Below are positions 1 to 64,000 of a stretch of DNA of 64,000 nt, piece by piece. Below the pieces are notes generated by a model, which saw nothing but the letters and a program-made list of their open reading frames with translations, did no database searches and was not told the DNA's origin. The stretch lies in assembly GCF_016924655.1 (NCBI RefSeq), contig NZ_JAFFJU010000003.1:1-64000 (forward strand), read 5' to 3'. The translations under genes and the position numbers were made by a program. Numbering within the stretch: position 1 is the first letter of the stretch; every line of letters starts with the position of its first letter. This DNA is from Sphingomonas arenae (GTDB lineage Bacteria > Pseudomonadota > Alphaproteobacteria > Sphingomonadales > Sphingomonadaceae).

Positions 1-199
1 CCTTGAACACTTCCTCCGCGCTGCCGAGGATGGTGGCGCCGGCCTTCTGGTAGGCGCTGTCCGGACAGTCGATGCCGCTGCCGGCTTTCGTCTCCACGAA
101 CAGCTCATGACCCGCGGCGATGAGTTCGCGCACGGAGCCTGGCGTCAGGCCGACGCGATATTCGTGGTTCTTGATTTCCTTCGGAACGCCGATCTTCAT
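1..199 (-). CDS. ald: Alanine dehydrogenase, N-terminal part (cut by window start)
   Basis: The first 66 residues read MKIGVPKEIKNHEYRVGLTP and continue with the lysine-rich substrate/NAD region typical of alanine dehydrogenase, which interconverts L-alanine and pyruvate + NH3 with NAD. The start ATG lies 2 nt after the stop of the upstream omega-aminotransferase on the same strand, so the two are almost certainly one operon. In that setting it would regenerate pyruvate, the amino acceptor, from the alanine made by the transaminase and release ammonium (inference). The rest of the gene, including the NAD-binding Rossmann half, lies outside the window. Confidence 0.93.
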   Translation of the reverse strand, partial: MKIGVPKEIKNHEYRVGLTPGSVRELIAAGHELFVETKAGSGIDCPDSAYQKAGATILGSAEEVFK

Positions 200-201
200 T
201 C

Positions 202-1515
202 TCAATCCACTTTTGCGATCTGCTCGGCGAGCATGCCGAACATGGTGTCGATCTGTGTGTCCTCGACGATCAGCGGCGGCGACAGCGCGATCGTGTCGCC
301 CGTCGCGCGCACCAGCAGACCGGCGTCGAAGCAGCGCTGGAAGACCTCCGTCCCGCGCTTGCCGGGGGCGCCGGCGCGCGGCTCCAGCTCGATCCCGGCG
401 ACCAGGCCAAGGTTGCGCAGGTCGATAACGTGGCGCGTGCCCTTGAGCGCGTGCAGGGAGTCTTCCCAGTGCTTTTCCAGCGAGGCGGCGCGGGCGAAGA
501 GGCTTTCGTCGCGGTAGAGGTCGAGCGTCGCGAGGCCGGCCGCGGCGGCGAGCGGGTGGCCGGAATAGGTGTAGCCGTGGAACAGCTCGATGCCCTCGGG
601 TGCGTTCTCGACGATCTGGTCGTGGACCTTACGGGAGGCGGCGACGGCGCCCATCGGCACGGCACCGTTGTTGAGGCCCTTAGCCATGGTGATCATGTCC
701 GGCACGACGCCGAACCGCTCGGCCGCGGTGGCGGTGCCGAGGCGGCCAAAGGCAGTGATGACCTCGTCAAAGATCAGCAGGATGTCGTGCTGGTGCGTAA
801 GCTCGCGCAGGCGTTCGAGGTAACCGACTGGCGGGATGAGGACTCCGGTGGAACCCGCCACCGGCTCGACGATCACGGCGGCGATGGTCTCGGCGCCGTG
901 CAGGGCCACGATGCGCTCCAGGTCGTCGGCGAGGTGCGTGCCCCAGTCGGGCTGGCCGCGGCTGAAGGCCATGTCCTTCAGGCTATGCGTGTGCGGCAGG
1001 TGATCGACGCCGGTCAGCAAAGTCCCGAAGGCGCGGCGATTGTTGACGATGCCGCCGACCGAGATGCCGCCGAAACCGGTGCCATGATAGCCGCGCTCGC
1101 GCCCGATCAACCGGGTCTTGCCGCCGAAGCCGCGCGAGCGCTGGTAGGCGAGGGCGATCTTGAGCGCGCTGTCCACCGCTTCGGAGCCGCTGTTGGCGAA
1201 GAAGATGCGATCGAGGCCTTCGGGCATCATCTCGCCGAGACGGGTCGCGAGTTCGAAAGGAAGCGGATGGCCCAGCTGGAAGGTAGGGGCGTAGTCGAGC
1301 TCTCCGGCAGTCTTGCGAATGGCTTCGGTAATCGGTGCCCGGCCGTGGCCCGCGTTCACGCACCACAGTCCGGCGGTGCCATCGAGCACCTGCCGGCCGT
1401 CGGACGAGCGGTAGTGCATCCCTTCGGCCGAGACGAACAGGCGCGGGTCGCGCTTGAACGCGCGGTTGGCCGTGAACGGCATCCAGAAAGACGCAAGACG
1501 ATCGTTGGTCAGCAT
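202..1515 (-). CDS. Class III omega-amino acid:pyruvate aminotransferase
   Basis: Cytosolic PLP enzyme of fold type I, 437 aa, of the beta-alanine/putrescine:pyruvate transaminase group. The N-terminus FWMPFTANRAFKRDPRLFVS and the segment GLWCVNAGHGR are characteristic of that group; IFDEVITAFGRLG holds the PLP-ring aspartate and K279 in MAKGLNNGAVPMG is the Schiff-base lysine. An upstream GTG at 1548 is open, but the ATG at 1515 has AGGGG six bases before it and starts the conserved part. Alanine dehydrogenase follows after 2 nt. Polyamine genes on either side suggest putrescine or a related omega-amine as substrate, but beta-alanine cannot be excluded. A perfect dyad lies upstream, at 1582-1606. 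Confidence 0.9.
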   Translation of the reverse strand: MLTNDRLASFWMPFTANRAFKRDPRLFVSAEGMHYRSSDGRQVLDGTAGLWCVNAGHGRAPITEAIRKTAGELDYAPTFQLGHPLPFELATRLGEMMPEGLDRIFFANSGSEAVDSALKIALAYQRSRGFGGKTRLIGRERGYHGTGFGGISVGGIVNNRRAFGTLLTGVDHLPHTHSLKDMAFSRGQPDWGTHLADDLERIVALHGAETIAAVIVEPVAGSTGVLIPPVGYLERLRELTHQHDILLIFDEVITAFGRLGTATAAERFGVVPDMITMAKGLNNGAVPMGAVAASRKVHDQIVENAPEGIELFHGYTYSGHPLAAAAGLATLDLYRDESLFARAASLEKHWEDSLHALKGTRHVIDLRNLGLVAGIELEPRAGAPGKRGTEVFQRCFDAGLLVRATGDTIALSPPLIVEDTQIDTMFGMLAEQIAKVD

Positions 1516-1581
1516 GGTTGAACCCCTGTGCAGGGCATCGTCTTTCACCGGAAAGCGAACAAGTCACATTCCCTTTGGCGG

Positions 1582-1606
1582 TAGCTATCGATTTTCCCGA
1601 TAGCTA
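1582..1606. promoter_or_regulatory. Perfect 9-bp dyad with LysR-type core ATC-N9-GAT
   Basis: Arms TAGCTATCG and CGATAGCTA are separated by 7 nt, between the divergent aminotransferase (start 1515) and porin (start 1719). The core at 1587-1601 is ATC-N9-GAT, which contains the T-N11-A arrangement bound by LysR-type regulators. A closely similar element (C-Y-ATCG-N7-M-GATAG) occurs in front of the lysR gene at 12181-12200. Probable operator; binding itself is inferred. Confidence 0.6.
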
Positions 1607-1718
1607 TGCTCCCAAAGATTGGGCTGGTGCTTGCATCGTCTTCTGTCCAGCATGACGGTGCCGTTACAAATCATTCGACCGCGTGCGTACGGCGTCGCGG
1701 AAAATGAGGGGGAAGCTG

Positions 1719-2516
1719 ATGCGTAAGACTCCGATCCTTGTGAGCACCGCGGCGCTGGCGCTCATGGCCTCCGCCGCGCCGGCGAGCGCGCAGGACAGCG
1801 CTTCGCAGCCGGAGAACCAGGCGCAGTCGGGCCAGGCCGTCGCGACGCCCGGACCCGAGGCGGAGGCCGAAGCCGAAGAGGAAGCGAGCGGACCGTTCGA
1901 ACTCGAGATCGCGCTGACCGGGGTGAGCGACTATCGCTTCCGCGGGATCTCGCTCAGCGACAAGGATCCGGCGTTTCAGCCGAGCATCACGCTGAGCCAC
2001 GAAAGCGGGCTGTATGCGAGCGTCTGGGCCTCGACCATCGCGGAGAACGAGGGGTCGGACGTCGAGATCGATTATATCGTTGGCTACGCTACGACGCTTG
2101 GCCCGGTCGATGTCGACGTGAACGCAACCTATTATGCCTATCCGGGCACCGAAAACCTTCAATACTGGGAGTTCATCGGGAACGTCAGCCATTCCATTGG
2201 CGACGCGAGCGTCGGCTTCACCTTCGCCTGGACGCCCGAGCAGGGCAGCACGGTACCGGACCGCGGCCTCTACTTCGCGGTGCAGGGCGAGCTGCCGATC
2301 AAGAACACGCCGCTGAGCTTGACCGGATCGTTCGGGATCGAGGACAATGCCTTCTACGATAAGAAGAAGGACTGGTCGTTGGGCCTGAACGCGGACCTCG
2401 GCAGCGGCTTCACCGCCGGTGCGGCCTACGTCGACACCGGCCACAGTGGGGGCGACCCGCTGGGCAAGCCGACCGTGGTGTTCACGCTCAGCAAGGCGTT
2501 CACGACCTCCTTCTAA
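1719..2516 (+). CDS. TorF-like putative outer membrane porin
   Basis: 265 aa with an N-terminal signal peptide (MRKTPILVSTAALALMASA, cleavage probably after ASAQ), an acidic low-complexity linker (EAEAEAEEEAS) and then alternating beta strands opening with LTGVSDYRFRGISLSDKDPA and closing with FTLSKAFTTSF, a C-terminal phenylalanine as in beta-barrel proteins. This matches the TorF/CHP02001 family of putative porins common in sphingomonads and Xanthomonadales. The start is set by GAGGGGG six bases before ATG 1719; the upstream GTG at 1683 has no such signal. Its position between polyamine catabolic genes suggests outer-membrane entry of amines or gamma-glutamyl compounds, which is inference only. 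Confidence 0.85.
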   Translation: MRKTPILVSTAALALMASAAPASAQDSASQPENQAQSGQAVATPGPEAEAEAEEEASGPFELEIALTGVSDYRFRGISLSDKDPAFQPSITLSHESGLYASVWASTIAENEGSDVEIDYIVGYATTLGPVDVDVNATYYAYPGTENLQYWEFIGNVSHSIGDASVGFTFAWTPEQGSTVPDRGLYFAVQGELPIKNTPLSLTGSFGIEDNAFYDKKKDWSLGLNADLGSGFTAGAAYVDTGHSGGDPLGKPTVVFTLSKAFTTSF

Positions 2517-2518
2517 AC

Positions 2519-2563
2519 CAAGGGAAAGGACCGGCGGGTGCTGGATGCCCGCCGGTGACCACC
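2519..2563 (+). promoter_or_regulatory. Hairpin between Shine-Dalgarno and start codon of the puuA-like gene
   Basis: AAGGGAAAGGA at 2519-2530 directly abuts a perfect 8-bp hairpin, CCGGCGGG (2531-2538), loop of 9 nt, CCCGCCGG (2548-2555). Eight bases then lead to ATG 2564. Unfolded, the Shine-Dalgarno is 33 nt from the start; folded, the gap is 8 nt. There is no U-run, so a simple terminator is less likely. It may be a structure-bridged ribosome binding site or an RNA processing element (inference). Confidence 0.45.
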
Positions 2564-3913
2564 ATGTCGAACAAGCTGGCCAGCTGGATCGCTGAGCACC
2601 AGATCGCCGAAGTTGAGTGCATCGTTCCCGACATGAACGGCGTGCAGCGCGGCAAGGTCCTGCCCGCGGCAAAGTTCCTGTCCGGGTTCAAGGACGGCAC
2701 GCTGCGCATCCCCAGCAGCGTCTTTTCGGTGACCGTCACGGGTGAATATCCGGCCGATGTCGGGCACATCATCCCCGTGTTCGATCCCGACCTGGTGATG
2801 GCGCCAGACCCCGAGACCATCTGCGAGGCGCCGGGATACAAGACCCGGACGGCGTTCGTCATCGCCGACGTGCTGACCGGTGACGGCAATCCGGTGAACA
2901 TCGCGCCCCGGATGATCCTGAAGCGCGTGCTGCAGCTGTACGAGGAGAAGGGGTGGAAGCCGGTGATCGCGCCCGAGGTCGAGTTCTACCTCGTGTCCCG
3001 TAACACCGACCCCGATATCCCGCTGGTGCCGCCGACCGGGCGCTCCGGAAGGCCGGAGACTGCGAGCCAGCCCTATGGCCTGGAGGCGCTGACCGAGTTC
3101 GAGGAGATCATCGAGCACCTATACGAGAATTGCGAGCAGGCGGGGCTGGATATCGACACGATGATCCACGAGTCCGGTGCGGCGCAGCTGGAGGTGAACT
3201 TCCTGCACGGCGACCCGCTGCGGCTGGCCGACGAAGTGTTGCTGTTCAAGCGCATCGTTCGCCAGGTGGCGCTGGAGCATGACGTCTACGCGACGTTCCT
3301 GGCCAAGCCGATGAGCGACCAGCCCGGCAGCGCCATGCACATCCACCAGTCGGTGCTGGATGCAGCGACCGGCAAGAACATCTTTTCCATGGCGAACGGC
3401 CGGGACAGCGCGGCATTTCGCAGCTACGTCGGCGGGCTGGTGCGGCTGCTGCCACAGATCGCGCCGATGTTCGCGCCGAACGTCAACAGCTTTCGCCGGA
3501 TGCGGCCGGACAGCGATGCGCCGATCAACGTGCAATGGGGGTCCGACAACCGCAGCTGCGGCCTGCGCGTACCGGTCTCCAACGCCCGCAACCGCCGGGT
3601 GGAGAACCGGCTGCCGGGGGCGGATGCCAACCCGTACCTGGCCATCGCATCGTCGCTGGTCGCAGGCTACATCGGCATGGTCGAGCGCATGCAGCCGCCC
3701 AAGCAGATGGAAGGCAACGCCTACCATCGCGCGCGCACCCTGCCGCGCAGCCTGGAAGTGGCGCTGGACCGCTTCGCCCACTGCCGACCGGTCAAGGCGC
3801 TGCTGGGCGAGGAGTTCTTCGAGCTGTTCGCCGCCATCAAGGACACGGAGCTGCTTCACTATCACTCGGTGATCAGCAGCTGGGAGCGCGAGCACCTGCT
3901 GCTCCGCGTCTGA
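2564..3913 (+). CDS. puuA: Glutamine synthetase family protein, gamma-glutamylputrescine synthetase-like
   Basis: 449 aa, glutamine synthetase fold: an N-terminal beta-grasp (VECIVPDMNGVQRGKVLPAA) and a C-terminal catalytic domain with the metal/glutamate ligands in APEVEFYLVS, the MHIHQSV segment near residue 258, FAPNVNSFRR and NRRVENRLPGADANPYLA. The family uses ATP to join glutamate to an amine; next to a gamma-glutamylputrescine-oxidase-like gene the expected substrate is putrescine or a related polyamine. GTG 2555 is also open but lies inside a hairpin; ATG 2564 is preferred. The stop is 3 nt before the puuB-like gene. The exact amine is not deducible from sequence. Confidence 0.88.
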   Translation: MSNKLASWIAEHQIAEVECIVPDMNGVQRGKVLPAAKFLSGFKDGTLRIPSSVFSVTVTGEYPADVGHIIPVFDPDLVMAPDPETICEAPGYKTRTAFVIADVLTGDGNPVNIAPRMILKRVLQLYEEKGWKPVIAPEVEFYLVSRNTDPDIPLVPPTGRSGRPETASQPYGLEALTEFEEIIEHLYENCEQAGLDIDTMIHESGAAQLEVNFLHGDPLRLADEVLLFKRIVRQVALEHDVYATFLAKPMSDQPGSAMHIHQSVLDAATGKNIFSMANGRDSAAFRSYVGGLVRLLPQIAPMFAPNVNSFRRMRPDSDAPINVQWGSDNRSCGLRVPVSNARNRRVENRLPGADANPYLAIASSLVAGYIGMVERMQPPKQMEGNAYHRARTLPRSLEVALDRFAHCRPVKALLGEEFFELFAAIKDTELLHYHSVISSWEREHLLLRV

Positions 3914-3916
3914 CGA

Positions 3917-5185
3917 ATGGAGGGCGGCCCGGGCAATTACTACCTCGCGACCGCGCACCCGTTCGAGCGGCAGCCGCCGCTGTCCGGCGAGGTCCGGTGC
4001 GACGTGGTGGTGGTGGGCGGCGGGTTCACCGGAACCGCGGCGGCGCTGGCGGCGGCGGAGGCGGGAGCCAGCGTGGTGCTGCTGGAGGCCGAGACGATCG
4101 GCTTTGGAGCGTCGGGGCGAAACGGAGGGCAGCTGATCCCCGGGCTGCGCTGGTCGGCGTCGCACCTGAAGCGTGAGTTCGGGCTGGAGCGGGCGCGTGC
4201 GGTGCATGACGTGGCGCTGCAGGCCGTGGAGCGCGTGAAGGCGCGGGTGGCGAAACACGGCATCGCCTGCGACCTCAAGCCTGGGCATCTGGAAGCGGCG
4301 TGGAAGCCCGCGCATTTCGCCGAGATCCGGCGCGAGGCGGACACGCTGGTGCGGGACTTCGGACGGACCGGGCTGGAGGTGGTGGAGCGGGCGGACATGG
4401 CACGGCACGTGGGGACTGACGCCTACCATGGCGGGCTGTTCGATGCGGAGGGGGGGCACTTTCACCCGCTCAACTATGTGCTCGGGCTGGCTGCGGCGGC
4501 GCAGCGCGTGGGCGTAGTGCTGCACGAGGGGAGCCGGGCAAGGCGGATCACCCAGAACGGCGCGGTGCGGGTGGAGACGGCGGGCGGAACCGTCGTCGCC
4601 GAGCAGGCCATCCTGGCGACCGATGCATGGACCGGTGACCTGAAGCCACGGCTTGGCCGGTTCACGGTGCCGTTGATGAACTACAATGTAGCGACGGCGC
4701 CGCTTGGGGATCTCGCACAGACCATCCTGCCGAGCGACGCCGCGGTGGCGGACAGCCGGTTCGTGCTCAACTACTTCCGGCTGAGCGCCGACAAGCGCCT
4801 GATCTTCGGTGGTGGAGAGCGATACCGGACCACGCCGCCGCGTGACATTGGCGGGTTCGTGCGGCCGTACATGGAGGGACTCTTTCCCGACCTGAGCGGG
4901 GTGGCGATCGACCATGGGTGGGGCGGGGTGGTGAGCGTGACCGCGAACCGGCTGCCGCACCTCGGGCGGGATGGAGCGATCCTGTTCGCACACGGCTTTT
5001 CAGGGCACGGCGCTTTGCTGACGACGCTGGCGGGCGAACTGTGCGCGGAGCAGCTGCACCGCTCGAGCCGGGGGTTCGACCTGCTGGCGGGGCTGCCGCA
5101 CCGGCCCTTCCCGGGAGGGCGGCTGCTGGCACGGCCGCTGGCCACCCTGGGGCTTCTCTACTACGCCATGAAAGACCGCTTATGA
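3917..5185 (+). CDS. puuB: FAD-dependent oxidoreductase, gamma-glutamylputrescine oxidase-like
   Basis: 422 aa of the D-amino acid oxidase (DAO) family. The FAD-binding GGGFTG motif is at residues 34-39, followed by the acidic strand end LLEAE and FGASGRNGGQLIPGL, as in PuuB/OrdL proteins; the C-terminal GWGGVVSVTANRLPHLG and GFSGHGALLTTLAGEL complete the FAD site. The reaction is oxidation of gamma-glutamylputrescine to the aldehyde, releasing NH3 and H2O2. It starts 3 nt after the first GS-like gene, and its TGA overlaps the ATG of the second by 4 nt, so all three are translationally coupled. No puuC aldehyde dehydrogenase or puuD hydrolase is present in the window. Confidence 0.88.
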   Translation: MEGGPGNYYLATAHPFERQPPLSGEVRCDVVVVGGGFTGTAAALAAAEAGASVVLLEAETIGFGASGRNGGQLIPGLRWSASHLKREFGLERARAVHDVALQAVERVKARVAKHGIACDLKPGHLEAAWKPAHFAEIRREADTLVRDFGRTGLEVVERADMARHVGTDAYHGGLFDAEGGHFHPLNYVLGLAAAAQRVGVVLHEGSRARRITQNGAVRVETAGGTVVAEQAILATDAWTGDLKPRLGRFTVPLMNYNVATAPLGDLAQTILPSDAAVADSRFVLNYFRLSADKRLIFGGGERYRTTPPRDIGGFVRPYMEGLFPDLSGVAIDHGWGGVVSVTANRLPHLGRDGAILFAHGFSGHGALLTTLAGELCAEQLHRSSRGFDLLAGLPHRPFPGGRLLARPLATLGLLYYAMKDRL

Positions 5186-6561
5186 CCGACCGTGACAACG
5201 CCCTGGCCGAGGCCCGCGCCTTCTTCGACGCCCATCCGGAGGTGGATGCGGTCGACATGATCTTCACCAACATGTGCGGCGTGCCGCGCGGCAAGAGGCT
5301 GCGGCAGCACGAGGCGCTGGCGGTCTACGAGAACGGCCGGTTCCTGCCGATCAGCGTGACTTTCGCCGACATCACGGGCCGGGACGTGGAGGAGACCGGG
5401 CTATTGTGGGAGACGGGCGACGCGGATTGCCTGTGCCTGCCGGTGCCGGGGACCTTGGTGCCGGCGCCCTGGGGTGGGGCGGCGGCCGCGCAGTTCGTCA
5501 CCAGCTTTCACGAGCTCGACCGTCGACCGCACGACCTCGACCCACGGGCGGTGCTGGCGAATGTGATCGCGCGGCTGAAGGAGGTCGGGCTGACGCCGGA
5601 CATTGCGGTGGAGCTGGAGTTCTACCTGCTGGAGCGCGAGCCGGCAGCCGACGGCAAGCCGGTGCCGGCGCGAGCAGGTGGGCAGCATCGCAACGATATC
5701 CAGGTCTACGGCCTCACGGAGCTGGAGGACCAGCGGCCGTTCCTGGACGACCTCTATGCCTTTGCCGATGCGCAGAACATCCCGCTGGAAAGCGCCATCT
5801 CCGAATATGCGGCAGGGCAGTTCGAGCTGACGCTGGAGCACAAGCCGGACGCGATCCGCGCCTGTGACGAGGCGGTCATGTACAAGCGGATCGTGAAGGA
5901 AGCGGCGCGGCTGCACGGGCTGGAGGCGACGTTCATGGCCAAGCCGTTCGCCGACAGCGCTGGCAACGGCATGCACCTGCACATGAGCCTGGTGAACGAG
6001 GCCGGGGAGAATGCGTTCGCGGCAGAGGATCCGGAAGGCTCACCGTTGCTGCGCCATGCGATCGGGGGGATGCAGGCGCTGCTGGCCGACAGCTTCGCGT
6101 TGTTTGCGCCCAATGCGAACAGCTATCGCCGCTTTCGGGCGAACAGCTATGCGCCGGTGGCGCCGACCTGGGGCGTGAACAACCGCACCGTGTCCTTCCG
6201 GGTGCCGGCGGGTGCACCCAAGACCCGGCACGTGGAGCATCGCGTGTGCGGGGCGGACGCCAACCCTTATCTGGCGGTGGCGGCGGTGCTGGCTGCGATG
6301 CACCACGGGATCGTCAACAAGCTCGATCCCGGGCCGGCGATCGTCGGCAACGGCTATGAACAGGCGGGCGCCACAAGTGCCGCGCCCATGCCGGCCAACT
6401 GGTTCGCGGCGGTGGACCGCTTCGCCGGGTCCGCGGTGCTGAAGGACTATCTCGGCAGCCGGTTCGTGGAGGTGTTCTCGACCGTCAAGCGGAGCGAGCA
6501 GGATCGCTACTTCGCGGAAGTGCCGCAGCTCGACTACGGCTGGTACCTGCGCACGGCCTGA
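5182..6561 (+). CDS. Second glutamine synthetase family protein (gamma-glutamyl-polyamine synthetase-like)
   Basis: 459 aa, a diverged paralogue of the protein encoded at 2564-3913. Conserved parts are MIFTNMCGVPRGKRL in the beta-grasp, the ligand strand DIAVELEFYLLE, NGMHLHMSL, FAPNANSYRRFR and HVEHRVCGADANPYLAVAA. ATG 5182 overlaps the TGA of the oxidase (ATGA). An open frame runs upstream to 4918 but lies inside the oxidase gene and is not used. Two GS-like enzymes around one oxidase suggest different amines, for example putrescine versus a longer polyamine or ethanolamine, or two subunits (inference). Confidence 0.88.
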   Translation: MTDRDNALAEARAFFDAHPEVDAVDMIFTNMCGVPRGKRLRQHEALAVYENGRFLPISVTFADITGRDVEETGLLWETGDADCLCLPVPGTLVPAPWGGAAAAQFVTSFHELDRRPHDLDPRAVLANVIARLKEVGLTPDIAVELEFYLLEREPAADGKPVPARAGGQHRNDIQVYGLTELEDQRPFLDDLYAFADAQNIPLESAISEYAAGQFELTLEHKPDAIRACDEAVMYKRIVKEAARLHGLEATFMAKPFADSAGNGMHLHMSLVNEAGENAFAAEDPEGSPLLRHAIGGMQALLADSFALFAPNANSYRRFRANSYAPVAPTWGVNNRTVSFRVPAGAPKTRHVEHRVCGADANPYLAVAAVLAAMHHGIVNKLDPGPAIVGNGYEQAGATSAAPMPANWFAAVDRFAGSAVLKDYLGSRFVEVFSTVKRSEQDRYFAEVPQLDYGWYLRTA

Positions 6562-6570
6562 CAGGCGGCA

Positions 6571-6598
6571 GGGCCGCACGCCTCCCGGCATGCGGCCC
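6571..6598. terminator. Bidirectional hairpin terminator
   Basis: GGGCCGCA (6571-6578) pairs with TGCGGCCC (6591-6598). The stem extends to 12 bp with one mismatch around a TCCC loop. It lies between two convergent genes and ends both units; no long T-run is present on either side. Confidence 0.6.
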
Positions 6599-6620
6599 GC
6601 CCCCGATGCAGGTGAGTGGT

Positions 6621-7190
6621 TCAGGCGACCTGGAGCGGCGCGGCCCGGCGAAGCCGGCGGCGGCGCATCGCGAAGCCGATGGCGCCGAAGCCCAGCAGCA
6701 TCATGGCCCAGGTGCCCGGCTCGGGAACCGGCGGCGTGCCGCCCGGGATGAGCACCGCGTTGGACCAGCCCTGCTGGTTCAGGTTCACGCTGTTCGCGCC
6801 AGTCGTGCCGAAGTCGAACAGGTAGAGCACGGTGTTGTTGCCGTTGCCCGAACCGGCATTGCCGAAGTGCAGGCTGATGATCTGCTCTCCGAACAGGGTC
6901 TCGGCGAAGTTGAGGACGGTGCCGGTCGAGCTGAAGAAGCTCTTGGTCGGGTCGAGCGCGGACCAGGCGACGTCGGTGTAGTCGCTGCCGACCAGCGCAT
7001 CGATGGCGGCGTTCAGGTCGTCGATCCGGGCGTTGTTGTTGAGGTTGCCCTCGTAGATGCCCGCACAAGCGGTTGCATTGGGATCGGGAAGGGTGGCGTC
7101 ACAGGCGCCGACGGTCACCAGGGCAGCGGATGCCGGGGACGCAAGCGTCATCGCAATCGCGGCCAACGCGGTACTTGCCAATATTCTCAT
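6621..7190 (-). CDS. PEPxxWA-CTERM sorting domain protein
   Basis: 189 aa secreted protein. An N-terminal signal peptide (MRILASTALAAIAMTLASPASA) is followed by about 130 residues of a beta-rich, Asn/Gly-rich extracellular domain with two widely spaced cysteines, and then VPEPGTWAMMLLGFGAIGFAMRRRR: the PEPxxWA motif, a transmembrane helix and an arginine cluster that serve as exosortase sorting signal in sphingomonads. The start ATG 7190 has AGGGAG six bases upstream; the open frame to 7211 is not needed. No exosortase or EPS genes lie nearby. The passenger domain is not recognised. Confidence 0.88.
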   Translation of the reverse strand: MRILASTALAAIAMTLASPASAALVTVGACDATLPDPNATACAGIYEGNLNNNARIDDLNAAIDALVGSDYTDVAWSALDPTKSFFSSTGTVLNFAETLFGEQIISLHFGNAGSGNGNNTVLYLFDFGTTGANSVNLNQQGWSNAVLIPGGTPPVPEPGTWAMMLLGFGAIGFAMRRRRLRRAAPLQVA

Positions 7191-7507
7191 CGGGGTCTCC
7201 CTGCCATGCACGAGCCAGCCCCCGCCCCATTCGACTCGTAGCGCAGGAGCATAGCAGAGAAACTAATCGAGGTTAATGTCCCTTAACCATATGCTGAGAT
7301 GCAAGGTGCTGTCTCACCCCGACGCGCGATGCAGGATCGGACTGTAGGGAGGGCGCCGCTCAGCGGCGGGCGGGCGCAGGCTTCACGAACAGGAGGTTGA
7401 ACAGCGACAGGAGCGCAAGGGCACGCATGGGTAATCTCGATGGATGTTTAGGTGCGCCGCAACATGCGGCCGAGACCATATATGCTGCAGTGCACAAAAA
7501 CGCAAGA
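7191..7507. other. Intergenic stretch with one possible 22-aa ORF
   Basis: About 320 bases without an assured gene. It holds a perfect 6-bp hairpin (GCCGCA-ACA-TGCGGC, 7456-7470), one copy of a 15-base direct repeat (7304-7318; second copy 8223-8237) and a possible tiny minus-strand ORF at 7360-7428. Confidence 0.5.
7360..7428 (-). CDS. Possible 22-aa hydrophobic peptide
   Basis: ATG 7428 to TGA 7360 encodes MRALALLSLFNLLFVKPAPA plus RR: a hydrophobic stretch with a basic proline/alanine tail. No good Shine-Dalgarno is visible (GAGAT seven bases upstream at best). A short hairpin (7456-7470) and an AT-rich CATATAT lie upstream and could be leader and promoter. Could be a membrane microprotein or chance; no family recognised. 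Confidence 0.25.
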   Translation of the reverse strand: MRALALLSLFNLLFVKPAPARR

Positions 7508-8038
7508 TCAGCCACCTTGCGGTGAGGGCATGTCCATGAGATCCTTGGCATAAGGGACGCGGTTCTCCATCAGCCTGAACACGTCGCCGTCCCAGGACTG
7601 GAGCACCTCCGCCGCGCTGAGCGTCTGTTCCGGGGCGACGCATTCCGTCGGCTCATAGACGTGGGTGACGGGGTTGACGGCCTCCTTGTAGTGGAAGCAG
7701 GCCCGCACCTTGCCGCGGACCTCCCGCGTGCCCCAGCTGCCCTTCACGACGTTCTGGTTCCTCGGGTACCACATGCGCAACTCGCCGGAAGGATCGGTAT
7801 ATTCGACATAGACGCCGTGGCCGAGCTGGTAGACCATCTTGGTTTTGCCGCTGAGAGCCGCCCGAAGTTCGGAAGTCAGCTGTTCGTCCGACAGGTCGCG
7901 GATACGTCGCCGTGTATCGGCCTGCTTCTTTTCGGCCGCGACCATGATCCGGCCCGCCTCCTTGAAGCTGAGGATCGCGGAAGGCGGCGTGGTTGGCGCC
8001 TGAGCCGCGGCTGCAGCTAGGAACGCGAGAAAGGTCAT
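7508..8038 (-). CDS. Hypothetical secreted protein
   Basis: 176 aa. The frame is open back to 8494, but ATG 8038 has AGGGGG four bases upstream and begins a short signal peptide (MTFLAFLAAAAAQA). The mature part has a basic helical segment (EKKQADTRRRIRDLSDEQL) and a beta-rich middle with one Cys before HYKEAVNPVTHVYEPTEC. The context (QLGHGVYVEYTDPSGELRMWYP) suggests a small periplasmic domain. A 7-bp inverted repeat with a 4-nt loop (8056-8073) sits just upstream of the ribosome binding site. No known family recognised. Confidence 0.7.
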   Translation of the reverse strand: MTFLAFLAAAAAQAPTTPPSAILSFKEAGRIMVAAEKKQADTRRRIRDLSDEQLTSELRAALSGKTKMVYQLGHGVYVEYTDPSGELRMWYPRNQNVVKGSWGTREVRGKVRACFHYKEAVNPVTHVYEPTECVAPEQTLSAAEVLQSWDGDVFRLMENRVPYAKDLMDMPSPQGG

Positions 8039-8055
8039 CTTACCCCCTGAGTACT

Positions 8056-8073
8056 CGAGAACCCCCGTTCTCG
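8056..8073. repeat. Inverted repeat upstream of the secreted protein gene
   Basis: CGAGAAC-CCCC-GTTCTCG, perfect 7-bp arms, located 18-35 nt before the start codon at 8038. It may form a leader hairpin or act as an operator. Confidence 0.4.
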
Positions 8074-8332
8074 GGACAGTGATGGCAGGCCCTGACCGCG
8101 TCCGCAATGACTCGTCAGCTGAGGCAAACGGAAGCCGAATGCCCACCGGGGAGTGGATCCGGTCGGTCCTGTCCGATGGGCCATGCTGGCTAAGATGGCT
8201 CAGCGGCAAGCTCGGGCGGGCTAGGTGCTGTCTCACCGTTTCGCTGCAACGGCTTGGCGGCACTCTGGCTTTCACGCGCAACCACGCACCTCGTCGCCTG
8301 TTTGTTGGCGGACGTGGATCAGGAGATAGGCG

Positions 8333-8482
8333 ATGAGCGGACCTCGGCGCGACAGCAACGACAGCACACGTGGCGGCCCACTTCACGGACGCGGCCACAA
8401 TTCGACCGACGACAACAAGAAAGCTGGCCGTGCTACTGGTAAGCACCAGCTCGACGACAACGCGCGGCCGCCGAACCAGTAA
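8333..8482 (+). CDS. Small hydrophilic protein, 49 aa
   Basis: ATG 8333 has a strong AGGAG seven bases upstream (8321-8325). The product begins MSGPRRDSNDSTRGGP and is very polar, rich in Arg, Asn, Asp, Gly and His, with no hydrophobic core, so probably disordered. No family recognised. Nearby two-component genes and the polar composition recall small stress-related proteins of sphingomonads, but this is a guess. Confidence 0.55.
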   Translation: MSGPRRDSNDSTRGGPLHGRGHNSTDDNKKAGRATGKHQLDDNARPPNQ

Positions 8483-8496
8483 GCGATGCAGCACTG

Positions 8497-8527
8497 AATG
8501 TCCGCTGTGGGTGGCAAGCGGACGTTA
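8497..8527. repeat. Palindromic extragenic repeat, copy 1
   Basis: GTCCGCT (8500-8506) and AGCGGAC (8517-8523) around a GGGTGG core, with flanks AAT and GTTAG. Degenerate versions occur at 11093-11123 and 11239-11267 in the same orientation. From memory, elements of this form are common between genes in Sphingomonadales. Confidence 0.5.
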
Positions 8528-8615
8528 GCTTGCAGCGCCGATCAAGGGCATCCCTGACCTCCTGTTCGGGGGCGAAACGGCGGGAACGTTCGCCGTGGGG
8601 CTCTGTTCGGTGAGA

Positions 8616-8996
8616 ATGATCAACACGCTCCCCAAAGAAGTTCTGGTCGTCGAAGACGAGCCGCTCGTCAGGATGGTCGCAGCCGATGCACTCACTGATC
8701 GGGGCATCATGGCATGGGAGGCTGCCGACGCAGGTGAGGCCCTCGAGGTGCTCGAGCAGCATCCGCGCATTGGGCTGTTGTTCACAGACGTGAACATGCC
8801 GGGTGAGATGAACGGGCTTCACCTGGCTCACGAAGTCAGTGTGAAAAGGCCTGACGTTGGTCTAATCGTGACTTCCGGTGCGGTGAGGCTCACTGACGAG
8901 GATTTGCCGGATAACGGCACCTTCTTGCCAAAGCCGTACCCAACCGAGCAGCTGATCAACATCGTTGAGGAAAAGCTTGACGGTGACCACTTCTGA
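8616..8996 (+). CDS. Single-domain response regulator
   Basis: 126-aa receiver domain without output domain. Acidic pair E13/D14 in VVEDE, phospho-acceptor D58 in LLFTDVNMPG, switch Thr/Ser in IVTSGA and lysine in FLPKPY are all present. ATG 8616 is preferred over GTG 8595 because the receiver fold begins at once. It converges on a GAF histidine kinase (stop 9023, 26 nt away), the likely partner. Such CheY-like regulators commonly pair with HWE/HisKA_2 kinases in alphaproteobacteria. Confidence 0.88.
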   Translation: MINTLPKEVLVVEDEPLVRMVAADALTDRGIMAWEAADAGEALEVLEQHPRIGLLFTDVNMPGEMNGLHLAHEVSVKRPDVGLIVTSGAVRLTDEDLPDNGTFLPKPYPTEQLINIVEEKLDGDHF

Positions 8997-9022
8997 GCCG
9001 GTAGCCGATTGGGAGGCGGAAA

Positions 9023-10201
9023 CTAGGTATCCTCGCCGTCAATGAAGATGATCGTAGTTGTGGTTCCTTCCGGTGAACTGTGCTGCTCGAACTCACCGGC
9101 AACTTGACGGACCAAAGATTGCAGCAAGCGGGTTCCGGTGCCGCAACTCGCGTCCTTGGGGATGCCGGAGCCGTCATCTTTCACCTGGAGCATAGCTCGG
9201 CCTCCACCGGCACCGGCGGATAGCTCCACGATTACGCTGCCTGCCGAGCGATCCTGAAAGGCATACTTCAGGCTGTTCGTGACAAGCTCGTTGACAATGA
9301 GGCCAACGGGCACGGCCCGTTCAGCGGGAAGGGAGATGTCGTCCGCTCTGACGGTCACACTGACCTCCTCTCGTTGGCTAGCGAGACCGGTGCAGATTGC
9401 CCGCAAGTACGCTGGCATCGCGATCTTTTGATCGGAGCGTGTGGGAGAAAGCTGATCGTTGCCCAGTGAAACGGCCATGATCCGTTCGGCAACTTTGCTC
9501 ATAATGTCCCGTCCCTGCTGCGTCGGCAGCTTTGGCTGCTCCAGCGAGATCATCGACAGGATCATCTGAAAGTAGTTCTTCACGCGGTGCTGCATCTCCG
9601 CGAGGAAGAGGTCCCGCTCCTGCTTCTCAAGGGCGGCTGCAGCGAGAGCATCCCGGTGCGCCTCTTCAGCTTGGTGACGCTGGATAACGCTGGCGATGAG
9701 GCGCGAAACTGCAAGCAGGAAATCGACTGTGTCCTCTCGGAAGTCCCGCTGTTCGTTGTGGTCGACCTCCAATACGCCCCATGAAGCCTTGTCCGTCACA
9801 ATCGGCACGTTCACCAGCGAGACAATGCCGTGTTCCAGCAGGCTGCGAGAGGGTCTGAACTCTTCGCTCGCCCTAATGTCAACAACGACAACTGGCTCTG
9901 CCGTTTGGAACGCTCGACCAGGAGCCGATCTCAAGTTGATCGGAAAGGTCGTCTGACCAACGACACCTTTGCGCCAGCCGATCCCGGCGATCAGCAGTAA
10001 GTCGCCTTCCACGGGACGGTAACGAAGTATCTTCGTGTTGCTCACCTCAAGTGCGAGCGCCACTTGAGAGACTGCATGGCGGAGGAACTGCTCCAAAGGC
10101 ATCGTTTGTGATGCCAGCAAACCCAAATCGATAATGATGCGCTGGTGCTGACGGAGCTTATCAACTTCGGTGTAACCGGCTTTATTGATCCTTCGCGGCA
10201 C
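9023..10201 (-). CDS. GAF-domain sensor histidine kinase (HisKA_2/HWE-like)
   Basis: 392 aa from GTG 10201, which has GGAGAG six bases upstream; a TTG at 10318 is also open. A GAF sensor domain (about residues 30-190) is followed by a HisKA_2-type dimerisation helix, FLAEMQHRVKNYFQMILSMI with the phospho-histidine in QHRVKN, and a HATPase domain with the N-box GLIVNELVTNSLKYAF and G-box DDGSGIPKD. No transmembrane segment, so a cytosolic sensor. Codon use is less GC-rich than in the surrounding metabolic genes. The convergent receiver gene at 8616-8996 is the probable substrate. Confidence 0.88.
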   Translation of the reverse strand: MPRRINKAGYTEVDKLRQHQRIIIDLGLLASQTMPLEQFLRHAVSQVALALEVSNTKILRYRPVEGDLLLIAGIGWRKGVVGQTTFPINLRSAPGRAFQTAEPVVVVDIRASEEFRPSRSLLEHGIVSLVNVPIVTDKASWGVLEVDHNEQRDFREDTVDFLLAVSRLIASVIQRHQAEEAHRDALAAAALEKQERDLFLAEMQHRVKNYFQMILSMISLEQPKLPTQQGRDIMSKVAERIMAVSLGNDQLSPTRSDQKIAMPAYLRAICTGLASQREEVSVTVRADDISLPAERAVPVGLIVNELVTNSLKYAFQDRSAGSVIVELSAGAGGGRAMLQVKDDGSGIPKDASCGTGTRLLQSLVRQVAGEFEQHSSPEGTTTTIIFIDGEDT

Positions 10202-10372
10202 TCGTTCTCTCCATGGTCCTGCCAGCAAACGCTGTCGGCACAGATCGGATGCAGGCAACGTCCAAGATGGGTCGAGGGCAAGCGCAAGCCGCAGTGTTCG
10301 AAACGGGTGGAAACTCAAGTCTCCGGTAGGTTTACGCCCTCGGTCGTGTTAGAAGCGGACCATCGCGCTTGA

Positions 10373-10393
10373 CCCATGGTCGTAAGCCATGGG
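10373..10393. repeat. Perfect 7-bp dyad
   Basis: CCCATGG (10373-10379), 7-nt spacer, CCATGGG (10387-10393), about 45 nt before the start of a 51-aa protein. Possible operator or leader hairpin. Confidence 0.4.
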
Positions 10394-10436
10394 CGGCTGA
10401 GAGACGCAGTGCTCCCGCTTACCAGGGAGAACTTCC

Positions 10437-10592
10437 ATGACACTGAGCGTTCTATTCCCGACACAGGCACAAAGAAGCGACGCTGCCGAGCAGCTCCTCG
10501 AACAGGCGGCATCGTGCCTGCGCCTAGCCAGAGTGGCACGAACGTCAGAGGGAGCGACTGCGTTACGGGCCGTCGCGCATCAGTTGAGCTGA
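10437..10592 (+). CDS. Small helical protein, 51 aa
   Basis: ATG 10437 follows AGGGAG (10424-10429) by 7 nt. The protein starts MTLSVLFPTQAQRSDAAEQL and is mostly alpha-helical with an amphipathic Ala/Leu/Arg pattern and one Cys (QAASCLRLARVA). No family recognised; it lies between the GAF kinase and other short genes of the same accessory-looking block. Confidence 0.5.
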   Translation: MTLSVLFPTQAQRSDAAEQLLEQAASCLRLARVARTSEGATALRAVAHQLS

Positions 10593-10637
10593 ATGCTGAG
10601 CGTGTTGCCGTAGGTCACGGGATCCGGCTGTAGGTCT

Positions 10638-10802
10638 GTGGACACGGTGAGACGCGCCTTCGAACTCGCGCCAGAGTGTGTCGGCTTGGACGCTGTTCGA
10701 GCCAAGCTGCGCCGCGAGGGTTACAGCCAAGTCGACGAGCATCTTGCAAGCAAGACTCTTCAGAAGACGTTGAAGAAGCTACTCGGCGCGAGCCTGCGCT
10801 AG
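10638..10802 (+). CDS. Small protein, 54 aa, weakly supported
   Basis: Open frame from GTG 10638 to TAG 10802 encoding LAPECVGLDAVRAKLRREGY followed by a Leu/Lys-rich C-terminal helix (LQKTLKKLLG). The composition looks like a real small helical domain: the pattern of short helix, Arg/Lys helix, GY turn and helix resembles conserved alphaproteobacterial small proteins. No clear ribosome binding site. Its last bases overlap the end of the convergent DUF6894 pseudogene. Confidence 0.35.
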   Translation: MDTVRRAFELAPECVGLDAVRAKLRREGYSQVDEHLASKTLQKTLKKLLGASLR

Positions 10803-11036
10803 GCTTCGATTAGAACCACGTCTCGGAAGTAGACGCTTGTCAGCACAGCTCCGTGCTCGTCCTCGACATCGATCCGGTGACTGAGCACAAGCCTGGCGTC
10901 GGTCTTGACCATCTCCAATCAACACCCTTGCTTCTCTCATTGCTTCTGCGTGAGCAGCCGGCAAGTCCGGGAACTCTCGGCCTTCAAGATCCGGCACGTC
11001 GGGGTCGTTATGCAGATGAAAGTAAAAACGGGGCAT
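10799..11036 (-). pseudogene. DUF6894 family protein, frameshifted
   Basis: The N-terminal part, MPRFYFHLHNDPDVPDLEGR, is the DUF6894 signature. The intact frame runs into unrelated basic sequence after about residue 43. Shifting by one base near 10908-10915 restores MVKTDARLVLSHRIDVEDEH and the family-like ending VYFRDVVLIEA followed by TAG at 10799-10801. A single missing base in a GGAGATGG context explains this. The family is small (about 75-80 aa) and of unknown function. Either a recent pseudogene or a sequencing error. Confidence 0.75.
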
Positions 11037-11092
11037 TGTCCAAGAGCGCAGACCGGCCCTGGTCGTTCCAAGCGCTAACTCAGGTGAGGCCG

Positions 11093-11123
11093 AATGTCCG
11101 GAATGGGTCGAGAACCGACATCA
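11093..11123. repeat. Palindromic extragenic repeat, copy 2 (degenerate)
   Basis: AATGTCCGGAATGGGTCGAG and following ACCGACATCAA match the layout of the element at 8497-8527. It touches the stop codon of the 31-aa membrane protein. Confidence 0.4.
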
Positions 11124-11216
11124 ATCTCCGTGCATGAACATGCCGGAGTTAAACATCACCACGAAGAGCAAGATGATGACCGCAACGGTGAAGAGCCAGC
11201 CAACCTTCCAGTTCAT
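11121..11216 (-). CDS. Single-pass membrane microprotein, 31 aa
   Basis: ATG 11216 to TGA 11121; AGGTGCGAG precedes the ATG. The sequence MNWKVGWLFTVAVIILLFVV and then MFNSGMFMHGD is one transmembrane helix with a short polar tail. Its composition is convincing as a membrane peptide, but no family is recognised. It could influence a membrane partner; no toxin-antitoxin partner is visible. Confidence 0.5.
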   Translation of the reverse strand: MNWKVGWLFTVAVIILLFVVMFNSGMFMHGD

Positions 11217-11238
11217 CTCGCACCTGTAGCGGTTCTGG

Positions 11239-11267
11239 CTAACGTCCAAAATGGGTCGTAAGCGGAC
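11239..11267. repeat. Palindromic extragenic repeat, copy 3 (degenerate)
   Basis: CTAACGTCC, GGGTCG and AAGCGGAC appear in the same order and orientation as in the copy at 8497-8527. It lies just downstream of the lysR stop. Confidence 0.4.
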
Positions 11268-11273
11268 CCTCGA

Positions 11274-12176
11274 TTACCGCTCCGGCCGCTTGCCCCGCGC
11301 GGTTTCCATGAAGGCGGTGACGGCTTCGCCCTGGCGGGTGAGGCGGCGCCAGACCAGGCCGATGTCCACGGTGGGGAGGGGCTCGCGCGTGCGCTTGGCG
11401 ACGATGCGATCGCCGTCGAGGCTCCACGGGCGGTAGAGGAGGTCGGGAAGGATGGCGAGGCCGGCGTTGGTGCCGACCAGGCCGCGGATCGCCTCGATGG
11501 AGGCGCTGCGGTAGGCGGGCTTGCGGTGGTTGGGCTGGGTCTTCCAGACGGCTTCGCTGACGGCCTGGAGTTCTTCGCGCGCGATGTCGATGAGGGGCTC
11601 GTCGGCAAGCTCGGCGATGCTGACCTTGTCCTGGTCGGCCAGGCGGTGGCGGGGCGCCATCCAGACCCGCATGTCGCTGCGCAGCAGGACGTCGTGGTCA
11701 AGCGCTTCGGGGCGGGTCAGGCCGGGGACGATCAGGATGCCGAGGTCGAGCTCGCCGTTGACGAGCATGTGCTCGATATAGTCGCTGCGTTCCTCGACGA
11801 CGCGGATCTCCACGGCCGGAAAGGCCTGGCGGTAGCGGGCCATGAGGTCGGTCAGGAAGTAGCCGGTGACGATCGGCGTTGCGCCGAGCATCAGCCGCCC
11901 TTCGACGTCGTGCGTGTTCTGTCCAAGGCCGTCGCGGATGCCGTTGACCGCGTCGAGGATGTTGCGGGCGTGGCGGAGGAACTGCTGGCCTTCGCGGGTC
12001 AGGATCACGCCCTTGGCGTGGCGCGCGAACAGCTCCGCCCCGACGTCGGCCTCGATGAAGCGGATGGCTTCGGTGACGGCGCTCTGGGAGATGCCGACGC
12101 TGGCCGCGCCGCGGGAGATGGAGCGGCTTTCCGCCACCGCGATGAAGTAGCGCATCTGGCGAAAGGTGATGTTCAT
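11274..12176 (-). CDS. LysR family transcriptional regulator, probable regulator of polyamine genes
   Basis: 300 aa. The N-terminal winged HTH (residues 1-60: MNITFRQMRYFIAVAESRSI, then ISQSAVTEAIRFIEADVGAELF) is followed by a periplasmic-binding-protein-like effector domain (about 90-295). It is transcribed divergently from the polyamine ABC importer 183 nt away, the classical arrangement for a LysR regulator of the adjacent operon. An ATC-N9-GAT element (12183-12197) lies 7 nt upstream of its own start, and the same core is present before the omega-aminotransferase at 1587-1601, suggesting autoregulation and a shared regulon. The effector, perhaps a polyamine or glutamyl derivative, is unknown. 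Confidence 0.92.
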   Translation of the reverse strand: MNITFRQMRYFIAVAESRSISRGAASVGISQSAVTEAIRFIEADVGAELFARHAKGVILTREGQQFLRHARNILDAVNGIRDGLGQNTHDVEGRLMLGATPIVTGYFLTDLMARYRQAFPAVEIRVVEERSDYIEHMLVNGELDLGILIVPGLTRPEALDHDVLLRSDMRVWMAPRHRLADQDKVSIAELADEPLIDIAREELQAVSEAVWKTQPNHRKPAYRSASIEAIRGLVGTNAGLAILPDLLYRPWSLDGDRIVAKRTREPLPTVDIGLVWRRLTRQGEAVTAFMETARGKRPER

Positions 12177-12180
12177 TCGG

Positions 12181-12200
12181 CCATCGGTTTATCAGATAGG
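12181..12200. promoter_or_regulatory. LysR-type ATC-N9-GAT element before lysR
   Basis: CCATCG-N7-AGATAG surrounds the core ATC-GGTTTATCA-GAT (12183-12197). It matches the half sites of the perfect dyad at 1582-1606 (CTATCG-N7-CGATAG). Its position directly before the lysR start fits an autorepression site, with activation of the divergent potF unit. Confidence 0.5.
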
Positions 12201-12359
12201 TATCGCCATGCATAATCGGCTGGCGCTTGGCTGGCGAGGGGAGTTTGTTTCGGCTCGCAAAACCCGCAGCCTCGGACAGGGCGTTGAAACCCTCTTCCGA
12301 GTCTCGCGGAATCGGTCCAGCATGCTTCGCTTGAAGCGAGCAGCACGGGAGGAGGGGCG

Positions 12360-13511
12360 ATGAAAGACATTCAGATGAAGCTCGGCGAGTTGAAGGCCAA
12401 CCGCCGGTCCATCCTGCAAGGCCTCGGCGCGGCCGCGGTCGGCATCAGCCTTGGCGGACTTCTTTCATCCTGCGGCGGCAGCGGTGGCGGCGAGAGCAAT
12501 ACCCAGGCCGGCGGCGCCGGGGCGAAGATCCAACCGACCGGCGAGGAGCCGAAGCTCAACTTCTACAACTGGGACACGTACATCGGCGAGACCACGCTGG
12601 CGGACTTCAAGGAAGCGAGTGGCGTCGACGTGAACATGAGCCTGTTCGCGACCAACGACGAGCTGTTCGCCAAGCTGCGCGCGGGAAATCCGGGCTTTGA
12701 CGTGATCGTGCCGTCGAATGACTTCGTCGAGCGCATGATCCCCGCGGGCATGATCGTGCCCCTGGATCACAGCCTGATCCCGAACATCAAGAACGTCGAC
12801 CCGCAGTTCATGAACGTCGAGTACGATCCAGGCCGCAAATATTCGCTGCCCTACACCTGGCTGGTGCTCGGCATCGGCTATCGCAAGTCCAAGGTTCCGG
12901 GCGGCGTGAACAGCTGGAAGCCGCTGTTCGACAGCAACCAATATGCTGGCCGCATCTCGCTGCTGTCAGAGGCGGGCGACCTGTATCGCCTTTATGGCAA
13001 GTATATCGGCAAGTCGGTCAACGACCTCACCAAGGAGGACATCGATCGCATCACCCAGATGATGATCAAGCAGAAGCCGTTCGTGAAGGTGTTCCACGAG
13101 GACAATGGCCAGGACCTGCTGCTGAAGGGCGAGGTGGACCTGGTGCTGGAGTATAACGGCGACATCGCCCAGGCGATGACCGAGGACGACGACATCGACT
13201 TCGTGATCCCGACGGAGGGCAGTCAGCTCAATTCCGACACCTTGTGCATCCCCAAGGGGGCACCGCATCCGAAGAACGCCCACGCCTTCATCAACTACAT
13301 CCTGGATGGAGAAGTGGGGAAGAAGATCACGGAGACGATCCTCTACCCGACGCCGAACAATGCGGCGAAGGCCCTGATGCCGGACGAATACCGGAACAAT
13401 CCAGTGATCTTCCCGCCGCAGGATCGGCTGGCGAAGTGCGAATATGCCAAGTTCCGGCCCGACATGCAGCCGCTCTACGAGGAAGGCTTCACTCGGGTCC
13501 GCGCAGCGTAA
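12360..13511 (+). CDS. potF: Putrescine/spermidine ABC transporter, substrate-binding lipoprotein
   Basis: 383 aa, PotF/PotD family. The N-terminus has a twin-arginine-like NRRSILQGLGAAAVG and a lipobox (LLSSC), so the protein is exported and lipid-anchored or periplasmic. A Gly/Ser linker precedes the binding domain, which opens with the hallmark LNFYNWDTYIGETTLADF and contains NDEL and FDVIVPSNDFV. GGAGG lies about 7 nt before ATG 12360. First gene of the importer operon; the permease gene begins 6 nt after its stop. Polyamine preference is inferred from the family. Confidence 0.92.
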   Translation: MKDIQMKLGELKANRRSILQGLGAAAVGISLGGLLSSCGGSGGGESNTQAGGAGAKIQPTGEEPKLNFYNWDTYIGETTLADFKEASGVDVNMSLFATNDELFAKLRAGNPGFDVIVPSNDFVERMIPAGMIVPLDHSLIPNIKNVDPQFMNVEYDPGRKYSLPYTWLVLGIGYRKSKVPGGVNSWKPLFDSNQYAGRISLLSEAGDLYRLYGKYIGKSVNDLTKEDIDRITQMMIKQKPFVKVFHEDNGQDLLLKGEVDLVLEYNGDIAQAMTEDDDIDFVIPTEGSQLNSDTLCIPKGAPHPKNAHAFINYILDGEVGKKITETILYPTPNNAAKALMPDEYRNNPVIFPPQDRLAKCEYAKFRPDMQPLYEEGFTRVRAA

Positions 13512-13517
13512 GGTCCG

Positions 13518-14417
13518 ATGCAAGACTGGAAACTCAGCCGCCGGTTCTTCGCGGCTGTAGCCTCGGCGCCGATTGCGTGGCTGTTTCTGTTCTTTGTCCT
13601 GCCGATGGCGATCGTCTGGGGCTACAGCTTCGGGCGCAACGTCGGCCTGACCGAGATCGAGATCAGCGGCACCTTCGCCAACTATGGCAAGGCGCTGGAG
13701 CCGCTGTACCTCGAGATCATGCTGAAGTCGGTGGTGGTGGCGGCGATCACCACCGCCATCTGCTTCGTGGTCGGCTTTCCAGTGGCGATGGCGATCGCAT
13801 TCGCGCGCGACAAGTGGAAGCCTTGGCTGCTGCTGCTGATCATGCTGCCGTTCTGGACGAACCTCCTGATCCGGACCTACGCGCTGCTCTTCGTGCTGGG
13901 CGGGCGTGGGCTTGTGAACAGCGGGATCGAGCATCTGTACAATGGCACCAGCCTGGTGTCGCAGCTGCTGGGCTTCGGGGCGTTCGACCCGTACCAGCCG
14001 GTGCAGCTGCTTTATAACAACTTCGCGCTGATCCTGGGGCTGGTCTACGTGCACCTGCCCTTCATGGTGCTGCCGCTGTATGCGGCGCTGGACCGGCTGG
14101 ACAAGAGCCTGATCGAGGCGAGCCTGGACCTGGGAGCGGGGCACTGGAAGACGATCACGCGCATCGTCATCCCGATGGCGATGCCGGGGATCCTGTCGGG
14201 GCTGCTGATCACGTTCGTGCCGGCGCTGGGCGCGTACCTGACGCCGGACCTGATGGGCGGGACGGACAGCCAGATGATCGCCAACGTGATCGAGCGGCAG
14301 TTCAAGCGCGCCAACGACTGGCCGTTCGGCGCGGCGCTGTCGTTCCTGCTGCTCTATGCGACGTTCATCCTGATTGCGTTGCAGGCGCTGCGCAGCCGCA
14401 AGGAGGCGCGGCAATGA
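13518..14417 (+). CDS. potH: Polyamine ABC transporter permease 1
   Basis: 299 aa, six predicted transmembrane helices, MetI-like fold of the PotB/PotH type. The EAA loop that docks on the ATPase is EASLDLGAGHWKTITRIVIP, with the conserved glycine. It begins 6 nt after potF and its TGA overlaps the next ATG by 4 nt (ATGA at 14414-14417), implying equal production of the two permeases. Confidence 0.92.
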   Translation: MQDWKLSRRFFAAVASAPIAWLFLFFVLPMAIVWGYSFGRNVGLTEIEISGTFANYGKALEPLYLEIMLKSVVVAAITTAICFVVGFPVAMAIAFARDKWKPWLLLLIMLPFWTNLLIRTYALLFVLGGRGLVNSGIEHLYNGTSLVSQLLGFGAFDPYQPVQLLYNNFALILGLVYVHLPFMVLPLYAALDRLDKSLIEASLDLGAGHWKTITRIVIPMAMPGILSGLLITFVPALGAYLTPDLMGGTDSQMIANVIERQFKRANDWPFGAALSFLLLYATFILIALQALRSRKEARQ

Positions 14418-15253
14418 GGTTGATGCGGCGCACCCCCATCGCCCCGCTGGAATATTCCCGGCGCCTATGGCTGCGGTCCTGGGTCGGGGGCGTGGCGCTG
14501 TTCCTGTACCTGCCGCTGCTGGTCCTGATCATCTTCAGCTTCAACGACAGCAAGCGCAACGTCGTCTGGCGGGGCTTCACGACCAAGTGGTACGGCAAGG
14601 TCCTCGAGAACGAGTCCCTCATGGCGGCGCTCGGCAACTCGCTGACCATCGCCTTCCTGGCGACGCTGATCAGCGTGGTGCTGGGAACGCTCGCGGCGGT
14701 GCTGCTGTGGCGTTTCCGCTTTCCCGGGCGGGCGGGGATCGAGGGCACGATGGCATTGCCGATCGTGGTGCCCGAGATCTGCCTCGGCGTCGCCTTCCTC
14801 GTGTTCTTCGCGCAGGTCGGCTGGCCCAACGACCTGATCTGGCCGCTGAGCCTGGGCAACATCACCATCGCCCACGTGACCTTCTGCTTCCCGTTCGTGG
14901 CGCTGGTGGTGAGGGCGCGCCTGGCGAGCTTCAACCGGGAGCAGGAAGAGGCGGCACGGGACCTTGGCGCGAGCGAGTGGCAGTCGTTCCGGGACGTGCT
15001 GCTGCCGCACATGAAGCCGGGGATCATCGCCGGCGCGCTGCTGAGCTTCACCCTGAGCCTCGACGACTTCGTGATCACCTTCTTCACCAGCGGGCCGAAC
15101 ACCATCACCTTCCCGGTGAAGGTCTATTCGATGGTTCGCTTCTCGGTGACACCGGAAGTGAACGCCGTTTCCGCCCTGCTCATCCTCCTCACCGTCATCC
15201 TCACCGCCGTGGCGCTGAAGATGCAGGACATCTCCAAGACGAACGCGAGCTGA
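14414..15253 (+). CDS. potI: Polyamine ABC transporter permease 2
   Basis: 279 aa, six transmembrane helices, PotC/PotI type. The EAA loop is EAARDLGASEWQSFRDVLLP. The C-terminal part, LDDFVITFFTSGPNTITFPV, is typical of PotC/PotI. It overlaps potH by 4 nt and the ATPase gene by 1 nt (TGATG). It forms the inner-membrane heterodimer with PotH. Confidence 0.92.
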   Translation: MRLMRRTPIAPLEYSRRLWLRSWVGGVALFLYLPLLVLIIFSFNDSKRNVVWRGFTTKWYGKVLENESLMAALGNSLTIAFLATLISVVLGTLAAVLLWRFRFPGRAGIEGTMALPIVVPEICLGVAFLVFFAQVGWPNDLIWPLSLGNITIAHVTFCFPFVALVVRARLASFNREQEEAARDLGASEWQSFRDVLLPHMKPGIIAGALLSFTLSLDDFVITFFTSGPNTITFPVKVYSMVRFSVTPEVNAVSALLILLTVILTAVALKMQDISKTNAS

Positions 15254-16359
15254 TGCCCGAACCGATCATTGAAATCCGCAACGTCATCAAACGCTTCGGC
15301 AACCTGGCGGCGGTCGACAACGTCTCCCTGACGATTCACAAGGGGGAGTTCTTCGTGCTCCTGGGCCCATCGGGCTGCGGCAAAACGACGCTGTTGCGGA
15401 TGCTGGCCGGGTTCGAACTGCCGACCGAGGGGCAGATCCTGATCGACGGGCAGAACATGAGCATGGTGCCGCCCAACAAGCGGCCCGTGAACATGGTGTT
15501 CCAGAGCTATGCCGTGTTCCCGCACATGTCGGTGGCGGACAATGTCGGCTACGGCCTGCGGATTGCGCGGACCCCGAAGAGCGAGATCGGCGACCGGGTG
15601 CAGGAAGCGCTCTCGCTGGTCCAGCTCGGCGGCCTGGGCGAGCGCATGCCGGACCAGCTGTCGGGTGGGCAGCGGCAGCGGGTGGCGCTGGCGCGAAGCC
15701 TGGTGATGAAGCCCAAGGTGCTGCTGCTGGACGAGCCGCTGTCGGCGCTGGACGCGAAGCTGCGCGCCCAGATGCAGTTCGAGCTGGCGGAGATCCAGAG
15801 CAAGGTCGGGATCACCTTCATCACCGTGACCCATGACCAGGACGAGGCGCTGTCGCTGGCGGACCGGATCGCGGTCATGAACAAGGGGCAGATCGCGCAG
15901 CTGGCGACCTGTTCGGACATCTACGAATATCCCGCCAACCGCTTTGTCGCGGACTTCATCGGTTCGGTGAACATCTTCGAAGGGCGGATGGTGATCGACG
16001 AGCCTGAGCGGGCGGAGATCCACTGTCCCGAGCTTGGCCGGGTGTACCTCAACCATGGCGTGACCGGCCCGCACGGCAGCAACCTGTGGGTGGCGATCCG
16101 GCCGGAGAAGATCACCCTGTGCAAGCCGGGGCAGGCGGCGCCGAAGGACTCGCCTGAGGGCACGAACCATGCGGACGGGGTGATCCGCGGGATGAGCTAC
16201 CTGGGCGATATCACCATCTACGAGGTCGAGCTGCCGAGCGGGCGGCGCATCCGAGTGTCTCGCACCAACCTGTCGCGCTTCGACCAGGACGACTTCACCT
16301 GGGACGATCCGGTTTCGCTGCACTGGCACCCGACCAGCCCGGTGACGCTGCTGTCGTGA
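15253..16359 (+). CDS. potG: Polyamine ABC transporter ATP-binding protein
   Basis: 368 aa. ABC domain residues 1-240: Walker A GPSGCGKTT (38-46), signature LSGGQRQRVALARSL, Walker B VLLLDEPLSALD, H-loop VTHDQDEAL. The C-terminal third (about 245-368) is a TOBE/OB-type regulatory domain (NLWVAIRPEKITL). The start is the ATG inside TGATG, overlapping potI by one base; the longer frame from 14374 is a read-through of another gene. It energises import through PotH/PotI. Confidence 0.93.
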   Translation: MPEPIIEIRNVIKRFGNLAAVDNVSLTIHKGEFFVLLGPSGCGKTTLLRMLAGFELPTEGQILIDGQNMSMVPPNKRPVNMVFQSYAVFPHMSVADNVGYGLRIARTPKSEIGDRVQEALSLVQLGGLGERMPDQLSGGQRQRVALARSLVMKPKVLLLDEPLSALDAKLRAQMQFELAEIQSKVGITFITVTHDQDEALSLADRIAVMNKGQIAQLATCSDIYEYPANRFVADFIGSVNIFEGRMVIDEPERAEIHCPELGRVYLNHGVTGPHGSNLWVAIRPEKITLCKPGQAAPKDSPEGTNHADGVIRGMSYLGDITIYEVELPSGRRIRVSRTNLSRFDQDDFTWDDPVSLHWHPTSPVTLLS

Positions 16360-17720
16360 GCGAGCGGATCGGCGGGGTCGAAGCGGGTCGGCTGCGCGCC
16401 TTCCGGTCCGCGGAGGAGCAGCGCTATGCGGCGGCTCGGCCGCGATCCGCGGAGCTGGCGCGCGAGGCAGCGGAGACCCTGGTCGGCGGCGTGCCGATGC
16501 AGTGGATGACCGACTGGCCGTTGCCATTTCCGATGTTCATCGACCATGCCGAGGGCGCGAGCCTGACGGACGTGGACGGGCACGCTTATGCCGACTTCTG
16601 CCTGGGCGACACGGGAGCGATGTTCGGCCACGCCGCGCCGGCGGTGGTGCGGGCGGTGCAGGGGCAGGCGACGCGAGGCTTCACGCACATGCTGCCGACC
16701 GTGGATGCGCCGGTGGTCGGGAGATTGCTGCGGGAGGTGTTCGGCCTCCACGCGTGGCAGATCGCGCTAACCGCCACCGACGCGAACCGGTTTGCGCTGC
16801 GAGTGGCGCGGGCGATCACGTGCCGCCCGCGCATCCTGGTGTTCAATGGCTGTTATCACGGCACGGTGGAGGAGGCGTTCGTCCAGCTGGCGGACGGACA
16901 GCAGCGGACGCGGTCCGGGATGCTGGGGCAGTTCCGGGACATCACGCAGGACGCCTCCGTGGTCGAGTTCAACGACCTCGATGCCCTGGAGCGGGAGCTG
17001 GCGCGGGGCGATATCGCCTGCGTGATTACGGAGCCGGTGCTGACCAACAGCGCCATGGTGCTGCCGGAGCCGGGGTTCCACGACGGCTTGCGGCGCCTGA
17101 CGCGGGAGGCGGGGACACTGCTGCTGATCGACGAGACGCATACGCTCTCGTCCGGCTACGGCGGCTACACGCGGGTGCATGGGCTTGAGCCCGACATCTG
17201 GGTGTGCGGGAAGGCGATCGCGGGCGGGGTGCCGACGGCGGTCTGGGGGATGACGCGGCTGGTGGCCGAGCGCTTCGCGGAGGCGCTGGCGCGGAAGGGG
17301 CCGGGCCATTCCGGCATGGGGACGACGCTGGCCGGCAATGCGCTGAGCCTGGCGGCGCTGCGGGCCAACCTGGAGGAGGTGCTGACCCCGGCCAATTACG
17401 CGCACATGGGAGGACTGGCGGAGCGGCTGGCGGGCGGATTGAGCGGCATCCTGGAGCAGGCGGGGCTGCCGTGGCACATCGCACGGGTCGGCGCGCGGAT
17501 CGAGTTCGTGCTGGCGCAGCGACCGTTGCGCAATGGAACGGAAGCGGCAGCGGCGCACCTGACGGAGGTGGAGCAGGCGCTGCACATCGGACTGCTCAAC
17601 CGCGGCGTCCTGATCGCGCCGTTCCACAACATGATGCTGGTCTCCCCCGCCACCAGTGAGCGGGACTGCGACGCGATGGTCGCGGCTACGGCGGAGGTCG
17701 TCCGCGAACTCGCGCATTGA
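16356..17720 (+). CDS. Class III aminotransferase in the polyamine transport operon
   Basis: 454 aa, PLP-dependent, of the glutamate-1-semialdehyde aminotransferase-like branch (DGHAYADFCLGDTGAMFGHA; IDETHTLSSGYGGY with the PLP aspartate; WVCGKAIAGGVPTAVWGM with the Schiff-base lysine). It starts with GTG 16356, overlapping the potG stop by 4 nt (GTGA), so it is the last gene of the importer operon. It is distinct from the beta-alanine-type enzyme at 202-1515. Its place suggests transamination of an imported amine or its derivative; HemL function is unlikely. The substrate is unknown. Confidence 0.85.
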   Translation: MSERIGGVEAGRLRAFRSAEEQRYAAARPRSAELAREAAETLVGGVPMQWMTDWPLPFPMFIDHAEGASLTDVDGHAYADFCLGDTGAMFGHAAPAVVRAVQGQATRGFTHMLPTVDAPVVGRLLREVFGLHAWQIALTATDANRFALRVARAITCRPRILVFNGCYHGTVEEAFVQLADGQQRTRSGMLGQFRDITQDASVVEFNDLDALERELARGDIACVITEPVLTNSAMVLPEPGFHDGLRRLTREAGTLLLIDETHTLSSGYGGYTRVHGLEPDIWVCGKAIAGGVPTAVWGMTRLVAERFAEALARKGPGHSGMGTTLAGNALSLAALRANLEEVLTPANYAHMGGLAERLAGGLSGILEQAGLPWHIARVGARIEFVLAQRPLRNGTEAAAAHLTEVEQALHIGLLNRGVLIAPFHNMMLVSPATSERDCDAMVAATAEVVRELAH

Positions 17721-17751
17721 ATTCGGCGGTCGCCCGATCCAATCGGCGGGC

Positions 17752-18207
17752 ATGCGCATTGCCCTATTCGAGCCGGAGATCGCAGGAAACGTCGGCGCCG
17801 TCCTGCGGCTGGGCGCCTGCCTCGGGGCGGCGGTGGACCTGATCGAGCCGATGGGGTTCGCGTGGGACGACCGGCGGGTCCGGCGCACGGCGATGGACTA
17901 TATCGATCATGTCCGAGTCGCCCGGCATGCCAGCTTCGCAGCCTTCCAGCAGACGGTCGGGCAGGCGCGCCTGGTCCTGTTCACCACCAAAGTTTCGCGT
18001 TCGGCCTACGATTTCGTCTTCACGCCTGACGACATCCTGCTGTTCGGCAAGGAAAGCGCGGGCGTTCCGGCGGCGGTCGCAGAAGCCTGCGATGCGCGGG
18101 TGCGCATTCCCATTCGGCCGGAGGTGCGCTCCATGAACCTGGCGACGGCGGCGGCGCTCGGCCTCGGCGAGGCCCTGCGGCAGACGGGGAGCTTGCCGAT
18201 TGGATGA
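17752..18207 (+). CDS. trmL: tRNA (cytidine(34)-2'-O)-methyltransferase
   Basis: 151 aa, SPOUT (TrmH-like) methyltransferase that modifies the wobble base of tRNA-Leu isoacceptors with SAM. Recognisable blocks: MRIALFEPEIAGNVGAVLRL, EPMGFAWDDRRVRRTAMDY, the knot segments LLFGKESAGVP and VRIPIRPEVRSMNLATAAAL. ATG 17752 is chosen because conservation begins exactly there; the frame upstream lies inside the preceding gene. Length is normal for the family. It lies 31 nt after the aminotransferase but is unrelated in function. Confidence 0.93.
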   Translation: MRIALFEPEIAGNVGAVLRLGACLGAAVDLIEPMGFAWDDRRVRRTAMDYIDHVRVARHASFAAFQQTVGQARLVLFTTKVSRSAYDFVFTPDDILLFGKESAGVPAAVAEACDARVRIPIRPEVRSMNLATAAALGLGEALRQTGSLPIG

Positions 18208-18234
18208 GGTGTGGCGCTCGGCTTAGCCGCGTGA

Positions 18235-18660
18235 CTAGCCGAACAGCGCGCGCACGATCTTGGCCGGGTTCATCGGCTTCTCGCAACGCTTCACGTGGCG
18301 GTAGCGGACGGGAACGAAGCCATGGCCGTAGCCGGTTGCGAAGACAAAAGGGACGTTCCGTTCGAGCAGCGCATCCGCGACGGGAATAGCGGTCTCGCCC
18401 CGAAGATTGAGATCCAGCACGGCCGCATCGAGGTGACCGGCCGTGGCGATGAGGTTGAGGGCGTTGCGAATGCTCGCGGCCGGTCCCACGATGGTCGCGC
18501 CGGCGGCCTGGAGGGATCGGGCGAGCTCGTCAGCCAGGAAGAACTCGTCTTCCACCAGCAGGATCCGCTGGTTGGCAAGCGCATCTCCAGCCATGACGGT
18601 CTCCAGACCCGGTCCCCGGACAATCGCTGACCGCGTCACTTCGGGTAGGTCGCCGTTCAT
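18235..18660 (-). CDS. Single-domain response regulator
   Basis: 141-aa receiver with a 30-residue N-terminal extension. Acidic cluster E37-D38-E39 in LLVEDEF, phospho-acceptor D83 in AVLDLNLRG, switch region FVFATGYGHG, lysine in CEKPMN. The start overlaps the stop of the upstream regulator by 4 nt. Last gene of a three-gene unit (HWE kinase - receiver - receiver). Confidence 0.88.
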   Translation of the reverse strand: MNGDLPEVTRSAIVRGPGLETVMAGDALANQRILLVEDEFFLADELARSLQAAGATIVGPAASIRNALNLIATAGHLDAAVLDLNLRGETAIPVADALLERNVPFVFATGYGHGFVPVRYRHVKRCEKPMNPAKIVRALFG

Positions 18661-19013
18661 TCCCCGGTGAGCTGCTTCAAGGCGGAGAGGAGGCGTCGTT
18701 CGGACGTCGGCTTGCCGGCATTAGGAACGCCGGCGAGAACATCGCCGCCGACCCGCTCCGGCCAATCGAATGCACTGGCGACCGCAAAGGGGATACCACG
18801 AGCCTTCAGGCATTCCGCAACAGGGGTGATGAGTTGGTCGCCCAGGTGGACGTCAAGGAGCGCGACATCGGGCGGCTCCTGCTCCACCAGTTCCAGCGCA
18901 TCCCGGATCGTTGCGGCCGGCCCGACCACCCGCCAGCCATGCGCCTCCAACCGGAGTTGCAGGTCCATGGCGATCAGGAATTCGTCCTCAACAATCAGGA
19001 TCGTTTGAGGCAC
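18657..19013 (-). CDS. Single-domain response regulator
   Basis: 118-aa receiver beginning MPQTILIVEDEFLIAMDLQL. E9/D10 form the acidic pair, D54 in VALLDVHLGD is the phospho-acceptor, and the lysine lies in NAGKPTSE. The usual switch Thr is replaced by Ser (FAVASAFDWP). It starts 9 nt after the HWE kinase stop and overlaps the second receiver gene by 4 nt. Two receivers behind one kinase suggest a branched relay or a phosphate sink. Confidence 0.88.
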   Translation of the reverse strand: MPQTILIVEDEFLIAMDLQLRLEAHGWRVVGPAATIRDALELVEQEPPDVALLDVHLGDQLITPVAECLKARGIPFAVASAFDWPERVGGDVLAGVPNAGKPTSERRLLSALKQLTGE

Positions 19014-19022
19014 TGGAACTCC

Positions 19023-20021
19023 TCACTCGGACTGGGATGCCGTCCCGAGGGGAACGACGATCTCAGCCTGAAAACCACCTTGCGGATAGTCCAGTTCCAC
19101 CGTTCCGCCGAGGTTGTAGCTGACCGTCGACTGGATCAGCTGCGTGCCGTAGCCGGTGGCCGTGGGCGCCGAGACGGCCGGACCGCCGCTCTCCGCCCAG
19201 TGCAGGTGCAGCTTGCCGTCTTCCACCTGCCAGCGCACCCGGACCTGCCCTTCGGGGTCCGACAGCGCACCATATTTTGCGGCGTTGGTGGTCAGTTCGT
19301 GGAGCACCAGGCTCAGCGACATGACGGTTCGGGGGCCTAGCTGGACCGGAGGGCCGGGCTCGATCACCGTGTTGGCGCCGCCGCTTGCGTAGGGTGCGAA
19401 GGTGCGTTCCAGCAGCTGTTCCACCCCCAGTTCACCCTGCTCCGCGAAGGCGAGGTCCTCGGAGTCGATCAGCGCACCGAGGCGGCCGAGCAGGCTGTCG
19501 CGATATTCCTCGGCGGTGCGACCCTCAATCGGAGTTTGGCGGGCAAGGGACTGCACCACTCCCAAAAGGTTCTTCATGCGGTGGCGAAGTTCGCCGAACA
19601 GCATGTCCTTGGCCCGGTCGCGGGCCATGCGGTCCGTGGCGTCGCTGAAGACAAGCAGGAGCGAATGGCTGGCCCCGTCCGGATGGAACAGGGTGCGCGC
19701 GGTCAGCAACATCGTCCGACGGCCAATGCTGGGAAAGTCATGCGTGACTTCGTAGTTGATGACGGCCGTTGACTTCGGGATCACGTCGCCCAGCAGACGC
19801 TGCAATTCCGGGATGTTCCACTGACCGTTGCCGAGGTCCGTCAGCCGTTGGCCGATCGTCTCGTCCCGGAAGACCTGGAATGTTTCGAAGAAGGATCGGC
19901 TGGCGTTCTGCACGCACAGGCTGGAGTCCAGCACCACCATTGGGTCGGCGATGGTATCGACAATGCCCTGCGTCTGCACATGGCCGGTGCGCAGGATCCG
20001 GTAGAGTTCTTCCATGTTCAT
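19023..20021 (-). CDS. PAS-domain HWE histidine kinase
   Basis: About 332 aa from ATG 20021 (a TTG at 20057 is also open). A PAS domain (about 12-125; GIVDTIADPMVVLDSSLCVQ) is followed by the HWE kinase module: FGELRHRMKNLLGVVQSLAR with the phospho-histidine, the N-box VLHELTTNAAKYGALSD, and LHLHWAESGG supplying the W-x-E motif that names the family. No transmembrane helix. Faces the Crp-family gene; an inverted repeat (20079-20093) lies between the two. Its partners are probably the two downstream receivers. Confidence 0.9.
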   Translation of the reverse strand: MNMEELYRILRTGHVQTQGIVDTIADPMVVLDSSLCVQNASRSFFETFQVFRDETIGQRLTDLGNGQWNIPELQRLLGDVIPKSTAVINYEVTHDFPSIGRRTMLLTARTLFHPDGASHSLLLVFSDATDRMARDRAKDMLFGELRHRMKNLLGVVQSLARQTPIEGRTAEEYRDSLLGRLGALIDSEDLAFAEQGELGVEQLLERTFAPYASGGANTVIEPGPPVQLGPRTVMSLSLVLHELTTNAAKYGALSDPEGQVRVRWQVEDGKLHLHWAESGGPAVSAPTATGYGTQLIQSTVSYNLGGTVELDYPQGGFQAEIVVPLGTASQSE

Positions 20022-20078
20022 CCGAAGATCACTGCCTTCGGCCGACGGTAAAGGCAATCGGCGGACGTGCGCTTTGCA

Positions 20079-20093
20079 ATCCTATGTTAGGAT
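20079..20093. promoter_or_regulatory. Inverted repeat between HWE kinase and Crp-family genes
   Basis: ATCCTA-TGT-TAGGAT, perfect 6-bp arms in the divergent promoter region. Its 9-base centre CCTATGTTA recurs in the opposite orientation at 21703-21711 before cphA. Possible operator or overlapping -10 region. Confidence 0.4.
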
Positions 20094-20164
20094 AAAGCAC
20101 CGCCGCGCGTTCTATGTCGGCTCAAGGAGCACGCTGAGTTCCTTGTACCGAGGCCCCGCCTTCC

Positions 20165-20929
20165 GTGAATGCATTCGTGAACAAGCTCTGCCGCGGGGCA
20201 CCGCTGACCGAGGCCGACAAGACCGTTCTGCTCGACCTGACCCGGTCCGTCCGGCGGGCTGAGAAGGGCCGCGACATTGCGGTGCCGGGGGACAGTTCCC
20301 GGAGCCTGCCGGTGATCCTGCGCGGCTGGGCCTGCCGGTACCAGGTGCTGGCGAACGGCAAGCGGCAGATCGTCATGCTCTACCTGCCCGGTGACATGTG
20401 CGAGCCATTCGGCCTGCTGCCGCACTTCATCGACGACAACATCGCGGCGCTGACGCCGGTTTCCTTTTCCACCCTGAGCCAGGATGTGCTGCGCACTTGG
20501 GTTGAGCGAAGCCCGACCTGCAAGCAGGCGCTGTGGTGGGACCTGCTGGTCGCCACGAACATCGAGCGAGCGCAGATCGTCAGCCTGGGACGACGGTCCG
20601 CGGCGGAGCGGCTGGGGCACCTGTTCTGCGAGATCGAACTGCGCCTGCGAATGGCGGGCATTCCGACGGAAAGCGGCTGCGACATGCCGCTGACGCAGGT
20701 CGAGTTGGCCGACCTGCTCGGACTGACGCCAGTGCACGTCAACCGTTCGCTGCAGGACCTGCGCAAGGCCGGATTGATCTCGCTGGAGAACCGGCGCCTG
20801 ATCATTCGCGAGCACCAGGAGTTGCGAGACTTGTCCGACTTCGATCCGTGCTACCTTCATGTGAACTATGCGCAGACCAGTCCGGAAGGATGGCCGCACA
20901 GTCTGAGCGAGACGATCGATGACGCCTGA
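20165..20929 (+). CDS. Crp/Fnr family transcriptional regulator
   Basis: 254 aa. The N-terminal cyclic-nucleotide-binding-like beta roll (about 20-130; VILRGWACRYQVLANGKRQI, VMLYLPGDMCEPFG) is followed by a dimer helix and a Crp-type winged helix (about 150-215) with recognition helix in PLTQVELADLLGLTPVHVNR. It lacks the N-terminal cysteine cluster of Fnr and an obvious cAMP pocket motif; it is of the type often annotated Crp/Fnr in sphingomonads. Start GTG 20165. It overlaps the next kinase gene by 11 nt. Confidence 0.9.
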   Translation: MNAFVNKLCRGAPLTEADKTVLLDLTRSVRRAEKGRDIAVPGDSSRSLPVILRGWACRYQVLANGKRQIVMLYLPGDMCEPFGLLPHFIDDNIAALTPVSFSTLSQDVLRTWVERSPTCKQALWWDLLVATNIERAQIVSLGRRSAAERLGHLFCEIELRLRMAGIPTESGCDMPLTQVELADLLGLTPVHVNRSLQDLRKAGLISLENRRLIIREHQELRDLSDFDPCYLHVNYAQTSPEGWPHSLSETIDDA

Positions 20930-21599
20930 GGACCGTGCCACGGCGCGGATCGCGGAACTGGAAGCGGACAACCGCCGGCTGCGCCGATTGCTCGACCAGC
21001 GGGATGCTCCCGGCGAGCTTCGGCACCGGCTGCGCAGTACCGTGTCCTTGCTTCGCGCCATCATCCGCCAGTCTGCGAGGACCCCGCGAAACCCCGACGA
21101 CTTTGCCGATCATGTGGAGGGTCGCCTCGACGCGATCGCGCGTGCCCAGGCGGAGGCCGACGAGCGTGGGGCGATTGACCTTCACAAGCTGATCGCGGAC
21201 GAATTGCTGCAATATGGATCCCATGAAGGGGACGGACTGACCCTGTCGGGGCCTGCCATCTGCCTTCAGCCGCGAGCGGGGCAGCTGTTCGCGCTGGCCG
21301 TCCACGAACTGGCGGTGAACAGCATCGAACATGGTGCGCTTGCAGCAGGCGGACAGATCGAGGCGGAGTGGGGAATTGCGGAGGGCAGCGAGGGCCCGGT
21401 CCTGACCTTCCGCTGGCGCGAGGAGCTGGAGAAGGGACTCCGGCAAGGGGAGCATGGAGGCTTTGGCACGTATGTGCTGACGCGAATGCTGCAATACGAG
21501 CTGGGCGCGACGACCCATCTGGAGAAAGGACCGGACGGCGTGTCCTTCGCGATGAGCCTGCCGTTCACCGAGCGGGTCGGGTCGCTCTCCGAGGGGTGA
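20919..21599 (+). CDS. Minimal HWE histidine kinase without sensor domain
   Basis: 226 aa. A short coiled coil (IAELEADNRRLRRLLDQR) leads straight into the kinase module: ELRHRLRSTVSLLRAIIRQS with the phospho-histidine, LAVHELAVNSIEHGALAAGG as N-box, and LTFRWREE supplying the W-x-E motif. No PAS, GAF or membrane segment, so input must come through a partner. ATG 20919 lies inside the preceding crp-like gene (11-nt overlap), which makes the Crp-like protein a candidate partner (inference). Confidence 0.85.
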   Translation: MTPEDRATARIAELEADNRRLRRLLDQRDAPGELRHRLRSTVSLLRAIIRQSARTPRNPDDFADHVEGRLDAIARAQAEADERGAIDLHKLIADELLQYGSHEGDGLTLSGPAICLQPRAGQLFALAVHELAVNSIEHGALAAGGQIEAEWGIAEGSEGPVLTFRWREELEKGLRQGEHGGFGTYVLTRMLQYELGATTHLEKGPDGVSFAMSLPFTERVGSLSEG

Positions 21600-21702
21600 T
21601 CCTTCAGCCGAGAAATGAGTCGGCAAGCTACTCCGTTTCCCCGGAGTGGAACGTCCTCTTCATTGCTCCGTTGCACGTTCTAATCCAATGATTTCAGAGC
21701 GT

Positions 21703-21711
21703 TAACATAGG
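21703..21711 (+). promoter_or_regulatory. Motif TAACATAGG before cphA, shared with the HWE/crp intergenic region
   Basis: This 9-mer, followed by TT, is the reverse complement of CCTATGTTA at 20081-20089. It lies 36 nt before the cphA start and could be a promoter element or regulator half site. Confidence 0.3.
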
Positions 21712-21746
21712 TTATCGCGGGCGAAACCTCATTGCCTGGGACGAAA

Positions 21747-24539
21747 ATGAAGCAAGACAACGGAAGGCCGGTGTTCTTCGGGAAAAGTGAGGACCCGGGG
21801 ACGCGGATGCTGACGCGGCCGGTCACGGTGCTCGAGAAGGGCGTCTACCGGGGAGCGCACTATTTCAGCCTGACACCGATGATCCGGGTAATGCTCGATC
21901 TCGGGCGGATGGAGGATTGGCCTTCCAACCGGATCGCCGGGTTCACGGACCGGCTGATCGAGTTGCTGCCCGGCCTCCATCGCCACGGTTGCAGCCTGCG
22001 CCGCCGCGGCGGGTTCGTCGAGCGGCTGCGCGACGGCACCTGGCTCGGCCATGTGGTCGAGCATGTCGCGCTGGAACTGCAGTCCATGGTCGGACCGCGG
22101 GTCACGCGCGGGAAGACGCGGTCGGTGCCGGGGCGGCCGGGCGTGTACAACGTCATGTTCGCCTACGCCCACGAGGAGGCGGGACTGCTCGCGGGCAGGC
22201 TGGCCTTGGAGATCGTCAACTCTCTGCTGCCGGCGGAGCTTGCCGGCATGGAACGGCTCGAGCGGATTGCCGAGGCAGACGGCGCGTTCGAGTTCGAGCG
22301 GCGCCTGCAGCAGCTGCGCGCAGCGACGTCGAGGGCGTCCTTCGGGCCGACCACGCAGTCGCTCGTCGACGAGGCGAAACGACGAGGGATCCCGGTGATG
22401 CGCCTGGACGAGGCGAGCCTGGTTCAGCTCGGCCATGGGCGGTACCAGAAGCGCATCCGGGCCAGCATCAGCGGTGACACACCCCTGGTCGCGGCGGACC
22501 TTGCCGGCAACAAGCACCTGACGAAGAAGCTGCTGGACGAAAGCGGCATTCCGGTGCCGCGCGGTGTTGTCGTGCGCAACGTTGACGAGGCGCTGAGGGA
22601 AGCGCGGCGCCTCGGCTTTCCCCTGGTGACGAAGCCGCTGGACGGCAATCACGGGCGCGGGATCACCATCGGTATCCAGAGCGAGGAGCAGCTTCGCTTC
22701 GGCTTCGAGCACGCCCGGGGGCATAGCCGGAGCGTCATCGTGGAGCCGTTCTTCGCCGGGCGCGACCATCGCATCCTGGTGATCGGCGGCAAGCTGGTGG
22801 CCGTGGCGGAACGCGTGCCGGCCCATGTGATCGGGGACGGCACCAAGTCGATCGCGCGGCTTATCGAGCAGGTGAACGAGGACCCGCGTCGCGGCGACGG
22901 GCACGAGAAGGTGATGACGCGCATCAAGGTTGATGCGCACGTCACCGAGTATCTCGCCCGGTCCGGCCTGACTGTGGACAGCGTCCCTGCCGCCGGGGAC
23001 ATCATCATGCTGCGTGCCACGGCCAACCTGTCGACGGGTGGCACGGCGGTGGACCGGACCAACGAGATCCACTTCGACAATGCGGAGATCGCCCGCCGCG
23101 CCGCATTGATCATCGGCCTGGATATCGCGGGTATCGACTTCGTCTGCCCGGACATCACCCGGTCGGTGCGGGAGACCGGCGGCGGCGTCATCGAGGTGAA
23201 TGCCGCTCCCGGTTTCCGGATGCACCTGGAGCCCTCCGAAGGACCACCGCGGGACGTCGCGCGGCCGGTACTGGAGATGCTCTATCCTCGTGGGCGGCAG
23301 AGCCGGGTCCCGATCATTTCGATCACCGGGACCAACGGCAAGTCGACGACCGCGCGGATGCTCAAGCATGTGCTGCGCTACACCGGGTGCAGCATCGGAC
23401 TGACGTCGACCACCGGAGTGTACGTCGACGACGTGCTGGTCATGCAGGGCGACGCCACCGGTCCTCGCAGCGCGCGCATGGTCCTGCGGGATCCTACAGT
23501 CGACGTCGCCGTGCTGGAGACGGCACGGGGCGGCATCCTGCGCGAGGGTCTGGGCTACGACCGGGCGGACATCGGCGCGGTGCTGAACATCTCGGCCGAT
23601 CACCTCGGGCTCAAGGGGATCGAGACGCTGGAGGACCTAGCCTGGGTCAAGTCGCTGGTGGTGGAGACCGTGAGCCGTCGGGGGACCTCCGTGCTCAACG
23701 CGGACGACCCGCAATGCGTGCGGATGGCTCGGCGGGCTGGCGGGCGCCTGGCGTGGTTCTCGCTTCATGGTGGCGACGACATGCCGCCCGTACTGCGGCG
23801 GCACGTCGAGCATGGCGGGATGGCCGTGGTGCGCGAGCCCGGCCCGGAAGGCGGGACGATCGTGCTGCACCAGGCCGGCCAGCGGCAGATCGTCATGAAG
23901 GCCGGGGACATCCCCGCGACGCTGCACGGAATGGCGACGTTCAACATCGCCAACGCGCTCGCCTGCATTGCGATGGCGGTGGCGCACGACGTCCCGCTGC
24001 TGACCATCCGCTCCGCGCTGTCGATGTTCCAGTCGAACTTCGAACAGAACCCGGGGCGGCTGAACGTCCACGACGCGCACGGCTTTCGGGTGATCATGGA
24101 CTATGCGCACAATGCTGCCGGACTGCGAGCGCTCGGCGACGTCATCAACGGCTTGCGCCATCGCTACAGGCGAACCATCGGCGCTGTCACCATTCCGGGC
24201 GATCGGCGAGACGAGGACATCATCGAGGTCGGGCAGATCGCGGCGGGCATGTTCGACGAGCTGGTGTTCCGCGAGGATCCAGCCACCCGCGGACGGCCGC
24301 GGGGCGAGGTCATGGGACTGCTGCAGGAAGGCGCGGTCAGGGCCGGGGCCACGCCCGACCACATGCACCTGATCGCCGGGGAGGCGGAGGCGGCGGCCGC
24401 TGCGCTGACCCTGGCACAGCCAGGCGAGCTGGTGGTCATCACTCCCACCGACGTATTCGGCTGTTGGGAGCAGGTGCGCAGTTTCCGCAAGGTGGAGACC
24501 GCCAGTGCGCCGAACGGCCACGTGATCGCTGCGGAGTGA
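21747..24539 (+). CDS. cphA: Cyanophycin synthetase
   Basis: 930 aa, normal size for CphA. Domain order: N-terminal domain (about 1-160; GAHYFSLTPMIRVMLDLGRM), ATP-grasp domain that adds aspartate (about 210-475; DLAGNKHLTKKLLDESGIPV and FPLVTKPLDGNHGRGITIGI), Mur-ligase-like domain that adds arginine to the Asp side chain (about 480-930; P-loop ITGTNGKSTTARMLKH near residue 525, and DYAHNAAGLRAL). It makes the Asp-Arg nitrogen-storage polymer in the cytosol. A TTG at 21732 is open, but ATG 21747 is preferred. The isoaspartyl dipeptidase gene follows after 1 nt. No truncation seen. Confidence 0.95.
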   Translation: MKQDNGRPVFFGKSEDPGTRMLTRPVTVLEKGVYRGAHYFSLTPMIRVMLDLGRMEDWPSNRIAGFTDRLIELLPGLHRHGCSLRRRGGFVERLRDGTWLGHVVEHVALELQSMVGPRVTRGKTRSVPGRPGVYNVMFAYAHEEAGLLAGRLALEIVNSLLPAELAGMERLERIAEADGAFEFERRLQQLRAATSRASFGPTTQSLVDEAKRRGIPVMRLDEASLVQLGHGRYQKRIRASISGDTPLVAADLAGNKHLTKKLLDESGIPVPRGVVVRNVDEALREARRLGFPLVTKPLDGNHGRGITIGIQSEEQLRFGFEHARGHSRSVIVEPFFAGRDHRILVIGGKLVAVAERVPAHVIGDGTKSIARLIEQVNEDPRRGDGHEKVMTRIKVDAHVTEYLARSGLTVDSVPAAGDIIMLRATANLSTGGTAVDRTNEIHFDNAEIARRAALIIGLDIAGIDFVCPDITRSVRETGGGVIEVNAAPGFRMHLEPSEGPPRDVARPVLEMLYPRGRQSRVPIISITGTNGKSTTARMLKHVLRYTGCSIGLTSTTGVYVDDVLVMQGDATGPRSARMVLRDPTVDVAVLETARGGILREGLGYDRADIGAVLNISADHLGLKGIETLEDLAWVKSLVVETVSRRGTSVLNADDPQCVRMARRAGGRLAWFSLHGGDDMPPVLRRHVEHGGMAVVREPGPEGGTIVLHQAGQRQIVMKAGDIPATLHGMATFNIANALACIAMAVAHDVPLLTIRSALSMFQSNFEQNPGRLNVHDAHGFRVIMDYAHNAAGLRALGDVINGLRHRYRRTIGAVTIPGDRRDEDIIEVGQIAAGMFDELVFREDPATRGRPRGEVMGLLQEGAVRAGATPDHMHLIAGEAEAAAAALTLAQPGELVVITPTDVFGCWEQVRSFRKVETASAPNGHVIAAE

Positions 24540-24540
24540 A

Positions 24541-25446
24541 ATGACCATGGCTGACGCGGAAGGCCGCTGGGCGCTGATCGTCCACGGCGGCGCGAAAAAG
24601 ATCGAACCGGGCGAGGAGCAGGCGAACCGGGAGGGTGTGATCCAGGCGGCGGAGGCCGGCCGGTCCGTACTGGCCAATGGCGGTTCAGCGGTCGAGGCGG
24701 TGGAGGCCGCGATCAAGGTGCTGGAGGACCTGCCGGTGTTCAACGCCGGGCGCGGGTCCGTGCTGAATGCCGTCGGATGGGTCGAGATGTGTTCCGGAAT
24801 CATGGATGGAGGCGATCGAAGTGTCGGCGCCGTCGCGGCGCTCCGGGACGTGCGGCACCCGATCGAGGTGGCACGGCTGCTGCTGCCCGAGCGCGAGGTT
24901 CTGCTGGCCGGTGAGGGCGCGCGGATGTTTGCGCAAGAACGCGGCGTTGAGCTCGCTTCCGACGAGCAGCTCAAGGCGGAAGAGCCTTACGGGTCCGAGC
25001 AGGAGCATGACACCGTCGGCGCAGTGGCGATCGACCAGCTGGGGCGGATTGCCGCGGGGACGTCGACCGGCGGGCTCGACGGAACGAAGGCGGGTCGGGT
25101 GGGCGACAGTCCGCTTCCTGGCTGCGGTTATTACGCCGACGATCGCATTGGCGGAGTCGCGCTGTCTGGCGACGGTGAGACCATCACGCGCCTGACGATC
25201 GCCTCGGCGATCATGGGCCGCCTGGAGGCTGGCGAGCAGCCGGATGCTGCCATCGCGGCCGCCGTTGCCGAGCTGCCGGAGGTCGGCGGCGCCGATGCCG
25301 ACGCGGGTGCAATCGCGATCACGCACGATGGCCGGATCGGCTGGCACCACAACAGTCCCGATTTTGCGGTGGCCCTGATCGACAGCAGCATGAACGGGCC
25401 GCGCGCATGGCTGCGAAAGACGAAAGACAAGGACCAGCATGACTGA
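24541..25446 (+). CDS. iaaA: Plant-type isoaspartyl peptidase/asparaginase
   Basis: 301 aa, Ntn-hydrolase that self-cleaves before the catalytic threonine, here T158 in EQEHDTVGAVA. Other family marks: ALIVHGGAKK at the N-terminus, FNAGRGSVLN, and the substrate loop GTSTGGLDGTKAGRVGDSPLPG. In this operon its expected substrate is beta-Asp-Arg, the dipeptide released by cyanophycinase, giving free Asp and Arg. It starts 1 nt after cphA and overlaps cphB by 8 nt. Confidence 0.93.
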   Translation: MTMADAEGRWALIVHGGAKKIEPGEEQANREGVIQAAEAGRSVLANGGSAVEAVEAAIKVLEDLPVFNAGRGSVLNAVGWVEMCSGIMDGGDRSVGAVAALRDVRHPIEVARLLLPEREVLLAGEGARMFAQERGVELASDEQLKAEEPYGSEQEHDTVGAVAIDQLGRIAAGTSTGGLDGTKAGRVGDSPLPGCGYYADDRIGGVALSGDGETITRLTIASAIMGRLEAGEQPDAAIAAAVAELPEVGGADADAGAIAITHDGRIGWHHNSPDFAVALIDSSMNGPRAWLRKTKDKDQHD

Positions 25447-26260
25447 GGAACGGCGTCGCGGCACCCTGATCATCATCGGCGGCCATGAGGAGCGCAGCCC
25501 GTCGTCCGACCGCGCGATCCTGCGTGAGGTTGCCGGACGGGTGAAGGGCGGCAAGCTGGTCCTGGCCACGGTCGCAAGCCACCGGCCCGAAGGCTATTTC
25601 GACGAATATGAACGCGCGTTCCGCGACCTCGAAGTCGGTGAGTTGGTCGAGCTTTACGTCGAGAACCGTTCCGAGGCGGGCGACATCGAGAAGCTGAAGG
25701 TGCTGGACGACGCGTCGGGCGTGTTCTTCTCGGGTGGCGACCAGCTGCGGATCACCAGCCAGATCGGAGACAGCGGCATCGAAGCCAAGGTGCGAGCCCT
25801 GTTCGAGCGGGGCGGGGTGATCGCCGGGACCTCGGCGGGCGCGTCGGTCATGAGCGAGACCATGCTGGTGAAGGGCACCAGCAAGGAAACGCACCGGATC
25901 GGCGACCTCCACATGTCGCCCGGCCTGGGGCTCATCCGTGACGTCATCATCGACCAGCACTTCGCCGAGCGTGGACGCTTCGGTCGGCTGATCGGTGCCG
26001 TTGCCCACAATCCGCGCGTGCTGGGCCTCGGCATCGACGAGAACACGGCGGCGATCGTGGAAGGCGACCGGCTGAGCGTCATCGGCGCGGGAGCAGTGTA
26101 TGTGGTGGACGGCTCCACCGTGTCATACTCCAACCTTGCAGAAGCACGGTCGGAGGACACGCTGTCCATGCACGACGTGACCGTGCACGTGCTGGCGGGC
26201 GGCGACGGTTTCGACCTGCGAATCCGCCGGCCTTTCCCATGCCAGGCTACGAAAGAATAA
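25439..26260 (+). CDS. cphB: Cyanophycinase
   Basis: 273 aa, peptidase family S51. The nucleophile is S132 in AGTSAGAS (same position as described for the Synechocystis enzyme); FFSGGDQLR and GLGLIRDVIIDQHFAERGRF hold further active-site residues. An exopeptidase that releases beta-Asp-Arg from cyanophycin. ATG 25439 overlaps the iaaA gene by 8 nt, completing synthesis, polymer cleavage and dipeptide cleavage in one unit. No signal peptide, so the cytosolic (not secreted) form. Confidence 0.95.
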   Translation: MTEERRRGTLIIIGGHEERSPSSDRAILREVAGRVKGGKLVLATVASHRPEGYFDEYERAFRDLEVGELVELYVENRSEAGDIEKLKVLDDASGVFFSGGDQLRITSQIGDSGIEAKVRALFERGGVIAGTSAGASVMSETMLVKGTSKETHRIGDLHMSPGLGLIRDVIIDQHFAERGRFGRLIGAVAHNPRVLGLGIDENTAAIVEGDRLSVIGAGAVYVVDGSTVSYSNLAEARSEDTLSMHDVTVHVLAGGDGFDLRIRRPFPCQATKE

Positions 26261-26405
26261 CGACTTTCCGCTTCTTGGGGGCGCGGGACTCGAGCGCCCG
26301 ATAACCTAGTTGATGGGGCGACCAGCGGCTGAATGGTAAAACTCGAATCAGCAAGGCGGCACTCGCCAGATTGGCGGTGCCGGCCCGAGTTGACGGAGAG
26401 TTTGC

Positions 26406-26579
26406 GTGACGGATCTCAACTATCTCTTTCAACGACAGCAGCAGGAGCGGAGCTCGATCGCTGCCGCGACCCATCCCAACGCACGCGCCGCACACGAGCG
26501 GCTGGCCGCCCTTTATGAAGGCGAGATCCGGCGGATCACGAGCGGCAGGATCAACATCAAGTCGTCGACGCTCGATTGA
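26406..26579 (+). CDS. Small helical protein, 57 aa
   Basis: GTG 26406 follows GGAGAG by 5 nt. The product MTDLNYLFQRQQQERSSIAA continues with HPNARAAHERLAALYEGEIR: helical, amphipathic, with regularly spaced H-x-x-LA and Y residues. The pattern (YLF-RQQ-ER then AH-LA-Y) is shared with the 48-aa protein at 54145-54291 and the C-terminal half of the protein at 26611-26829, and I recall similar short proteins in sphingomonads. Function unknown. Confidence 0.7.
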   Translation: MTDLNYLFQRQQQERSSIAAATHPNARAAHERLAALYEGEIRRITSGRINIKSSTLD

Positions 26580-26610
26580 GCAGCGACGGACCGACGCAGG
26601 AAGACCGGCC

Positions 26611-26829
26611 TTGGAAAGTCGACCAACGCCCAGCGCGACACAGCAGCACCACGCCCGGCATGATCCCTTTGAACCGGATGGGGATTACTTCAGTCGGCGC
26701 TCACGGGAAGAGAATGCCGCCGCCGAGCATGCCAGCTGCCCACAAAGCCGAACGGCGCATCTGGAGCTGGCGAGCCGCTATGCCCTCCTGGCGGCAGCGA
26801 TCAGGGAAGCGAGCGGGAAGCTCGGTTAG
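26611..26829 (+). CDS. Small helical protein related to the preceding one, start uncertain
   Basis: The C-terminal 50 residues, DYFSRRSREENAAAEHASCP followed by RTAHLELASRYALLAAAI, share the DYF-RR-EE-AAE and H-ELA-RY pattern with the 57-aa protein just upstream. TTG 26611 has AGGAAG seven bases before it and is the best visible start; the open frame to 26515 overlaps the upstream gene. Probably a tandem paralogue. Function unknown. Confidence 0.5.
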   Translation: MESRPTPSATQQHHARHDPFEPDGDYFSRRSREENAAAEHASCPQSRTAHLELASRYALLAAAIREASGKLG

Positions 26830-26894
26830 GCGCGGCAGTGGTCAGCCATTTTCGCGGCTGAACATGGCGGAAAGACTGGTTTTTCAGAAGGGAG

Positions 26895-26968
26895 TGGAGG
26901 CCCGAGCCGGAATCGAACCGGCGTGCAAGGATTTGCAGTCCTCTGCGTAACCACTCCGCCATCGGGCC
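26895..26968 (-). tRNA. tRNA-Cys (GCA)
   Basis: Reverse complement begins GGCCCGATGGCGGAGTGG and ends CCGGCTCGGGCCTCCA. Acceptor GGCCCGA/TCGGGCC, anticodon arm GAGGA-CTGCAAA-TCCTT with anticodon GCA, T-loop TTCGATT, encoded CCA. 74 nt. Confidence 0.97.
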
Positions 26969-27028
26969 GAGGCGGCGGATTTGTGCGGGTTGGGGGATGG
27001 TGTCAACCGCGCCGCGCACTTTTTCGGA

Positions 27029-28336
27029 TCAGAACGGGAAGAAGGCCTGGATGGCGAACACCGCCACGACCCAGGTCACGAGGTTCAGGGGAATGCCGAC
27101 CCGAACGAAGTCCATGTAGTTGTACCGGCCCATGCGGTAGACAATCACGTTGGTCTGGTAGCCGAACGGAGTGGCGAAGGCTGCGCTTCCGGCAATCATC
27201 ACGGCGACGAGGAATGGGCGGGGACTGACGCTGAGCGCCTCGGCGAACGAGACGGCGATGGGCGTGAAGAGCACCGCCACCGTGGCATTGGACAGGATCT
27301 CGGTCGCGAAGAGTGTTGCGCCGTAGATGACGATCAGGGCGATGAGCGGGTTCACACCGTCCAGAGAGCCGATGAGCAGGTCGGTCGCCGCCTTGGCGAG
27401 GCCGGTCTCCTCGAGGGCAATGCCGAGGACGACCATGCCCGCGATGAGCATCAGCACGTCGGGGCGGAGGCCCTGATACGCCTCGTCCGCGGTGATGACC
27501 CGCAGGACGATGAGCAGCACGGCGCCGGCGAATGCGGTGGCGGCGATGGGGGCCACGCCCCAGGCGGCCGCGGCCACGACGGAGACGAACACCAGCAGCG
27601 AGGCGACCGCCTTGACGGGGCGCAGCGGCTTTTCCTTCGCGAAGGCAAGCGCGGTCCCGATCTGGCCGCCGGCAAGCCCCGGCTCCTGGTCATCGGACTT
27701 GTCGGCCGGCGCGCCCAGGCTGGCTTCGCCCCGGACGAGATAGCGGCTGAAGAGCAGGAGGTAGAGCCCGCCGGCCAGCGCGACGAGGACGCCGACCGGG
27801 GTGATCTCGAACAACGTGAAGCGGGGTTGGCCGGCGACGGACGCCATGTCGTTGACGAGCAGGTTGGTCGAAGTGCCGATCAGCGTGCAGCATCCGCCCA
27901 GGACCGCCGCGTAGGACAGGGGAATGAGGAAGCGCTTGGCCGACATGCCGAGCGAGTCCGCGACGTCGCGCACGACGGGGGCGGCGAGGACCACGATGGG
28001 CGTGTTGTTGAGAAAGGCGGAGGCGGCGCCGCACAGACCGATCATGACCCAGAGGCCGGCCCGGCCGATCCGCTGACAGAGCCGCTTCAACCGCTCGATG
28101 GCCGCGTCCAGCAGCCCGGACAGCTCCATTGCGTAGGCGATCACGAACAGGGAGGCGAGCGCAATGATGGCCGGGCTGGCAAAGGCGCTCTGCACCTCGA
28201 TCGGCCGAACGACGCCGGTGATCAGCAGCAGCGCGGCTCCGGTGAGGGCAACCACGTCCGATCTTGCCCGATCCCATATCAGGGCGGCGACCACCCCTCC
28301 GAGCACAAGGAGAGTGAGGATCTGGCTGGCCGTCAT
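27029..28336 (-). CDS. SLC13/DASS family permease
   Basis: 435 aa, about 10-12 transmembrane helices in two repeats. Diagnostic segments: SAFLNNTPIVVLAAP (the NNTP-type cation/substrate loop), GCCTLIGTSTNLLVND, and near the C-terminus LSNATVAVLFTPIAVSFAEA. A soluble loop around residues 205-235 is charged. The family moves dicarboxylates, sulfate or similar anions with Na+ or H+. No TrkA-C regulatory domains are present, unlike many longer relatives. Substrate not deducible; the gene stands alone on its strand. Confidence 0.85.
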   Translation of the reverse strand: MTASQILTLLVLGGVVAALIWDRARSDVVALTGAALLLITGVVRPIEVQSAFASPAIIALASLFVIAYAMELSGLLDAAIERLKRLCQRIGRAGLWVMIGLCGAASAFLNNTPIVVLAAPVVRDVADSLGMSAKRFLIPLSYAAVLGGCCTLIGTSTNLLVNDMASVAGQPRFTLFEITPVGVLVALAGGLYLLLFSRYLVRGEASLGAPADKSDDQEPGLAGGQIGTALAFAKEKPLRPVKAVASLLVFVSVVAAAAWGVAPIAATAFAGAVLLIVLRVITADEAYQGLRPDVLMLIAGMVVLGIALEETGLAKAATDLLIGSLDGVNPLIALIVIYGATLFATEILSNATVAVLFTPIAVSFAEALSVSPRPFLVAVMIAGSAAFATPFGYQTNVIVYRMGRYNYMDFVRVGIPLNLVTWVVAVFAIQAFFPF

Positions 28337-28426
28337 CTTGTGCCCATCGCTCCACCTCCGTAGCGTCGGGCCAACGCTCGCTAAGGCGGGTCGGACCCAC
28401 TTGCGAGGCTATGGCGTTCGTAGACC

Positions 28427-29245
28427 ATGACACCTGAGCGGCACATCATGGCGGTCAGCCTTGTGGCGCTGCTGGTCGCCTGCAGCAGGCAGTCGAGCGC
28501 GCCGCCCGCGCAAGATTCGACGGAGAATGCGGCGGCAGAGGTCGGTGCGCCCCCTGTGTTGCCGACGATCGCGCAACCGCTGAACCGCCGTGACATCCTG
28601 CTGGCCGTTGCCGAGGCCGCCAGCGACTTCAGCCTGGGCCGCGACGATGCGGCGCGGCAGCGGGAGCTGGACGGCAAGCCGTTCTCGTTCCGCATCCGCC
28701 TATGCGAACGTTCCGGCGGGAGCCTGAGGTCTTCCTTCGATCCGGACACCCGCGTGCTGCGGGTGAAGGTCCGGCCGGACCTGGCCCGCGCTGCCGAGGT
28801 CGCGCCGTCACAAGCTTCAGCGCGCGAAGAATCGCCGACGGTGGAGGGCTTCTGGGTGCCGCGACCGTGGCTGCTGGAGCCCGGTTGTCCGATAGGCAAT
28901 GCTCCTTTGCCGGTCCAAGAACAGCCTTCGTCGGCGCCGGAAGAGCCTGCGCAGGCCGGTGGCCGAGTGGGGATCGCTCACGCAGTCGGTGAGCCCGGGG
29001 CGCGGTCTGTCCAGCGGGGCGAGCGGGCTTACGAGATCACGAAGACGCTGCCGGAGGGCACAGTGCCCGGCCCGGTCGACCTGGTCCTGCAGGGCCGGCT
29101 GAAGGGCGATCCCGGGCGCAAGGTGATCCGCTGCGAGGCGGCGCCTGTGGACCGGGCGCCCACCTGCATCGTGTCGGCACTGATCGACCGGGTGCGGCTG
29201 GAAAACCAGGCGGGCGAACTGCTCGGCGAGTGGAGCGAAGGCTAG
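28427..29245 (+). CDS. Hypothetical lipoprotein
   Basis: 272 aa. The N-terminus MTPERHIMAVSLVALLVACS contains a lipobox (LLVAC); starting at the second Met (28448) would give a more usual signal length. After a Ser/Ala/Pro-rich linker comes a region with LAVAEAASDFSLGRDDAARQ and two Cys-containing beta segments (RLCERSGGS; VIRCEAAP...PTCIVS) that may form disulfides in the periplasm. The stop overlaps the convergent DUF202 gene by 4 nt. Family not recognised. Confidence 0.72.
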   Translation: MTPERHIMAVSLVALLVACSRQSSAPPAQDSTENAAAEVGAPPVLPTIAQPLNRRDILLAVAEAASDFSLGRDDAARQRELDGKPFSFRIRLCERSGGSLRSSFDPDTRVLRVKVRPDLARAAEVAPSQASAREESPTVEGFWVPRPWLLEPGCPIGNAPLPVQEQPSSAPEEPAQAGGRVGIAHAVGEPGARSVQRGERAYEITKTLPEGTVPGPVDLVLQGRLKGDPGRKVIRCEAAPVDRAPTCIVSALIDRVRLENQAGELLGEWSEG

Positions 29246-29613
29246 GGCGCCGCCCGGATCGGCACGATCCAGATCGCTGCGGTGAGAGCCAGCGCGCCGA
29301 GCGTGATCAGCAACGTGAACAGGCGCAGGTTCATGGTCCTGGCGGTGACCACCACGTGCGAACTGAGGCGGCTCAGCACCGCGGCGGCCCGCCGTTCGGC
29401 AAGTACGATCACCAGCACCGCCACCAGCAGAAAGCCGGTGGCGATCGCTCGCGGCACCCACGCCGGCTGCATGGCGGGGAACAGGCCCTGGAAGCCCACG
29501 CCGATCGCGACGCAGCCGAGGCTGGTCCGCATCCAGCTGGCAAAGGTCCGCTCGTTCGCGAGGATCGTTCGATCCTCCGCCAGATCTTCGCGGTTCGGGT
29601 GCTCGTCGCTCAT
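29242..29613 (-). CDS. DUF202 (YidH-like) small membrane protein
   Basis: 123 aa. N-terminal amphipathic stretch DRTILANERTFASWMRTSLG is the DUF202 signature, followed by three transmembrane helices (about residues 35-55, 60-75, 97-117). Function unknown; inner membrane. The 3' end overlaps the lipoprotein gene at 28427-29245 by 4 nt, convergently. Confidence 0.85.
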   Translation of the reverse strand: MSDEHPNREDLAEDRTILANERTFASWMRTSLGCVAIGVGFQGLFPAMQPAWVPRAIATGFLLVAVLVIVLAERRAAAVLSRLSSHVVVTARTMNLRLFTLLITLGALALTAAIWIVPIRAAP

Positions 29614-29670
29614 CGGTCCGGACCGACAACGCCGGGGGCGTGGATCGGTTCGGACGCGATGGGCTGGCTC

Positions 29671-32535
29671 CTAGCGCTTGGCCTCCGGCACGACGGTGAT
29701 CCGGTAGGCGGTGTCGGCCGACAGATACTTGCGCGCCACCTGCTGGAGATCGGCCGGAGTGACGGACTGGTAGTCGCGCAGCTGGGTCTGGGTCGCGGCG
29801 AGCACGCGTGGGTCGGTCTGGATGTTGCCGAGCTGGTTGAGCCACCAGGCGTTCGTTGTCCGGTCACGCTGGATCTTCTCCACCGTCGGCTTCATCGCGC
29901 GCTGGAGTTCATCTGTGGAGACCGGCTTGGTGCGAAGATCGTCGGCGATGGCCTGTGCGTCCTTGAGGAACTTGGCCAGCGCCTCGGGCGGAGCCTCGAC
30001 CACCCCGAAGAAGTAGCCGTAGCCGGGGAAGACGTCGGAGGCGCTGTGGGCCGAAGAGGGCGAGTAGCTGACGCCTTCTTCTTCGCGGATCTTCTCGGTC
30101 AGCCGCAGCTGGAATACCGCCGCGAGCGCGTTCAGGTGCCTCGCCTGCACGGTGTCCGAGTAGAAGTCCCGGGTCGGCCAGGCGACGAACGCCAGCCCCT
30201 GGTCGGCGCGGCCCTTGTGTGTGAGGACAACGGGCTCCTTCGTCGGCTTGGGGAAGGCGAGCGCGCCGGGCTTTGCGGCCGGCGCCAAACGGCTCGGCAG
30301 GGTCCCGAAGGTCGCCGCGGTCTGGCGAATGGCCTCGTCCACCGTGGTGTCGCCGACGACGGTGACTTCGATGGGGTCGCGGGAGAGCGGAGCCTCGACC
30401 AGGCCGCGTGCGTCCTGGATGGTGCTGGCGGCAACCTGCTCGGCGGTCGGAGTCTTCCATCGCGCGTCGCCGGACCGGAGCAGGGCTTCGCTGTCGCGGG
30501 CAAACACCCCGCCGGGTGTGGAGTCCAGCTGGCTGAGGATCGAGGGGAAGACGCCCTTGAGGCGATCGTAGCCCGTCGGCTGCCAGCCGGGTTCGGCCAG
30601 ATAGGCGCCGAGGACCTGCATCTGAGTGGCGAAGTCCTCGGGGCGGGTCTGGCCGGCAAGCACGAACGAGTCGTCGTCGACGCCGAAGCCCGCGCCATAG
30701 GTCTTGCCGGTCAGCGCCTGGCTCATGTCCTCGGCGCTGATCTTCTTGAGGCCACCGAGCGTGAAGGCGCCTTGGCCGAGCAGCCCCACCAGCGGTGCCT
30801 GAGGGGAAGAGAGGTCGAGCCGGCCGTCGCCGACCCGGACCGCGACGCGGATCTCATCCTTGGCGAAGTTCGTCGGCTTGACCGTGAGACGAACGCCGTT
30901 GGCGAAGGTCACGGCCGTGGCGCCGACCTCCGGAATCTCACGCCGCTCGGTGACCCGGCCCGGGGTGCCGAAGCTGGTGTAGGGCCAGGCGACCGCTTGC
31001 TGCGTGGCCGGAGGGGTGACGGCAACCCGGGTGGACCCCTGATAGGCCGCGAGCACAGCCTGGGTGTCGCCCTGGACCGGGGTCGGCGACGACACGCTGA
31101 CCAGCGGGCCAGAGCCGGTGAACAGCGGCTTGATCGCCGCGTTGACCCGGGCGGCCGTTAGTCCTTTCGTGACTTCGTCGAACAGGGCGAGCCGGGCTTC
31201 GGGGCTGAGCACCGTGCGGTCTTCGACCACGGCGTTGACGATCCCTTGCGCGAGCTGTGGGGAGGGGCGGGTGTTGGCGCCGGCGACGGTCTGAACAAGG
31301 GCGGTGCGCTGCTGTGCGATCTCGCGGTCGAGCTCGGGCTGGGTCACGCCATGCTGCAGCAGGCGCCGCTGCTCCTGATCGATCGATTCGAGCGCCTTCT
31401 GCCACCCGCCGGGCTGGGCGACGGCGAAGACCTGCGTGAAGTCGGCTGTGTCGGCGATCTGCGACTCCACGCCCTGTGCGAAGATGAAGGGAGCGGGCTT
31501 CTGGGTGGAGGCGATCCGTTCCAGGCGGCGGTTGAGGACCGAGAGGCCGAGGCTCTCCACCATGTCGCGGGTGCGCCGGGCGCGGCTGTCGGGGGTGAGG
31601 TCGGCCGGGCGGACCCAGGCGATCGAGACCTGGGTGGGAGCTGCCGGATCGATGAAGGTGTTGGCCTCCATGCCGCGCTGGCGCGGCTTGCCCTGGTCCG
31701 CGGCGGCACCGGCCTTGCCCTGACCCTTCCAGTCGCCGAACAGCTGGCGAATCTTGGTTTCCATCTGCGCGACGTCGAAGTCGCCGATGGCGACCAGGGT
31801 GGCGTTCTCCGGCCGGTAATAGGCGTTGTAGAACTCGACGAAGCGCTCCCGGGGAGCGGTCCTGATGACCTCCGTCGAGCCGATCGGCAGGCGATTGGGC
31901 AGCAGTTGATCCGGATACATGAACGCGAATTCGTCGATGATCTGGCGCAACTGCGGGGTCGCGCGGGTGCGCTCCTCGGCGAGGACGATGCCGCGCTCGG
32001 CGTCGATCGCCTTGGGGTCGAGCGTCGCCCGGTCGGCGACCTCACGCAGCAGGAACAGCGCGGTGTCGACGGTGTCCGCGTCCGTCTCGGGCAGGTCGAG
32101 CATGTAGACGGTGTTGTCGAAGCCGGTGCTGGCGTTGGTGTCGGGGCCGAACTTCAGGCCGTGCCGCTCCAGCCGCTTCACGAACTCGCCCTCCGGCACG
32201 TTCTCGGTTCCGTTCAAGACCATATGCTCGAGGAAGTGAGCGAGACCGCGCTGGTTCTCGGCCTCGTTCAGGGAGCCGGCGTCGATCAGCAGGCGCAGGG
32301 ATGCTTCTCCCGGCGGGGTGGCATTCTTGCGGATGGCATAGCGCATGCCATTGGGAAGAACGCCGAAGCGGACGCTGGGGTCGGCCTGGAGGCCCGCTCC
32401 GACCTGCCACGCCGTCGCCTGCGTGGCAGCCGCGGCTGTGCTGCCCGGGAGGACCGCGGGCGGCCGAGCGAGCGATGGACCGGCCAGAGCAAGGGCGCAA
32501 GCGAGGGCGAGAGACGAAGCGGCAGGTCGGCGCAT
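29671..32535 (-). CDS. M16 family metallopeptidase (two-module, periplasmic)
   Basis: 954 aa, pitrilysin/insulinase family. Signal peptide MRRPAASSLALACALALA. The first M16 module has the inverted zinc motif H-x-x-E-H in GLAHFLEHMVLNGTENVPEG, with the distal ligand region near ERGIVLAEERT. A second, non-catalytic module occupies about residues 500-950. ATG 32535 is preferred to the frame start at 32661 because GGGGAAA precedes it and the signal peptide begins there. Similar two-module enzymes (PqqL type) degrade peptides in the periplasm. The gene is divergent from pcm. Confidence 0.92.
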   Translation of the reverse strand: MRRPAASSLALACALALAGPSLARPPAVLPGSTAAAATQATAWQVGAGLQADPSVRFGVLPNGMRYAIRKNATPPGEASLRLLIDAGSLNEAENQRGLAHFLEHMVLNGTENVPEGEFVKRLERHGLKFGPDTNASTGFDNTVYMLDLPETDADTVDTALFLLREVADRATLDPKAIDAERGIVLAEERTRATPQLRQIIDEFAFMYPDQLLPNRLPIGSTEVIRTAPRERFVEFYNAYYRPENATLVAIGDFDVAQMETKIRQLFGDWKGQGKAGAAADQGKPRQRGMEANTFIDPAAPTQVSIAWVRPADLTPDSRARRTRDMVESLGLSVLNRRLERIASTQKPAPFIFAQGVESQIADTADFTQVFAVAQPGGWQKALESIDQEQRRLLQHGVTQPELDREIAQQRTALVQTVAGANTRPSPQLAQGIVNAVVEDRTVLSPEARLALFDEVTKGLTAARVNAAIKPLFTGSGPLVSVSSPTPVQGDTQAVLAAYQGSTRVAVTPPATQQAVAWPYTSFGTPGRVTERREIPEVGATAVTFANGVRLTVKPTNFAKDEIRVAVRVGDGRLDLSSPQAPLVGLLGQGAFTLGGLKKISAEDMSQALTGKTYGAGFGVDDDSFVLAGQTRPEDFATQMQVLGAYLAEPGWQPTGYDRLKGVFPSILSQLDSTPGGVFARDSEALLRSGDARWKTPTAEQVAASTIQDARGLVEAPLSRDPIEVTVVGDTTVDEAIRQTAATFGTLPSRLAPAAKPGALAFPKPTKEPVVLTHKGRADQGLAFVAWPTRDFYSDTVQARHLNALAAVFQLRLTEKIREEEGVSYSPSSAHSASDVFPGYGYFFGVVEAPPEALAKFLKDAQAIADDLRTKPVSTDELQRAMKPTVEKIQRDRTTNAWWLNQLGNIQTDPRVLAATQTQLRDYQSVTPADLQQVARKYLSADTAYRITVVPEAKR

Positions 32536-32765
32536 GAGATTTCCCCGAGGTTTGAACGATTTGGATGGCAGGACCGAGACGGCGAAGAAAGACCGGAATT
32601 GCGGGCTTTGCGCAAGCCTCGTCGAATGGCCAACTCGACATGCGGCCGTTCCGTTCGACAAACAGCCGACTGCTCGCTTGGCGGGAACGGGCGCAGCCGT
32701 CTAAAGGACAGTTGCGCACCTACTGTGTTATTGGCATAAGACAGCCGCACGAGACGAGGAACACG

Positions 32766-33398
32766 ATGGACTTTGCCGCCGCGCGTCGCGCGATGATCGA
32801 TAGCCAGCTTCGCCCGCAGGCTGTGACGGACCCGCTGGTGATCGCCGCCATGGCGAGCGTCCCGCGCGAGCAGTTCGTGGCGGCCGAGAGCCGCTCGCTG
32901 GCCTATATCGACCGCAACCTGCCGCTGGGCGGGGGGCGCGCGATGAGCCCGCCTGCAACCACCGGAAGGATGCTCACCGAACTCGCTCCCAGGCCGGGCG
33001 AACGGGCGCTCGTGGTGGGTGCGCTGACCGGCTACACGGCCGCCGTGCTGGCGGAGATGGGGCTGGAGGTGACCGCGCTGGAAAGCGACGGTGCCTTGTT
33101 CGGGCAGCTGTCCGCCGTTCCGGGGATCCGCGCCGAGCGGGGCGAGCTGGTGGACGGGGTTCCCGCGGGGGCACCCTACGAGGTCATCGTCATCGACGGG
33201 GCGGTCGAGATGATCCCGGAAGCCATCGTCGAGCAACTGGCGCCGGGCGGGCGGCTGGGCACATGCCTGTTCGAGGGCGGAGTTCAGCGGCTGGTCATCG
33301 GCCGGCGGACACAGCATGGCTTCGGGACCAAGTCCTTTGCGGATGCGGCGTCCCCGGCGCTGCCCGCCTTCTCTCGTCCGCGGGTCTTCACATTCTAG
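32766..33398 (+). CDS. pcm: Protein-L-isoaspartate O-methyltransferase-like protein
   Basis: 210 aa, SAM-dependent methyltransferase of the PCMT family: MDFAAARRAMIDSQLRPQAV, MASVPREQFV, the motif region GERALVVGALTGYTAAVLAE replacing the usual G-x-G-x-G loop, and YEVIVIDGAVEMIPE. In this divergent sphingomonad subtype the glycine loop reads VVGALTG, so activity should not be taken for granted. GAGGAA precedes ATG 32766. It lies 13 nt before tolC, a common gene order in this group. Confidence 0.85.
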   Translation: MDFAAARRAMIDSQLRPQAVTDPLVIAAMASVPREQFVAAESRSLAYIDRNLPLGGGRAMSPPATTGRMLTELAPRPGERALVVGALTGYTAAVLAEMGLEVTALESDGALFGQLSAVPGIRAERGELVDGVPAGAPYEVIVIDGAVEMIPEAIVEQLAPGGRLGTCLFEGGVQRLVIGRRTQHGFGTKSFADAASPALPAFSRPRVFTF

Positions 33399-33411
33399 GA
33401 GTCAGCCTCAC

Positions 33412-34863
33412 GTGATCCGTCACCTTGGCCTTTCGGCCCTTGGCGTTCTGCTGCTTGCGGGCACCGCTTCGGCCGACACCCTTCGCGAGGCGCTGGTCTC
33501 GACGTACCAGACGAACCCTACCATCAACGCCCAGCGGGAGAGCCTGCGGGCGACGGATGCCAATGTCGCGATCGCCCGAGCGGCGGGCCGGCCGCAGGTG
33601 ATCGGTACCGTCGGCGTCAACCGCGACCTCACCCGCAGTGGCATCCTGGTGCAGCCGGGAAGCAAGGGGCCGGTGATCTCTGGCGGCGTGGACCTGTCGG
33701 TGCCGCTGTTCCAGGGTGGCCGTGTGCGCAATTCCATCGCCGCGGCTCGCACCCGGGTCGAGGCAGGGCAGGCGACCCTTCGCGCGGTCGAAGGCGACGT
33801 CTTCACCGAGTCGGTGGCAGCCTACATGGACGTGATCCGCGACCGCTCCATCGTCGAGCTCAACGAGAACCAGATCCGGGTTCTCACCACCAACCTCGAA
33901 GCGACGCGCGATCGGTTCGAGATCGGCGACGTGACCCGCACCGACGTCGCCCAGTCGGAGGCGCGCCTGAGCCTCGCCCGCTCCAACCTCGCCACGGCGC
34001 AAGCAACGCTGGCGCGCAGCGAGGAGAATTATAGACGGGTGGTCGGCCGTCGGCCGGACACGCTGGCGCCGCCGCCGCCGCTTCCGCCGCTGCCGACGAA
34101 CGCCGAGGAGGCGGTGAGGATCGCGCTGGTGAACAATCCGGATGTGATCGCCGTCGTTCGTCAGGCGCAGGCCGCGGGACTGGACGTACGGACTGCCCGC
34201 GCCGACCGCCTGCCGACCGTATCCGGCGTGCTGGCCGGCGATTACGTGAACTCGGTCGGTGGGAACACGATTGGGCCGAACACCGGCACCCAGACCAGCA
34301 TCGGCGTCAATACCCGCATTCCGCTCTACCAGGGTGGACTTCCGGCTGCCCGGATTCGCCAGGCGCAGGCATTCGAGGGCCAGGCGCTGGAGCAGGTGAT
34401 CGGAACCGAGCGCGCCGTGGTGGCGAACACCCGGTCTGCGTTCGCGGCTTATGACGCGTCGCAGCGGGCGATCCAGTCCAACCAGATCGCGGTACAGGCC
34501 AATGAGCTGGCGCTCGAGGGTGCACGGGCGGAGCGAACCGTTGGGACGCGGACCGTGCTGGAAGTGCTGAACGCGGAGCAGGAACTGCTGCAGTCGCAGG
34601 TGGCGCTGGTGACCGCTCGTCGAGACAATTACGTGGCGGGCTTCCAGCTGTTGAACGCAATGGGGCAGGCCGAGGCCGACGACCTGGGGCTGGAAGGTGG
34701 CCCGCTCTATGATCCAATGGGCAACTATCGGCGGGTCGCGGGCGAGTGGAACGACTGGGCCGGGGAGGGTCGTCATACGGTCCGTTCGACCCGTACCGTC
34801 ACGCCGGCCGAGCAGCCGCCGGCGCAGGCTCCCGCTCAAGGGGTGACAGGGCCCACGCGTTAG
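33412..34863 (+). CDS. tolC: TolC family outer membrane protein
   Basis: 483 aa with signal peptide (start GTG 33412; IRHLGLSALGVLLLAGTASA) and two homologous outer-membrane-efflux repeats (DTLREALVSTYQTNPTINAQ; the second begins around EEAVRIALVNNPDVIAVVRQ). Each repeat has the long helices that build the periplasmic tunnel, and YQGGLPAARIRQAQAF is the usual strand-helix joint. AGGAG lies 10 nt upstream. Exit duct for type I secretion or RND/MFS pumps. A proline/alanine tail ends the protein. Confidence 0.93.
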   Translation: MIRHLGLSALGVLLLAGTASADTLREALVSTYQTNPTINAQRESLRATDANVAIARAAGRPQVIGTVGVNRDLTRSGILVQPGSKGPVISGGVDLSVPLFQGGRVRNSIAAARTRVEAGQATLRAVEGDVFTESVAAYMDVIRDRSIVELNENQIRVLTTNLEATRDRFEIGDVTRTDVAQSEARLSLARSNLATAQATLARSEENYRRVVGRRPDTLAPPPPLPPLPTNAEEAVRIALVNNPDVIAVVRQAQAAGLDVRTARADRLPTVSGVLAGDYVNSVGGNTIGPNTGTQTSIGVNTRIPLYQGGLPAARIRQAQAFEGQALEQVIGTERAVVANTRSAFAAYDASQRAIQSNQIAVQANELALEGARAERTVGTRTVLEVLNAEQELLQSQVALVTARRDNYVAGFQLLNAMGQAEADDLGLEGGPLYDPMGNYRRVAGEWNDWAGEGRHTVRSTRTVTPAEQPPAQAPAQGVTGPTR

Positions 34864-34879
34864 GGCTAGCCTGTCCCCC

Positions 34880-35317
34880 ATGCAGGACCGGCAAGAACCG
34901 TCGATGGAAGACATCCTCGCCTCGATCAAGAAAGTGATCGCGGAGGAGAAGGAGCTTCGCGCCTCGGGCGTGCCCGCGGTGCCGGCGCGAACGGTGACCT
35001 CCATCCGGGAAGAGCCTGCGTCCGAAGAAGTGCTGGAGCTCGACCAGGCCGTGGTCGAGGAAATGCGGCTGCCCGAAGCGGAACTCGGTGCGCCGCTCGT
35101 GTCCGACGATGCGGCAGAGGCGAGCCGCCGCAAACTGGCCGCCCTGCAACAGGTTGCGGCCACCGCTCCGGCACCGCCGCAGGCGAACGCCCTGGAGCAG
35201 GTCGTGCGGGATATGCTGAAACCGATCCTCAAGGATTGGCTGGACCAGCATCTGCCCGCGATCGTCGACGAGCATGTCCGGCGCGAGATCAGCCGGATCA
35301 CCGGGCAGAAGTTGTAA
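34880..35317 (+). CDS. DUF2497 (PopZ-like) protein
   Basis: 145 aa. The N-terminal helix SMEDILASIKKVIAEEKELR and the C-terminal LEQVVRDMLKPILKDWLDQH, VDEHVRREISRITG are the two conserved blocks of the PopZ/DUF2497 family, separated by an acidic, proline-containing linker. PopZ organises the cell pole in alphaproteobacteria. It lies 16 nt after tolC. Polar function here is inferred from the family. Confidence 0.9.
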   Translation: MQDRQEPSMEDILASIKKVIAEEKELRASGVPAVPARTVTSIREEPASEEVLELDQAVVEEMRLPEAELGAPLVSDDAAEASRRKLAALQQVAATAPAPPQANALEQVVRDMLKPILKDWLDQHLPAIVDEHVRREISRITGQKL

Positions 35318-35350
35318 CTTCTGAGATGGTTTGCCTGCGCTCACCCTGAG

Positions 35351-35455
35351 ACAGGCTCAGCATGAGCGCTCCGGATGCCGGTCGGCGCTTCGACAGGCTC
35401 AGCGGGAGCGCGCGGGATGCCCGCCAATGACGCTTCGACAGGCTCAGCGTGAGCG
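35351..35455. repeat. Three spaced copies of a short palindromic repeat
   Basis: The core ACAGGCTCAGC occurs at 35351, 35393 and 35438; the last two copies extend to 25 nt (35386-35410 and 35431-35455) and differ by one base (CGGGAG versus CGTGAG). Each can fold on itself (GCTCA..TGAGC). Spacing is 42 and 45 nt. The copies lie in the 224-nt gap before the S9 peptidase gene and resemble REP elements rather than CRISPR. Confidence 0.7.
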
Positions 35456-35541
35456 CTTCGATAGCCTGTGCCGCTAACGGAGTAGTTCGTTCCCATTCGG
35501 CCTGACTTGCGCTCGCCCGATCACCCCCTTACGCCTCCGGC

Positions 35542-37593
35542 ATGAACAAGCCTTGCCTGCTTCTCGCCGCGGCCGTGGCCGCCCTCGCCCTTCCCACCCT
35601 CGCTCAGGCCCGCCCGATGACGGCCGAGGACATGCAGCTGATGCACCGCCTTGGCGCGCCGGAGATTTCGCCGGACGGCCGCTATGCGCTGTTCAGCATT
35701 TCGACCACCGACCTCAAGGCGAACAAGCGCAACAATCCGCTGTACCTTCTGGACCTGACGAAGCGCGGTGCGGCGCCGAAGCCGATTGCCGCCCTTGCCA
35801 ATACCAATGCGAACAGCGCGGTGTGGGGGCCGGACGGAGCCATCTACTTCCTGATGAAGGTGGGCGAGCGCGACCAGCTGCACCGGATGGCGCTCGGCGG
35901 CACTCCGCAGAAGATGAGCGATTTCGGCGCGGACGTGTCCGGGTTCAAGCTGTCCCCCACGGGCGATCGCGTCGTGGTCTGGGCGGAGCAGAAGGACTGT
36001 CCGGATCTCGCCTGCGCCGCGACAACCTTCCCGGCCAAGGGCCCAGGCAGCGGCCAGGTCTATGACGGCCTGTTCGTGCGTCACTGGGACACGTGGATCG
36101 AGCCGGGGACCCGCTCGCGGCTGTACAGCTTTCCGATCGAGAATGGTCAGGCGACCGGTATGGGCGTTCGCCTGACGGGCGAACTGGTCGGCGATACACC
36201 TTCCAAGCCCTACGGCGGCGGGGAAGAGATCGCGTTCTCCGCCGACGGGAAGACCGTCTACTTCGCCCTTCGAGAAGCCGGGCGGATCGAGCCGACCTCG
36301 ACGAACCTCGACATCTTCGCGGTGCCGGCGGACGGGTCCGCGGCGCCGACCAACCTCACCGACGCAAACGACGCGCTCGACAACCTGCCGGCGGTTTCTC
36401 CTGACGGCCGCACGTTGGCCTACGTCGCGATGAAGCGCCCCGGCTACGAAGCGGACCGGCAGGTCATCCAGCTGCGGGATCTCGCGAGCGGCCGCACCCG
36501 CGCGTTGACCGAAGCATGGGATCGCAGCGTCGGATCGCTGGCGTGGAGCGCAGACGGCCGCTCGCTGATCGTGGAAGCGAGCGACACGCTGGAGAACCCG
36601 CTGTTCCGCGTCGACGTGGCGAGCGGCAAGGTCACGCGCCTCACGCGGGAGGGGACTGCGCACAATGCCCGCCCGCTGAAGGACGGGTCGGTCGTTTTCG
36701 CGCTCAACAGCGTGCACAAGCCCGACGACCTGCATCGGGTGGACAGCCGGGGGCGGATCACCCAGCTGACCGCCGTCAACAAGGATCGGCTGGCGGACCT
36801 CGATCCGGTGACGTTCAGCAAGTGGAGTTTCGCTGGCGCGAACAACGATACCGTCTGGGGCTACACGCTGAAGCCGACCAACGTGTCCGGCAAGCTGCCG
36901 ATCGCCTTCATCGTTCACGGGGGTCCGCAGGGCAGCTTCAATAACAGCTGGTCCTATCGCTGGAACCCGCGCGTGTTCGCCTCGCCGGGCTATGCGGTTG
37001 TCAGCGTCGATTTCCACGGCTCCACTGGCTACGGCCAGGCCTTCACCGACGCGATCAACAAGGACTGGGGCGGCAAGCCGCTTGAGGACCTGCAGAAGGG
37101 CCTCGCCTTTGCGGTCAGCCGCGATGCGCAGCTCGACGGCGACCGGGCCTGCGCCCTGGGCGGAAGCTACGGCGGGTACATGATGTACTGGATCGCCGGG
37201 CGCTGGCCCGAGGGCTTCGACTGCCTGGTCAGCCACAACGGCGTGTTCGACACCCGGGCCATGGGCTACATGACGGAAGAGCTGTGGTTCACGGAGTGGG
37301 AGAATGGCGGATCGCCGTTCGAGCAGCCGCAGGAATATGAGCGGTGGAACCCGATCAACCAGGTGCAGAACTGGAAGACCCCGACCCTCGTGGTCATCGG
37401 GGATCGCGATTACCGCGTGCCCTACACGCAGGGACTGGGTGCTTTCACCGCGCTTCAGCGGCGGGATGTGCCGAGCCGGCTGCTGCGGTTCCCGGACGAG
37501 AACCACTGGATCCTGAAGCCGCAAAACTCCATCCAGTGGTATGATGTGGTGCAGGACTGGATGGCGCGGTGGCTGAAGGCGCCGGCGAACTAA
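35542..37593 (+). CDS. S9 family prolyl oligopeptidase/acylaminoacyl peptidase, secreted
   Basis: 683 aa. Signal peptide MNKPCLLLAAAVAALALPTLA, a seven-bladed beta-propeller-like N-terminal domain (about 40-430; repeats such as SPDGRYALFSIS, SADGKTVYFALR, SPDGRTLAYVAM) and a C-terminal alpha/beta hydrolase domain with nucleophile S542 in GGSYGGYM, aspartate in VIGDRDYRVP and histidine in DENHWILKP. Related to dipeptidyl/acylaminoacyl peptidases. Probably periplasmic peptide degradation. Stands between two repeat-rich gaps. Confidence 0.92.
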   Translation: MNKPCLLLAAAVAALALPTLAQARPMTAEDMQLMHRLGAPEISPDGRYALFSISTTDLKANKRNNPLYLLDLTKRGAAPKPIAALANTNANSAVWGPDGAIYFLMKVGERDQLHRMALGGTPQKMSDFGADVSGFKLSPTGDRVVVWAEQKDCPDLACAATTFPAKGPGSGQVYDGLFVRHWDTWIEPGTRSRLYSFPIENGQATGMGVRLTGELVGDTPSKPYGGGEEIAFSADGKTVYFALREAGRIEPTSTNLDIFAVPADGSAAPTNLTDANDALDNLPAVSPDGRTLAYVAMKRPGYEADRQVIQLRDLASGRTRALTEAWDRSVGSLAWSADGRSLIVEASDTLENPLFRVDVASGKVTRLTREGTAHNARPLKDGSVVFALNSVHKPDDLHRVDSRGRITQLTAVNKDRLADLDPVTFSKWSFAGANNDTVWGYTLKPTNVSGKLPIAFIVHGGPQGSFNNSWSYRWNPRVFASPGYAVVSVDFHGSTGYGQAFTDAINKDWGGKPLEDLQKGLAFAVSRDAQLDGDRACALGGSYGGYMMYWIAGRWPEGFDCLVSHNGVFDTRAMGYMTEELWFTEWENGGSPFEQPQEYERWNPINQVQNWKTPTLVVIGDRDYRVPYTQGLGAFTALQRRDVPSRLLRFPDENHWILKPQNSIQWYDVVQDWMARWLKAPAN

Positions 37594-37604
37594 GGCGACT
37601 GCTC

Positions 37605-37700
37605 CGCTCGTCCTGAGCGGAGCGTAGCGAAGTCGAAGGGCGTCGGTCTTGGCAAGCGCCCTTCGACTACGAGCCTTCGGCTCTCCGCTCAGGACGAGCG
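37605..37700. repeat. Large nested inverted repeat (REP-like, possible terminator)
   Basis: Perfect 18-bp outer arms, CGCTCGTCCTGAGCGGAG (37605-37622) and its complement (37683-37700), enclose perfect 11-bp inner arms, GTCGAAGGGCG (37632-37642) and CGCCCTTCGAC (37657-37667), and a third short hairpin (GAGCCTTCGGCTC, 37671-37683). It fills the gap between the S9 peptidase and valS genes. Confidence 0.8.
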
Positions 37701-37742
37701 TGCGTGTTGTTCTGCATGCAGCGGTCCGCTAACCGCCCACCC

Positions 37743-40439
37743 ATGACCGAGCTGCCGAAGACGTTTGAACCGGGTCCGATCGAGGCCCGCTGGTATGACC
37801 ATTGGGAAGGCCAAGGCCTGTTCCGCCCCGAGCGGAAGGATGCCGAGCCCTTCACCATCGTCATGCCGCCGCCGAACGTCACCGGCAGCCTCCACATCGG
37901 CCATGCGCTGGACAACACGCTGCAGGACATCCTGACGCGCCGTGCCCGGATGCAGGGCAAGGACGCGCTGTGGGTGGTCGGCACGGACCACGCCGGCATT
38001 GCCACGCAGATGGTGGTCGAGCGCCAGCTGAACGAGAAGCAGCAGAAGCGCACGGACTTCAGCCGTGACGAGTTCGTGGCCAAGGTCTGGGAGTGGAAGG
38101 AAGAGAGCGGCGGGCAGATCACGCGTCAGCTCCGTCGGCTGGGCGCCTCGTGCGACTGGGAAAACGAGCGCTTCACCATGGACCCGGGCTTCTCCGCCGC
38201 GGTGACGAAGGTGTTCGTGGAGCTGCAAAAGCGGGGGCTGCTGTACCGCGACAAGCGTCTGGTGAACTGGGACCCCAAGTTCCAGACCGCAATCTCCGAC
38301 CTGGAGGTCGAGACCAACGAGGTCGCGGGCAAGTTCTGGACGCTGCGTTATCCGCTTAGCGATGGCTCCGGCCATGTCGAGGTGGCGACGACCCGCCCGG
38401 AGACGATGCTGGCCGATATGGCCGTTGCGGTGCATCCGGAGGACGAACGCTATCGCGACCTCGTCGGCAAACAGGTGCGGCTGCCGATCACCGGGCGGCT
38501 GATCCCCATCATCACCGACGAACACGCCGACCCGGAGCTTGGCTCGGGGGCGGTGAAGATCACGCCGGGACATGATTTCAACGACTTCGAGGTGGGCAAG
38601 CGCGCCGGGATCAAGCCGGCCGACATGCTCAACATGCTCGATGCCTCGGCGCGCATTTGCCAGACGGCGGATGGGCTGGTGCCGGAAGAACTGCTCGGCC
38701 GCGAGCGGTTCGACGCGCGGCGGCGGGTGGTAGAGTTGCTCGAGGCCGAGGGCGCGCTGGTCAAGGTCGAGGACCGCACCATCGCGACGCCCTATGGGGA
38801 CCGGTCCGGCGTGGTGATCGAGCCGCGGCTGACCGACCAATGGTATGTGGACGTCCAGCCGCTTGCCGAGCGGGCGATGGAGGCGACCCGCTCGGGCGCG
38901 ATCAAGATCGTGCCGGAAACCTGGTCCAAGACGTGGTTCAACTGGCTGGAAGGCATCCAGCCGTGGTGCGTGAGCCGGCAGCTGTGGTGGGGGCACCGGA
39001 TCCCGGCGTGGTTCGACGAGGACGGAAACGTGTTCGTCGCTGAGACGGAGGCCGAGGCGCGAGAGCAGGCTGGGGGCCGGGAGCTGCGCCAGGACGAGGA
39101 TGTCCTCGACACCTGGTTCTCGTCCGCCCTGTGGCCCTTTGCCACGCTCGGCTGGCCTGAGCAGACCGAGGACCTGAAGCGCCACTACCCGAACGACGTG
39201 CTCATTTCCGGCTTCGACATCCTGTTCTTCTGGGACGCGCGGATGGCGATGCAGGGGCTGGAGTTCATGGGCGAGGTGCCGTGGCGCACGCTCTACCTGC
39301 ACGGGCTGGTGCGCGATGCGCAGGGCCAGAAGATGTCGAAGTCGAAGGGCAACACGGTCGATCCGCTGGGCCTCATCGACAAGTATGGCGCCGATGCGCT
39401 CCGCTTTACGCTGGCGGCAATGGAGAGCCAGGGGCGGGACATCAAGCTCGATGAGAAGCGGGTCGAGGGCTACCGCAACTTTGCCACCAAGCTGTGGAAT
39501 GCGGCGCGCTTCCTGCAGATGAATGGCGTCGGCGCGAGCACCTCAATCGAGGCGCCGCAAGCCACGCTGCCGGTCAATCGCTGGATGATCGGCGAGGTCG
39601 TCGAGACCCTCGCCAAGCTCAACCGCGCCTTCGACGAACTCCGCTTCGACGGCATGGCGGACGCCATCTACCACTTCACCTGGGGCACCTTCTGCGACTG
39701 GTATGTGGAACTGGTGAAGGGCGCCTTCGACGAGGAGACCAAGGCGGTCGCAGCCTGGGCGTTCGACCAGATCCTCGTCATGCTCCACCCGTTCATGCCG
39801 TTCGTCACTGAGGAGCTGTGGCATGCGATGGGCGAGCGGCCTTACGATCTGATCGTCGCGAAGTGGCCGGAGCCGGACATCAGACCGCATCCGCAACAGG
39901 CAGAGTTTAACGAAGCGATGGCCGAAGTGGCTCCCGATCATGCCTTTGGCGAGCGCCACTTGGATGTTGCGATGAAGTGGTTCGTGGAGACCACGATTGA
40001 GATCATCAAGAGCGTCCGGGCCATTCGTACGGAACTTAACATTTCTTGGACGATGAAGCTCACGCCGGTGATTGTCGGTGAGTGGCGACCGGACCTTATG
40101 GAGTTGCTCGAGGAGGATGCGGCCTTCGAACGGTTGGCCAAGCTCAATTCACCGGAGCAAGCAGACGAGGTGCCGCCGAACTCCGCTCAGGTCGTCGTGG
40201 CTGGCGCCACCATCGCCTTCCCCCTCGAAGGTGTCATCGACCTCGACGCCGAGCGTGCGCGCCTGCTTAAGGCGATCGCCGCCGTCGAGAAGGACCGCGA
40301 CAGCCTGGCCGCGCGGCTTGGGAACCCGAGCTTTACGGAACGCGCGAAGGCGGAGGCGGTGGAGAAGGCTCGGGCCGACCACGCCGCGCGTGCGGCTGAG
40401 GCGGAGCGGCTGTCTGCGGCGCTTGCTCGCCTTGGCTAA
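37743..40439 (+). CDS. valS: Valyl-tRNA synthetase
   Basis: 898 aa, class I aminoacyl-tRNA synthetase. HIGH motif at residues 51-54 in [13 protein letters not shown], editing (CP1) domain about 190-390 with [22 protein letters not shown] near residue 530 in [14 protein letters not shown], anticodon-binding domain about 620-800 and the ValRS C-terminal coiled coil (840-895, [20 protein letters not shown]). ATG 37743 starts the conserved [12 protein letters not shown]; the frame to 37704 lies in the repeat. Full length, essential. Confidence 0.96.
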
Positions 40440-40478
40440 CCGGCCGGAGCCGTCCGCCGACTGGTGCGTCTAGCGGGG

Positions 40479-41948
40479 ATGGCTGAAGGTACTCAGACCG
40501 TTCGCGGCAGGAGCCGGGACCTGACGCAAGGCTCGATCGGGCCGACCCTGTTGGCCTTCGCGCTGCCAACGCTTGCCTCGTCCATTCTCCAGTCGCTGAA
40601 CGGCACGATCAACGCCATCTGGGTAGGGCGCTTTTTGGGCGAGGACGCGCTTGCCGCGACGTCCAACGCCAACATGGTCATGTTCCTGCTGACAGCTTTC
40701 GTATTCGGCTTCGGCATGGCATCGACCATCCTGATCGGGCAATCGTGGGGCAGGAAGGACGTGGATGGTGCCCGCCGCGTCTTCGGGAGCGCGGGTGGCG
40801 GCTTCTTCCTGGTTACTATCCTCGTCGCGATTGCCGGATGGTTCCTCTCGCCCGCCATCCTGCGACTGCTGGGAACGCCCGGACCTTCGGCGCCGCTCGC
40901 CCTGGAATATCTTCGGGTCATTTTCCTCGCCATGCCGGCGCTGCTGTTGCTGACGCTGCTGATGATGGCGCTGCGCGGGGCGGGGGACAGTTTGACGCCC
41001 CTGTGGTTCATGATCGTGGCGGTGGTGCTCGACAGCGGGCTGAACCCAGTCTTCATTCTCGGGCTCGGGCCGTTTCCGGAGTTGGGTATTGCCGGTTCAG
41101 CCCTCTCCACGCTGGTCGGCAACTACGTCAGCCTGATTGGACTGCTGATCTACATATATGCGCGGGATCTGCCGTTGCGGCTGCGCGGAAAGGAGCTGCG
41201 CTACCTTCTGCCCAATCCCGCCATGCTGAAGACGATCGTACTCAAGGGACTTCCAATGGGAATTCAGATGGTCGTCATCTCCATGTCGGCCCTCGCGCTG
41301 GTGGGGCTCGTCAACCGGGAAGGCGTGGCGACAACGGCAGCTTTCGGAGTCGCGATGCAGTTGTGGACCTACGTGCAGATGCCCGCCATGGCCCTCGGTG
41401 CCGCGGTCAGCGCAATGGCTGCCCAGAACATCGGCGCGGGCAAGTGGGACCGCGTAAGCAGCATCACCCGCTCAGGAGTGATCTACACATTGCTCATCAC
41501 TGCCGGTCTGATCGTCCTGCTGACGATGGCAGATCGGGCGGTGCTCGCTTTGTTCATGGGGTCGGACAGCCCTTCGCTGCCAATCGCCCGGCACATTCAT
41601 ATGCTGGCGACCTGGAACTTCCTGCTATTCGGCGTGACGATGGTCCTGTTCGGCACCGTGCGTGCGAACGGCGCCGTGTGGGGTCCGCTGGTGATCCTGG
41701 CGATCGGACTGGTGCCAGTCCGTTTCGGCTGGGTGCTGGGCACTTATTCGTGGCTGGGTGCGGACGCGATCTGGCTGAGTTTTCCGGTCAGTTCTTTCGT
41801 GAACCTTGTGCTGGCGGCCGCTTTCTACCTCCATGGGGGGTGGAAGAAGGCTCGGATGGCTCCCGAGGCCCGACCGGACTGCGAGGAGTGCATGGAGCAG
41901 GCTCAGGGCGTGCGCGAGCCGGGCGGAGCGCTTCAGCCTTCCGGCTGA
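40479..41948 (+). CDS. MATE family efflux transporter
   Basis: 489 aa from ATG 40479 (GTG 40464 is also open). Twelve transmembrane helices in two MATE repeats: GSIGPTLLAFALPTLASSIL opens the first, LKGLPMGIQMVVISMSALAL the second. MMALRGAGDS and the second-half VLFGTVRANG match the conserved repeat segments. It exports cationic compounds using Na+ or H+. The C-terminal tail is charged and overlaps the convergent lipid kinase gene by 16 nt. Confidence 0.92.
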   Translation: MAEGTQTVRGRSRDLTQGSIGPTLLAFALPTLASSILQSLNGTINAIWVGRFLGEDALAATSNANMVMFLLTAFVFGFGMASTILIGQSWGRKDVDGARRVFGSAGGGFFLVTILVAIAGWFLSPAILRLLGTPGPSAPLALEYLRVIFLAMPALLLLTLLMMALRGAGDSLTPLWFMIVAVVLDSGLNPVFILGLGPFPELGIAGSALSTLVGNYVSLIGLLIYIYARDLPLRLRGKELRYLLPNPAMLKTIVLKGLPMGIQMVVISMSALALVGLVNREGVATTAAFGVAMQLWTYVQMPAMALGAAVSAMAAQNIGAGKWDRVSSITRSGVIYTLLITAGLIVLLTMADRAVLALFMGSDSPSLPIARHIHMLATWNFLLFGVTMVLFGTVRANGAVWGPLVILAIGLVPVRFGWVLGTYSWLGADAIWLSFPVSSFVNLVLAAAFYLHGGWKKARMAPEARPDCEECMEQAQGVREPGGALQPSG

Positions 41949-42832
41949 CGCGGTGCCGCGACCCATACGGCGGCGCGGGCCACTGTGACCGTGGCGGGGG
42001 TTTCTCCGCTCAGTTCACCGTCGATGCTGATCTTCTGTCTGGGTCGAGTGACGATCTGCAGCTTGCGCCCGCGATATTCGGTCACGGTCTGCTTGCGGGC
42101 ACGAAGCTTGAACAGCGTGGCGAACCAGCTCCAGGCCAGGCCGAACAGGCTGCGGCCGGTGACCGCCTGGACCATGATCTCACCGCTTTGCACGCTGGCG
42201 TCGTCGCTGAGCTCCACGCCGCCATGATAGCGGCCGTTGAAGATGCGCACTTCAGTCGCCCACGCCTTGTGGAGGACCTTGCCGTCGTCGACGTGGAGCC
42301 GGAACGGGCTGAATCTGAACGCGACCCTGACCGCCCAGAGCATGTAGCCGATGAGCCCGAGGTAGCGCTTGAGCTTGTGGGGAACGGTTTCCGCGATCAA
42401 GGGCGAGAGGCCCATGGCGGCGGCGTTCGCAAAATAGTCCCCGTCGATGGCGCCGAGGTCGATGCGGATCTTCCGTCCGTTGGCGATCGTGTCCACCGCG
42501 GATTGCAGGTCGGTGCCGATGCCGAGGGTGCGCGCGAAACTGTTGGCGGTGCCGAGCGGCAGCAGGGCGAATACGGTGTCGCTGCCGAGGAAATCGTCGA
42601 TGGTGGAGGACAGCGAGCCATCCCCGCCGCCGACGATGATCATCGGCGCCTTGTCTTTCAGTGCTTGCTGGACTGTCGGGCGCATCTTGTCGGGATCGGT
42701 GATCGCGTGAGCGGCAATGAGCGTGATGCCGCGCTCCTCCAGCAGGGTGCGGGCCTGCTCGAAGGCGTCCGACCCGCTGCGGCTGAGGGCATTCACGACG
42801 AGCACGGCCTGTTTCGGGAGCGAATCGTTCAT
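41933..42832 (-). CDS. Diacylglycerol/lipid kinase family protein
   Basis: 299 aa from ATG 42832, where the conserved part begins (QAVLVVNALSRSGSDAFEQA); ATGs at 42871 and 42889 are also open. The catalytic loop is MIIVGGGDGSLSSTIDDFLG, with FALLPLGTANSFARTLGI as second nucleotide-binding element; ARPRQKISIDGEL-type ending is present. Member of the YegS/BmrU kinases that phosphorylate diacylglycerol or other lipids with ATP. The 3' end overlaps the MATE gene by 16 nt. Confidence 0.9.
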   Translation of the reverse strand: MNDSLPKQAVLVVNALSRSGSDAFEQARTLLEERGITLIAAHAITDPDKMRPTVQQALKDKAPMIIVGGGDGSLSSTIDDFLGSDTVFALLPLGTANSFARTLGIGTDLQSAVDTIANGRKIRIDLGAIDGDYFANAAAMGLSPLIAETVPHKLKRYLGLIGYMLWAVRVAFRFSPFRLHVDDGKVLHKAWATEVRIFNGRYHGGVELSDDASVQSGEIMVQAVTGRSLFGLAWSWFATLFKLRARKQTVTEYRGRKLQIVTRPRQKISIDGELSGETPATVTVARAAVWVAAPRQPEG

Positions 42833-42931
42833 GGAAGACCCAATGCTTGGGATGGTCTGGGTATCCTTCATCTTCGCACAGGCGGGCATTCCGCTCCTGA
42901 TGTTTGGCGCGGCACGAAGTGCAGGAGATGG

Positions 42932-42951
42932 ATTCCCGCGTTCGCGGGAAT
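42932..42951. repeat. Hairpin repeat of the ATTCCCGC type, copy 1
   Basis: ATTCCCGCG-TT-CGCGGGAAT, perfect 9-bp stem followed by GACG, just upstream of hemB. A related element lies at 59124-59143. Confidence 0.75.
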
Positions 42952-42968
42952 GACGCTAAGGGCATCCC

Positions 42969-43967
42969 ATGACCTTCGCTTCCTTTCCCGCGCTTCGCAT
43001 GCGCCGCGGCCGCTCGTCTTCATGGATGCGCGCCATGCTGGCCGAGCATCGGCTTCATCCCAGCGACCTGATCCTGCCGCTGTTCATCTGCGCGGGTGAA
43101 GGCTGCGAGGAGCCGATCCCCGCGCTACCTGGGGTGAGCCGGTGGACTGTGGACCGGATTGGCGCGCAGGCCAAGGCCGCCGCGGCGCTCGGCATTCCGT
43201 GCGTCGCGCTGTTCCCCAACACGCCGGCAGGACTCCGGACCGAGCTGGCCGAAGAAGCGCTGAACCCGGACAATCTGATCTGCCGTGCCGTCAGGGCGGT
43301 GAAGGACGCCTGCCCGGAGATCGGCGTGCTGACGGACGTCGCGCTCGATCCTTACACGGCGCATGGCCATGACGGGCTGGTGGACGATCGCGGCTGCGTG
43401 CTGAACGACGAGACCACCGCGGTCCTGGTGGAACAGGCACTGGTGCAGGCCGAGGCTGGGGCGGACATCGTTGCTCCGTCCGACATGATGGATGGCCGGG
43501 TCGGTGCGATCCGCCAGGCGCTGGAGCGGGAGGGCCGGTGCGACACCGCGATCATGGCTTATACCGCGAAATATGCGTCCGCCTTCTACGGGCCGTTCCG
43601 GGACGCGGTCGGGTCGCGCGGGCTGCTGAAAGGCGACAAGCGCGGCTACCAGATGGACCCCGCCAATGCCGACGAGGCATTACGGGAGGTCGCTCTGGAC
43701 GTCGCCGAGGGCGCGGACATGGTCATGGTGAAGCCCGGTCTGCCGTACCTCGACATCGTGCGCAGTGTCCGCGAGGCGTTCCGGGTGCCGGTCTTCGCCT
43801 ACCAGGTGAGCGGCGAATATGCGATGATCGAGCATGCCGCGGCGGCTGGGGCTGGTGACCGGGACGCGCTGATCCTCGAGACCCTGCTGGCCTTCAAGCG
43901 GGCCGGCGCGACCGGCGTCCTGACGTATCATGCGATGGACGCGGCAAGGCTGATCACCCGGTCTTAA
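42969..43967 (+). CDS. hemB: Delta-aminolevulinic acid dehydratase (porphobilinogen synthase)
   Basis: 332 aa; condenses two aminolevulinates to porphobilinogen in haem synthesis. Schiff-base lysines K201 (TAKYASAFYGPFRDA) and K255 (VMVKPGLPYLD). The metal site reads DVALDPYTAHGHDG, with Ala/Asp in place of the cysteines of zinc enzymes, so this is the Mg-dependent bacterial type. Full length for the family, ATG 42969. Stands alone, 18 nt after a hairpin repeat. Confidence 0.96.
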   Translation: MTFASFPALRMRRGRSSSWMRAMLAEHRLHPSDLILPLFICAGEGCEEPIPALPGVSRWTVDRIGAQAKAAAALGIPCVALFPNTPAGLRTELAEEALNPDNLICRAVRAVKDACPEIGVLTDVALDPYTAHGHDGLVDDRGCVLNDETTAVLVEQALVQAEAGADIVAPSDMMDGRVGAIRQALEREGRCDTAIMAYTAKYASAFYGPFRDAVGSRGLLKGDKRGYQMDPANADEALREVALDVAEGADMVMVKPGLPYLDIVRSVREAFRVPVFAYQVSGEYAMIEHAAAAGAGDRDALILETLLAFKRAGATGVLTYHAMDAARLITRS

Positions 43968-44026
43968 CCCACCCCGTTGCAAGTTGGCCTCCGCCCGCTA
44001 CGCTGGGTTGGGCACTGGGGGGATTA

Positions 44027-46249
44027 ATGGCGACCATGGCGATCGAGGAGAGCCGTCCGGCGGGCAGGCTCCGCCTGCGATACACGCTGGCGATCTTTGC
44101 CGGGTCCTTTCTGCTGTTCCTGGTTCAACCGCTGCTCGCCCGCATGGCCCTGCCGCGGCTTGGCGGAGCGCCGGCAGTCTGGAACTCCGCGATGCTGGTG
44201 TACCAGGCGCTGCTGCTGGGCGGATACGCCTACGCTCACGCGATCGCACGACTGCCGGGACGTGCGCAGGCCGGCATTCACCTGACACTGCTGGCGCTGG
44301 CCGCACTGACCTTGCCGCTCGGGCTCAGCGCCGCCGTGCCGGACGCGGGGGACAACAGCTTCCTGTGGGTGCCGTGGCTCCTGCTGCTGTCGGTCGGACC
44401 TTTGTTCTTCGTGATCTCGGCGCAGGCGCCATTGCTGCAGCGCTGGTTCGCCATGAGCGGGGGAGGCGATCCCTACCCGCTGTACGCAGCATCGAACCTG
44501 GGGAGCCTGCTTGGTCTGCTCACCTATCCCTTGCTGCTGGAGCCGCTGATCGGCGTCGGTCACCAGAGCTGGTGGTGGAGCATCGGCTATGCGGTCATGG
44601 CACTGCTCGTCGCCTGGTGCATGTTGTCGCTCCAGGGCTCGGCAACGACGACCGCGATCGTGAGCCAGGAGGCGGTCGAACGCCCGCTGGACAAGAAGCG
44701 CATCGCGGGCTGGATCGTGCTGGCCGCGGTGCCGTCGGGCCTCATGCTCTCGACCACGCTCCACCTGACCACGGACATAGCGGCCATGCCGCTGCTGTGG
44801 GTGGTTCCTCTCGCCATCTACCTGCTCAGCTTCACCGTGGCCTTCTCGGAGCGGCGGGGCCTGGCGCAGCTGTGCGCGCGGGTAGCGCCCTTCACCGTGC
44901 TACTGGTCTGCGTGGGCCTGTTCCGGGCGCAAGGCGCGTTGCTGCTGCCGGTGATGATCGTCTCGCTGCTCAACCTGTTCATGGTGGCCGTGGCGCTGCA
45001 CGCCAAGCTGTTCGACGATCGTCCCGCGCCATCGCAGCTCACCGGCTTCTATCTTGCCATGTCCGTGGGTGGAGCCTTGGGTGGCCTGTTCTGCGCCCTG
45101 ATCGCGCCGCTGGTATTCGACTGGACATACGAGCATCCCCTGCTGCTGCTCGCGGCGGGCGCACTCGTCGCCGGGGTGCACCCGTTCCGGCGGTTCGAGC
45201 AGCTGTGGCGCTCCCCCACGCTCGAGCGACGAGTCCTGATGGTCATCATCCTGCTTGTGCTGCTCACCCTGATCGCTCGGTCGGTGCTGGGGGATGATGC
45301 GGAGTGGGTCCGCCTCGCGGTTCTGGGCGTGCTGATGGCGATCGGACTGTTCGCGATCGGGCGCCCGCTGCTGTTCACCATCATCCTGGCGCTGTTGATG
45401 CTGGGCATGGGCGGGGTCCAGAAGCTCGCCCTCACGTCCGAGCCCGGCCGGATGACCCGCAGTTACTTCGGCGTTTATTCGATCCAGGAGGACGACAGCC
45501 TGCGCTACCTGCTGCACGGCACGACCATGCACGGACTGCAGCTGCGCGGATCGCCGGAGCGGGAACGGCTGCCCACCAGCTATTACGCCCCGCAGTCCGC
45601 CGTCGGGCGGCTCCTCAACATCGCACCAGCTCTGTATGGGCCGCAGGCTCGCATCGGAGCCGTCGGGCTCGGCACCGGGACACTGTCCTGCTACGCACGG
45701 GCGAACGAGCGCTGGACCTTCTACGAGATCGACCCCGCGGTGGTCGACATCGCGCGCGATCCGAAGCGTTTCACCTTCCTGTCCAAATGCCTTCCCAAGG
45801 TGCCGATCGTGCTGGGTGACGCGCGGCTGAGCCTGGCTGGGCAGGCGCCGGGTAGCGCGGACGTGCTGATCATCGACGCCTTCTCGTCCGATGCCGTGCC
45901 CATGCACCTCCTGACCCGTGAAGCGTTTGCCCTCTATCGCCGGGTTCTCCAGCCGGAAGGCATATTAATGGTGCACATCTCGAACCGTCACCTCGACCTG
46001 CAGCCGGTGGTCGCGGCCTCGGCCCGTGGGCAGTTCCAAGCGATGCTCGGCGTCTACGATCCGTTGCCGCGGGAGGTCGTGCTGGGGGCGGCACCCAGCC
46101 GCTGGATCGCCTTGTCGGCTTCGGGCCGGAAACTTGGCGAGCTCCGTTCCGCGACCAGGGCCGACTTCTGGGAGCCGCTGCCCCCATATGCCGACTTCGC
46201 GGGCTGGACCGACGACTACGGTTCGATCCTGCCCATCATCAAGCGATGA
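44027..46249 (+). CDS. Fused membrane / spermidine synthase-like protein
   Basis: 740 aa. Residues about 15-470 hold roughly 12-14 hydrophobic helices of the fused MFS/spermidine-synthase type (FAGSFLLFLVQPLLARMALP at the start; GSLLGLLTYPLLLEP). Residues about 480-700 are a spermidine synthase-like Rossmann fold: ARIGAVGLGTGTLSCYARAN (SAM loop), TFYEIDPAVVDIA, VLGDARLSLAG and LIIDAFSSDAVPMHL. The GGGDG/E-x-D polyamine pocket is not complete, so aminopropyl transfer is doubtful. GGGGGG precedes ATG 44027. Overlaps the GNAT gene by 4 nt. Confidence 0.88.
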   Translation: MATMAIEESRPAGRLRLRYTLAIFAGSFLLFLVQPLLARMALPRLGGAPAVWNSAMLVYQALLLGGYAYAHAIARLPGRAQAGIHLTLLALAALTLPLGLSAAVPDAGDNSFLWVPWLLLLSVGPLFFVISAQAPLLQRWFAMSGGGDPYPLYAASNLGSLLGLLTYPLLLEPLIGVGHQSWWWSIGYAVMALLVAWCMLSLQGSATTTAIVSQEAVERPLDKKRIAGWIVLAAVPSGLMLSTTLHLTTDIAAMPLLWVVPLAIYLLSFTVAFSERRGLAQLCARVAPFTVLLVCVGLFRAQGALLLPVMIVSLLNLFMVAVALHAKLFDDRPAPSQLTGFYLAMSVGGALGGLFCALIAPLVFDWTYEHPLLLLAAGALVAGVHPFRRFEQLWRSPTLERRVLMVIILLVLLTLIARSVLGDDAEWVRLAVLGVLMAIGLFAIGRPLLFTIILALLMLGMGGVQKLALTSEPGRMTRSYFGVYSIQEDDSLRYLLHGTTMHGLQLRGSPERERLPTSYYAPQSAVGRLLNIAPALYGPQARIGAVGLGTGTLSCYARANERWTFYEIDPAVVDIARDPKRFTFLSKCLPKVPIVLGDARLSLAGQAPGSADVLIIDAFSSDAVPMHLLTREAFALYRRVLQPEGILMVHISNRHLDLQPVVAASARGQFQAMLGVYDPLPREVVLGAAPSRWIALSASGRKLGELRSATRADFWEPLPPYADFAGWTDDYGSILPIIKR

Positions 46250-46827
46250 GCGAGGAGGTTGCCGAGACCGCGCGCCTGCGCTTGCGCGGCTGGCGACCTG
46301 GTGATCCCGAGGAGTTCCTGCGGCGTCTCAACACGCCGACGGTCATGCGATGGCTTGGCGGAGTGCAGGACGAAGCGACCGCCCATGCCGCGCTGGACCG
46401 GATCGACGGCTTCCAGCGGGACTTCGGCCACACCTTCTGGATCGTGGAGCGCAAGTTGGACGGGGCGCTGCTCGGCTTCTGTGGGCTGAAGCGCGTAAAC
46501 GCGCCGGGCGGCGAGCATCTGCACGGCGAGTTCGAGATCGGCTGGCGCTTGCGGGAAGACGCCTGGGGGCAGGGCATTGCCAAGGAAGCTGCCATTGCCT
46601 CGCTGGACCTGGCGTTCGACCGCTTCGGAGCGCCCAGCGTGGTCGCGCTGACTGTGCCCGGCAACGAGGCGAGCCAAGGGCTCATGCGACGGTTGGGCAT
46701 GCGGCGCCGCGAGGATCTGGACTTCGTGGATACCCGCTTTGCCAATCCTGGCGAGCTCAACCCGACGGTGGTCCATCGGATCGATGCGGCTGAATGGCCC
46801 GATGCGCGGGCCGCAGCGCTGTCCTAG
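46246..46827 (+). CDS. GNAT family N-acetyltransferase
   Basis: 193 aa of the RimJ/RimL-like acetyltransferase_3 type: TARLRLRGWRPGDPEEFLRR, FEIGWRLREDAWGQGIAKEA as the acetyl-CoA P-loop (Q/R-x-x-G-x-A form: WGQGIA), and GNEASQGLMRRLGMRRREDL as motif B. It starts inside the stop of the fused membrane protein (ATGA), so the two are co-translated. Acceptor unknown. Its stop overlaps the convergent lipoprotein gene by 4 nt. Confidence 0.9.
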   Translation: MSEEVAETARLRLRGWRPGDPEEFLRRLNTPTVMRWLGGVQDEATAHAALDRIDGFQRDFGHTFWIVERKLDGALLGFCGLKRVNAPGGEHLHGEFEIGWRLREDAWGQGIAKEAAIASLDLAFDRFGAPSVVALTVPGNEASQGLMRRLGMRRREDLDFVDTRFANPGELNPTVVHRIDAAEWPDARAAALS

Positions 46828-47324
46828 CCGCCGAGGCGCGCCTGCACCGCGTCCACTCGGGCCGCCTGTCGGCTGTCGATCGCTGCGATCGCCTCTGCCG
46901 CCTCCCGGATTGCGGCGAGATCCCGTGGAGCGATGAAGCCGCGCTCCTTGAGGCGTGCGGCGCTTAGCGCATCCAGGTCGCCGAGTGCTCGGGTGGTTGG
47001 ATACCTGGCGGCGATCGCTCCGGAAAGCGCCTGCTGGGCAGTGATCCAGCTCTCACTGTCCCGAGCGCCTGCTGCTGCCGCTGCCTGTTCGGCGGGCGCG
47101 ATCGCTGCCTCGAACGGGGTCTCGGTTGCACGCGCCTGCGCGACGAGCGCCTGAAGCCCTGCCGCCAGTGTCGCGTCGAGCGGGATCTCCCCCGATCGGT
47201 CGGGAACAGGCAGCCGCGGATCGATGGACTCTGCCGGGCGCGGAGCAAGGGAGGGCACTGACGGGGATGGCCCGGCGCATGCGGACAGGAGCAACGTCGG
47301 AAGGAGGAGCGCGGCGCGTTTCAC
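46824..47324 (-). CDS. Hypothetical lipoprotein, Ala-rich and helical
   Basis: 166 aa; MKRAALLLPTLLLSACAGPS gives a clean signal and lipobox (LSAC). A proline-rich linker is followed by a long alpha-helical, alanine-rich domain (about 55-166). No family recognised; probably outer-membrane-anchored in the periplasm. ATG 47324 is the only sensible start. Confidence 0.7.
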   Translation of the reverse strand: MKRAALLLPTLLLSACAGPSPSVPSLAPRPAESIDPRLPVPDRSGEIPLDATLAAGLQALVAQARATETPFEAAIAPAEQAAAAAGARDSESWITAQQALSGAIAARYPTTRALGDLDALSAARLKERGFIAPRDLAAIREAAEAIAAIDSRQAARVDAVQARLGG

Positions 47325-47425
47325 GCGGTCCGTGTAAGCAAGCGGGAGGGGGGTGGCAATTGCGCCATCGCATGCTCAACAGGGTTGCGCGGGTCCATTC
47401 CGCCGCCTATGGACCCCCCTGCCGC

Positions 47426-47502
47426 GCGCCCGTAGCTCAGCTGGATAGAGCATCAGACTACGAATCTGAGGGTCGGACGTTCGAATCGTTCCGGGCGCGC
47501 CA
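47426..47502 (+). tRNA. tRNA-Arg (ACG)
   Basis: 77 nt. Acceptor GCGCCCG (47426-47432) pairs with CGGGCGC (47492-47498), discriminator G, encoded CCA. D-arm TAGCTCAGCTGGATAGAG, anticodon loop CTACGAA with ACG, T-loop TTCGAAT. The wobble A is expected to be edited to inosine by TadA. Confidence 0.97.
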
Positions 47503-47826
47503 TTCTCCCCCAATCGTCCGTTCAGCCGGTTCATCAGGCGCCGACCACCGTTCATTAACTTCCGAGCCTTAGGCGTCGGGGTCGAGCGCGGTTCAGCGTC
47601 GCCCGCTGGTTGCGCGTGGGCGGCTCGTCGTTAAGCTGCGCCGCGTTCAAAGGGGGAGGTCGGCATCTCGGCCGGGTCAAAAGGGGCAAGTGTTGCGGGC
47701 GACCGCTTTGCCTCCGCGTATCGATCGCTGCGGGAAGATGGGTCGGTTCAGTTCGACCTGACGGCTCCCGATCCTCCACCCACGCCCCCGACGTGGCTGC
47801 GGGACTTCTTCGAGTGGCTTGGCCGC

Positions 47827-48360
47827 GTGATGAAGCCGGTCGGAGATTTCTTCTCCTGGATCAGCAGCTTCCTTCCGGACGCGCCTTATGCGCGCATCCT
47901 GCTGTGGGCGGTGCTGGCGATCCTGGCGGCGGCCTTCGCCTGGCTGATCTACCAGCGGGTGCGTCACGGCGTGTGGCAATGGCGTCGGGTGCCGGCCGCG
48001 GCGGCGGAGCCGCTGGACGAGGAGGAGTGGGTTCCCGAGCAGGCGCCCGCCCACCGCTGGCTGGAAGAGGCGGACGCGCTCGCCGCGCAGGGGCGCTATG
48101 CGGAGGCGATCCACCATCTGCTGATCCGTTCCGTAGAGGACATCGCGCGGCGCAAGCCCGCATTGGTGAAGCCATCGGTCACCAGCCGCGAACTGGCGGC
48201 CGCAACGGCGATCCCCAGTGGGGCGCGCAATCTGTTTTCCGGCATCGCCCGGCTGGTGGAGCGGAGTCTGTTCGCCAGCCGTCCGGTCGGGCAGGCGGAG
48301 TGGACTGAGGCCCGGAGCTCTTATGCCGACTTCGCTGTGCCAAGGGCCTGGCAGGCATGA
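47827..48360 (+). CDS. DUF4129 domain protein (intact ORF; true 5' end probably upstream and frameshifted)
   Basis: 177 aa as an intact ORF: one transmembrane helix (ILLWAVLAILAAAFAWLIYQ), a cytosolic linker, and the DUF4129 region HRWLEEADALAAQGRYAEAI with HHLLIRSVEDIARR. Upstream the same frame is open and looks coding (DRFASAYRSLREDGSVQFDL, then a PPPTPPTWL linker), as I recall for relatives, but contains no ATG, GTG or TTG. A good Shine-Dalgarno (AAAAGGGG) precedes GTG 47690 in another frame; one missing base near 47700 would join them. First gene of the MoxR operon; its stop overlaps the next ATG by 4 nt. Confidence 0.75.
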   Translation: MMKPVGDFFSWISSFLPDAPYARILLWAVLAILAAAFAWLIYQRVRHGVWQWRRVPAAAAEPLDEEEWVPEQAPAHRWLEEADALAAQGRYAEAIHHLLIRSVEDIARRKPALVKPSVTSRELAAATAIPSGARNLFSGIARLVERSLFASRPVGQAEWTEARSSYADFAVPRAWQA

Positions 48361-49574
48361 GCGAAGTCGCGATCGGCGGTCCCAGCGCCACTGAGCTGAG
48401 CTTCACGCGCAAGGCGGCGCTGGTGATCGTCGGGGTGGGCGTGCTGGCCTTCCTGGCCATGCTGGTGCTGGGCGCCTACGCTCCTGATTTCCGCTCCGGC
48501 AGGAACGGCGGCGCGCATGCGCTGTCGAACGCCGTGACCGGGTTCAGCGGTGTGGTCCGGCTGGCGGAGGCGACTGGCCGCAACCCGCAGGTGGTGCGGA
48601 GCCTGGATCAGCTCGAAAGCGAGGATCTGGCCGTCATCACGCCGGAACGGGGCGACGTGGACCTCACGGACATCCTGGAATGGCGCAGCAGCCGGACAAC
48701 CCTGTTCGTGCTGCCGAAATGGTGGACGCAAGGCGATCCGAAGCGCACCGGGTGGGTACGGGTCGCCGGCGTGCGGCCGACAGACGATACGGAGCGGGTG
48801 CTGGCGCCGGCTTACCCGCTAAAGGTTCGGGTCACCCGAAGCGGCGGGCCGCTACGGACCGTGCCGGACCATGCGCCTTCGGAGATGCGTTTTCGCTCGC
48901 CCCTCGCGCTGCAGACTGTCAGCGGTAAGGACCTGCGCCCCGTTGTCACCGACAGCGCCGGCAGGATCGTCCTGGCGCAGGTGGGGGCCCGGCAGCTCTA
49001 CATCCTCGCGGACCCGGATCTCCTGAACAACCGCGGCATGCGCGATGAGGGGCAGGCGCGCGCCGCGCTGGCGATGCTGGACTTCCTCAACAGCACCGAC
49101 GCGGATGGCATCCTGTTCGACGTCACCAGCAACGGCCTAGGCGCCGCGCGCAGCCCCTTGAAGCTGCTATTCGAGCCGCCGTTCCTGTCGGTGACCTTGG
49201 CCATCGCGGCGGCCCTTTTGCTGGCGGGCGTGCAGGCGCTGACCCGGTTCGGGGCGCCGCGCCGCCCGGAACGCGCGATCCGCTTCGGCAAGGCGGCGCT
49301 GGTGGACAATACCGCGGCGCTGGTTCGCCGTGCTCGCCGGGAGGTGCAGCTTGGGTATCGTTACGCGCAGGTGGCGCGGCGCCGGGCGGCAACGCTGTTG
49401 CGGCTGCCGCCATCGCTGCCCGAAGGCGAGCTCGACGCGCGGCTGGATCAGGTGCGCACCTCGGGCGCCCCGTTCAGCGAGCTTGCGACGCGCACGGAGC
49501 GGGCGTCGACCCGGGAAGAACTGACCATCGCGGCCAGAGGGCTGCACCAGTGGCTGAAGGAGCTTGAAGCGTGA
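48357..49574 (+). CDS. DUF4350 domain membrane protein
   Basis: 405 aa. An N-terminal transmembrane helix ([20 protein letters not shown]), a periplasmic DUF4350 domain (about 50-250; [20 protein letters not shown] opens it and [15 protein letters not shown] ends it), a second transmembrane helix near 280-295 ([19 protein letters not shown]) and a basic cytosolic tail. It overlaps both neighbours by 4 nt. Function unknown; the family nearly always travels with MoxR and DUF58 genes. Confidence 0.85.
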
Positions 49575-50527
49575 GTGTTGAAGAAGTTCAGTCGCTGGGG
49601 AATGCGATCCGGCAAGAGATCGCCAAGGCCGTCGTGGGGCAGGAGGAGACCGTCGACCTGATGCTGGTTGCGCTCTTTTCGGGCGGGCACATCCTGCTGG
49701 AAGGTCCGCCGGGCACCGCCAAGACGCTGCTAGCGCACAGCTTCGCCGCGACGCTCGGGCTGCAGTTCGGCCGGATCCAGTTCACGCCAGACCTGATGCC
49801 GGCAGACATCATCGGCGCCAATCTGTTCGACTTCCAGACCTCCCGCTTCACGCTCACGCGGGGGCCGATCTTCACCGACCTGCTGCTGGCGGACGAGATC
49901 AACCGGACCCCGCCCAAGACCCAAGCTGCGCTGCTGGAGGCCATGCAGGAACGCCAGGTCACGGTGGACGGCAAGAGCATGGCGCTCGGCGACCGGTTCA
50001 TGGTCGTCGCGACCCAGAACCCGATCGAGCAGCAGGGTGTCTATCCCCTGCCCGAAGCGCAGCTCGACCGCTTCCTGTTCAAGCAGCTGGTGGATTATCC
50101 AAGCGCCGATGAAGAGCGGCGGATTATCGCCGAGCATGGCGCCCGGCGGGAGGTGATGGAGCCCGCGGGCTGGGGTGTCGAGGCAAGAGCCGATGGCGCC
50201 AGCATCGGAGCCGCGCTCGAGACGGTGGCGGCAGTTCGCCTGGTCGACGAGATCGTGGACTATGTCACCGCGCTGATCCGGCAGACCCGCACGGTCAGCG
50301 ACCTGGAGGCGGGCGCATCGCCGCGCGCCGGGGCCATGCTCGCGGCGGCGGCGCGGGCGAGGGCGGCACTGGACGGCCGAGACTTCGTCGTGCCGGACGA
50401 CGTGAAGCGGCTGGCGCCGGCGCTGCTCCGCCACCGATTGATCCTGTCGCCATCCGCCGAGATCAACGGCCGGCGGGTCGAGGAGGTGGTGCAGTCGATC
50501 ATCGAAGCGGTCGAGGCGCCGCGTTGA
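49571..50527 (+). CDS. MoxR-type AAA+ ATPase
   Basis: 318 aa. Walker A GPPGTAKT (45-52), Walker [21 protein letters not shown], sensor 1 [20 protein letters not shown] and the arginine finger in LDRFLFK. MoxR ATPases act as chaperones for assembly of complexes involving vWA/DUF58 proteins. Start GTG 49571 inside the preceding stop. All catalytic residues appear intact. Confidence 0.94.
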
Positions 50528-51834
50528 TCTATCCGACACGCGCGGCTGTCCTGATCGCAGCGGCTGGCGCTCTCGCCACCTTGCTGGTGGACGCGGTGGC
50601 GCCGGCCTACTGGTACGTCGGCCTGGCGTGGCCCGCGGCCGTTCTGCTGCTCTGCCTCGTCGATGCAGCGACGGGTGCTCGGCGCCTGTCAGCCCGGCTG
50701 GAACTGCCGCGATCGGCTTATGTCGGCCATGCGAGCGAAGCGATCGTGCGTGTGGGGGTGACGAAAGGACCGTCCCCGCGGCTGGTGGAGGTTGCGCTGG
50801 ACCTGCCGCCGATCGTCCATGCCGAGGATGACGGCCGAATGCTGATCGGGATCGCGGCGGAGCAGGGGAGCGGTCGCTTGGAGCTGGAGCTGGTTCGGCG
50901 CGGGATCGCCCGGTTCGCGTCGCTGTGGCTGCGCTGGAAAGGGCCGCTCGGTCTGATGTGGCACCAGGAGAAAGTCGCGCTCGATGCCGGGTTTCCGGTG
51001 CTCCCGGACCTGCGGCCGGTGCATCGGCACGGCGCTGCGATCTTCCAGCGTCATGCGCTGCAGGGGCTGGTGGCGCAACTCGAGCGCGGCGACGGATCCG
51101 ACCTCGATGCGCTGGTCGAGTATCAGCAGGGCATGGACCGGCGGGCGATCGACTGGAAGCAGTCGGCCCGGCATAGCAAGCTACTCGCCCGGCAGTATCG
51201 CAGCGAGCGCAACAACCAGATCGTCTTTGCCATCGATAGCGGGCGGCAGATGTCGGAGCCGATTGCCGGCCTACCTCGGGTGGATCGGGCGGTTTCCGCC
51301 ATGCTGCTGACCGCCTGGGTCGCGCTGAAGATGGGCGACCGGATCGCCCTTCACAGCTTCGACTCGCGGCCGCGGGTGGGGAGCGGGCTCGTCTCGGGCA
51401 TGGGCGCGTTCGCCGAATTGCAGCAGATGGCGGCCGGCATCGATTACAGCGGGGAGGAGACGAACTACACCTTCGCGCTGACGGGGCTGGCGAGCCGGCT
51501 GACCCGCCGCTCGATGATCGTCCTGTTCACGGAATTCACGGACAGCATCTCGGCGGACTTCATGGTCCGGGCCGCGCGCCGGCTGGTGCAGACGCACTTG
51601 CTGCTGGTCGTGGTGCTGCGCGACGAGGAGCTGGAGAGCATCGTGGAGCGCGAGCCGGACGAGGCGGACGACATCACTCGCACCATCACGGCGGCGGACC
51701 TGCTGAAGGAGCGACGGATCGCGATCGGCCGGCTCCAGCACCTGGGTGTGCACGTGATCGAGAGTGAGCACGACAAGGTCGGGGAAAGCCTGGTGCATGG
51801 CTATCTCGACCTGAAGCGGAGGAACCTGCTGTGA
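50524..51834 (+). CDS. DUF58 (vWA-like) domain protein
   Basis: 436 aa. Two N-terminal transmembrane helices ([20 protein letters not shown] and the following stretch), a beta-rich region, then the DUF58 core [20 protein letters not shown] with [20 protein letters not shown], followed by a vWA-like fold with a partial metal site ([12 protein letters not shown]). Starts with TTG 50524 overlapping the MoxR stop. Presumed client of the MoxR ATPase; inner membrane. Confidence 0.88.
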
Positions 51835-52835
51835 ACGTCCAGGCGGCACCGCTGGTCAATGCGACCCGCTTCCGGCTTGCCCATCAGGGCGATTGGGAGC
51901 GGCTGGAGGAACTGGTCACCCGGCTGGAGAAGAAGTCGCTCGGACACCTCGACGACGACGACCTGCTCGCGCTTCCGGCGCTGTATCGGACGACGCTGTC
52001 GTCGCTGTCGATCGCCCGGGATACGTCGCTGGATCGGGCGCTGGTGACCTACCTCGAGCAACTGTGCACGCGCGCCTATTTCCAGATCTATGGGGTTCAG
52101 ACCCCGGCCCGACGGCAGGTGGCGGACTTCTTTCGGACAGGTTGGCCCGTCGCGGCGCGGGACCTGTGGAAGGAGACCTTGGTCTGTTCGGCGCTGATGG
52201 TCCTGTCCGCGGTGATCGGATACCTGCTGGTCAGCGGCGATCCGGGCTGGTTCTACAGCATCATCCCCGCCGAGCTAGCGGGCGGCCGTGATCCGGCGGC
52301 ATCGGCGGAGTTCCTCCGGGGCACCCTCTACGACAGCCAGGAGAGCCTGCTCACGACCTTCGCGACCTATCTGTTCACTCACAACAGCCAGGTCGCCATC
52401 CTGTCGTTCGCGCTTGGCTTTGCCTTTGCCGTGCCGACCGTCCTCCTGATGCTCTACAACGGCCTGATGCTGGGGGCGATCTATGCCGTGTTCGCGGCGA
52501 AGGGACTGGGGCCGAACCTTGCCGGATGGCTGATGATCCACGGGACTACCGAGCTGCTGGCCATTGCCATTGCCGGGGCCGCCGGCCTCAGGATCGGCAC
52601 AGCCGTGGCCTTTCCCGGGCGGCTGACTCGCGCCGCCTTGCTGGTCAAGGCCGGCCGGTCGGCTGCGACGGCGATGATCGGCGTGGTCGTGATGCTCGCC
52701 GCCGCCGGACTGCTGGAGGGGATCGGGCGCCAGACCATCACGAGCGACGTGTTTCGCTTCCTCATCGGCTGGTCGATGCTGACTTTCTGGGTGCTGTATC
52801 TTTATGTCCTCGGCGGACGGAAGCGGATGGCATGA
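51831..52835 (+). CDS. Stage II sporulation protein M-like membrane protein
   Basis: 334 aa of the SpoIIM/DUF95 family, found widely outside spore formers. A cytosolic N-terminal helical part (RFRLAHQGDWERLEELVTRL), then about six transmembrane helices from residue 115. The middle block NSQVAILSFALGFAFAVPTV and MIHGTTELLAIAIAGAAGLR is diagnostic (H-G-x-x-E motif). Start GTG 51831 overlaps the DUF58 gene by 4 nt. In Bacillus SpoIIM belongs to a peptidoglycan-hydrolysing complex; here only membrane or envelope work can be inferred. Confidence 0.88.
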   Translation: MNVQAAPLVNATRFRLAHQGDWERLEELVTRLEKKSLGHLDDDDLLALPALYRTTLSSLSIARDTSLDRALVTYLEQLCTRAYFQIYGVQTPARRQVADFFRTGWPVAARDLWKETLVCSALMVLSAVIGYLLVSGDPGWFYSIIPAELAGGRDPAASAEFLRGTLYDSQESLLTTFATYLFTHNSQVAILSFALGFAFAVPTVLLMLYNGLMLGAIYAVFAAKGLGPNLAGWLMIHGTTELLAIAIAGAAGLRIGTAVAFPGRLTRAALLVKAGRSAATAMIGVVVMLAAAGLLEGIGRQTITSDVFRFLIGWSMLTFWVLYLYVLGGRKRMA

Positions 52836-53677
52836 GCCGCCACCCGCGCAGCCTTCGCCGGACGTTCGTCACCCCGGAAGGCATCGACCTTCGGCTGGAG
52901 CTCGGGTCGGCGGGCGCCCGCGCGGGCGCCTTCCTGATAGACGCGATCCTGATCCTGGTCGTGCTGGTGCTGCTGACGATCGGAGCGCTCATGCTGGCGT
53001 TCGCGTCGGCAGGCGAGTTCGTGATGATGCTCTGGCTGATCGGCTTCTTCGTCCTTCGCAACGGCTGGTTCACGCTGTTCGAAATGGGCAGCCGGGGCGC
53101 GACGCCCGGCAAGCGCCTGATGAAGCTGCGTGTTGTCGCCCGAGATGGAGCCCGGCTGACGGGCGCGGCCGTGGTGGCCCGCAACGCCATGCGGGAGATC
53201 GAGGTGTTCCTGCCGCTGTCCTTCCTTGTGTCGAGGACCGTGGAAGGGACCGCCGACGCCGCCCTGACCATTGCCAGCCTGGGGTGGAGCGGCATCTTCC
53301 TGTTCTTCCCGTTGTTCAACCGCGACCGGTTGCGGGTCGGCGATCTGGTGGCGGGGACCTGGGTGGTGGTGACCGGCAGGGCCCGCCTGTCCTACGACCT
53401 GGTGGGCGCCGCCCCAGCCCAACGGCGGACCTTCGGCGATGCCGCGCTTAATCTGTACGGCATCTACGAATTGCAGACGCTGGAACAGGTTCTGCGGGAG
53501 GAGAATCCGGCTACGCTTTCCAACGTCGCGAACATGATCCGCAGCAAGGCGGACATCCCGGATGATGGCGACGACCACGGGTTCCTGACCGACTATTACG
53601 CCGCACTGTGCGCTCGACTGGAGGCGAATCTGCTGGTGGGCCGTCGGCGGGAAACCAAGTTCGACCCGGTCGCCTAG
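52832..53677 (+). CDS. RDD family membrane protein
   Basis: 281 aa. RDD domain (about 15-165): RLELGSAGARAGAFLIDAIL with the R-x-x-D signature and the block EMGSRGATPGKRLMKLRVVA. Three to four transmembrane helices, then a cytosolic tail with many acidic residues. ATG 52832 overlaps the SpoIIM-like stop (ATGA), closing the six-gene operon. The 3' end overlaps the convergent OmpA-like gene by 4 nt. Confidence 0.9.
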   Translation: MSRHPRSLRRTFVTPEGIDLRLELGSAGARAGAFLIDAILILVVLVLLTIGALMLAFASAGEFVMMLWLIGFFVLRNGWFTLFEMGSRGATPGKRLMKLRVVARDGARLTGAAVVARNAMREIEVFLPLSFLVSRTVEGTADAALTIASLGWSGIFLFFPLFNRDRLRVGDLVAGTWVVVTGRARLSYDLVGAAPAQRRTFGDAALNLYGIYELQTLEQVLREENPATLSNVANMIRSKADIPDDGDDHGFLTDYYAALCARLEANLLVGRRRETKFDPVA

Positions 53678-54099
53678 CGCATCAGGCGGATCTCCACCCG
53701 GCGGTTCTGCGGTTCGCGAACCCCGTCTGCCGTCGGAATGAGCGGGCGGCTCTCGCCGAGTGCCTGGACGGTGATGGCCGTGGACGGAATGCCGTGGCTC
53801 GACAGCCAGTCACCCACGGCCATGGACCGCAGGCGAGAAGCGCGCAGATTGGCCGAGGAAGGTCCGGACAGGTCCGCGTGTCCCGATAGGATCACGCGTC
53901 GAAACGCGCCGGTTTTCCACCCGGAGATCACCTGTTCGAGAGCCGCGGCGGAATCACGTGTGATTGCCGCCTTGCTGCTGTCGAAAAAGAGAAGCGTCGG
54001 ACAGGGCTCTCCGGCGGCGACCGCGATCAGTCCGCCGGCACAAGATCCGGGAGCAATTGGAGGAGCCTGCGCGATCAGCGCGGCGAGGAGGAGGGACAT
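53674..54099 (-). CDS. OmpA-like peptidoglycan-binding domain protein
   Basis: 141 aa: short signal peptide (MSLLLAALIAQAPPIA) and a single OmpA C-terminal-like domain, with LLFFDSSKAAITRDSAAALE, ILSGHADLSGPSSANLRASR and the ending NRRVEIRLMR. The diaminopimelate-contacting D and R residues appear present. No beta-barrel. Likely periplasmic and peptidoglycan-associated. Convergent with the RDD gene. Confidence 0.88.
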   Translation of the reverse strand: MSLLLAALIAQAPPIAPGSCAGGLIAVAAGEPCPTLLFFDSSKAAITRDSAAALEQVISGWKTGAFRRVILSGHADLSGPSSANLRASRLRSMAVGDWLSSHGIPSTAITVQALGESRPLIPTADGVREPQNRRVEIRLMR

Positions 54100-54144
54100 A
54101 GGGCGCGGGCCTTATCGCCCAGTGCGCCGAGGCGCCAGAGGCCG

Positions 54145-54291
54145 TCAGACGACGGCTGCGCGACCTTCATATTCGGCGGCGCGAGCTGCGAATTGCTGCG
54201 CCAGCTTGGCGTGCCACTCCCGCGCGTTCTCCGTAATCGCCCGCTGCGCGGCCATCCGTTCTTCGGCAGCACGGCGATGGTAGTAACGCAT
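54145..54291 (-). CDS. Small helical protein, 48 aa
   Basis: ATG 54291 follows GGAG by 6 nt; stop TGA at 54145. The protein MRYYHRRAAEERMAAQRAIT followed by AREWHAKLAQQFAARAAEYE is a single long amphipathic helix rich in Ala, Arg and Glu. It shares the YY/F-RRA-EE-A and H-KLA-Q/RY pattern with the short proteins at 26406-26829. Function unknown. Confidence 0.65.
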   Translation of the reverse strand: MRYYHRRAAEERMAAQRAITENAREWHAKLAQQFAARAAEYEGRAAVV

Positions 54292-54454
54292 GTTCGACTC
54301 CACGGGCGCACCTCCCCAGGTCCACAGGTCCAGACGCTACTCTCTCCAGCGAACCTTGCAGAATGGTTAATATCCACATCCCTGTTCGACCCTGTCCCGA
54401 GGCGGCACAGGAGTGAGGTTTCGAAGTGACAGCTGGCTCAAATCAGATCATCGT

Positions 54455-54480
54455 TGAAACCTAACGACTCATCGCCCGTT
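54455..54480 (+). promoter_or_regulatory. Possible EcfG (general stress) promoter
   Basis: GAAAC (54456-54460), 16-nt spacer, CGTT (54477-54480), close to the GGAAC-N16/17-CGTT consensus of the alphaproteobacterial general stress sigma factor, 31 nt before the start of the zinc-ribbon-like gene. One mismatch in the -35. Confidence 0.25.
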
Positions 54481-54511
54481 CTCCACTTCAACCGGGTTGA
54501 AGGAACTGAAC

Positions 54512-54754
54512 ATGCTGACGTCGAACACGACTGGCCGCAAAGCGTTCGATCCCGCCGTTCGGGGCTATCATGCGGTGTACCGCGAGGATGCCGTGAACCA
54601 CTGCCCGGGCTGCGGCCGGACCCACTGGCTGATTGGCCGGATGCTCGCCGAGTGCGGTTTCTGTGGGACGGCTCTGCCGCTCAGCGATGGCTATTTCCGT
54701 GGTGCCGGCTCCGTCCATCGCGGCCGTCCGGCAATCGTTTCCCGCGCCGCTTAG
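54512..54754 (+). CDS. Small zinc-ribbon-like protein
   Basis: 80 aa from ATG 54512 (AAGGAAC upstream). Two C-x2-C pairs, NHCPGCGRTHWLIGR and AECGFCGTALPLSD, form a likely zinc ribbon. Such small proteins are frequent in sphingomonads; function unknown. A possible stress promoter lies just upstream. Confidence 0.75.
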   Translation: MLTSNTTGRKAFDPAVRGYHAVYREDAVNHCPGCGRTHWLIGRMLAECGFCGTALPLSDGYFRGAGSVHRGRPAIVSRAA

Positions 54755-54803
54755 GGAACAGCCCTTATTCTGACTACGGGCGGAATGGCCTATAGTCACG
54801 CGC

Positions 54804-55136
54804 ATGAAACGACTCCTGTTCGTCGCCGCGCTGTCGCTTGCAGTACCTGCATGGGCAGCGTCTCTGGGGCTGGTCAACCGGACGGGTGAAGCGATTGCCG
54901 GAACCTCCATCCGGCCGACCGACGGCAAGGCGGGATGGCAGCCGCTCGCAGGAGCGCAGGCCGACGGCGCACGTGTTTCGATCGACGTGTCGACCGATGC
55001 GCAATGCGCCTTCGATATCCGTGCCCGTCTCTCGAGCGGGAAGGAACTGGTCTACTCGGGCGTCAACCTTTGTGAGACCAGCGCCGTGACGCTGAACCGG
55101 CGGGCCGACGGAACGACCTGGGTCGACTACGACTGA
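54804..55136 (+). CDS. Hypothetical secreted protein
   Basis: 110 aa. Signal peptide MKRLLFVAALSLAVPAWAAS, then a small beta-sandwich-like domain (LGLVNRTGEAIAGTSIRPTD) with two cysteines (AQCAFD and NLCETS) that may pair. The ending TTWVDYD is typical of small periplasmic domains. No family name recalled. The 3' end overlaps the reading frame of the opposite gene by 74 nt. Confidence 0.75.
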   Translation: MKRLLFVAALSLAVPAWAASLGLVNRTGEAIAGTSIRPTDGKAGWQPLAGAQADGARVSIDVSTDAQCAFDIRARLSSGKELVYSGVNLCETSAVTLNRRADGTTWVDYD

Positions 55137-55410
55137 ACCGACGTGCAGGCGCTGACGCGAGCGCGAGCCTTGCGGCAACCGGTCGCTTCGACACGGAGTC
55201 GAGTAGCTTTGCTCCTGCGATGAACACCACGCCTGTGCAGAGGGCGAAGAACAGCCAACCCACTGTGCCGGGATAGACCTCCAGGTAGTACTTGCCGCGC
55301 TCGACGGCGCCCAAGGCGATGGCCCAGATGACCAGCCACGCCTCCCAGCGCGTCTTGATCGTGAACAGCCGCCCCAGTTTGCGGATAAAACGCGGTGTAT
55401 GCATCGCCAT
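55063..55410 (-). CDS. Small membrane protein with doubtful C-terminal tail
   Basis: 115 aa. The first 75 residues look conserved: FIRKLGRLFTIKTRWEAWLV, two transmembrane helices, and YYLEVYPGTVGWLFFALCTG. The last 40 (SKRPVAARLALASAPARRFS and on) are basic, low-complexity and lie over the 3' end of the opposite secreted-protein gene, so a frameshift or late mutation of the stop is possible. On its strand a TTGACA (55481-55476) precedes the start by 66 nt as candidate -35. Confidence 0.6.
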   Translation of the reverse strand: MAMHTPRFIRKLGRLFTIKTRWEAWLVIWAIALGAVERGKYYLEVYPGTVGWLFFALCTGVVFIAGAKLLDSVSKRPVAARLALASAPARRFSRSRPRSFRRPAGSASRRWSHKG

Positions 55411-55443
55411 TGGTTAAGCAATGCACGTGCCAACCGCGAAGTT

Positions 55444-55470
55444 CCGCCATTTTCGTGTTAACGATGGCGG
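55444..55470. repeat. Inverted repeat upstream of the small membrane protein
   Basis: CCGCCAT (55444-55450) and ATGGCGG (55464-55470) around a 13-nt AT-rich loop. It lies downstream of astB and upstream of the minus-strand gene ending at 55063; may serve as astB terminator or operator. Confidence 0.35.
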
Positions 55471-55534
55471 TTAAATGTCAATTAACTCGACAGGCGTAAA
55501 CGCGCTGAGCTGCTGCTTGGGTTATGAAGTGCGT

Positions 55535-56788
55535 TCAGCGAAGCTCGGAGAGATCCAGAGCTCCGAGCAGGGCCGTACGGGCGGCTTCAATTTGCGAAAC
55601 GAGCCGCGGGTCGGCGAGTTCGTCCGGATGGATGCTTTCCGGCCACTCGCGGCTGATGACGTCCTTGAGGCGGTCGAGCTTGACTTCATCCACGAGGAAG
55701 CGCGGATCGACGGTTGCGGGGTCGGCGACGACCCGGAGGCGCAAGCACGCCGGGCCGCCCCCGTTCGCCATGGACTGGCGCACGTCCACGACTTCGACCC
55801 GGCGGATTGCGCCGTTCCCCGCGAGGTGCCGTTGCAGCCAGGCCCATACCGAAGGGGTCTCGCGCGCTTCTTCCGGCACAATCAAGGTCGTCCGTCCGTC
55901 GGGCGGTGTCACGAGCTGCGCGTTGAACAGATAGGAGCGGATGGCATCATCGAGGCTCACCTCCGCCGCGGCGACTTCGACATATTCGAGAGACGGGAAC
56001 CGGGAGGACAGCTCCCCCAGGAAGCCGCCCTTGTCCTCAAAGGCCCGTTCGTGCGCGAAGAGGACGCGCTCGTTCGCCACCGCGACCACGTCGTTGTGGA
56101 ACGCGCCGGCGGCGATCGCCTCTTCGGACTGCTGCACGAACAGGGTGCGCTCGGGATCGAGCCGGTGGCGGCGGGCAATGGCCTTGAACGCCTCGAGGTG
56201 CTGCCGTGCGGGGAACGGACCACCGGAGAGGCCGTAGACGAAGACCTCCACGCCCGGCTGCCCATGTTGCTCGGTCAGGCGCATGAAGTTGGCCGCGCCC
56301 TCGTCGCCAAAGGCGGGCGGCACCGGGCCATGCACGGCGAAGTGTCGCTCGTCCCGGAAGGCGACCCTCAGCTGGGCCAGCGTGGCGTGCCACTCATGGC
56401 TGCGGTGGGGCATGGTACGAAGATTGGCGACTGTCAGGTGTGTCCGGCCATCCGCCGTGTCCGGCGCAGGTGACACGGTGGCCGCGTTCGCCGCCCACAT
56501 GCTGGAGGCGGACATGGCGTTGGCCCGAAGTCCGGGTTCGGCCCGTTCCAGGGTGGTTCCGAGCTCCGCCAGCCACTGGTGGGCAGGACGCGGCTGGGGA
56601 ACGAACAGTCCCTGATGCAGTCCTAGCCGCAGGTTGGCGCGCATCTTCTCCAGCCCCTGCAGCGCAGCGGCACGGGGGTGCGACACCTGGCGGGCATTGC
56701 GGGCGGAGGCGAGGTTGCCGAGGCTGAGGCCCGCGTAATTGTGACTGGGGCCGACCACCCCGTCGAAGTTGATTTCCACCAGCGACAT
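55535..56788 (-). CDS. astB: N-succinylarginine dihydrolase
   Basis: 417 aa; converts succinylarginine to succinylornithine + CO2 + 2 NH3 (second step of the AST pathway). Starts VEINFDGVVGPSHNYAGLSL, the family hallmark. The catalytic cysteine lies in SMANGGGPACLRLRVV and the histidine in GAFHNDVVAVAN. Its ATG overlaps the astA stop by 1 nt. Full length; last gene of the unit. No astC, astD or astE in the window. Confidence 0.94.
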   Translation of the reverse strand: MSLVEINFDGVVGPSHNYAGLSLGNLASARNARQVSHPRAAALQGLEKMRANLRLGLHQGLFVPQPRPAHQWLAELGTTLERAEPGLRANAMSASSMWAANAATVSPAPDTADGRTHLTVANLRTMPHRSHEWHATLAQLRVAFRDERHFAVHGPVPPAFGDEGAANFMRLTEQHGQPGVEVFVYGLSGGPFPARQHLEAFKAIARRHRLDPERTLFVQQSEEAIAAGAFHNDVVAVANERVLFAHERAFEDKGGFLGELSSRFPSLEYVEVAAAEVSLDDAIRSYLFNAQLVTPPDGRTTLIVPEEARETPSVWAWLQRHLAGNGAIRRVEVVDVRQSMANGGGPACLRLRVVADPATVDPRFLVDEVKLDRLKDVISREWPESIHPDELADPRLVSQIEAARTALLGALDLSELR

Positions 56789-57804
56789 CAGCGGGACACC
56801 GCCAGGACCGCGTCGCCTGGCTTGACCTCGAGCAGGTCCGCGGTCTGCTGGTCGATCGCGAGACCCTCCGTGCCCACGCGCCGCACCTCGGCCATTACGG
56901 CCCGGAACTGCTTCAGGCGTCCGGTGGCGAGCAGCATCTTCATTGGGCCCCCTTCACCGACCTCCGCGATGACCTCCTCGGTCGATTCCCGCACGGTGCG
57001 GACCTGGTCCGTCTTGGCAACCACCGTTGGGCCCCCGTCGAAAATGTCGATATACCGGTCGAAGCTGAAGCCTTCGGCTTCCAGCATGCGCAGCGCCGCG
57101 CGGCCGGTGGGATGCGGCTGGCCCATGACGGCCTTGGCGCTTTCGGGCAGCAGGGCGACGTAGATCGGTGTCTTTGGCATCAGGTCGGCGATAAAGTGGG
57201 TGCCATGAACGGCGTTGAACTCGTCCGCTTCGGGGAAGCTCATGTCGAAGAACCGGCCGGCGAGCGCATCCCAGAAGGGCGAGTTGCCGGCATCGTCCAT
57301 GACACCGCGCAGTTCCGCGAGAACCCGCTCGCCGAAGCGCTCCCGGTGCTGGCGGATGAAGAGATAGCGGCTCCGGGCGAGAAGCATCCCCCAGCCCCCG
57401 GCTCGCATGGCCGGGTGCAGGAACAGTCCGCCGACCTCGCTGGAGCCCTCCAGGTCGGTCGTCAGGGTCAGCATCTGGTTGCGGAAGGTCTTGCCGAGCT
57501 CCGGGCTCCACTGGGTGAGGGTGCTGAGGTGATAGGAATAGAAGGCCTGGGTGACACCCACTTGCCCGAAGACCTGGCAGGTTCCCCGGATGACGTTCGC
57601 TTGCGGGTCCTCCAGCACGAAGATGTAGCAGTCGTTCCCCTGGCGCTCCTCCGCCTTGGCGAAGGCCTCCTCCGATCGCGCCAGCTTCTCGACGATCGTG
57701 CCCTTGTCCGCCGGCAGGTTGGTGAACCCGCCGCCAGTCAGCTTGGCCATTTCGTAGATGGCGTCGAAGTCTTCCGGCTCGGCCGGACGTATGCGGAAAC
57801 TCAT
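56788..57804 (-). CDS. astA: Arginine N-succinyltransferase
   Basis: 338 aa; transfers succinyl from succinyl-CoA to arginine (first AST step). Characteristic parts: GGGFTNLPADKGTIVEKLAR, LFLHPAMRAGGWGMLLARSR, MSFPEADEFNAVHGTHFIAD and LLPESAKAVMGQPHPTGRAA. It overlaps the upstream M20 hydrolase gene by 4 nt and astB by 1 nt. Together with cphB/iaaA it gives a route from stored cyanophycin arginine to glutamate. Confidence 0.94.
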   Translation of the reverse strand: MSFRIRPAEPEDFDAIYEMAKLTGGGFTNLPADKGTIVEKLARSEEAFAKAEERQGNDCYIFVLEDPQANVIRGTCQVFGQVGVTQAFYSYHLSTLTQWSPELGKTFRNQMLTLTTDLEGSSEVGGLFLHPAMRAGGWGMLLARSRYLFIRQHRERFGERVLAELRGVMDDAGNSPFWDALAGRFFDMSFPEADEFNAVHGTHFIADLMPKTPIYVALLPESAKAVMGQPHPTGRAALRMLEAEGFSFDRYIDIFDGGPTVVAKTDQVRTVRESTEEVIAEVGEGGPMKMLLATGRLKQFRAVMAEVRRVGTEGLAIDQQTADLLEVKPGDAVLAVSR

Positions 57805-59009
57805 GCGGCCTCCTGGGCGAGGCGCAGGATGGTGAGGGCGGACAGGGCCGCGCGCTCGGCGAGGCTCTCGACGATCAGATATTCCTCCATGCTGTGGATC
57901 TTGCCACCGCGCACGCCCATCGTGTCGACCACGGGCACGCCGCAGGCCGCGATGTTGTTGCCGTCGCAGACGCCGCCAGACGGTTGCCAGCGGATCGGCT
58001 GGCCGAGGTCGGCGCCAGCCTGGCCGACGAGCTGGAACAGCTTCTCGGCTTCTGGGGTGAGTGGTTTGGGCGGGCGTCCGAAGCCGCCATGCGCGCGGAT
58101 CCCGACGTCGTGCGCGGCGGCTACCGCCTGCACGGCATTGTCGATTGCCTGCTGCGCTGCGTCCTGAAGCTCCATCGTGCCGGGCCGCAGGTTGACCCGC
58201 AGCACCGCATGATCGGGAACCACGTTGTTGGGTCCTCCGCCGTCCAACTTGGCGACGTTCACGCTGAGTCCGGGCGCTTTCGCCGAGGATAGGCGCAAGG
58301 CAAGGTCGGCGGCGGCGACCACGGCGTTTCGGCCGTCTTCGGGGTTGCGACCGGCATGCGCCGACCGACCCGTGATCACGAAGCTGAAGTTCCCGCTTCC
58401 GGGACGGGAGCTGGCAAGAGTTCCGTCCGGGAGGGCGGCGGGTTCATAGGTAAGGGCGGCCCGCTTTCCTAAGGCGGCTGCAGCCAGCAGCGCAGCGGAG
58501 CCGGGCGACCCGACCTCTTCGTCGGAGTTGATCACGACCTCATAACCGAGGCGGGCTGCCAGTGGGCTGGACTCCACCGCCCGCAGTGCCGCGAGCATGA
58601 CCGCCAATCCGCCCTTCATGTCGGCGACGCCCGGACCGCCGAGCACGCCGTCCTCTATCCAGGCCAGATGCTGGAAAGGGTGGTCGGAGGCGTAAACCGT
58701 GTCCATGTGGCCGGTGAACAGCAACTGCATCGGAGCATCCGGCCGAACCTTGAGGTGCAGGTTGCGGCCATGGGCGATGTCGCGGACAGCTCCGCTCGGC
58801 TCCACCGCGGTGACCGGGGTTGGGTCGAGCAGCTTGAGTTCGCCGGAAAGGTGAGAAAAGGCGTCGGCCAGTGCGGCCGCGACCTGTGCGAGGCCGTCGA
58901 GGTTCGTCGACCCGCTGTTGATCGCCGCCCACGACTGGACCTCGGCCAGCATCGGCTCGGCGGCGATCTGCGCGAGGGTGTCGCGTTCGGTAGAGCTCAG
59001 TTCCCCCAT
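57801..59009 (-). CDS. M20 family metallohydrolase of the ast operon
   Basis: 402 aa. M20 dinuclear-zinc hydrolase: FTGHMDTVYASDHPF, GVADMKGGLAVMLAALRAVE with the bridging aspartate, and the catalytic E-E pair in VINSDEEVGSPGS; the dimerisation domain is about 180-290. ATG 59009 preferred (a TTG at 59015 is open). The stop overlaps the astA start by 4 nt. It could replace AstE (succinylglutamate desuccinylase, a different fold) or act on another acylated amino acid; substrate unknown. Confidence 0.85.
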   Translation of the reverse strand: MGELSSTERDTLAQIAAEPMLAEVQSWAAINSGSTNLDGLAQVAAALADAFSHLSGELKLLDPTPVTAVEPSGAVRDIAHGRNLHLKVRPDAPMQLLFTGHMDTVYASDHPFQHLAWIEDGVLGGPGVADMKGGLAVMLAALRAVESSPLAARLGYEVVINSDEEVGSPGSAALLAAAALGKRAALTYEPAALPDGTLASSRPGSGNFSFVITGRSAHAGRNPEDGRNAVVAAADLALRLSSAKAPGLSVNVAKLDGGGPNNVVPDHAVLRVNLRPGTMELQDAAQQAIDNAVQAVAAAHDVGIRAHGGFGRPPKPLTPEAEKLFQLVGQAGADLGQPIRWQPSGGVCDGNNIAACGVPVVDTMGVRGGKIHSMEEYLIVESLAERAALSALTILRLAQEAA

Positions 59010-59123
59010 GCCCAAGCGCTCTAGCGGGAGCGAACGGGGAAGGCGAGAGGGGCCACGGTCGTCATTCCCGCGAACGCGAACCCATCTGCGAACCCTTCGA
59101 CTTGCGGCGGCTTCAGGAATTGG

Positions 59124-59143
59124 ACTCCCGCCTCCGCGGGAGT
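59124..59143. repeat. Hairpin repeat of the ATTCCCGC type, copy 2
   Basis: ACTCCCGC-CTCC-GCGGGAGT followed by GACGG, with a degraded half (GTCATTCCCGCG) at 59060. Related to the element at 42932-42951. Confidence 0.65.
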
Positions 59144-59148
59144 GACGG

Positions 59149-59622
59149 TTATCTGAGATGCTCCGCCCAATGGTCGATCAGGCAGCGGTAGAGATCGCGT
59201 TTGAAGGGCACGATGATCCCGGGAAGCTCAGCCGCCTCGATCCACTTCCAGTCGCAGAACTCCGGGTGAGCAGTTGCGATGTTCACGTCCATGTTCCGGC
59301 CCAGGAACCGGCACAGGAACCAGTCCTGCTCCTGCCCGCGCCACTTCCCGCCCCAGAGTTTCGGCTGCAGGTCATCGGGGAGGTCGTAGCGCAGGCGCTC
59401 CGGGTGATCGGCGATGCGCTCCACCAGGTGAGGCGGAATCCCGGTCTCTTCTTCCAGTTCGCGCAAGGCCGTCGCCCAAGGCTGTTCGCCCTTGTCGATC
59501 CCGCCCTGCGGCATCTGCCAGGCCTCGTCCGTGTTATCGATCCGGCGCCCGACCCAGACCTTGCGGTCGGTGTTGATCAGCATGACGCCCACGCCGCGGC
59601 GGTACAGTGGCTCTTCGCTCAT
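59149..59622 (-). CDS. rppH: RNA pyrophosphohydrolase (Nudix)
   Basis: 157 aa, usual length for RppH/NudH. The Nudix box at residues 40-62 reads GGIDKGEQPWATALRELEEE followed by TGI. Flanking family segments: YRRGVGVMLINTDRKVWVGR, DEAWQMPQ and WGGKWRGQEQDWFLCRFLG. It removes pyrophosphate from 5' triphosphate RNA and so starts mRNA decay. ATG 59622 begins the conserved region. Monocistronic after a REP-like hairpin. Confidence 0.93.
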   Translation of the reverse strand: MSEEPLYRRGVGVMLINTDRKVWVGRRIDNTDEAWQMPQGGIDKGEQPWATALRELEEETGIPPHLVERIADHPERLRYDLPDDLQPKLWGGKWRGQEQDWFLCRFLGRNMDVNIATAHPEFCDWKWIEAAELPGIIVPFKRDLYRCLIDHWAEHLR

Positions 59623-59701
59623 CCCTGGGTCCATGCGAGTTGGGGAGCGACGAAGCAATCCGGTTCCGCAACCGGAGTTCTTCGCGCTCCCCAGGGACCG
59701 C

Positions 59702-60250
59702 TTAGTAGGTCGTCGTTGCCGCGCGGCTGCGCGAAGAGTTGTGACCACCAGCGCGGAACAGGATGTCTTCGGCCCGGTCGCGCGACAGGTTGGCGCGGTC
59801 GGGGTCGACGGAGACGAACACGCCGCCGTTGTTGATGCGCTCGTGATAGTAGCCCGCGTCCTCATCGCTTACGCCATGCTTTGTGAGGATGTCGCTGAGG
59901 CCGCCGGCTGCGGCGCCGATGGCCGTGCCGGTCAGGGCAGCGCCGCCGATGGCGGACTGGGCGATGGCGCCGGCTGCCGCGAGCGGGCCCACGCCCGGGA
60001 TCGCGAGGGCGGCGACGCCTAGCAGCGCACCGATGCCCGATCCGGCGGCAGCCTTGGACAGGAAGCTCGCGGGCTCGTCACCATCGTTGTCGACCCGGTC
60101 GCCACTGCCCGTCGTTTCGGTGGTCTCGCCCTCGTGGCGGCCGATGATGGAGATGGCGTCGTTCCCCACGCCTGCGGCCCGCAGTTCGGATACGGCGCGC
60201 TCCGCTTCCGAGTAGTTGTCGAAGACCGCAGATACGATGTTGCCTTGCAT
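59702..60250 (-). CDS. Glycine-zipper-like stress protein
   Basis: 182 aa. N-terminal ferredoxin-like domain MQGNIVSAVFDNYSEAERAV ending near residue 45, an acidic linker, a hydrophobic glycine/alanine-rich stretch (about 70-130: GSGIGALLGVAALAIPGVGP and GTAIGAAAGGLSDILTKHGV) and a C-terminal GYYHERINNGGVFVSVD domain. This is the layout of the DUF1269/general-stress-17M-like proteins. Probably membrane-associated. ATG 60250; the open frame further upstream is not used. Confidence 0.85.
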   Translation of the reverse strand: MQGNIVSAVFDNYSEAERAVSELRAAGVGNDAISIIGRHEGETTETTGSGDRVDNDGDEPASFLSKAAAGSGIGALLGVAALAIPGVGPLAAAGAIAQSAIGGAALTGTAIGAAAGGLSDILTKHGVSDEDAGYYHERINNGGVFVSVDPDRANLSRDRAEDILFRAGGHNSSRSRAATTTY

Positions 60251-60354
60251 TTTGAATCTCCCGCGCCGGGCGACACGTGTCCCGGCACCGCAACAAGCGA
60301 ATCGACGCCTCCGAGGTTCCGCGTCGGGGACGGTCGACGCAGCGCTTCTCCTGC

Positions 60355-61284
60355 TCAGGCTGGCGCAAGCAGCAGCTTGAGGTGAGCGATGCAGCGTTCG
60401 AGATCGCCCTGCGCGCTGGGCAAGGCCTTGCGAAGGTTCATGAAGCCGTGGATCGTGCCTGCGCACTCGAGATAGACCGTCGAAACGCCGGCTTGAGCGC
60501 AGGCCGCGGCATAGGCGCGTCCCTGGTCCCGGATCGGGTCGAGTCCAGCCGTGACCACGAGGGTTGGAGGCATCCCATCTTGAGACCGGTGGAGCGGATC
60601 GTAGCGCCAGTCGCGGGCGGCGGGCGCATAGCATTCGTCGAACCAGTGCATGCTGTCGCGTGACAGGAGGTAGCCTTCGCCGAAATCCTCCAGGCTAGGG
60701 TAGCCTTCCGTCGGGTTCGCCGCCGGGTAGATCGGCCACTGCGCGAGGACCGGGACTTTGGCAGGCGAGTCGCGCAGGGCCAGGGCGGTCACGATAGCGA
60801 AGTTGCCGCCGGCACTGTCGCCGGCCAGCACGAGACCCGACGTTTGCAGACCCAGCTCAGCCGGGCTGGCCGCGAGCCACCGCGCTGATTCGATGGCATC
60901 CGTCACGCCGGCGGGGAAGGGGTGTTCCGGTGCGAGCCGGTAGTCGACCGAGACCACCGGCAGATCCAGCAGCCGGGCGATCTCCGCGCAGAGGGGCTCA
61001 TGGGTGGCGATATCGCCCAGGACGAAGCCGCCGCCGTGATAGAAGACCAGCACCGGTCCGGCACGGCGCTCCGTCCTCGCATCGTAGAGCCGCATCGGGC
61101 AGGGTCCGCCCGCGATGTCGCGGATGATCGCGAGCTCTCCGGTGGGCGCATCGAACAGGTGCTTGGAGGCATGCATCATGTTGCGTGCCTCGGCGAGCGA
61201 CACGTCGACGGCCCGCTTGGCGCCTCCGGCCGCCATCTGGTCGAGGAACGCGCGAACATCGGGACGAACAAAGGGCTGGGTCAT
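60355..61284 (-). CDS. Alpha/beta hydrolase, hormone-sensitive lipase family
   Basis: 309 aa esterase. Oxyanion motif HGGG in VLVFYHGGGFVLGD, nucleophile serine in LAGDSAGGNFAIV, aspartate in GLDPIRDQGRAYA and histidine in GTIHGFMNL. Cytosolic, no signal. Expected to cleave short-chain esters. ATG 61284. Divergent from korA. Confidence 0.92.
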   Translation of the reverse strand: MTQPFVRPDVRAFLDQMAAGGAKRAVDVSLAEARNMMHASKHLFDAPTGELAIIRDIAGGPCPMRLYDARTERRAGPVLVFYHGGGFVLGDIATHEPLCAEIARLLDLPVVSVDYRLAPEHPFPAGVTDAIESARWLAASPAELGLQTSGLVLAGDSAGGNFAIVTALALRDSPAKVPVLAQWPIYPAANPTEGYPSLEDFGEGYLLSRDSMHWFDECYAPAARDWRYDPLHRSQDGMPPTLVVTAGLDPIRDQGRAYAAACAQAGVSTVYLECAGTIHGFMNLRKALPSAQGDLERCIAHLKLLLAPA

Positions 61285-61418
61285 GCCGTCCTCATCGCGG
61301 CCAGCCGCCCCTGAGGCAAGCCGCAGGCCGGGCGATGGAGACCAGCTACTCTCCGCCCTCGCAAACTTGCCACAATGCGCTTAGATAGACCTCGAAACCC
61401 CACATCGCAGGATCTGTA

Positions 61419-63398
61419 ATGGCTACGGCCACCCATCTCCTCACCCCAGAAGAAGCGCACAGCGATGCGCCGCAGGAAGCCGTCGTCGTCCGCTTTGCCG
61501 GGGATTCCGGCGATGGGATGCAGCTGACCGGCGGCCAGTTCACCCTGTCCACGGCGCTGGCCGGCAACGACCTCGCGACATTCCCGGACTTTCCGGCAGA
61601 AATCCGGGCACCGCAGGGCACCACGTTCGGTGTATCGGCCTTCCAGATCAACTTCGGCTCCGCGGCGATCGAGACGGCGGGCGACGAGCCCGACGTGCTC
61701 ATCGCCATGAACCCGGCGGCCCTGAAGGTGAACGTGAACCAGCTTCGCGAGGGCGGGCTGATCATCGCCGACGAGGGGGAGTTCACGCAGCGCAACCTTG
61801 CGAAAGCGGGCTACGAGCAGAACCCGCTGGAGGATGACAGTCTGGCCAAGTGGCAGCTCGTGAAATTCAACATCTCACAGCTGACGCTGGACGCCGTGAA
61901 GCCGTTCGGGCTCGGCAACAAGGAAGCGCTTCGCTGCAAGAACATGTGGACCCTGGGGCTGGCGCTCTGGATGTTCGACCGTTCGCGTGAACCGATCGTG
62001 GATTGGCTCAAGACCAAGTTCGCCAAGGCTCCGCAGCTTGCAGAAGCGAACATTGCGGCCCTCAACGCCGGTCATGCCTATGGCGAGACGGTGGAGATGG
62101 GCGCGGCGGTGAAGCCGCGGCACATCGGTCCCGCTCCGGCGGAGCCCGGTCTCTATCGGACGGTGACCGGCGCGGAAGCGCTTGGGCTGGGCCTTGTGGC
62201 GGGTGCGCAGCTGGCAGGATTGCCGATGTTCTTCGGCTCCTATCCGATCACCCCGGCCTCGCCGCTGCTGCATCATCTCAGCCGCCTGAAGGAATATGGA
62301 ATCACGACCTTCCAGGCGGAGGACGAGATCGCCGCCATCTGCGCTGCCATTGGCGCGAGCTATGCGGGGCAGTTGGGCGTCACGTCATCGTCGGGTCCCG
62401 GCATTGCGCTGAAGACCGAGGCGATGGGTCTGGCGATCATGACCGAGCTGCCGCTGGTGATCGTCAACTCGCAGCGTGGCGGGCCGTCTACCGGGCTGCC
62501 GACGAAGACGGAGCAGTCCGATCTCTACCAGGCGGTCTACGGCCGCAATGGGGATGCGCCGCTGCCGGTGATCGCTGCCCGCTCGCCATCAGACGCGTTC
62601 GACTGCGCGATCGAGGCGTGTCGTATCGCCGCCCATTACATGACGCCCGTCATGCTGCTGACGGACGGCTACATCGCCAATGCTGCCGAACCGTGGAAGG
62701 TGCCGGACATGAGCGGCTACGCGCCGTTCCCCGTGCAATTCGCGAATGGTGATGCGCCGATGAAGGACGGCAAGCTGCTGCCCTATCAGCGCAACGACCG
62801 CATGGCTCGGCCGTGGGTCAAGCCAGGCACGCCGGGGCTGACGCACCGGATCGGCGGAATCGAGAAGAACCCGGGCACGGGCGACCTCGACTATTCGCCG
62901 GCCGCCCATGCGGAGATGACGCGCCAGCGGCACCAGAAGGTGCTGGGCATTGCCAACGACATCCCCGAGCAGGACGTATGTCTGGGCGAGCGCGGCGCAG
63001 CTATGGCCGTGGTCGGATGGGGTTCGACCTTCGGACCCATCCACCAGGCGGTCCGCCGGATGCGTGCGCGCGGCCACGACGTGGCCCACGTGCACATTCG
63101 CCACATCTGGCCGCTGCCGCGGAACCTCGGCGAACTGCTGAAGAGCTTCGGCCGGGTAATCGTGCCGGAGATGAACGCGGGCCAGCTCAAGACTGTGCTG
63201 CGCGATCAGTATCTGGTCGATGCGCGCTCCCTGACCAAGGTCAGTGGCCAGCCCTTCCGCATTGCCGAGATCGAGGCCGCCATCGCCGAGGCGCTGGAGG
63301 GGCATTCGCCCGTGAACCTGCGACCCGATCCGGCGCAGCTGCCGATCCGCGACTCCGGTCACGATGACGGTCGCACCGTCCGAGAAGGCCTTGCGTGA
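61419..63398 (+). CDS. korA: 2-oxoacid:ferredoxin oxidoreductase, fused gamma-alpha subunit
   Basis: 659 aa. The N-terminal gamma domain (about 20-200; VVVRFAGDSGDGMQLTGGQF) is followed by the alpha (pyrimidine-binding) domain from about 240 (GSYPITPASPLLHHLSRLKE, FQAEDEIAAICAAIGASYAG) and the domain II segment near the C-terminus (GWGSTFGPIHQAVRRMRARG). Two-subunit type with no ferredoxin domain; oxidises 2-oxoglutarate or a similar acid to the CoA ester. TGATG links it to a 24-aa peptide and then korB. Confidence 0.93.
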   Translation: MATATHLLTPEEAHSDAPQEAVVVRFAGDSGDGMQLTGGQFTLSTALAGNDLATFPDFPAEIRAPQGTTFGVSAFQINFGSAAIETAGDEPDVLIAMNPAALKVNVNQLREGGLIIADEGEFTQRNLAKAGYEQNPLEDDSLAKWQLVKFNISQLTLDAVKPFGLGNKEALRCKNMWTLGLALWMFDRSREPIVDWLKTKFAKAPQLAEANIAALNAGHAYGETVEMGAAVKPRHIGPAPAEPGLYRTVTGAEALGLGLVAGAQLAGLPMFFGSYPITPASPLLHHLSRLKEYGITTFQAEDEIAAICAAIGASYAGQLGVTSSSGPGIALKTEAMGLAIMTELPLVIVNSQRGGPSTGLPTKTEQSDLYQAVYGRNGDAPLPVIAARSPSDAFDCAIEACRIAAHYMTPVMLLTDGYIANAAEPWKVPDMSGYAPFPVQFANGDAPMKDGKLLPYQRNDRMARPWVKPGTPGLTHRIGGIEKNPGTGDLDYSPAAHAEMTRQRHQKVLGIANDIPEQDVCLGERGAAMAVVGWGSTFGPIHQAVRRMRARGHDVAHVHIRHIWPLPRNLGELLKSFGRVIVPEMNAGQLKTVLRDQYLVDARSLTKVSGQPFRIAEIEAAIAEALEGHSPVNLRPDPAQLPIRDSGHDDGRTVREGLA

Positions 63399-63472
63399 TG
63401 AAGCCGATCAACGCCTTTCCGCTGGTCGCCATGCTGATCGTCGTCCTGGTCCTCATTTACTGGCTGCTCTGA
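63398..63472 (+). CDS. Membrane microprotein between korA and korB
   Basis: 24 aa, [20 protein letters not shown] plus YWLL: one transmembrane helix with a short basic N-terminus. Its ATG overlaps the korA stop by 1 nt (TGATG) and its TGA is 1 nt before the korB ATG, so it sits exactly between two subunits of one enzyme and is translated in the same unit. The gap without it would be 75 nt. No family recalled; it may anchor the KorAB complex to the membrane. Confidence 0.6.
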
Positions 63473-63473
63473 C

Positions 63474-64000
63474 ATGAACGAACTCACCCCTATCGAGAAG
63501 ACCACTGCCAAGGACTGGGCGTCGGACCAGGAAGTCCGCTGGTGTCCGGGCTGCGGGGACTATGCGGTTCTGAAGGCCGTGCAGCGCACCATGCCTGACC
63601 TGGGCGTCGCGCGGGAGAAGACGGTGTTCGTCTCCGGGATCGGCTGTTCCAGCCGGTTCCCCTACTACATGGAGACATTCGGCTTCCATACCATCCACGG
63701 CCGAGCGCCGGCGGTGGCAACGGGCATCAAGCTGGCGAACCCGGAGCTGGACGTGTGGATCATCACCGGCGATGGCGACGCGCTGTCGATCGGCGGCAAC
63801 CACACGATGCACGTGCTGCGCCGCAACCTGAACTGCCAGATCCTGCTGTTCAACAACGAGATCTACGGCCTGACCAAGGGGCAATATTCTCCCACCAGCC
63901 GGATTGGGACCCGCTCGCCCTCCACGCCCTTCGGTTCGGTCGATCGCCCGACCCGGCCGGCGGCATTCGCCCTCGGCTCGGGCGCTCGCTTCGTTGCGCG
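63474..64000 (+). CDS. korB: 2-oxoacid:ferredoxin oxidoreductase beta subunit, N-terminal part (cut by window end)
   Basis: First 175 residues. The [4Fe-4S]/TPP domain begins [20 protein letters not shown] with C-P-G-C-G; a further cysteine lies in [20 protein letters not shown]. The TPP-Mg motif [12 protein letters not shown] and [17 protein letters not shown] are typical of KorB/OorB. ATG 63474, 1 nt after the microprotein stop. The 3' part lies beyond the window. Confidence 0.94.

Follow-up and report, generated by a model that had tools for sequence, protein, structure and literature searches.

The cphA-iaaA-cphB operon described here belongs to a patchily distributed, often plasmid-borne lineage (type A) of cyanophycin operons, and probably forms a single transcription unit driven by an EcfG promoter, with a role in stress or starvation. 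The upstream sequences compared below make it likely, too, that type A operons of Alphaproteobacteria are often EcfG-driven, which would tie the polymer to the general stress response. Throughout, ‘the window’ is the whole stretch of DNA analysed, 64 kb in length (positions 1-64000 of the third contig of a 2.76 Mb genome in five contigs). The operon and the features immediately 5′ of it are:

20165-20929, + strand: Crp/Fnr-family regulator (HTH_Crp_2 and cNMP_binding above Pfam cut-offs)
20919-21599, + strand: HWE-family histidine kinase (HWE_HK 51 bits, cut-off 22.8)
21648-21672, + strand: putative EcfG promoter GGAAC-N16-CGTT, an exact consensus match that recurs before related operons
21732 (TTG) or 21747 (ATG) to 24539, + strand: cphA, cyanophycin synthetase (TIGR02068 and Pfam domains)
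24541-25446, + strand: iaaA, isoaspartyl peptidase/asparaginase of the Ntn family (Pfam Asparaginase_2)
25439-26260, + strand: cphB, cyanophycinase (TIGR02069, Peptidase_S51)

The three genes are intact open reading frames, all on the + strand and almost touching: one base separates cphA from iaaA, and iaaA overlaps cphB by eight bases. This bears out the first-pass annotation, which had described a complete cyanophycin operon of overlapping or nearly touching genes, with the cphA start at the ATG at 21747; the TTG at 21732 is the alternative. With 1131.2 bits on TIGR02068 (cut-off 850), CphA is placed firmly in the CphA1 (cyanophycin synthetase 1) family; it also exceeds the Pfam cut-offs for Cyanophycin_syn, RimK-type ATP-grasp, Mur_ligase_M and Mur_ligase_C, and aligns full length with the solved cyanophycin synthetase 7lg5. 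CphB, at 267.8 bits on TIGR02069 (cut-off 126.6) and above the Pfam cut-off for Peptidase_S51, falls as firmly in the cyanophycinase family. Its GTSAGAS aligns to the solved cyanophycinases 7uqv and 3en0, and GTSAGA is kept in all 26 type A CphB proteins; we take this GTSAG-type serine motif to be the nucleophile. IaaA (251.6 bits on Asparaginase_2, cut-off 27) has a TVGAVA motif that aligns to its counterpart in 4o47, indicating an Asparaginase_2 Ntn fold with its threonine motif. The TVGAVA-type pattern was matched in 18 of 24 type A IaaA proteins, the remaining six retaining the threonine within DT[VI]G; this threonine is presumably the Ntn nucleophile. These assignments support a complete set of genes, in which CphA would make cyanophycin, CphB cut it and IaaA split the product.

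That gene set is already known. The main text of Sharon & Schmeing 2023 (PMC10206079) reports cphA1, cyanophycinase and iaaA clustered in 49 of the 153 genomes with all three, including that of the alphaproteobacterium Roseivivax halodurans, with the same three activities side by side as in the window. The R. halodurans IaaA is given there as 51% identical to that of E. coli, whereas the window IaaA falls under the cut-off of the E. coli-type equivalog (NCBIfam NF007589; 131.4 versus 567 bits). The words promoter and stress are absent from that paper's main text.

Among 52 cph loci (window included) we distinguish two architectures. Type A has cphA first, a CphA at least 52% identical to that of the window and usually the order cphA-iaaA-cphB; type B has the order cphB-cphA and a CphA at most 50% identical. 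In 16 of 17 proteobacterial type B loci a second CphA-like gene follows cphA. Of the 23 type A loci that are not from Deinococcus, the window among them, 18 have the cphA-iaaA-cphB order, as do five of six Deinococcus plasmid loci and all four type A loci added later; of the other five among the 23, two are interrupted by a contig end and three have no iaaA there. A CphA tree of 46 rows (without L013, L015-L018 and L020) splits the lineages, with support of 100/100 for 16 type B rows and 99/99 for 27 type A rows, and three type B-like rows falling outside both groups. Type B clusters of the form cphB-cphA-(second Mur ligase) share homologues of CphA and CphB with the window, but differ from it in CphA identity, gene order and clade, and in the EcfG motif treated below (none of the 17 proteobacterial loci).

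Presence is patchy. Counting the window's genome, cph loci occur in three of the 71 genomes sampled from the genus, in 19 of 397 from the family and in nine of 385 from the class, one of the last below the family's cut-off; a second, overlapping draw from the family gave 20 of 397, the window's not counted. In the tree, the window CphA pairs with that of locus L042 from the same genus (support 100/100); the third genome of the genus (G257) carries type B, and a genus search centred on genome G157 gave no further locus. Plasmids that carry type A operons come from Rhizobium, Mesorhizobium, Pelagibacterium, Sphingobium and Deinococcus. Horizontal spread is likely. Excluded from the counts were L011 (the L164 record), L021 and L022 (distant partial matches), G813 (a fragment), G266, G447 and G471 (weak CphA-like matches) and short loci at already-covered places (L002-L008, L030-L036, L146-L155). 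The plasmid sample comprises the 16 of 19 records with at least 80% CphA coverage, H11, H17 and H19 being left out, and the near-duplicates L010/L164 and L161/L163 were retained.

The operon is located 3′ of a tRNA-Cys gene. On that side 28 sister flanks (∼1.5 kb) share little, the largest ORF group being found in four of them, while the other side has a TolC gene in 21 of 29 sister loci. The divergence of the 3′ flanks against the common TolC side fits a variable region; integration of an element at tRNA-Cys is not claimed on this evidence. Two genomes of the genus have a DASS/CitMHS-type transporter gene and a cph cluster separated by a tRNA gene (window 26895-28336; L044:13019-15465), although the two loci differ in tRNA (Cys, Arg) and in cph lineage (A, B). 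The tRNA-adjacent position is a possible insertion hot spot. Foreign composition was considered and rejected, operon GC (0.65-0.69) being within the window's range.

EcfG is the alphaproteobacterial general stress sigma factor, with the consensus GGAAC-N16-CGTT reported for Sphingopyxis granuli (PMC7083833) and Rhizobium etli (PMC3892343). The exact match in the window ends 59 bases before the TTG start of cphA and 74 before the ATG, within the 132 bases 5′ of the gene, and begins 48 bases after the HWE kinase gene; by consensus, the operon has a predicted EcfG-regulon promoter. Sameness of consensus, nearness to the start codon and HWE kinases nearby are likenesses to the EcfG/PhyR/NepR regulon as described in PMC6599016, PMC7083833 and PMC3892343. 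The word cyanophycin is absent from the main text of the first two, and no word starting with cph occurs in the main text of the third. The motif was picked after viewing the upstream sequence and the adjacent kinases, so that the single window site is weak evidence and comparison between loci is the stronger test.

For that comparison, GGAAC-N15..18-[CG]GTT was sought from -300 to +60 of the first gene, with positions counted from a start extrapolated from the window CphA, an error of tens of bases being possible. A first look gave six of 14 type A loci. In the enlarged set of 23 type A loci, Deinococcus excluded, 10 have the motif, with none antisense and none for the reversed pattern; shuffles gave a mean of 0.22 and a maximum of 3 (300 shuffles), and about 0.4 would be expected from the loci's own motif density. 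All ten spacers are 16 or 17. GGAAC by itself is the most widespread of all pentamers in the interval -130 to +10, present in 19 of the 23 (mean 2.77 and maximum 9 in 1000 shuffles). For S. granuli, GGAAC is reported to be the conserved element, the -10 box being more flexible (PMC7083833), which fits the near-miss sites in this comparison. The full motif was found in none of six Deinococcus, 17 proteobacterial type B and six other type B loci; GGAAC alone was found in none of the Deinococcus loci and one of the 17.

A prediction set beforehand was applied to four new type A loci from a further family search, three of which have the full motif; all three belong to genus g54, the source of the earlier L025, and therefore are not independent confirmations. 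Combined, 13 of 27 type A loci have the full motif (12 distinct sites) and 22 have GGAAC. Neither is present in L042 (the closest relative), L013, L027, L174 or L221. Upstream of cphA in L027 and L174 is an open frame that continues into the gene, so the promoter may lie further up; these two are not counted as support.

A different element, the FNR-like box TGAT-N4-ATCA, stands 90-102 bases before the extrapolated cphA start in L218, L219 and L221, and in L218 and L219 directly before the EcfG-like site. FNR-type control of cphA as a general rule was rejected, since the window lacks the box and only three of 27 type A loci have it, against a shuffle mean of 0.13. The Crp/Fnr-family regulator of the window has its best match elsewhere in the genus at 43% identity; relatives of it (31-42%) are near the operon in seven of 26 other type A loci outside Deinococcus (L012, L026, L027, L158, L173, L174, L221) and in none of 17 proteobacterial type B loci.

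Genes for PhyR, NepR, an EcfG-like sigma factor and a HisKA_2/HWE kinase are present in the genome, within 4 kb of each other. The first three mark it as alphaproteobacterial, and the kinship of its CphA points to a sphingomonad. Among 19 reading frames scanned downstream of strict sites in the genome, several are of families associated with stress: ecfG, which is preceded by a 58-aa frame, Hsp20, PCMT, MipA, DUF1206, and proteins of the pyridoxamine-oxidase-like and host-attachment types. Other frames have no stress link (e.g. an mfd-like one), and five of the 19 have no family. We take MipA to be the outer membrane protein V of the Sphingomonas melonis EcfG table. That table (PMC6599016) lists general stress protein 26, outer membrane protein V and a host-attachment protein. 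One strict site (L124, contig C1:718979-719003) is 23 bases before a protein-isoaspartate methyltransferase gene, so isoaspartate repair may share the regulon. Catalase, Ku, Hsp20 or ferritin-like genes are near the operon in three of seven alphaproteobacterial plasmid regions and in none of the other four.

Three HWE/PhyK-like sensor kinases are encoded in the 13 kb before cphA, at 9023-10318(-), 19023-20057(-) and 20919-21599(+), two called by Pfam HWE_HK and one by an NCBIfam PhyK match below cut-off. The kinase at 20919-21599, adjacent to the motif, is a possible stress-signalling input to the operon. A second EcfG-like site, GGAAC-N17-GGTT at 19098-19073(-), is inside the end of a kinase gene and ∼60 bases before the gene for a single-domain response regulator, 18657-19013(-). 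The stress signalling genes and the cph operon may share control.

The first-pass annotation had suggested that the region may work as an arginine/polyamine nitrogen reservoir. On that model the polymer would be supplied or depleted by polyamine catabolism and arginine succinylation, under control shared with the operon. Arginine is indeed both a building block of cyanophycin and the substrate of the AST pathway, and the genes are real and within the same 64 kb: an AptA-like aminotransferase, an FAD oxidase, PotD/PotB/PotC-like proteins, a TOBE-domain ABC ATPase, astA/astB for arginine succinylation, and two GlnA-like proteins with additional, sub-threshold matches to gamma-glutamylputrescine synthetase. 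Their distance from the operon is 4-21.5 kb on the upstream side and 29-32 kb on the downstream side, and the linkage is not kept: the 51 other cph loci gave two matches, both weak (L024 potC, 31%; L049 aptA, 33%), in flanks of mostly 10 kb or less, where linkage as loose as the window's own could escape. L042 and L043, which together cover the locus of the nearest relative with the operon from ∼15 kb before cphA to ∼19 kb after it, contain no polyamine or ast match. The window has only three sites for GGAAC-N15..18-[CG]GTT, at 18311(+), 19098(-) and 21648(+), and none immediately precedes a gene of the polyamine or ast group. These comparisons give no support to a coupling with polyamine and arginine genes, and we consider the reservoir very improbable. 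Separately, a fused MFS/spermidine-synthase-like protein is encoded at 44027-46249(+) (58.6 bits, NCBIfam cut-off 40).

A stronger competitor, although still an unlikely one, holds that this cyanophycin operon is ordinary and subject to housekeeping or nitrogen control, with GGAAC bound by another factor or kept by ancestry alone. This would account for the closest relative having no motif, for the strict motif not being enriched genome-wide (27 sites versus 55 for the reversed pattern) and for GGAAC alone being commoner than the full motif. Against this reading, the spacers vary (12 distinct sites in 13 loci) while both boxes and the 16-17 spacing stay. EcfG is described in PMC3892343 as exclusive to Alphaproteobacteria, and the Deinococcus copies, where EcfG is not expected, are without GGAAC. 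Nor did a crude scan of 20000-27100 find a sigma-70-like site.

Control of the operon by EcfG would work through the PhyR-NepR-EcfG switch which, like the cyanophycin pathway, is taken from the literature. Stress or starvation would lead to phosphorylation of PhyR, drawing NepR off EcfG, and freed EcfG would switch on synthesis and both breakdown steps together. CphA would make multi-arginyl-poly-aspartate, CphB would cut it to beta-Asp-Arg and IaaA would split this to Asp and Arg, giving a stress or starvation reserve with turnover. Read directly from the DNA are intact genes of these families in a recurring order, a motif that other type A operons share, and the presence of ecfG, phyR and nepR; from these we infer a single transcript, use of the motif as promoter, stress induction, polymer formation and the reserve role. 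The first-pass annotation held that producing synthetase and hydrolase together needs post-translational control, but a shared transcript would be equally compatible with continuous turnover.

Exact searches of the open-access literature for cyanophycin with EcfG, or with general stress response and Alphaproteobacteria, gave no paper, and no title or abstract start listed by broader searches there joins cyanophycin to EcfG; published regulon tables may still contain such an entry.

Cyanophycin has mostly been studied as a nitrogen store of cyanobacteria. More tentatively than for the promoter, and with rather less than even confidence, we suggest that the alphaproteobacterial cphA-iaaA-cphB operon may be a general-stress module, not a nitrogen-surplus store: a fast-turning pool of Asp and Arg for starvation, desiccation or oxidative stress. 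It may have travelled on plasmids among Alphaproteobacteria, and perhaps into or out of Deinococcus, with EcfG promoters acquired in the alphaproteobacterial hosts. The stress link is directly testable with ecfG and phyR mutants; if true, it would give the polymer a different job in heterotrophs, and would supply a reason for synthetase and hydrolases to share one operon.
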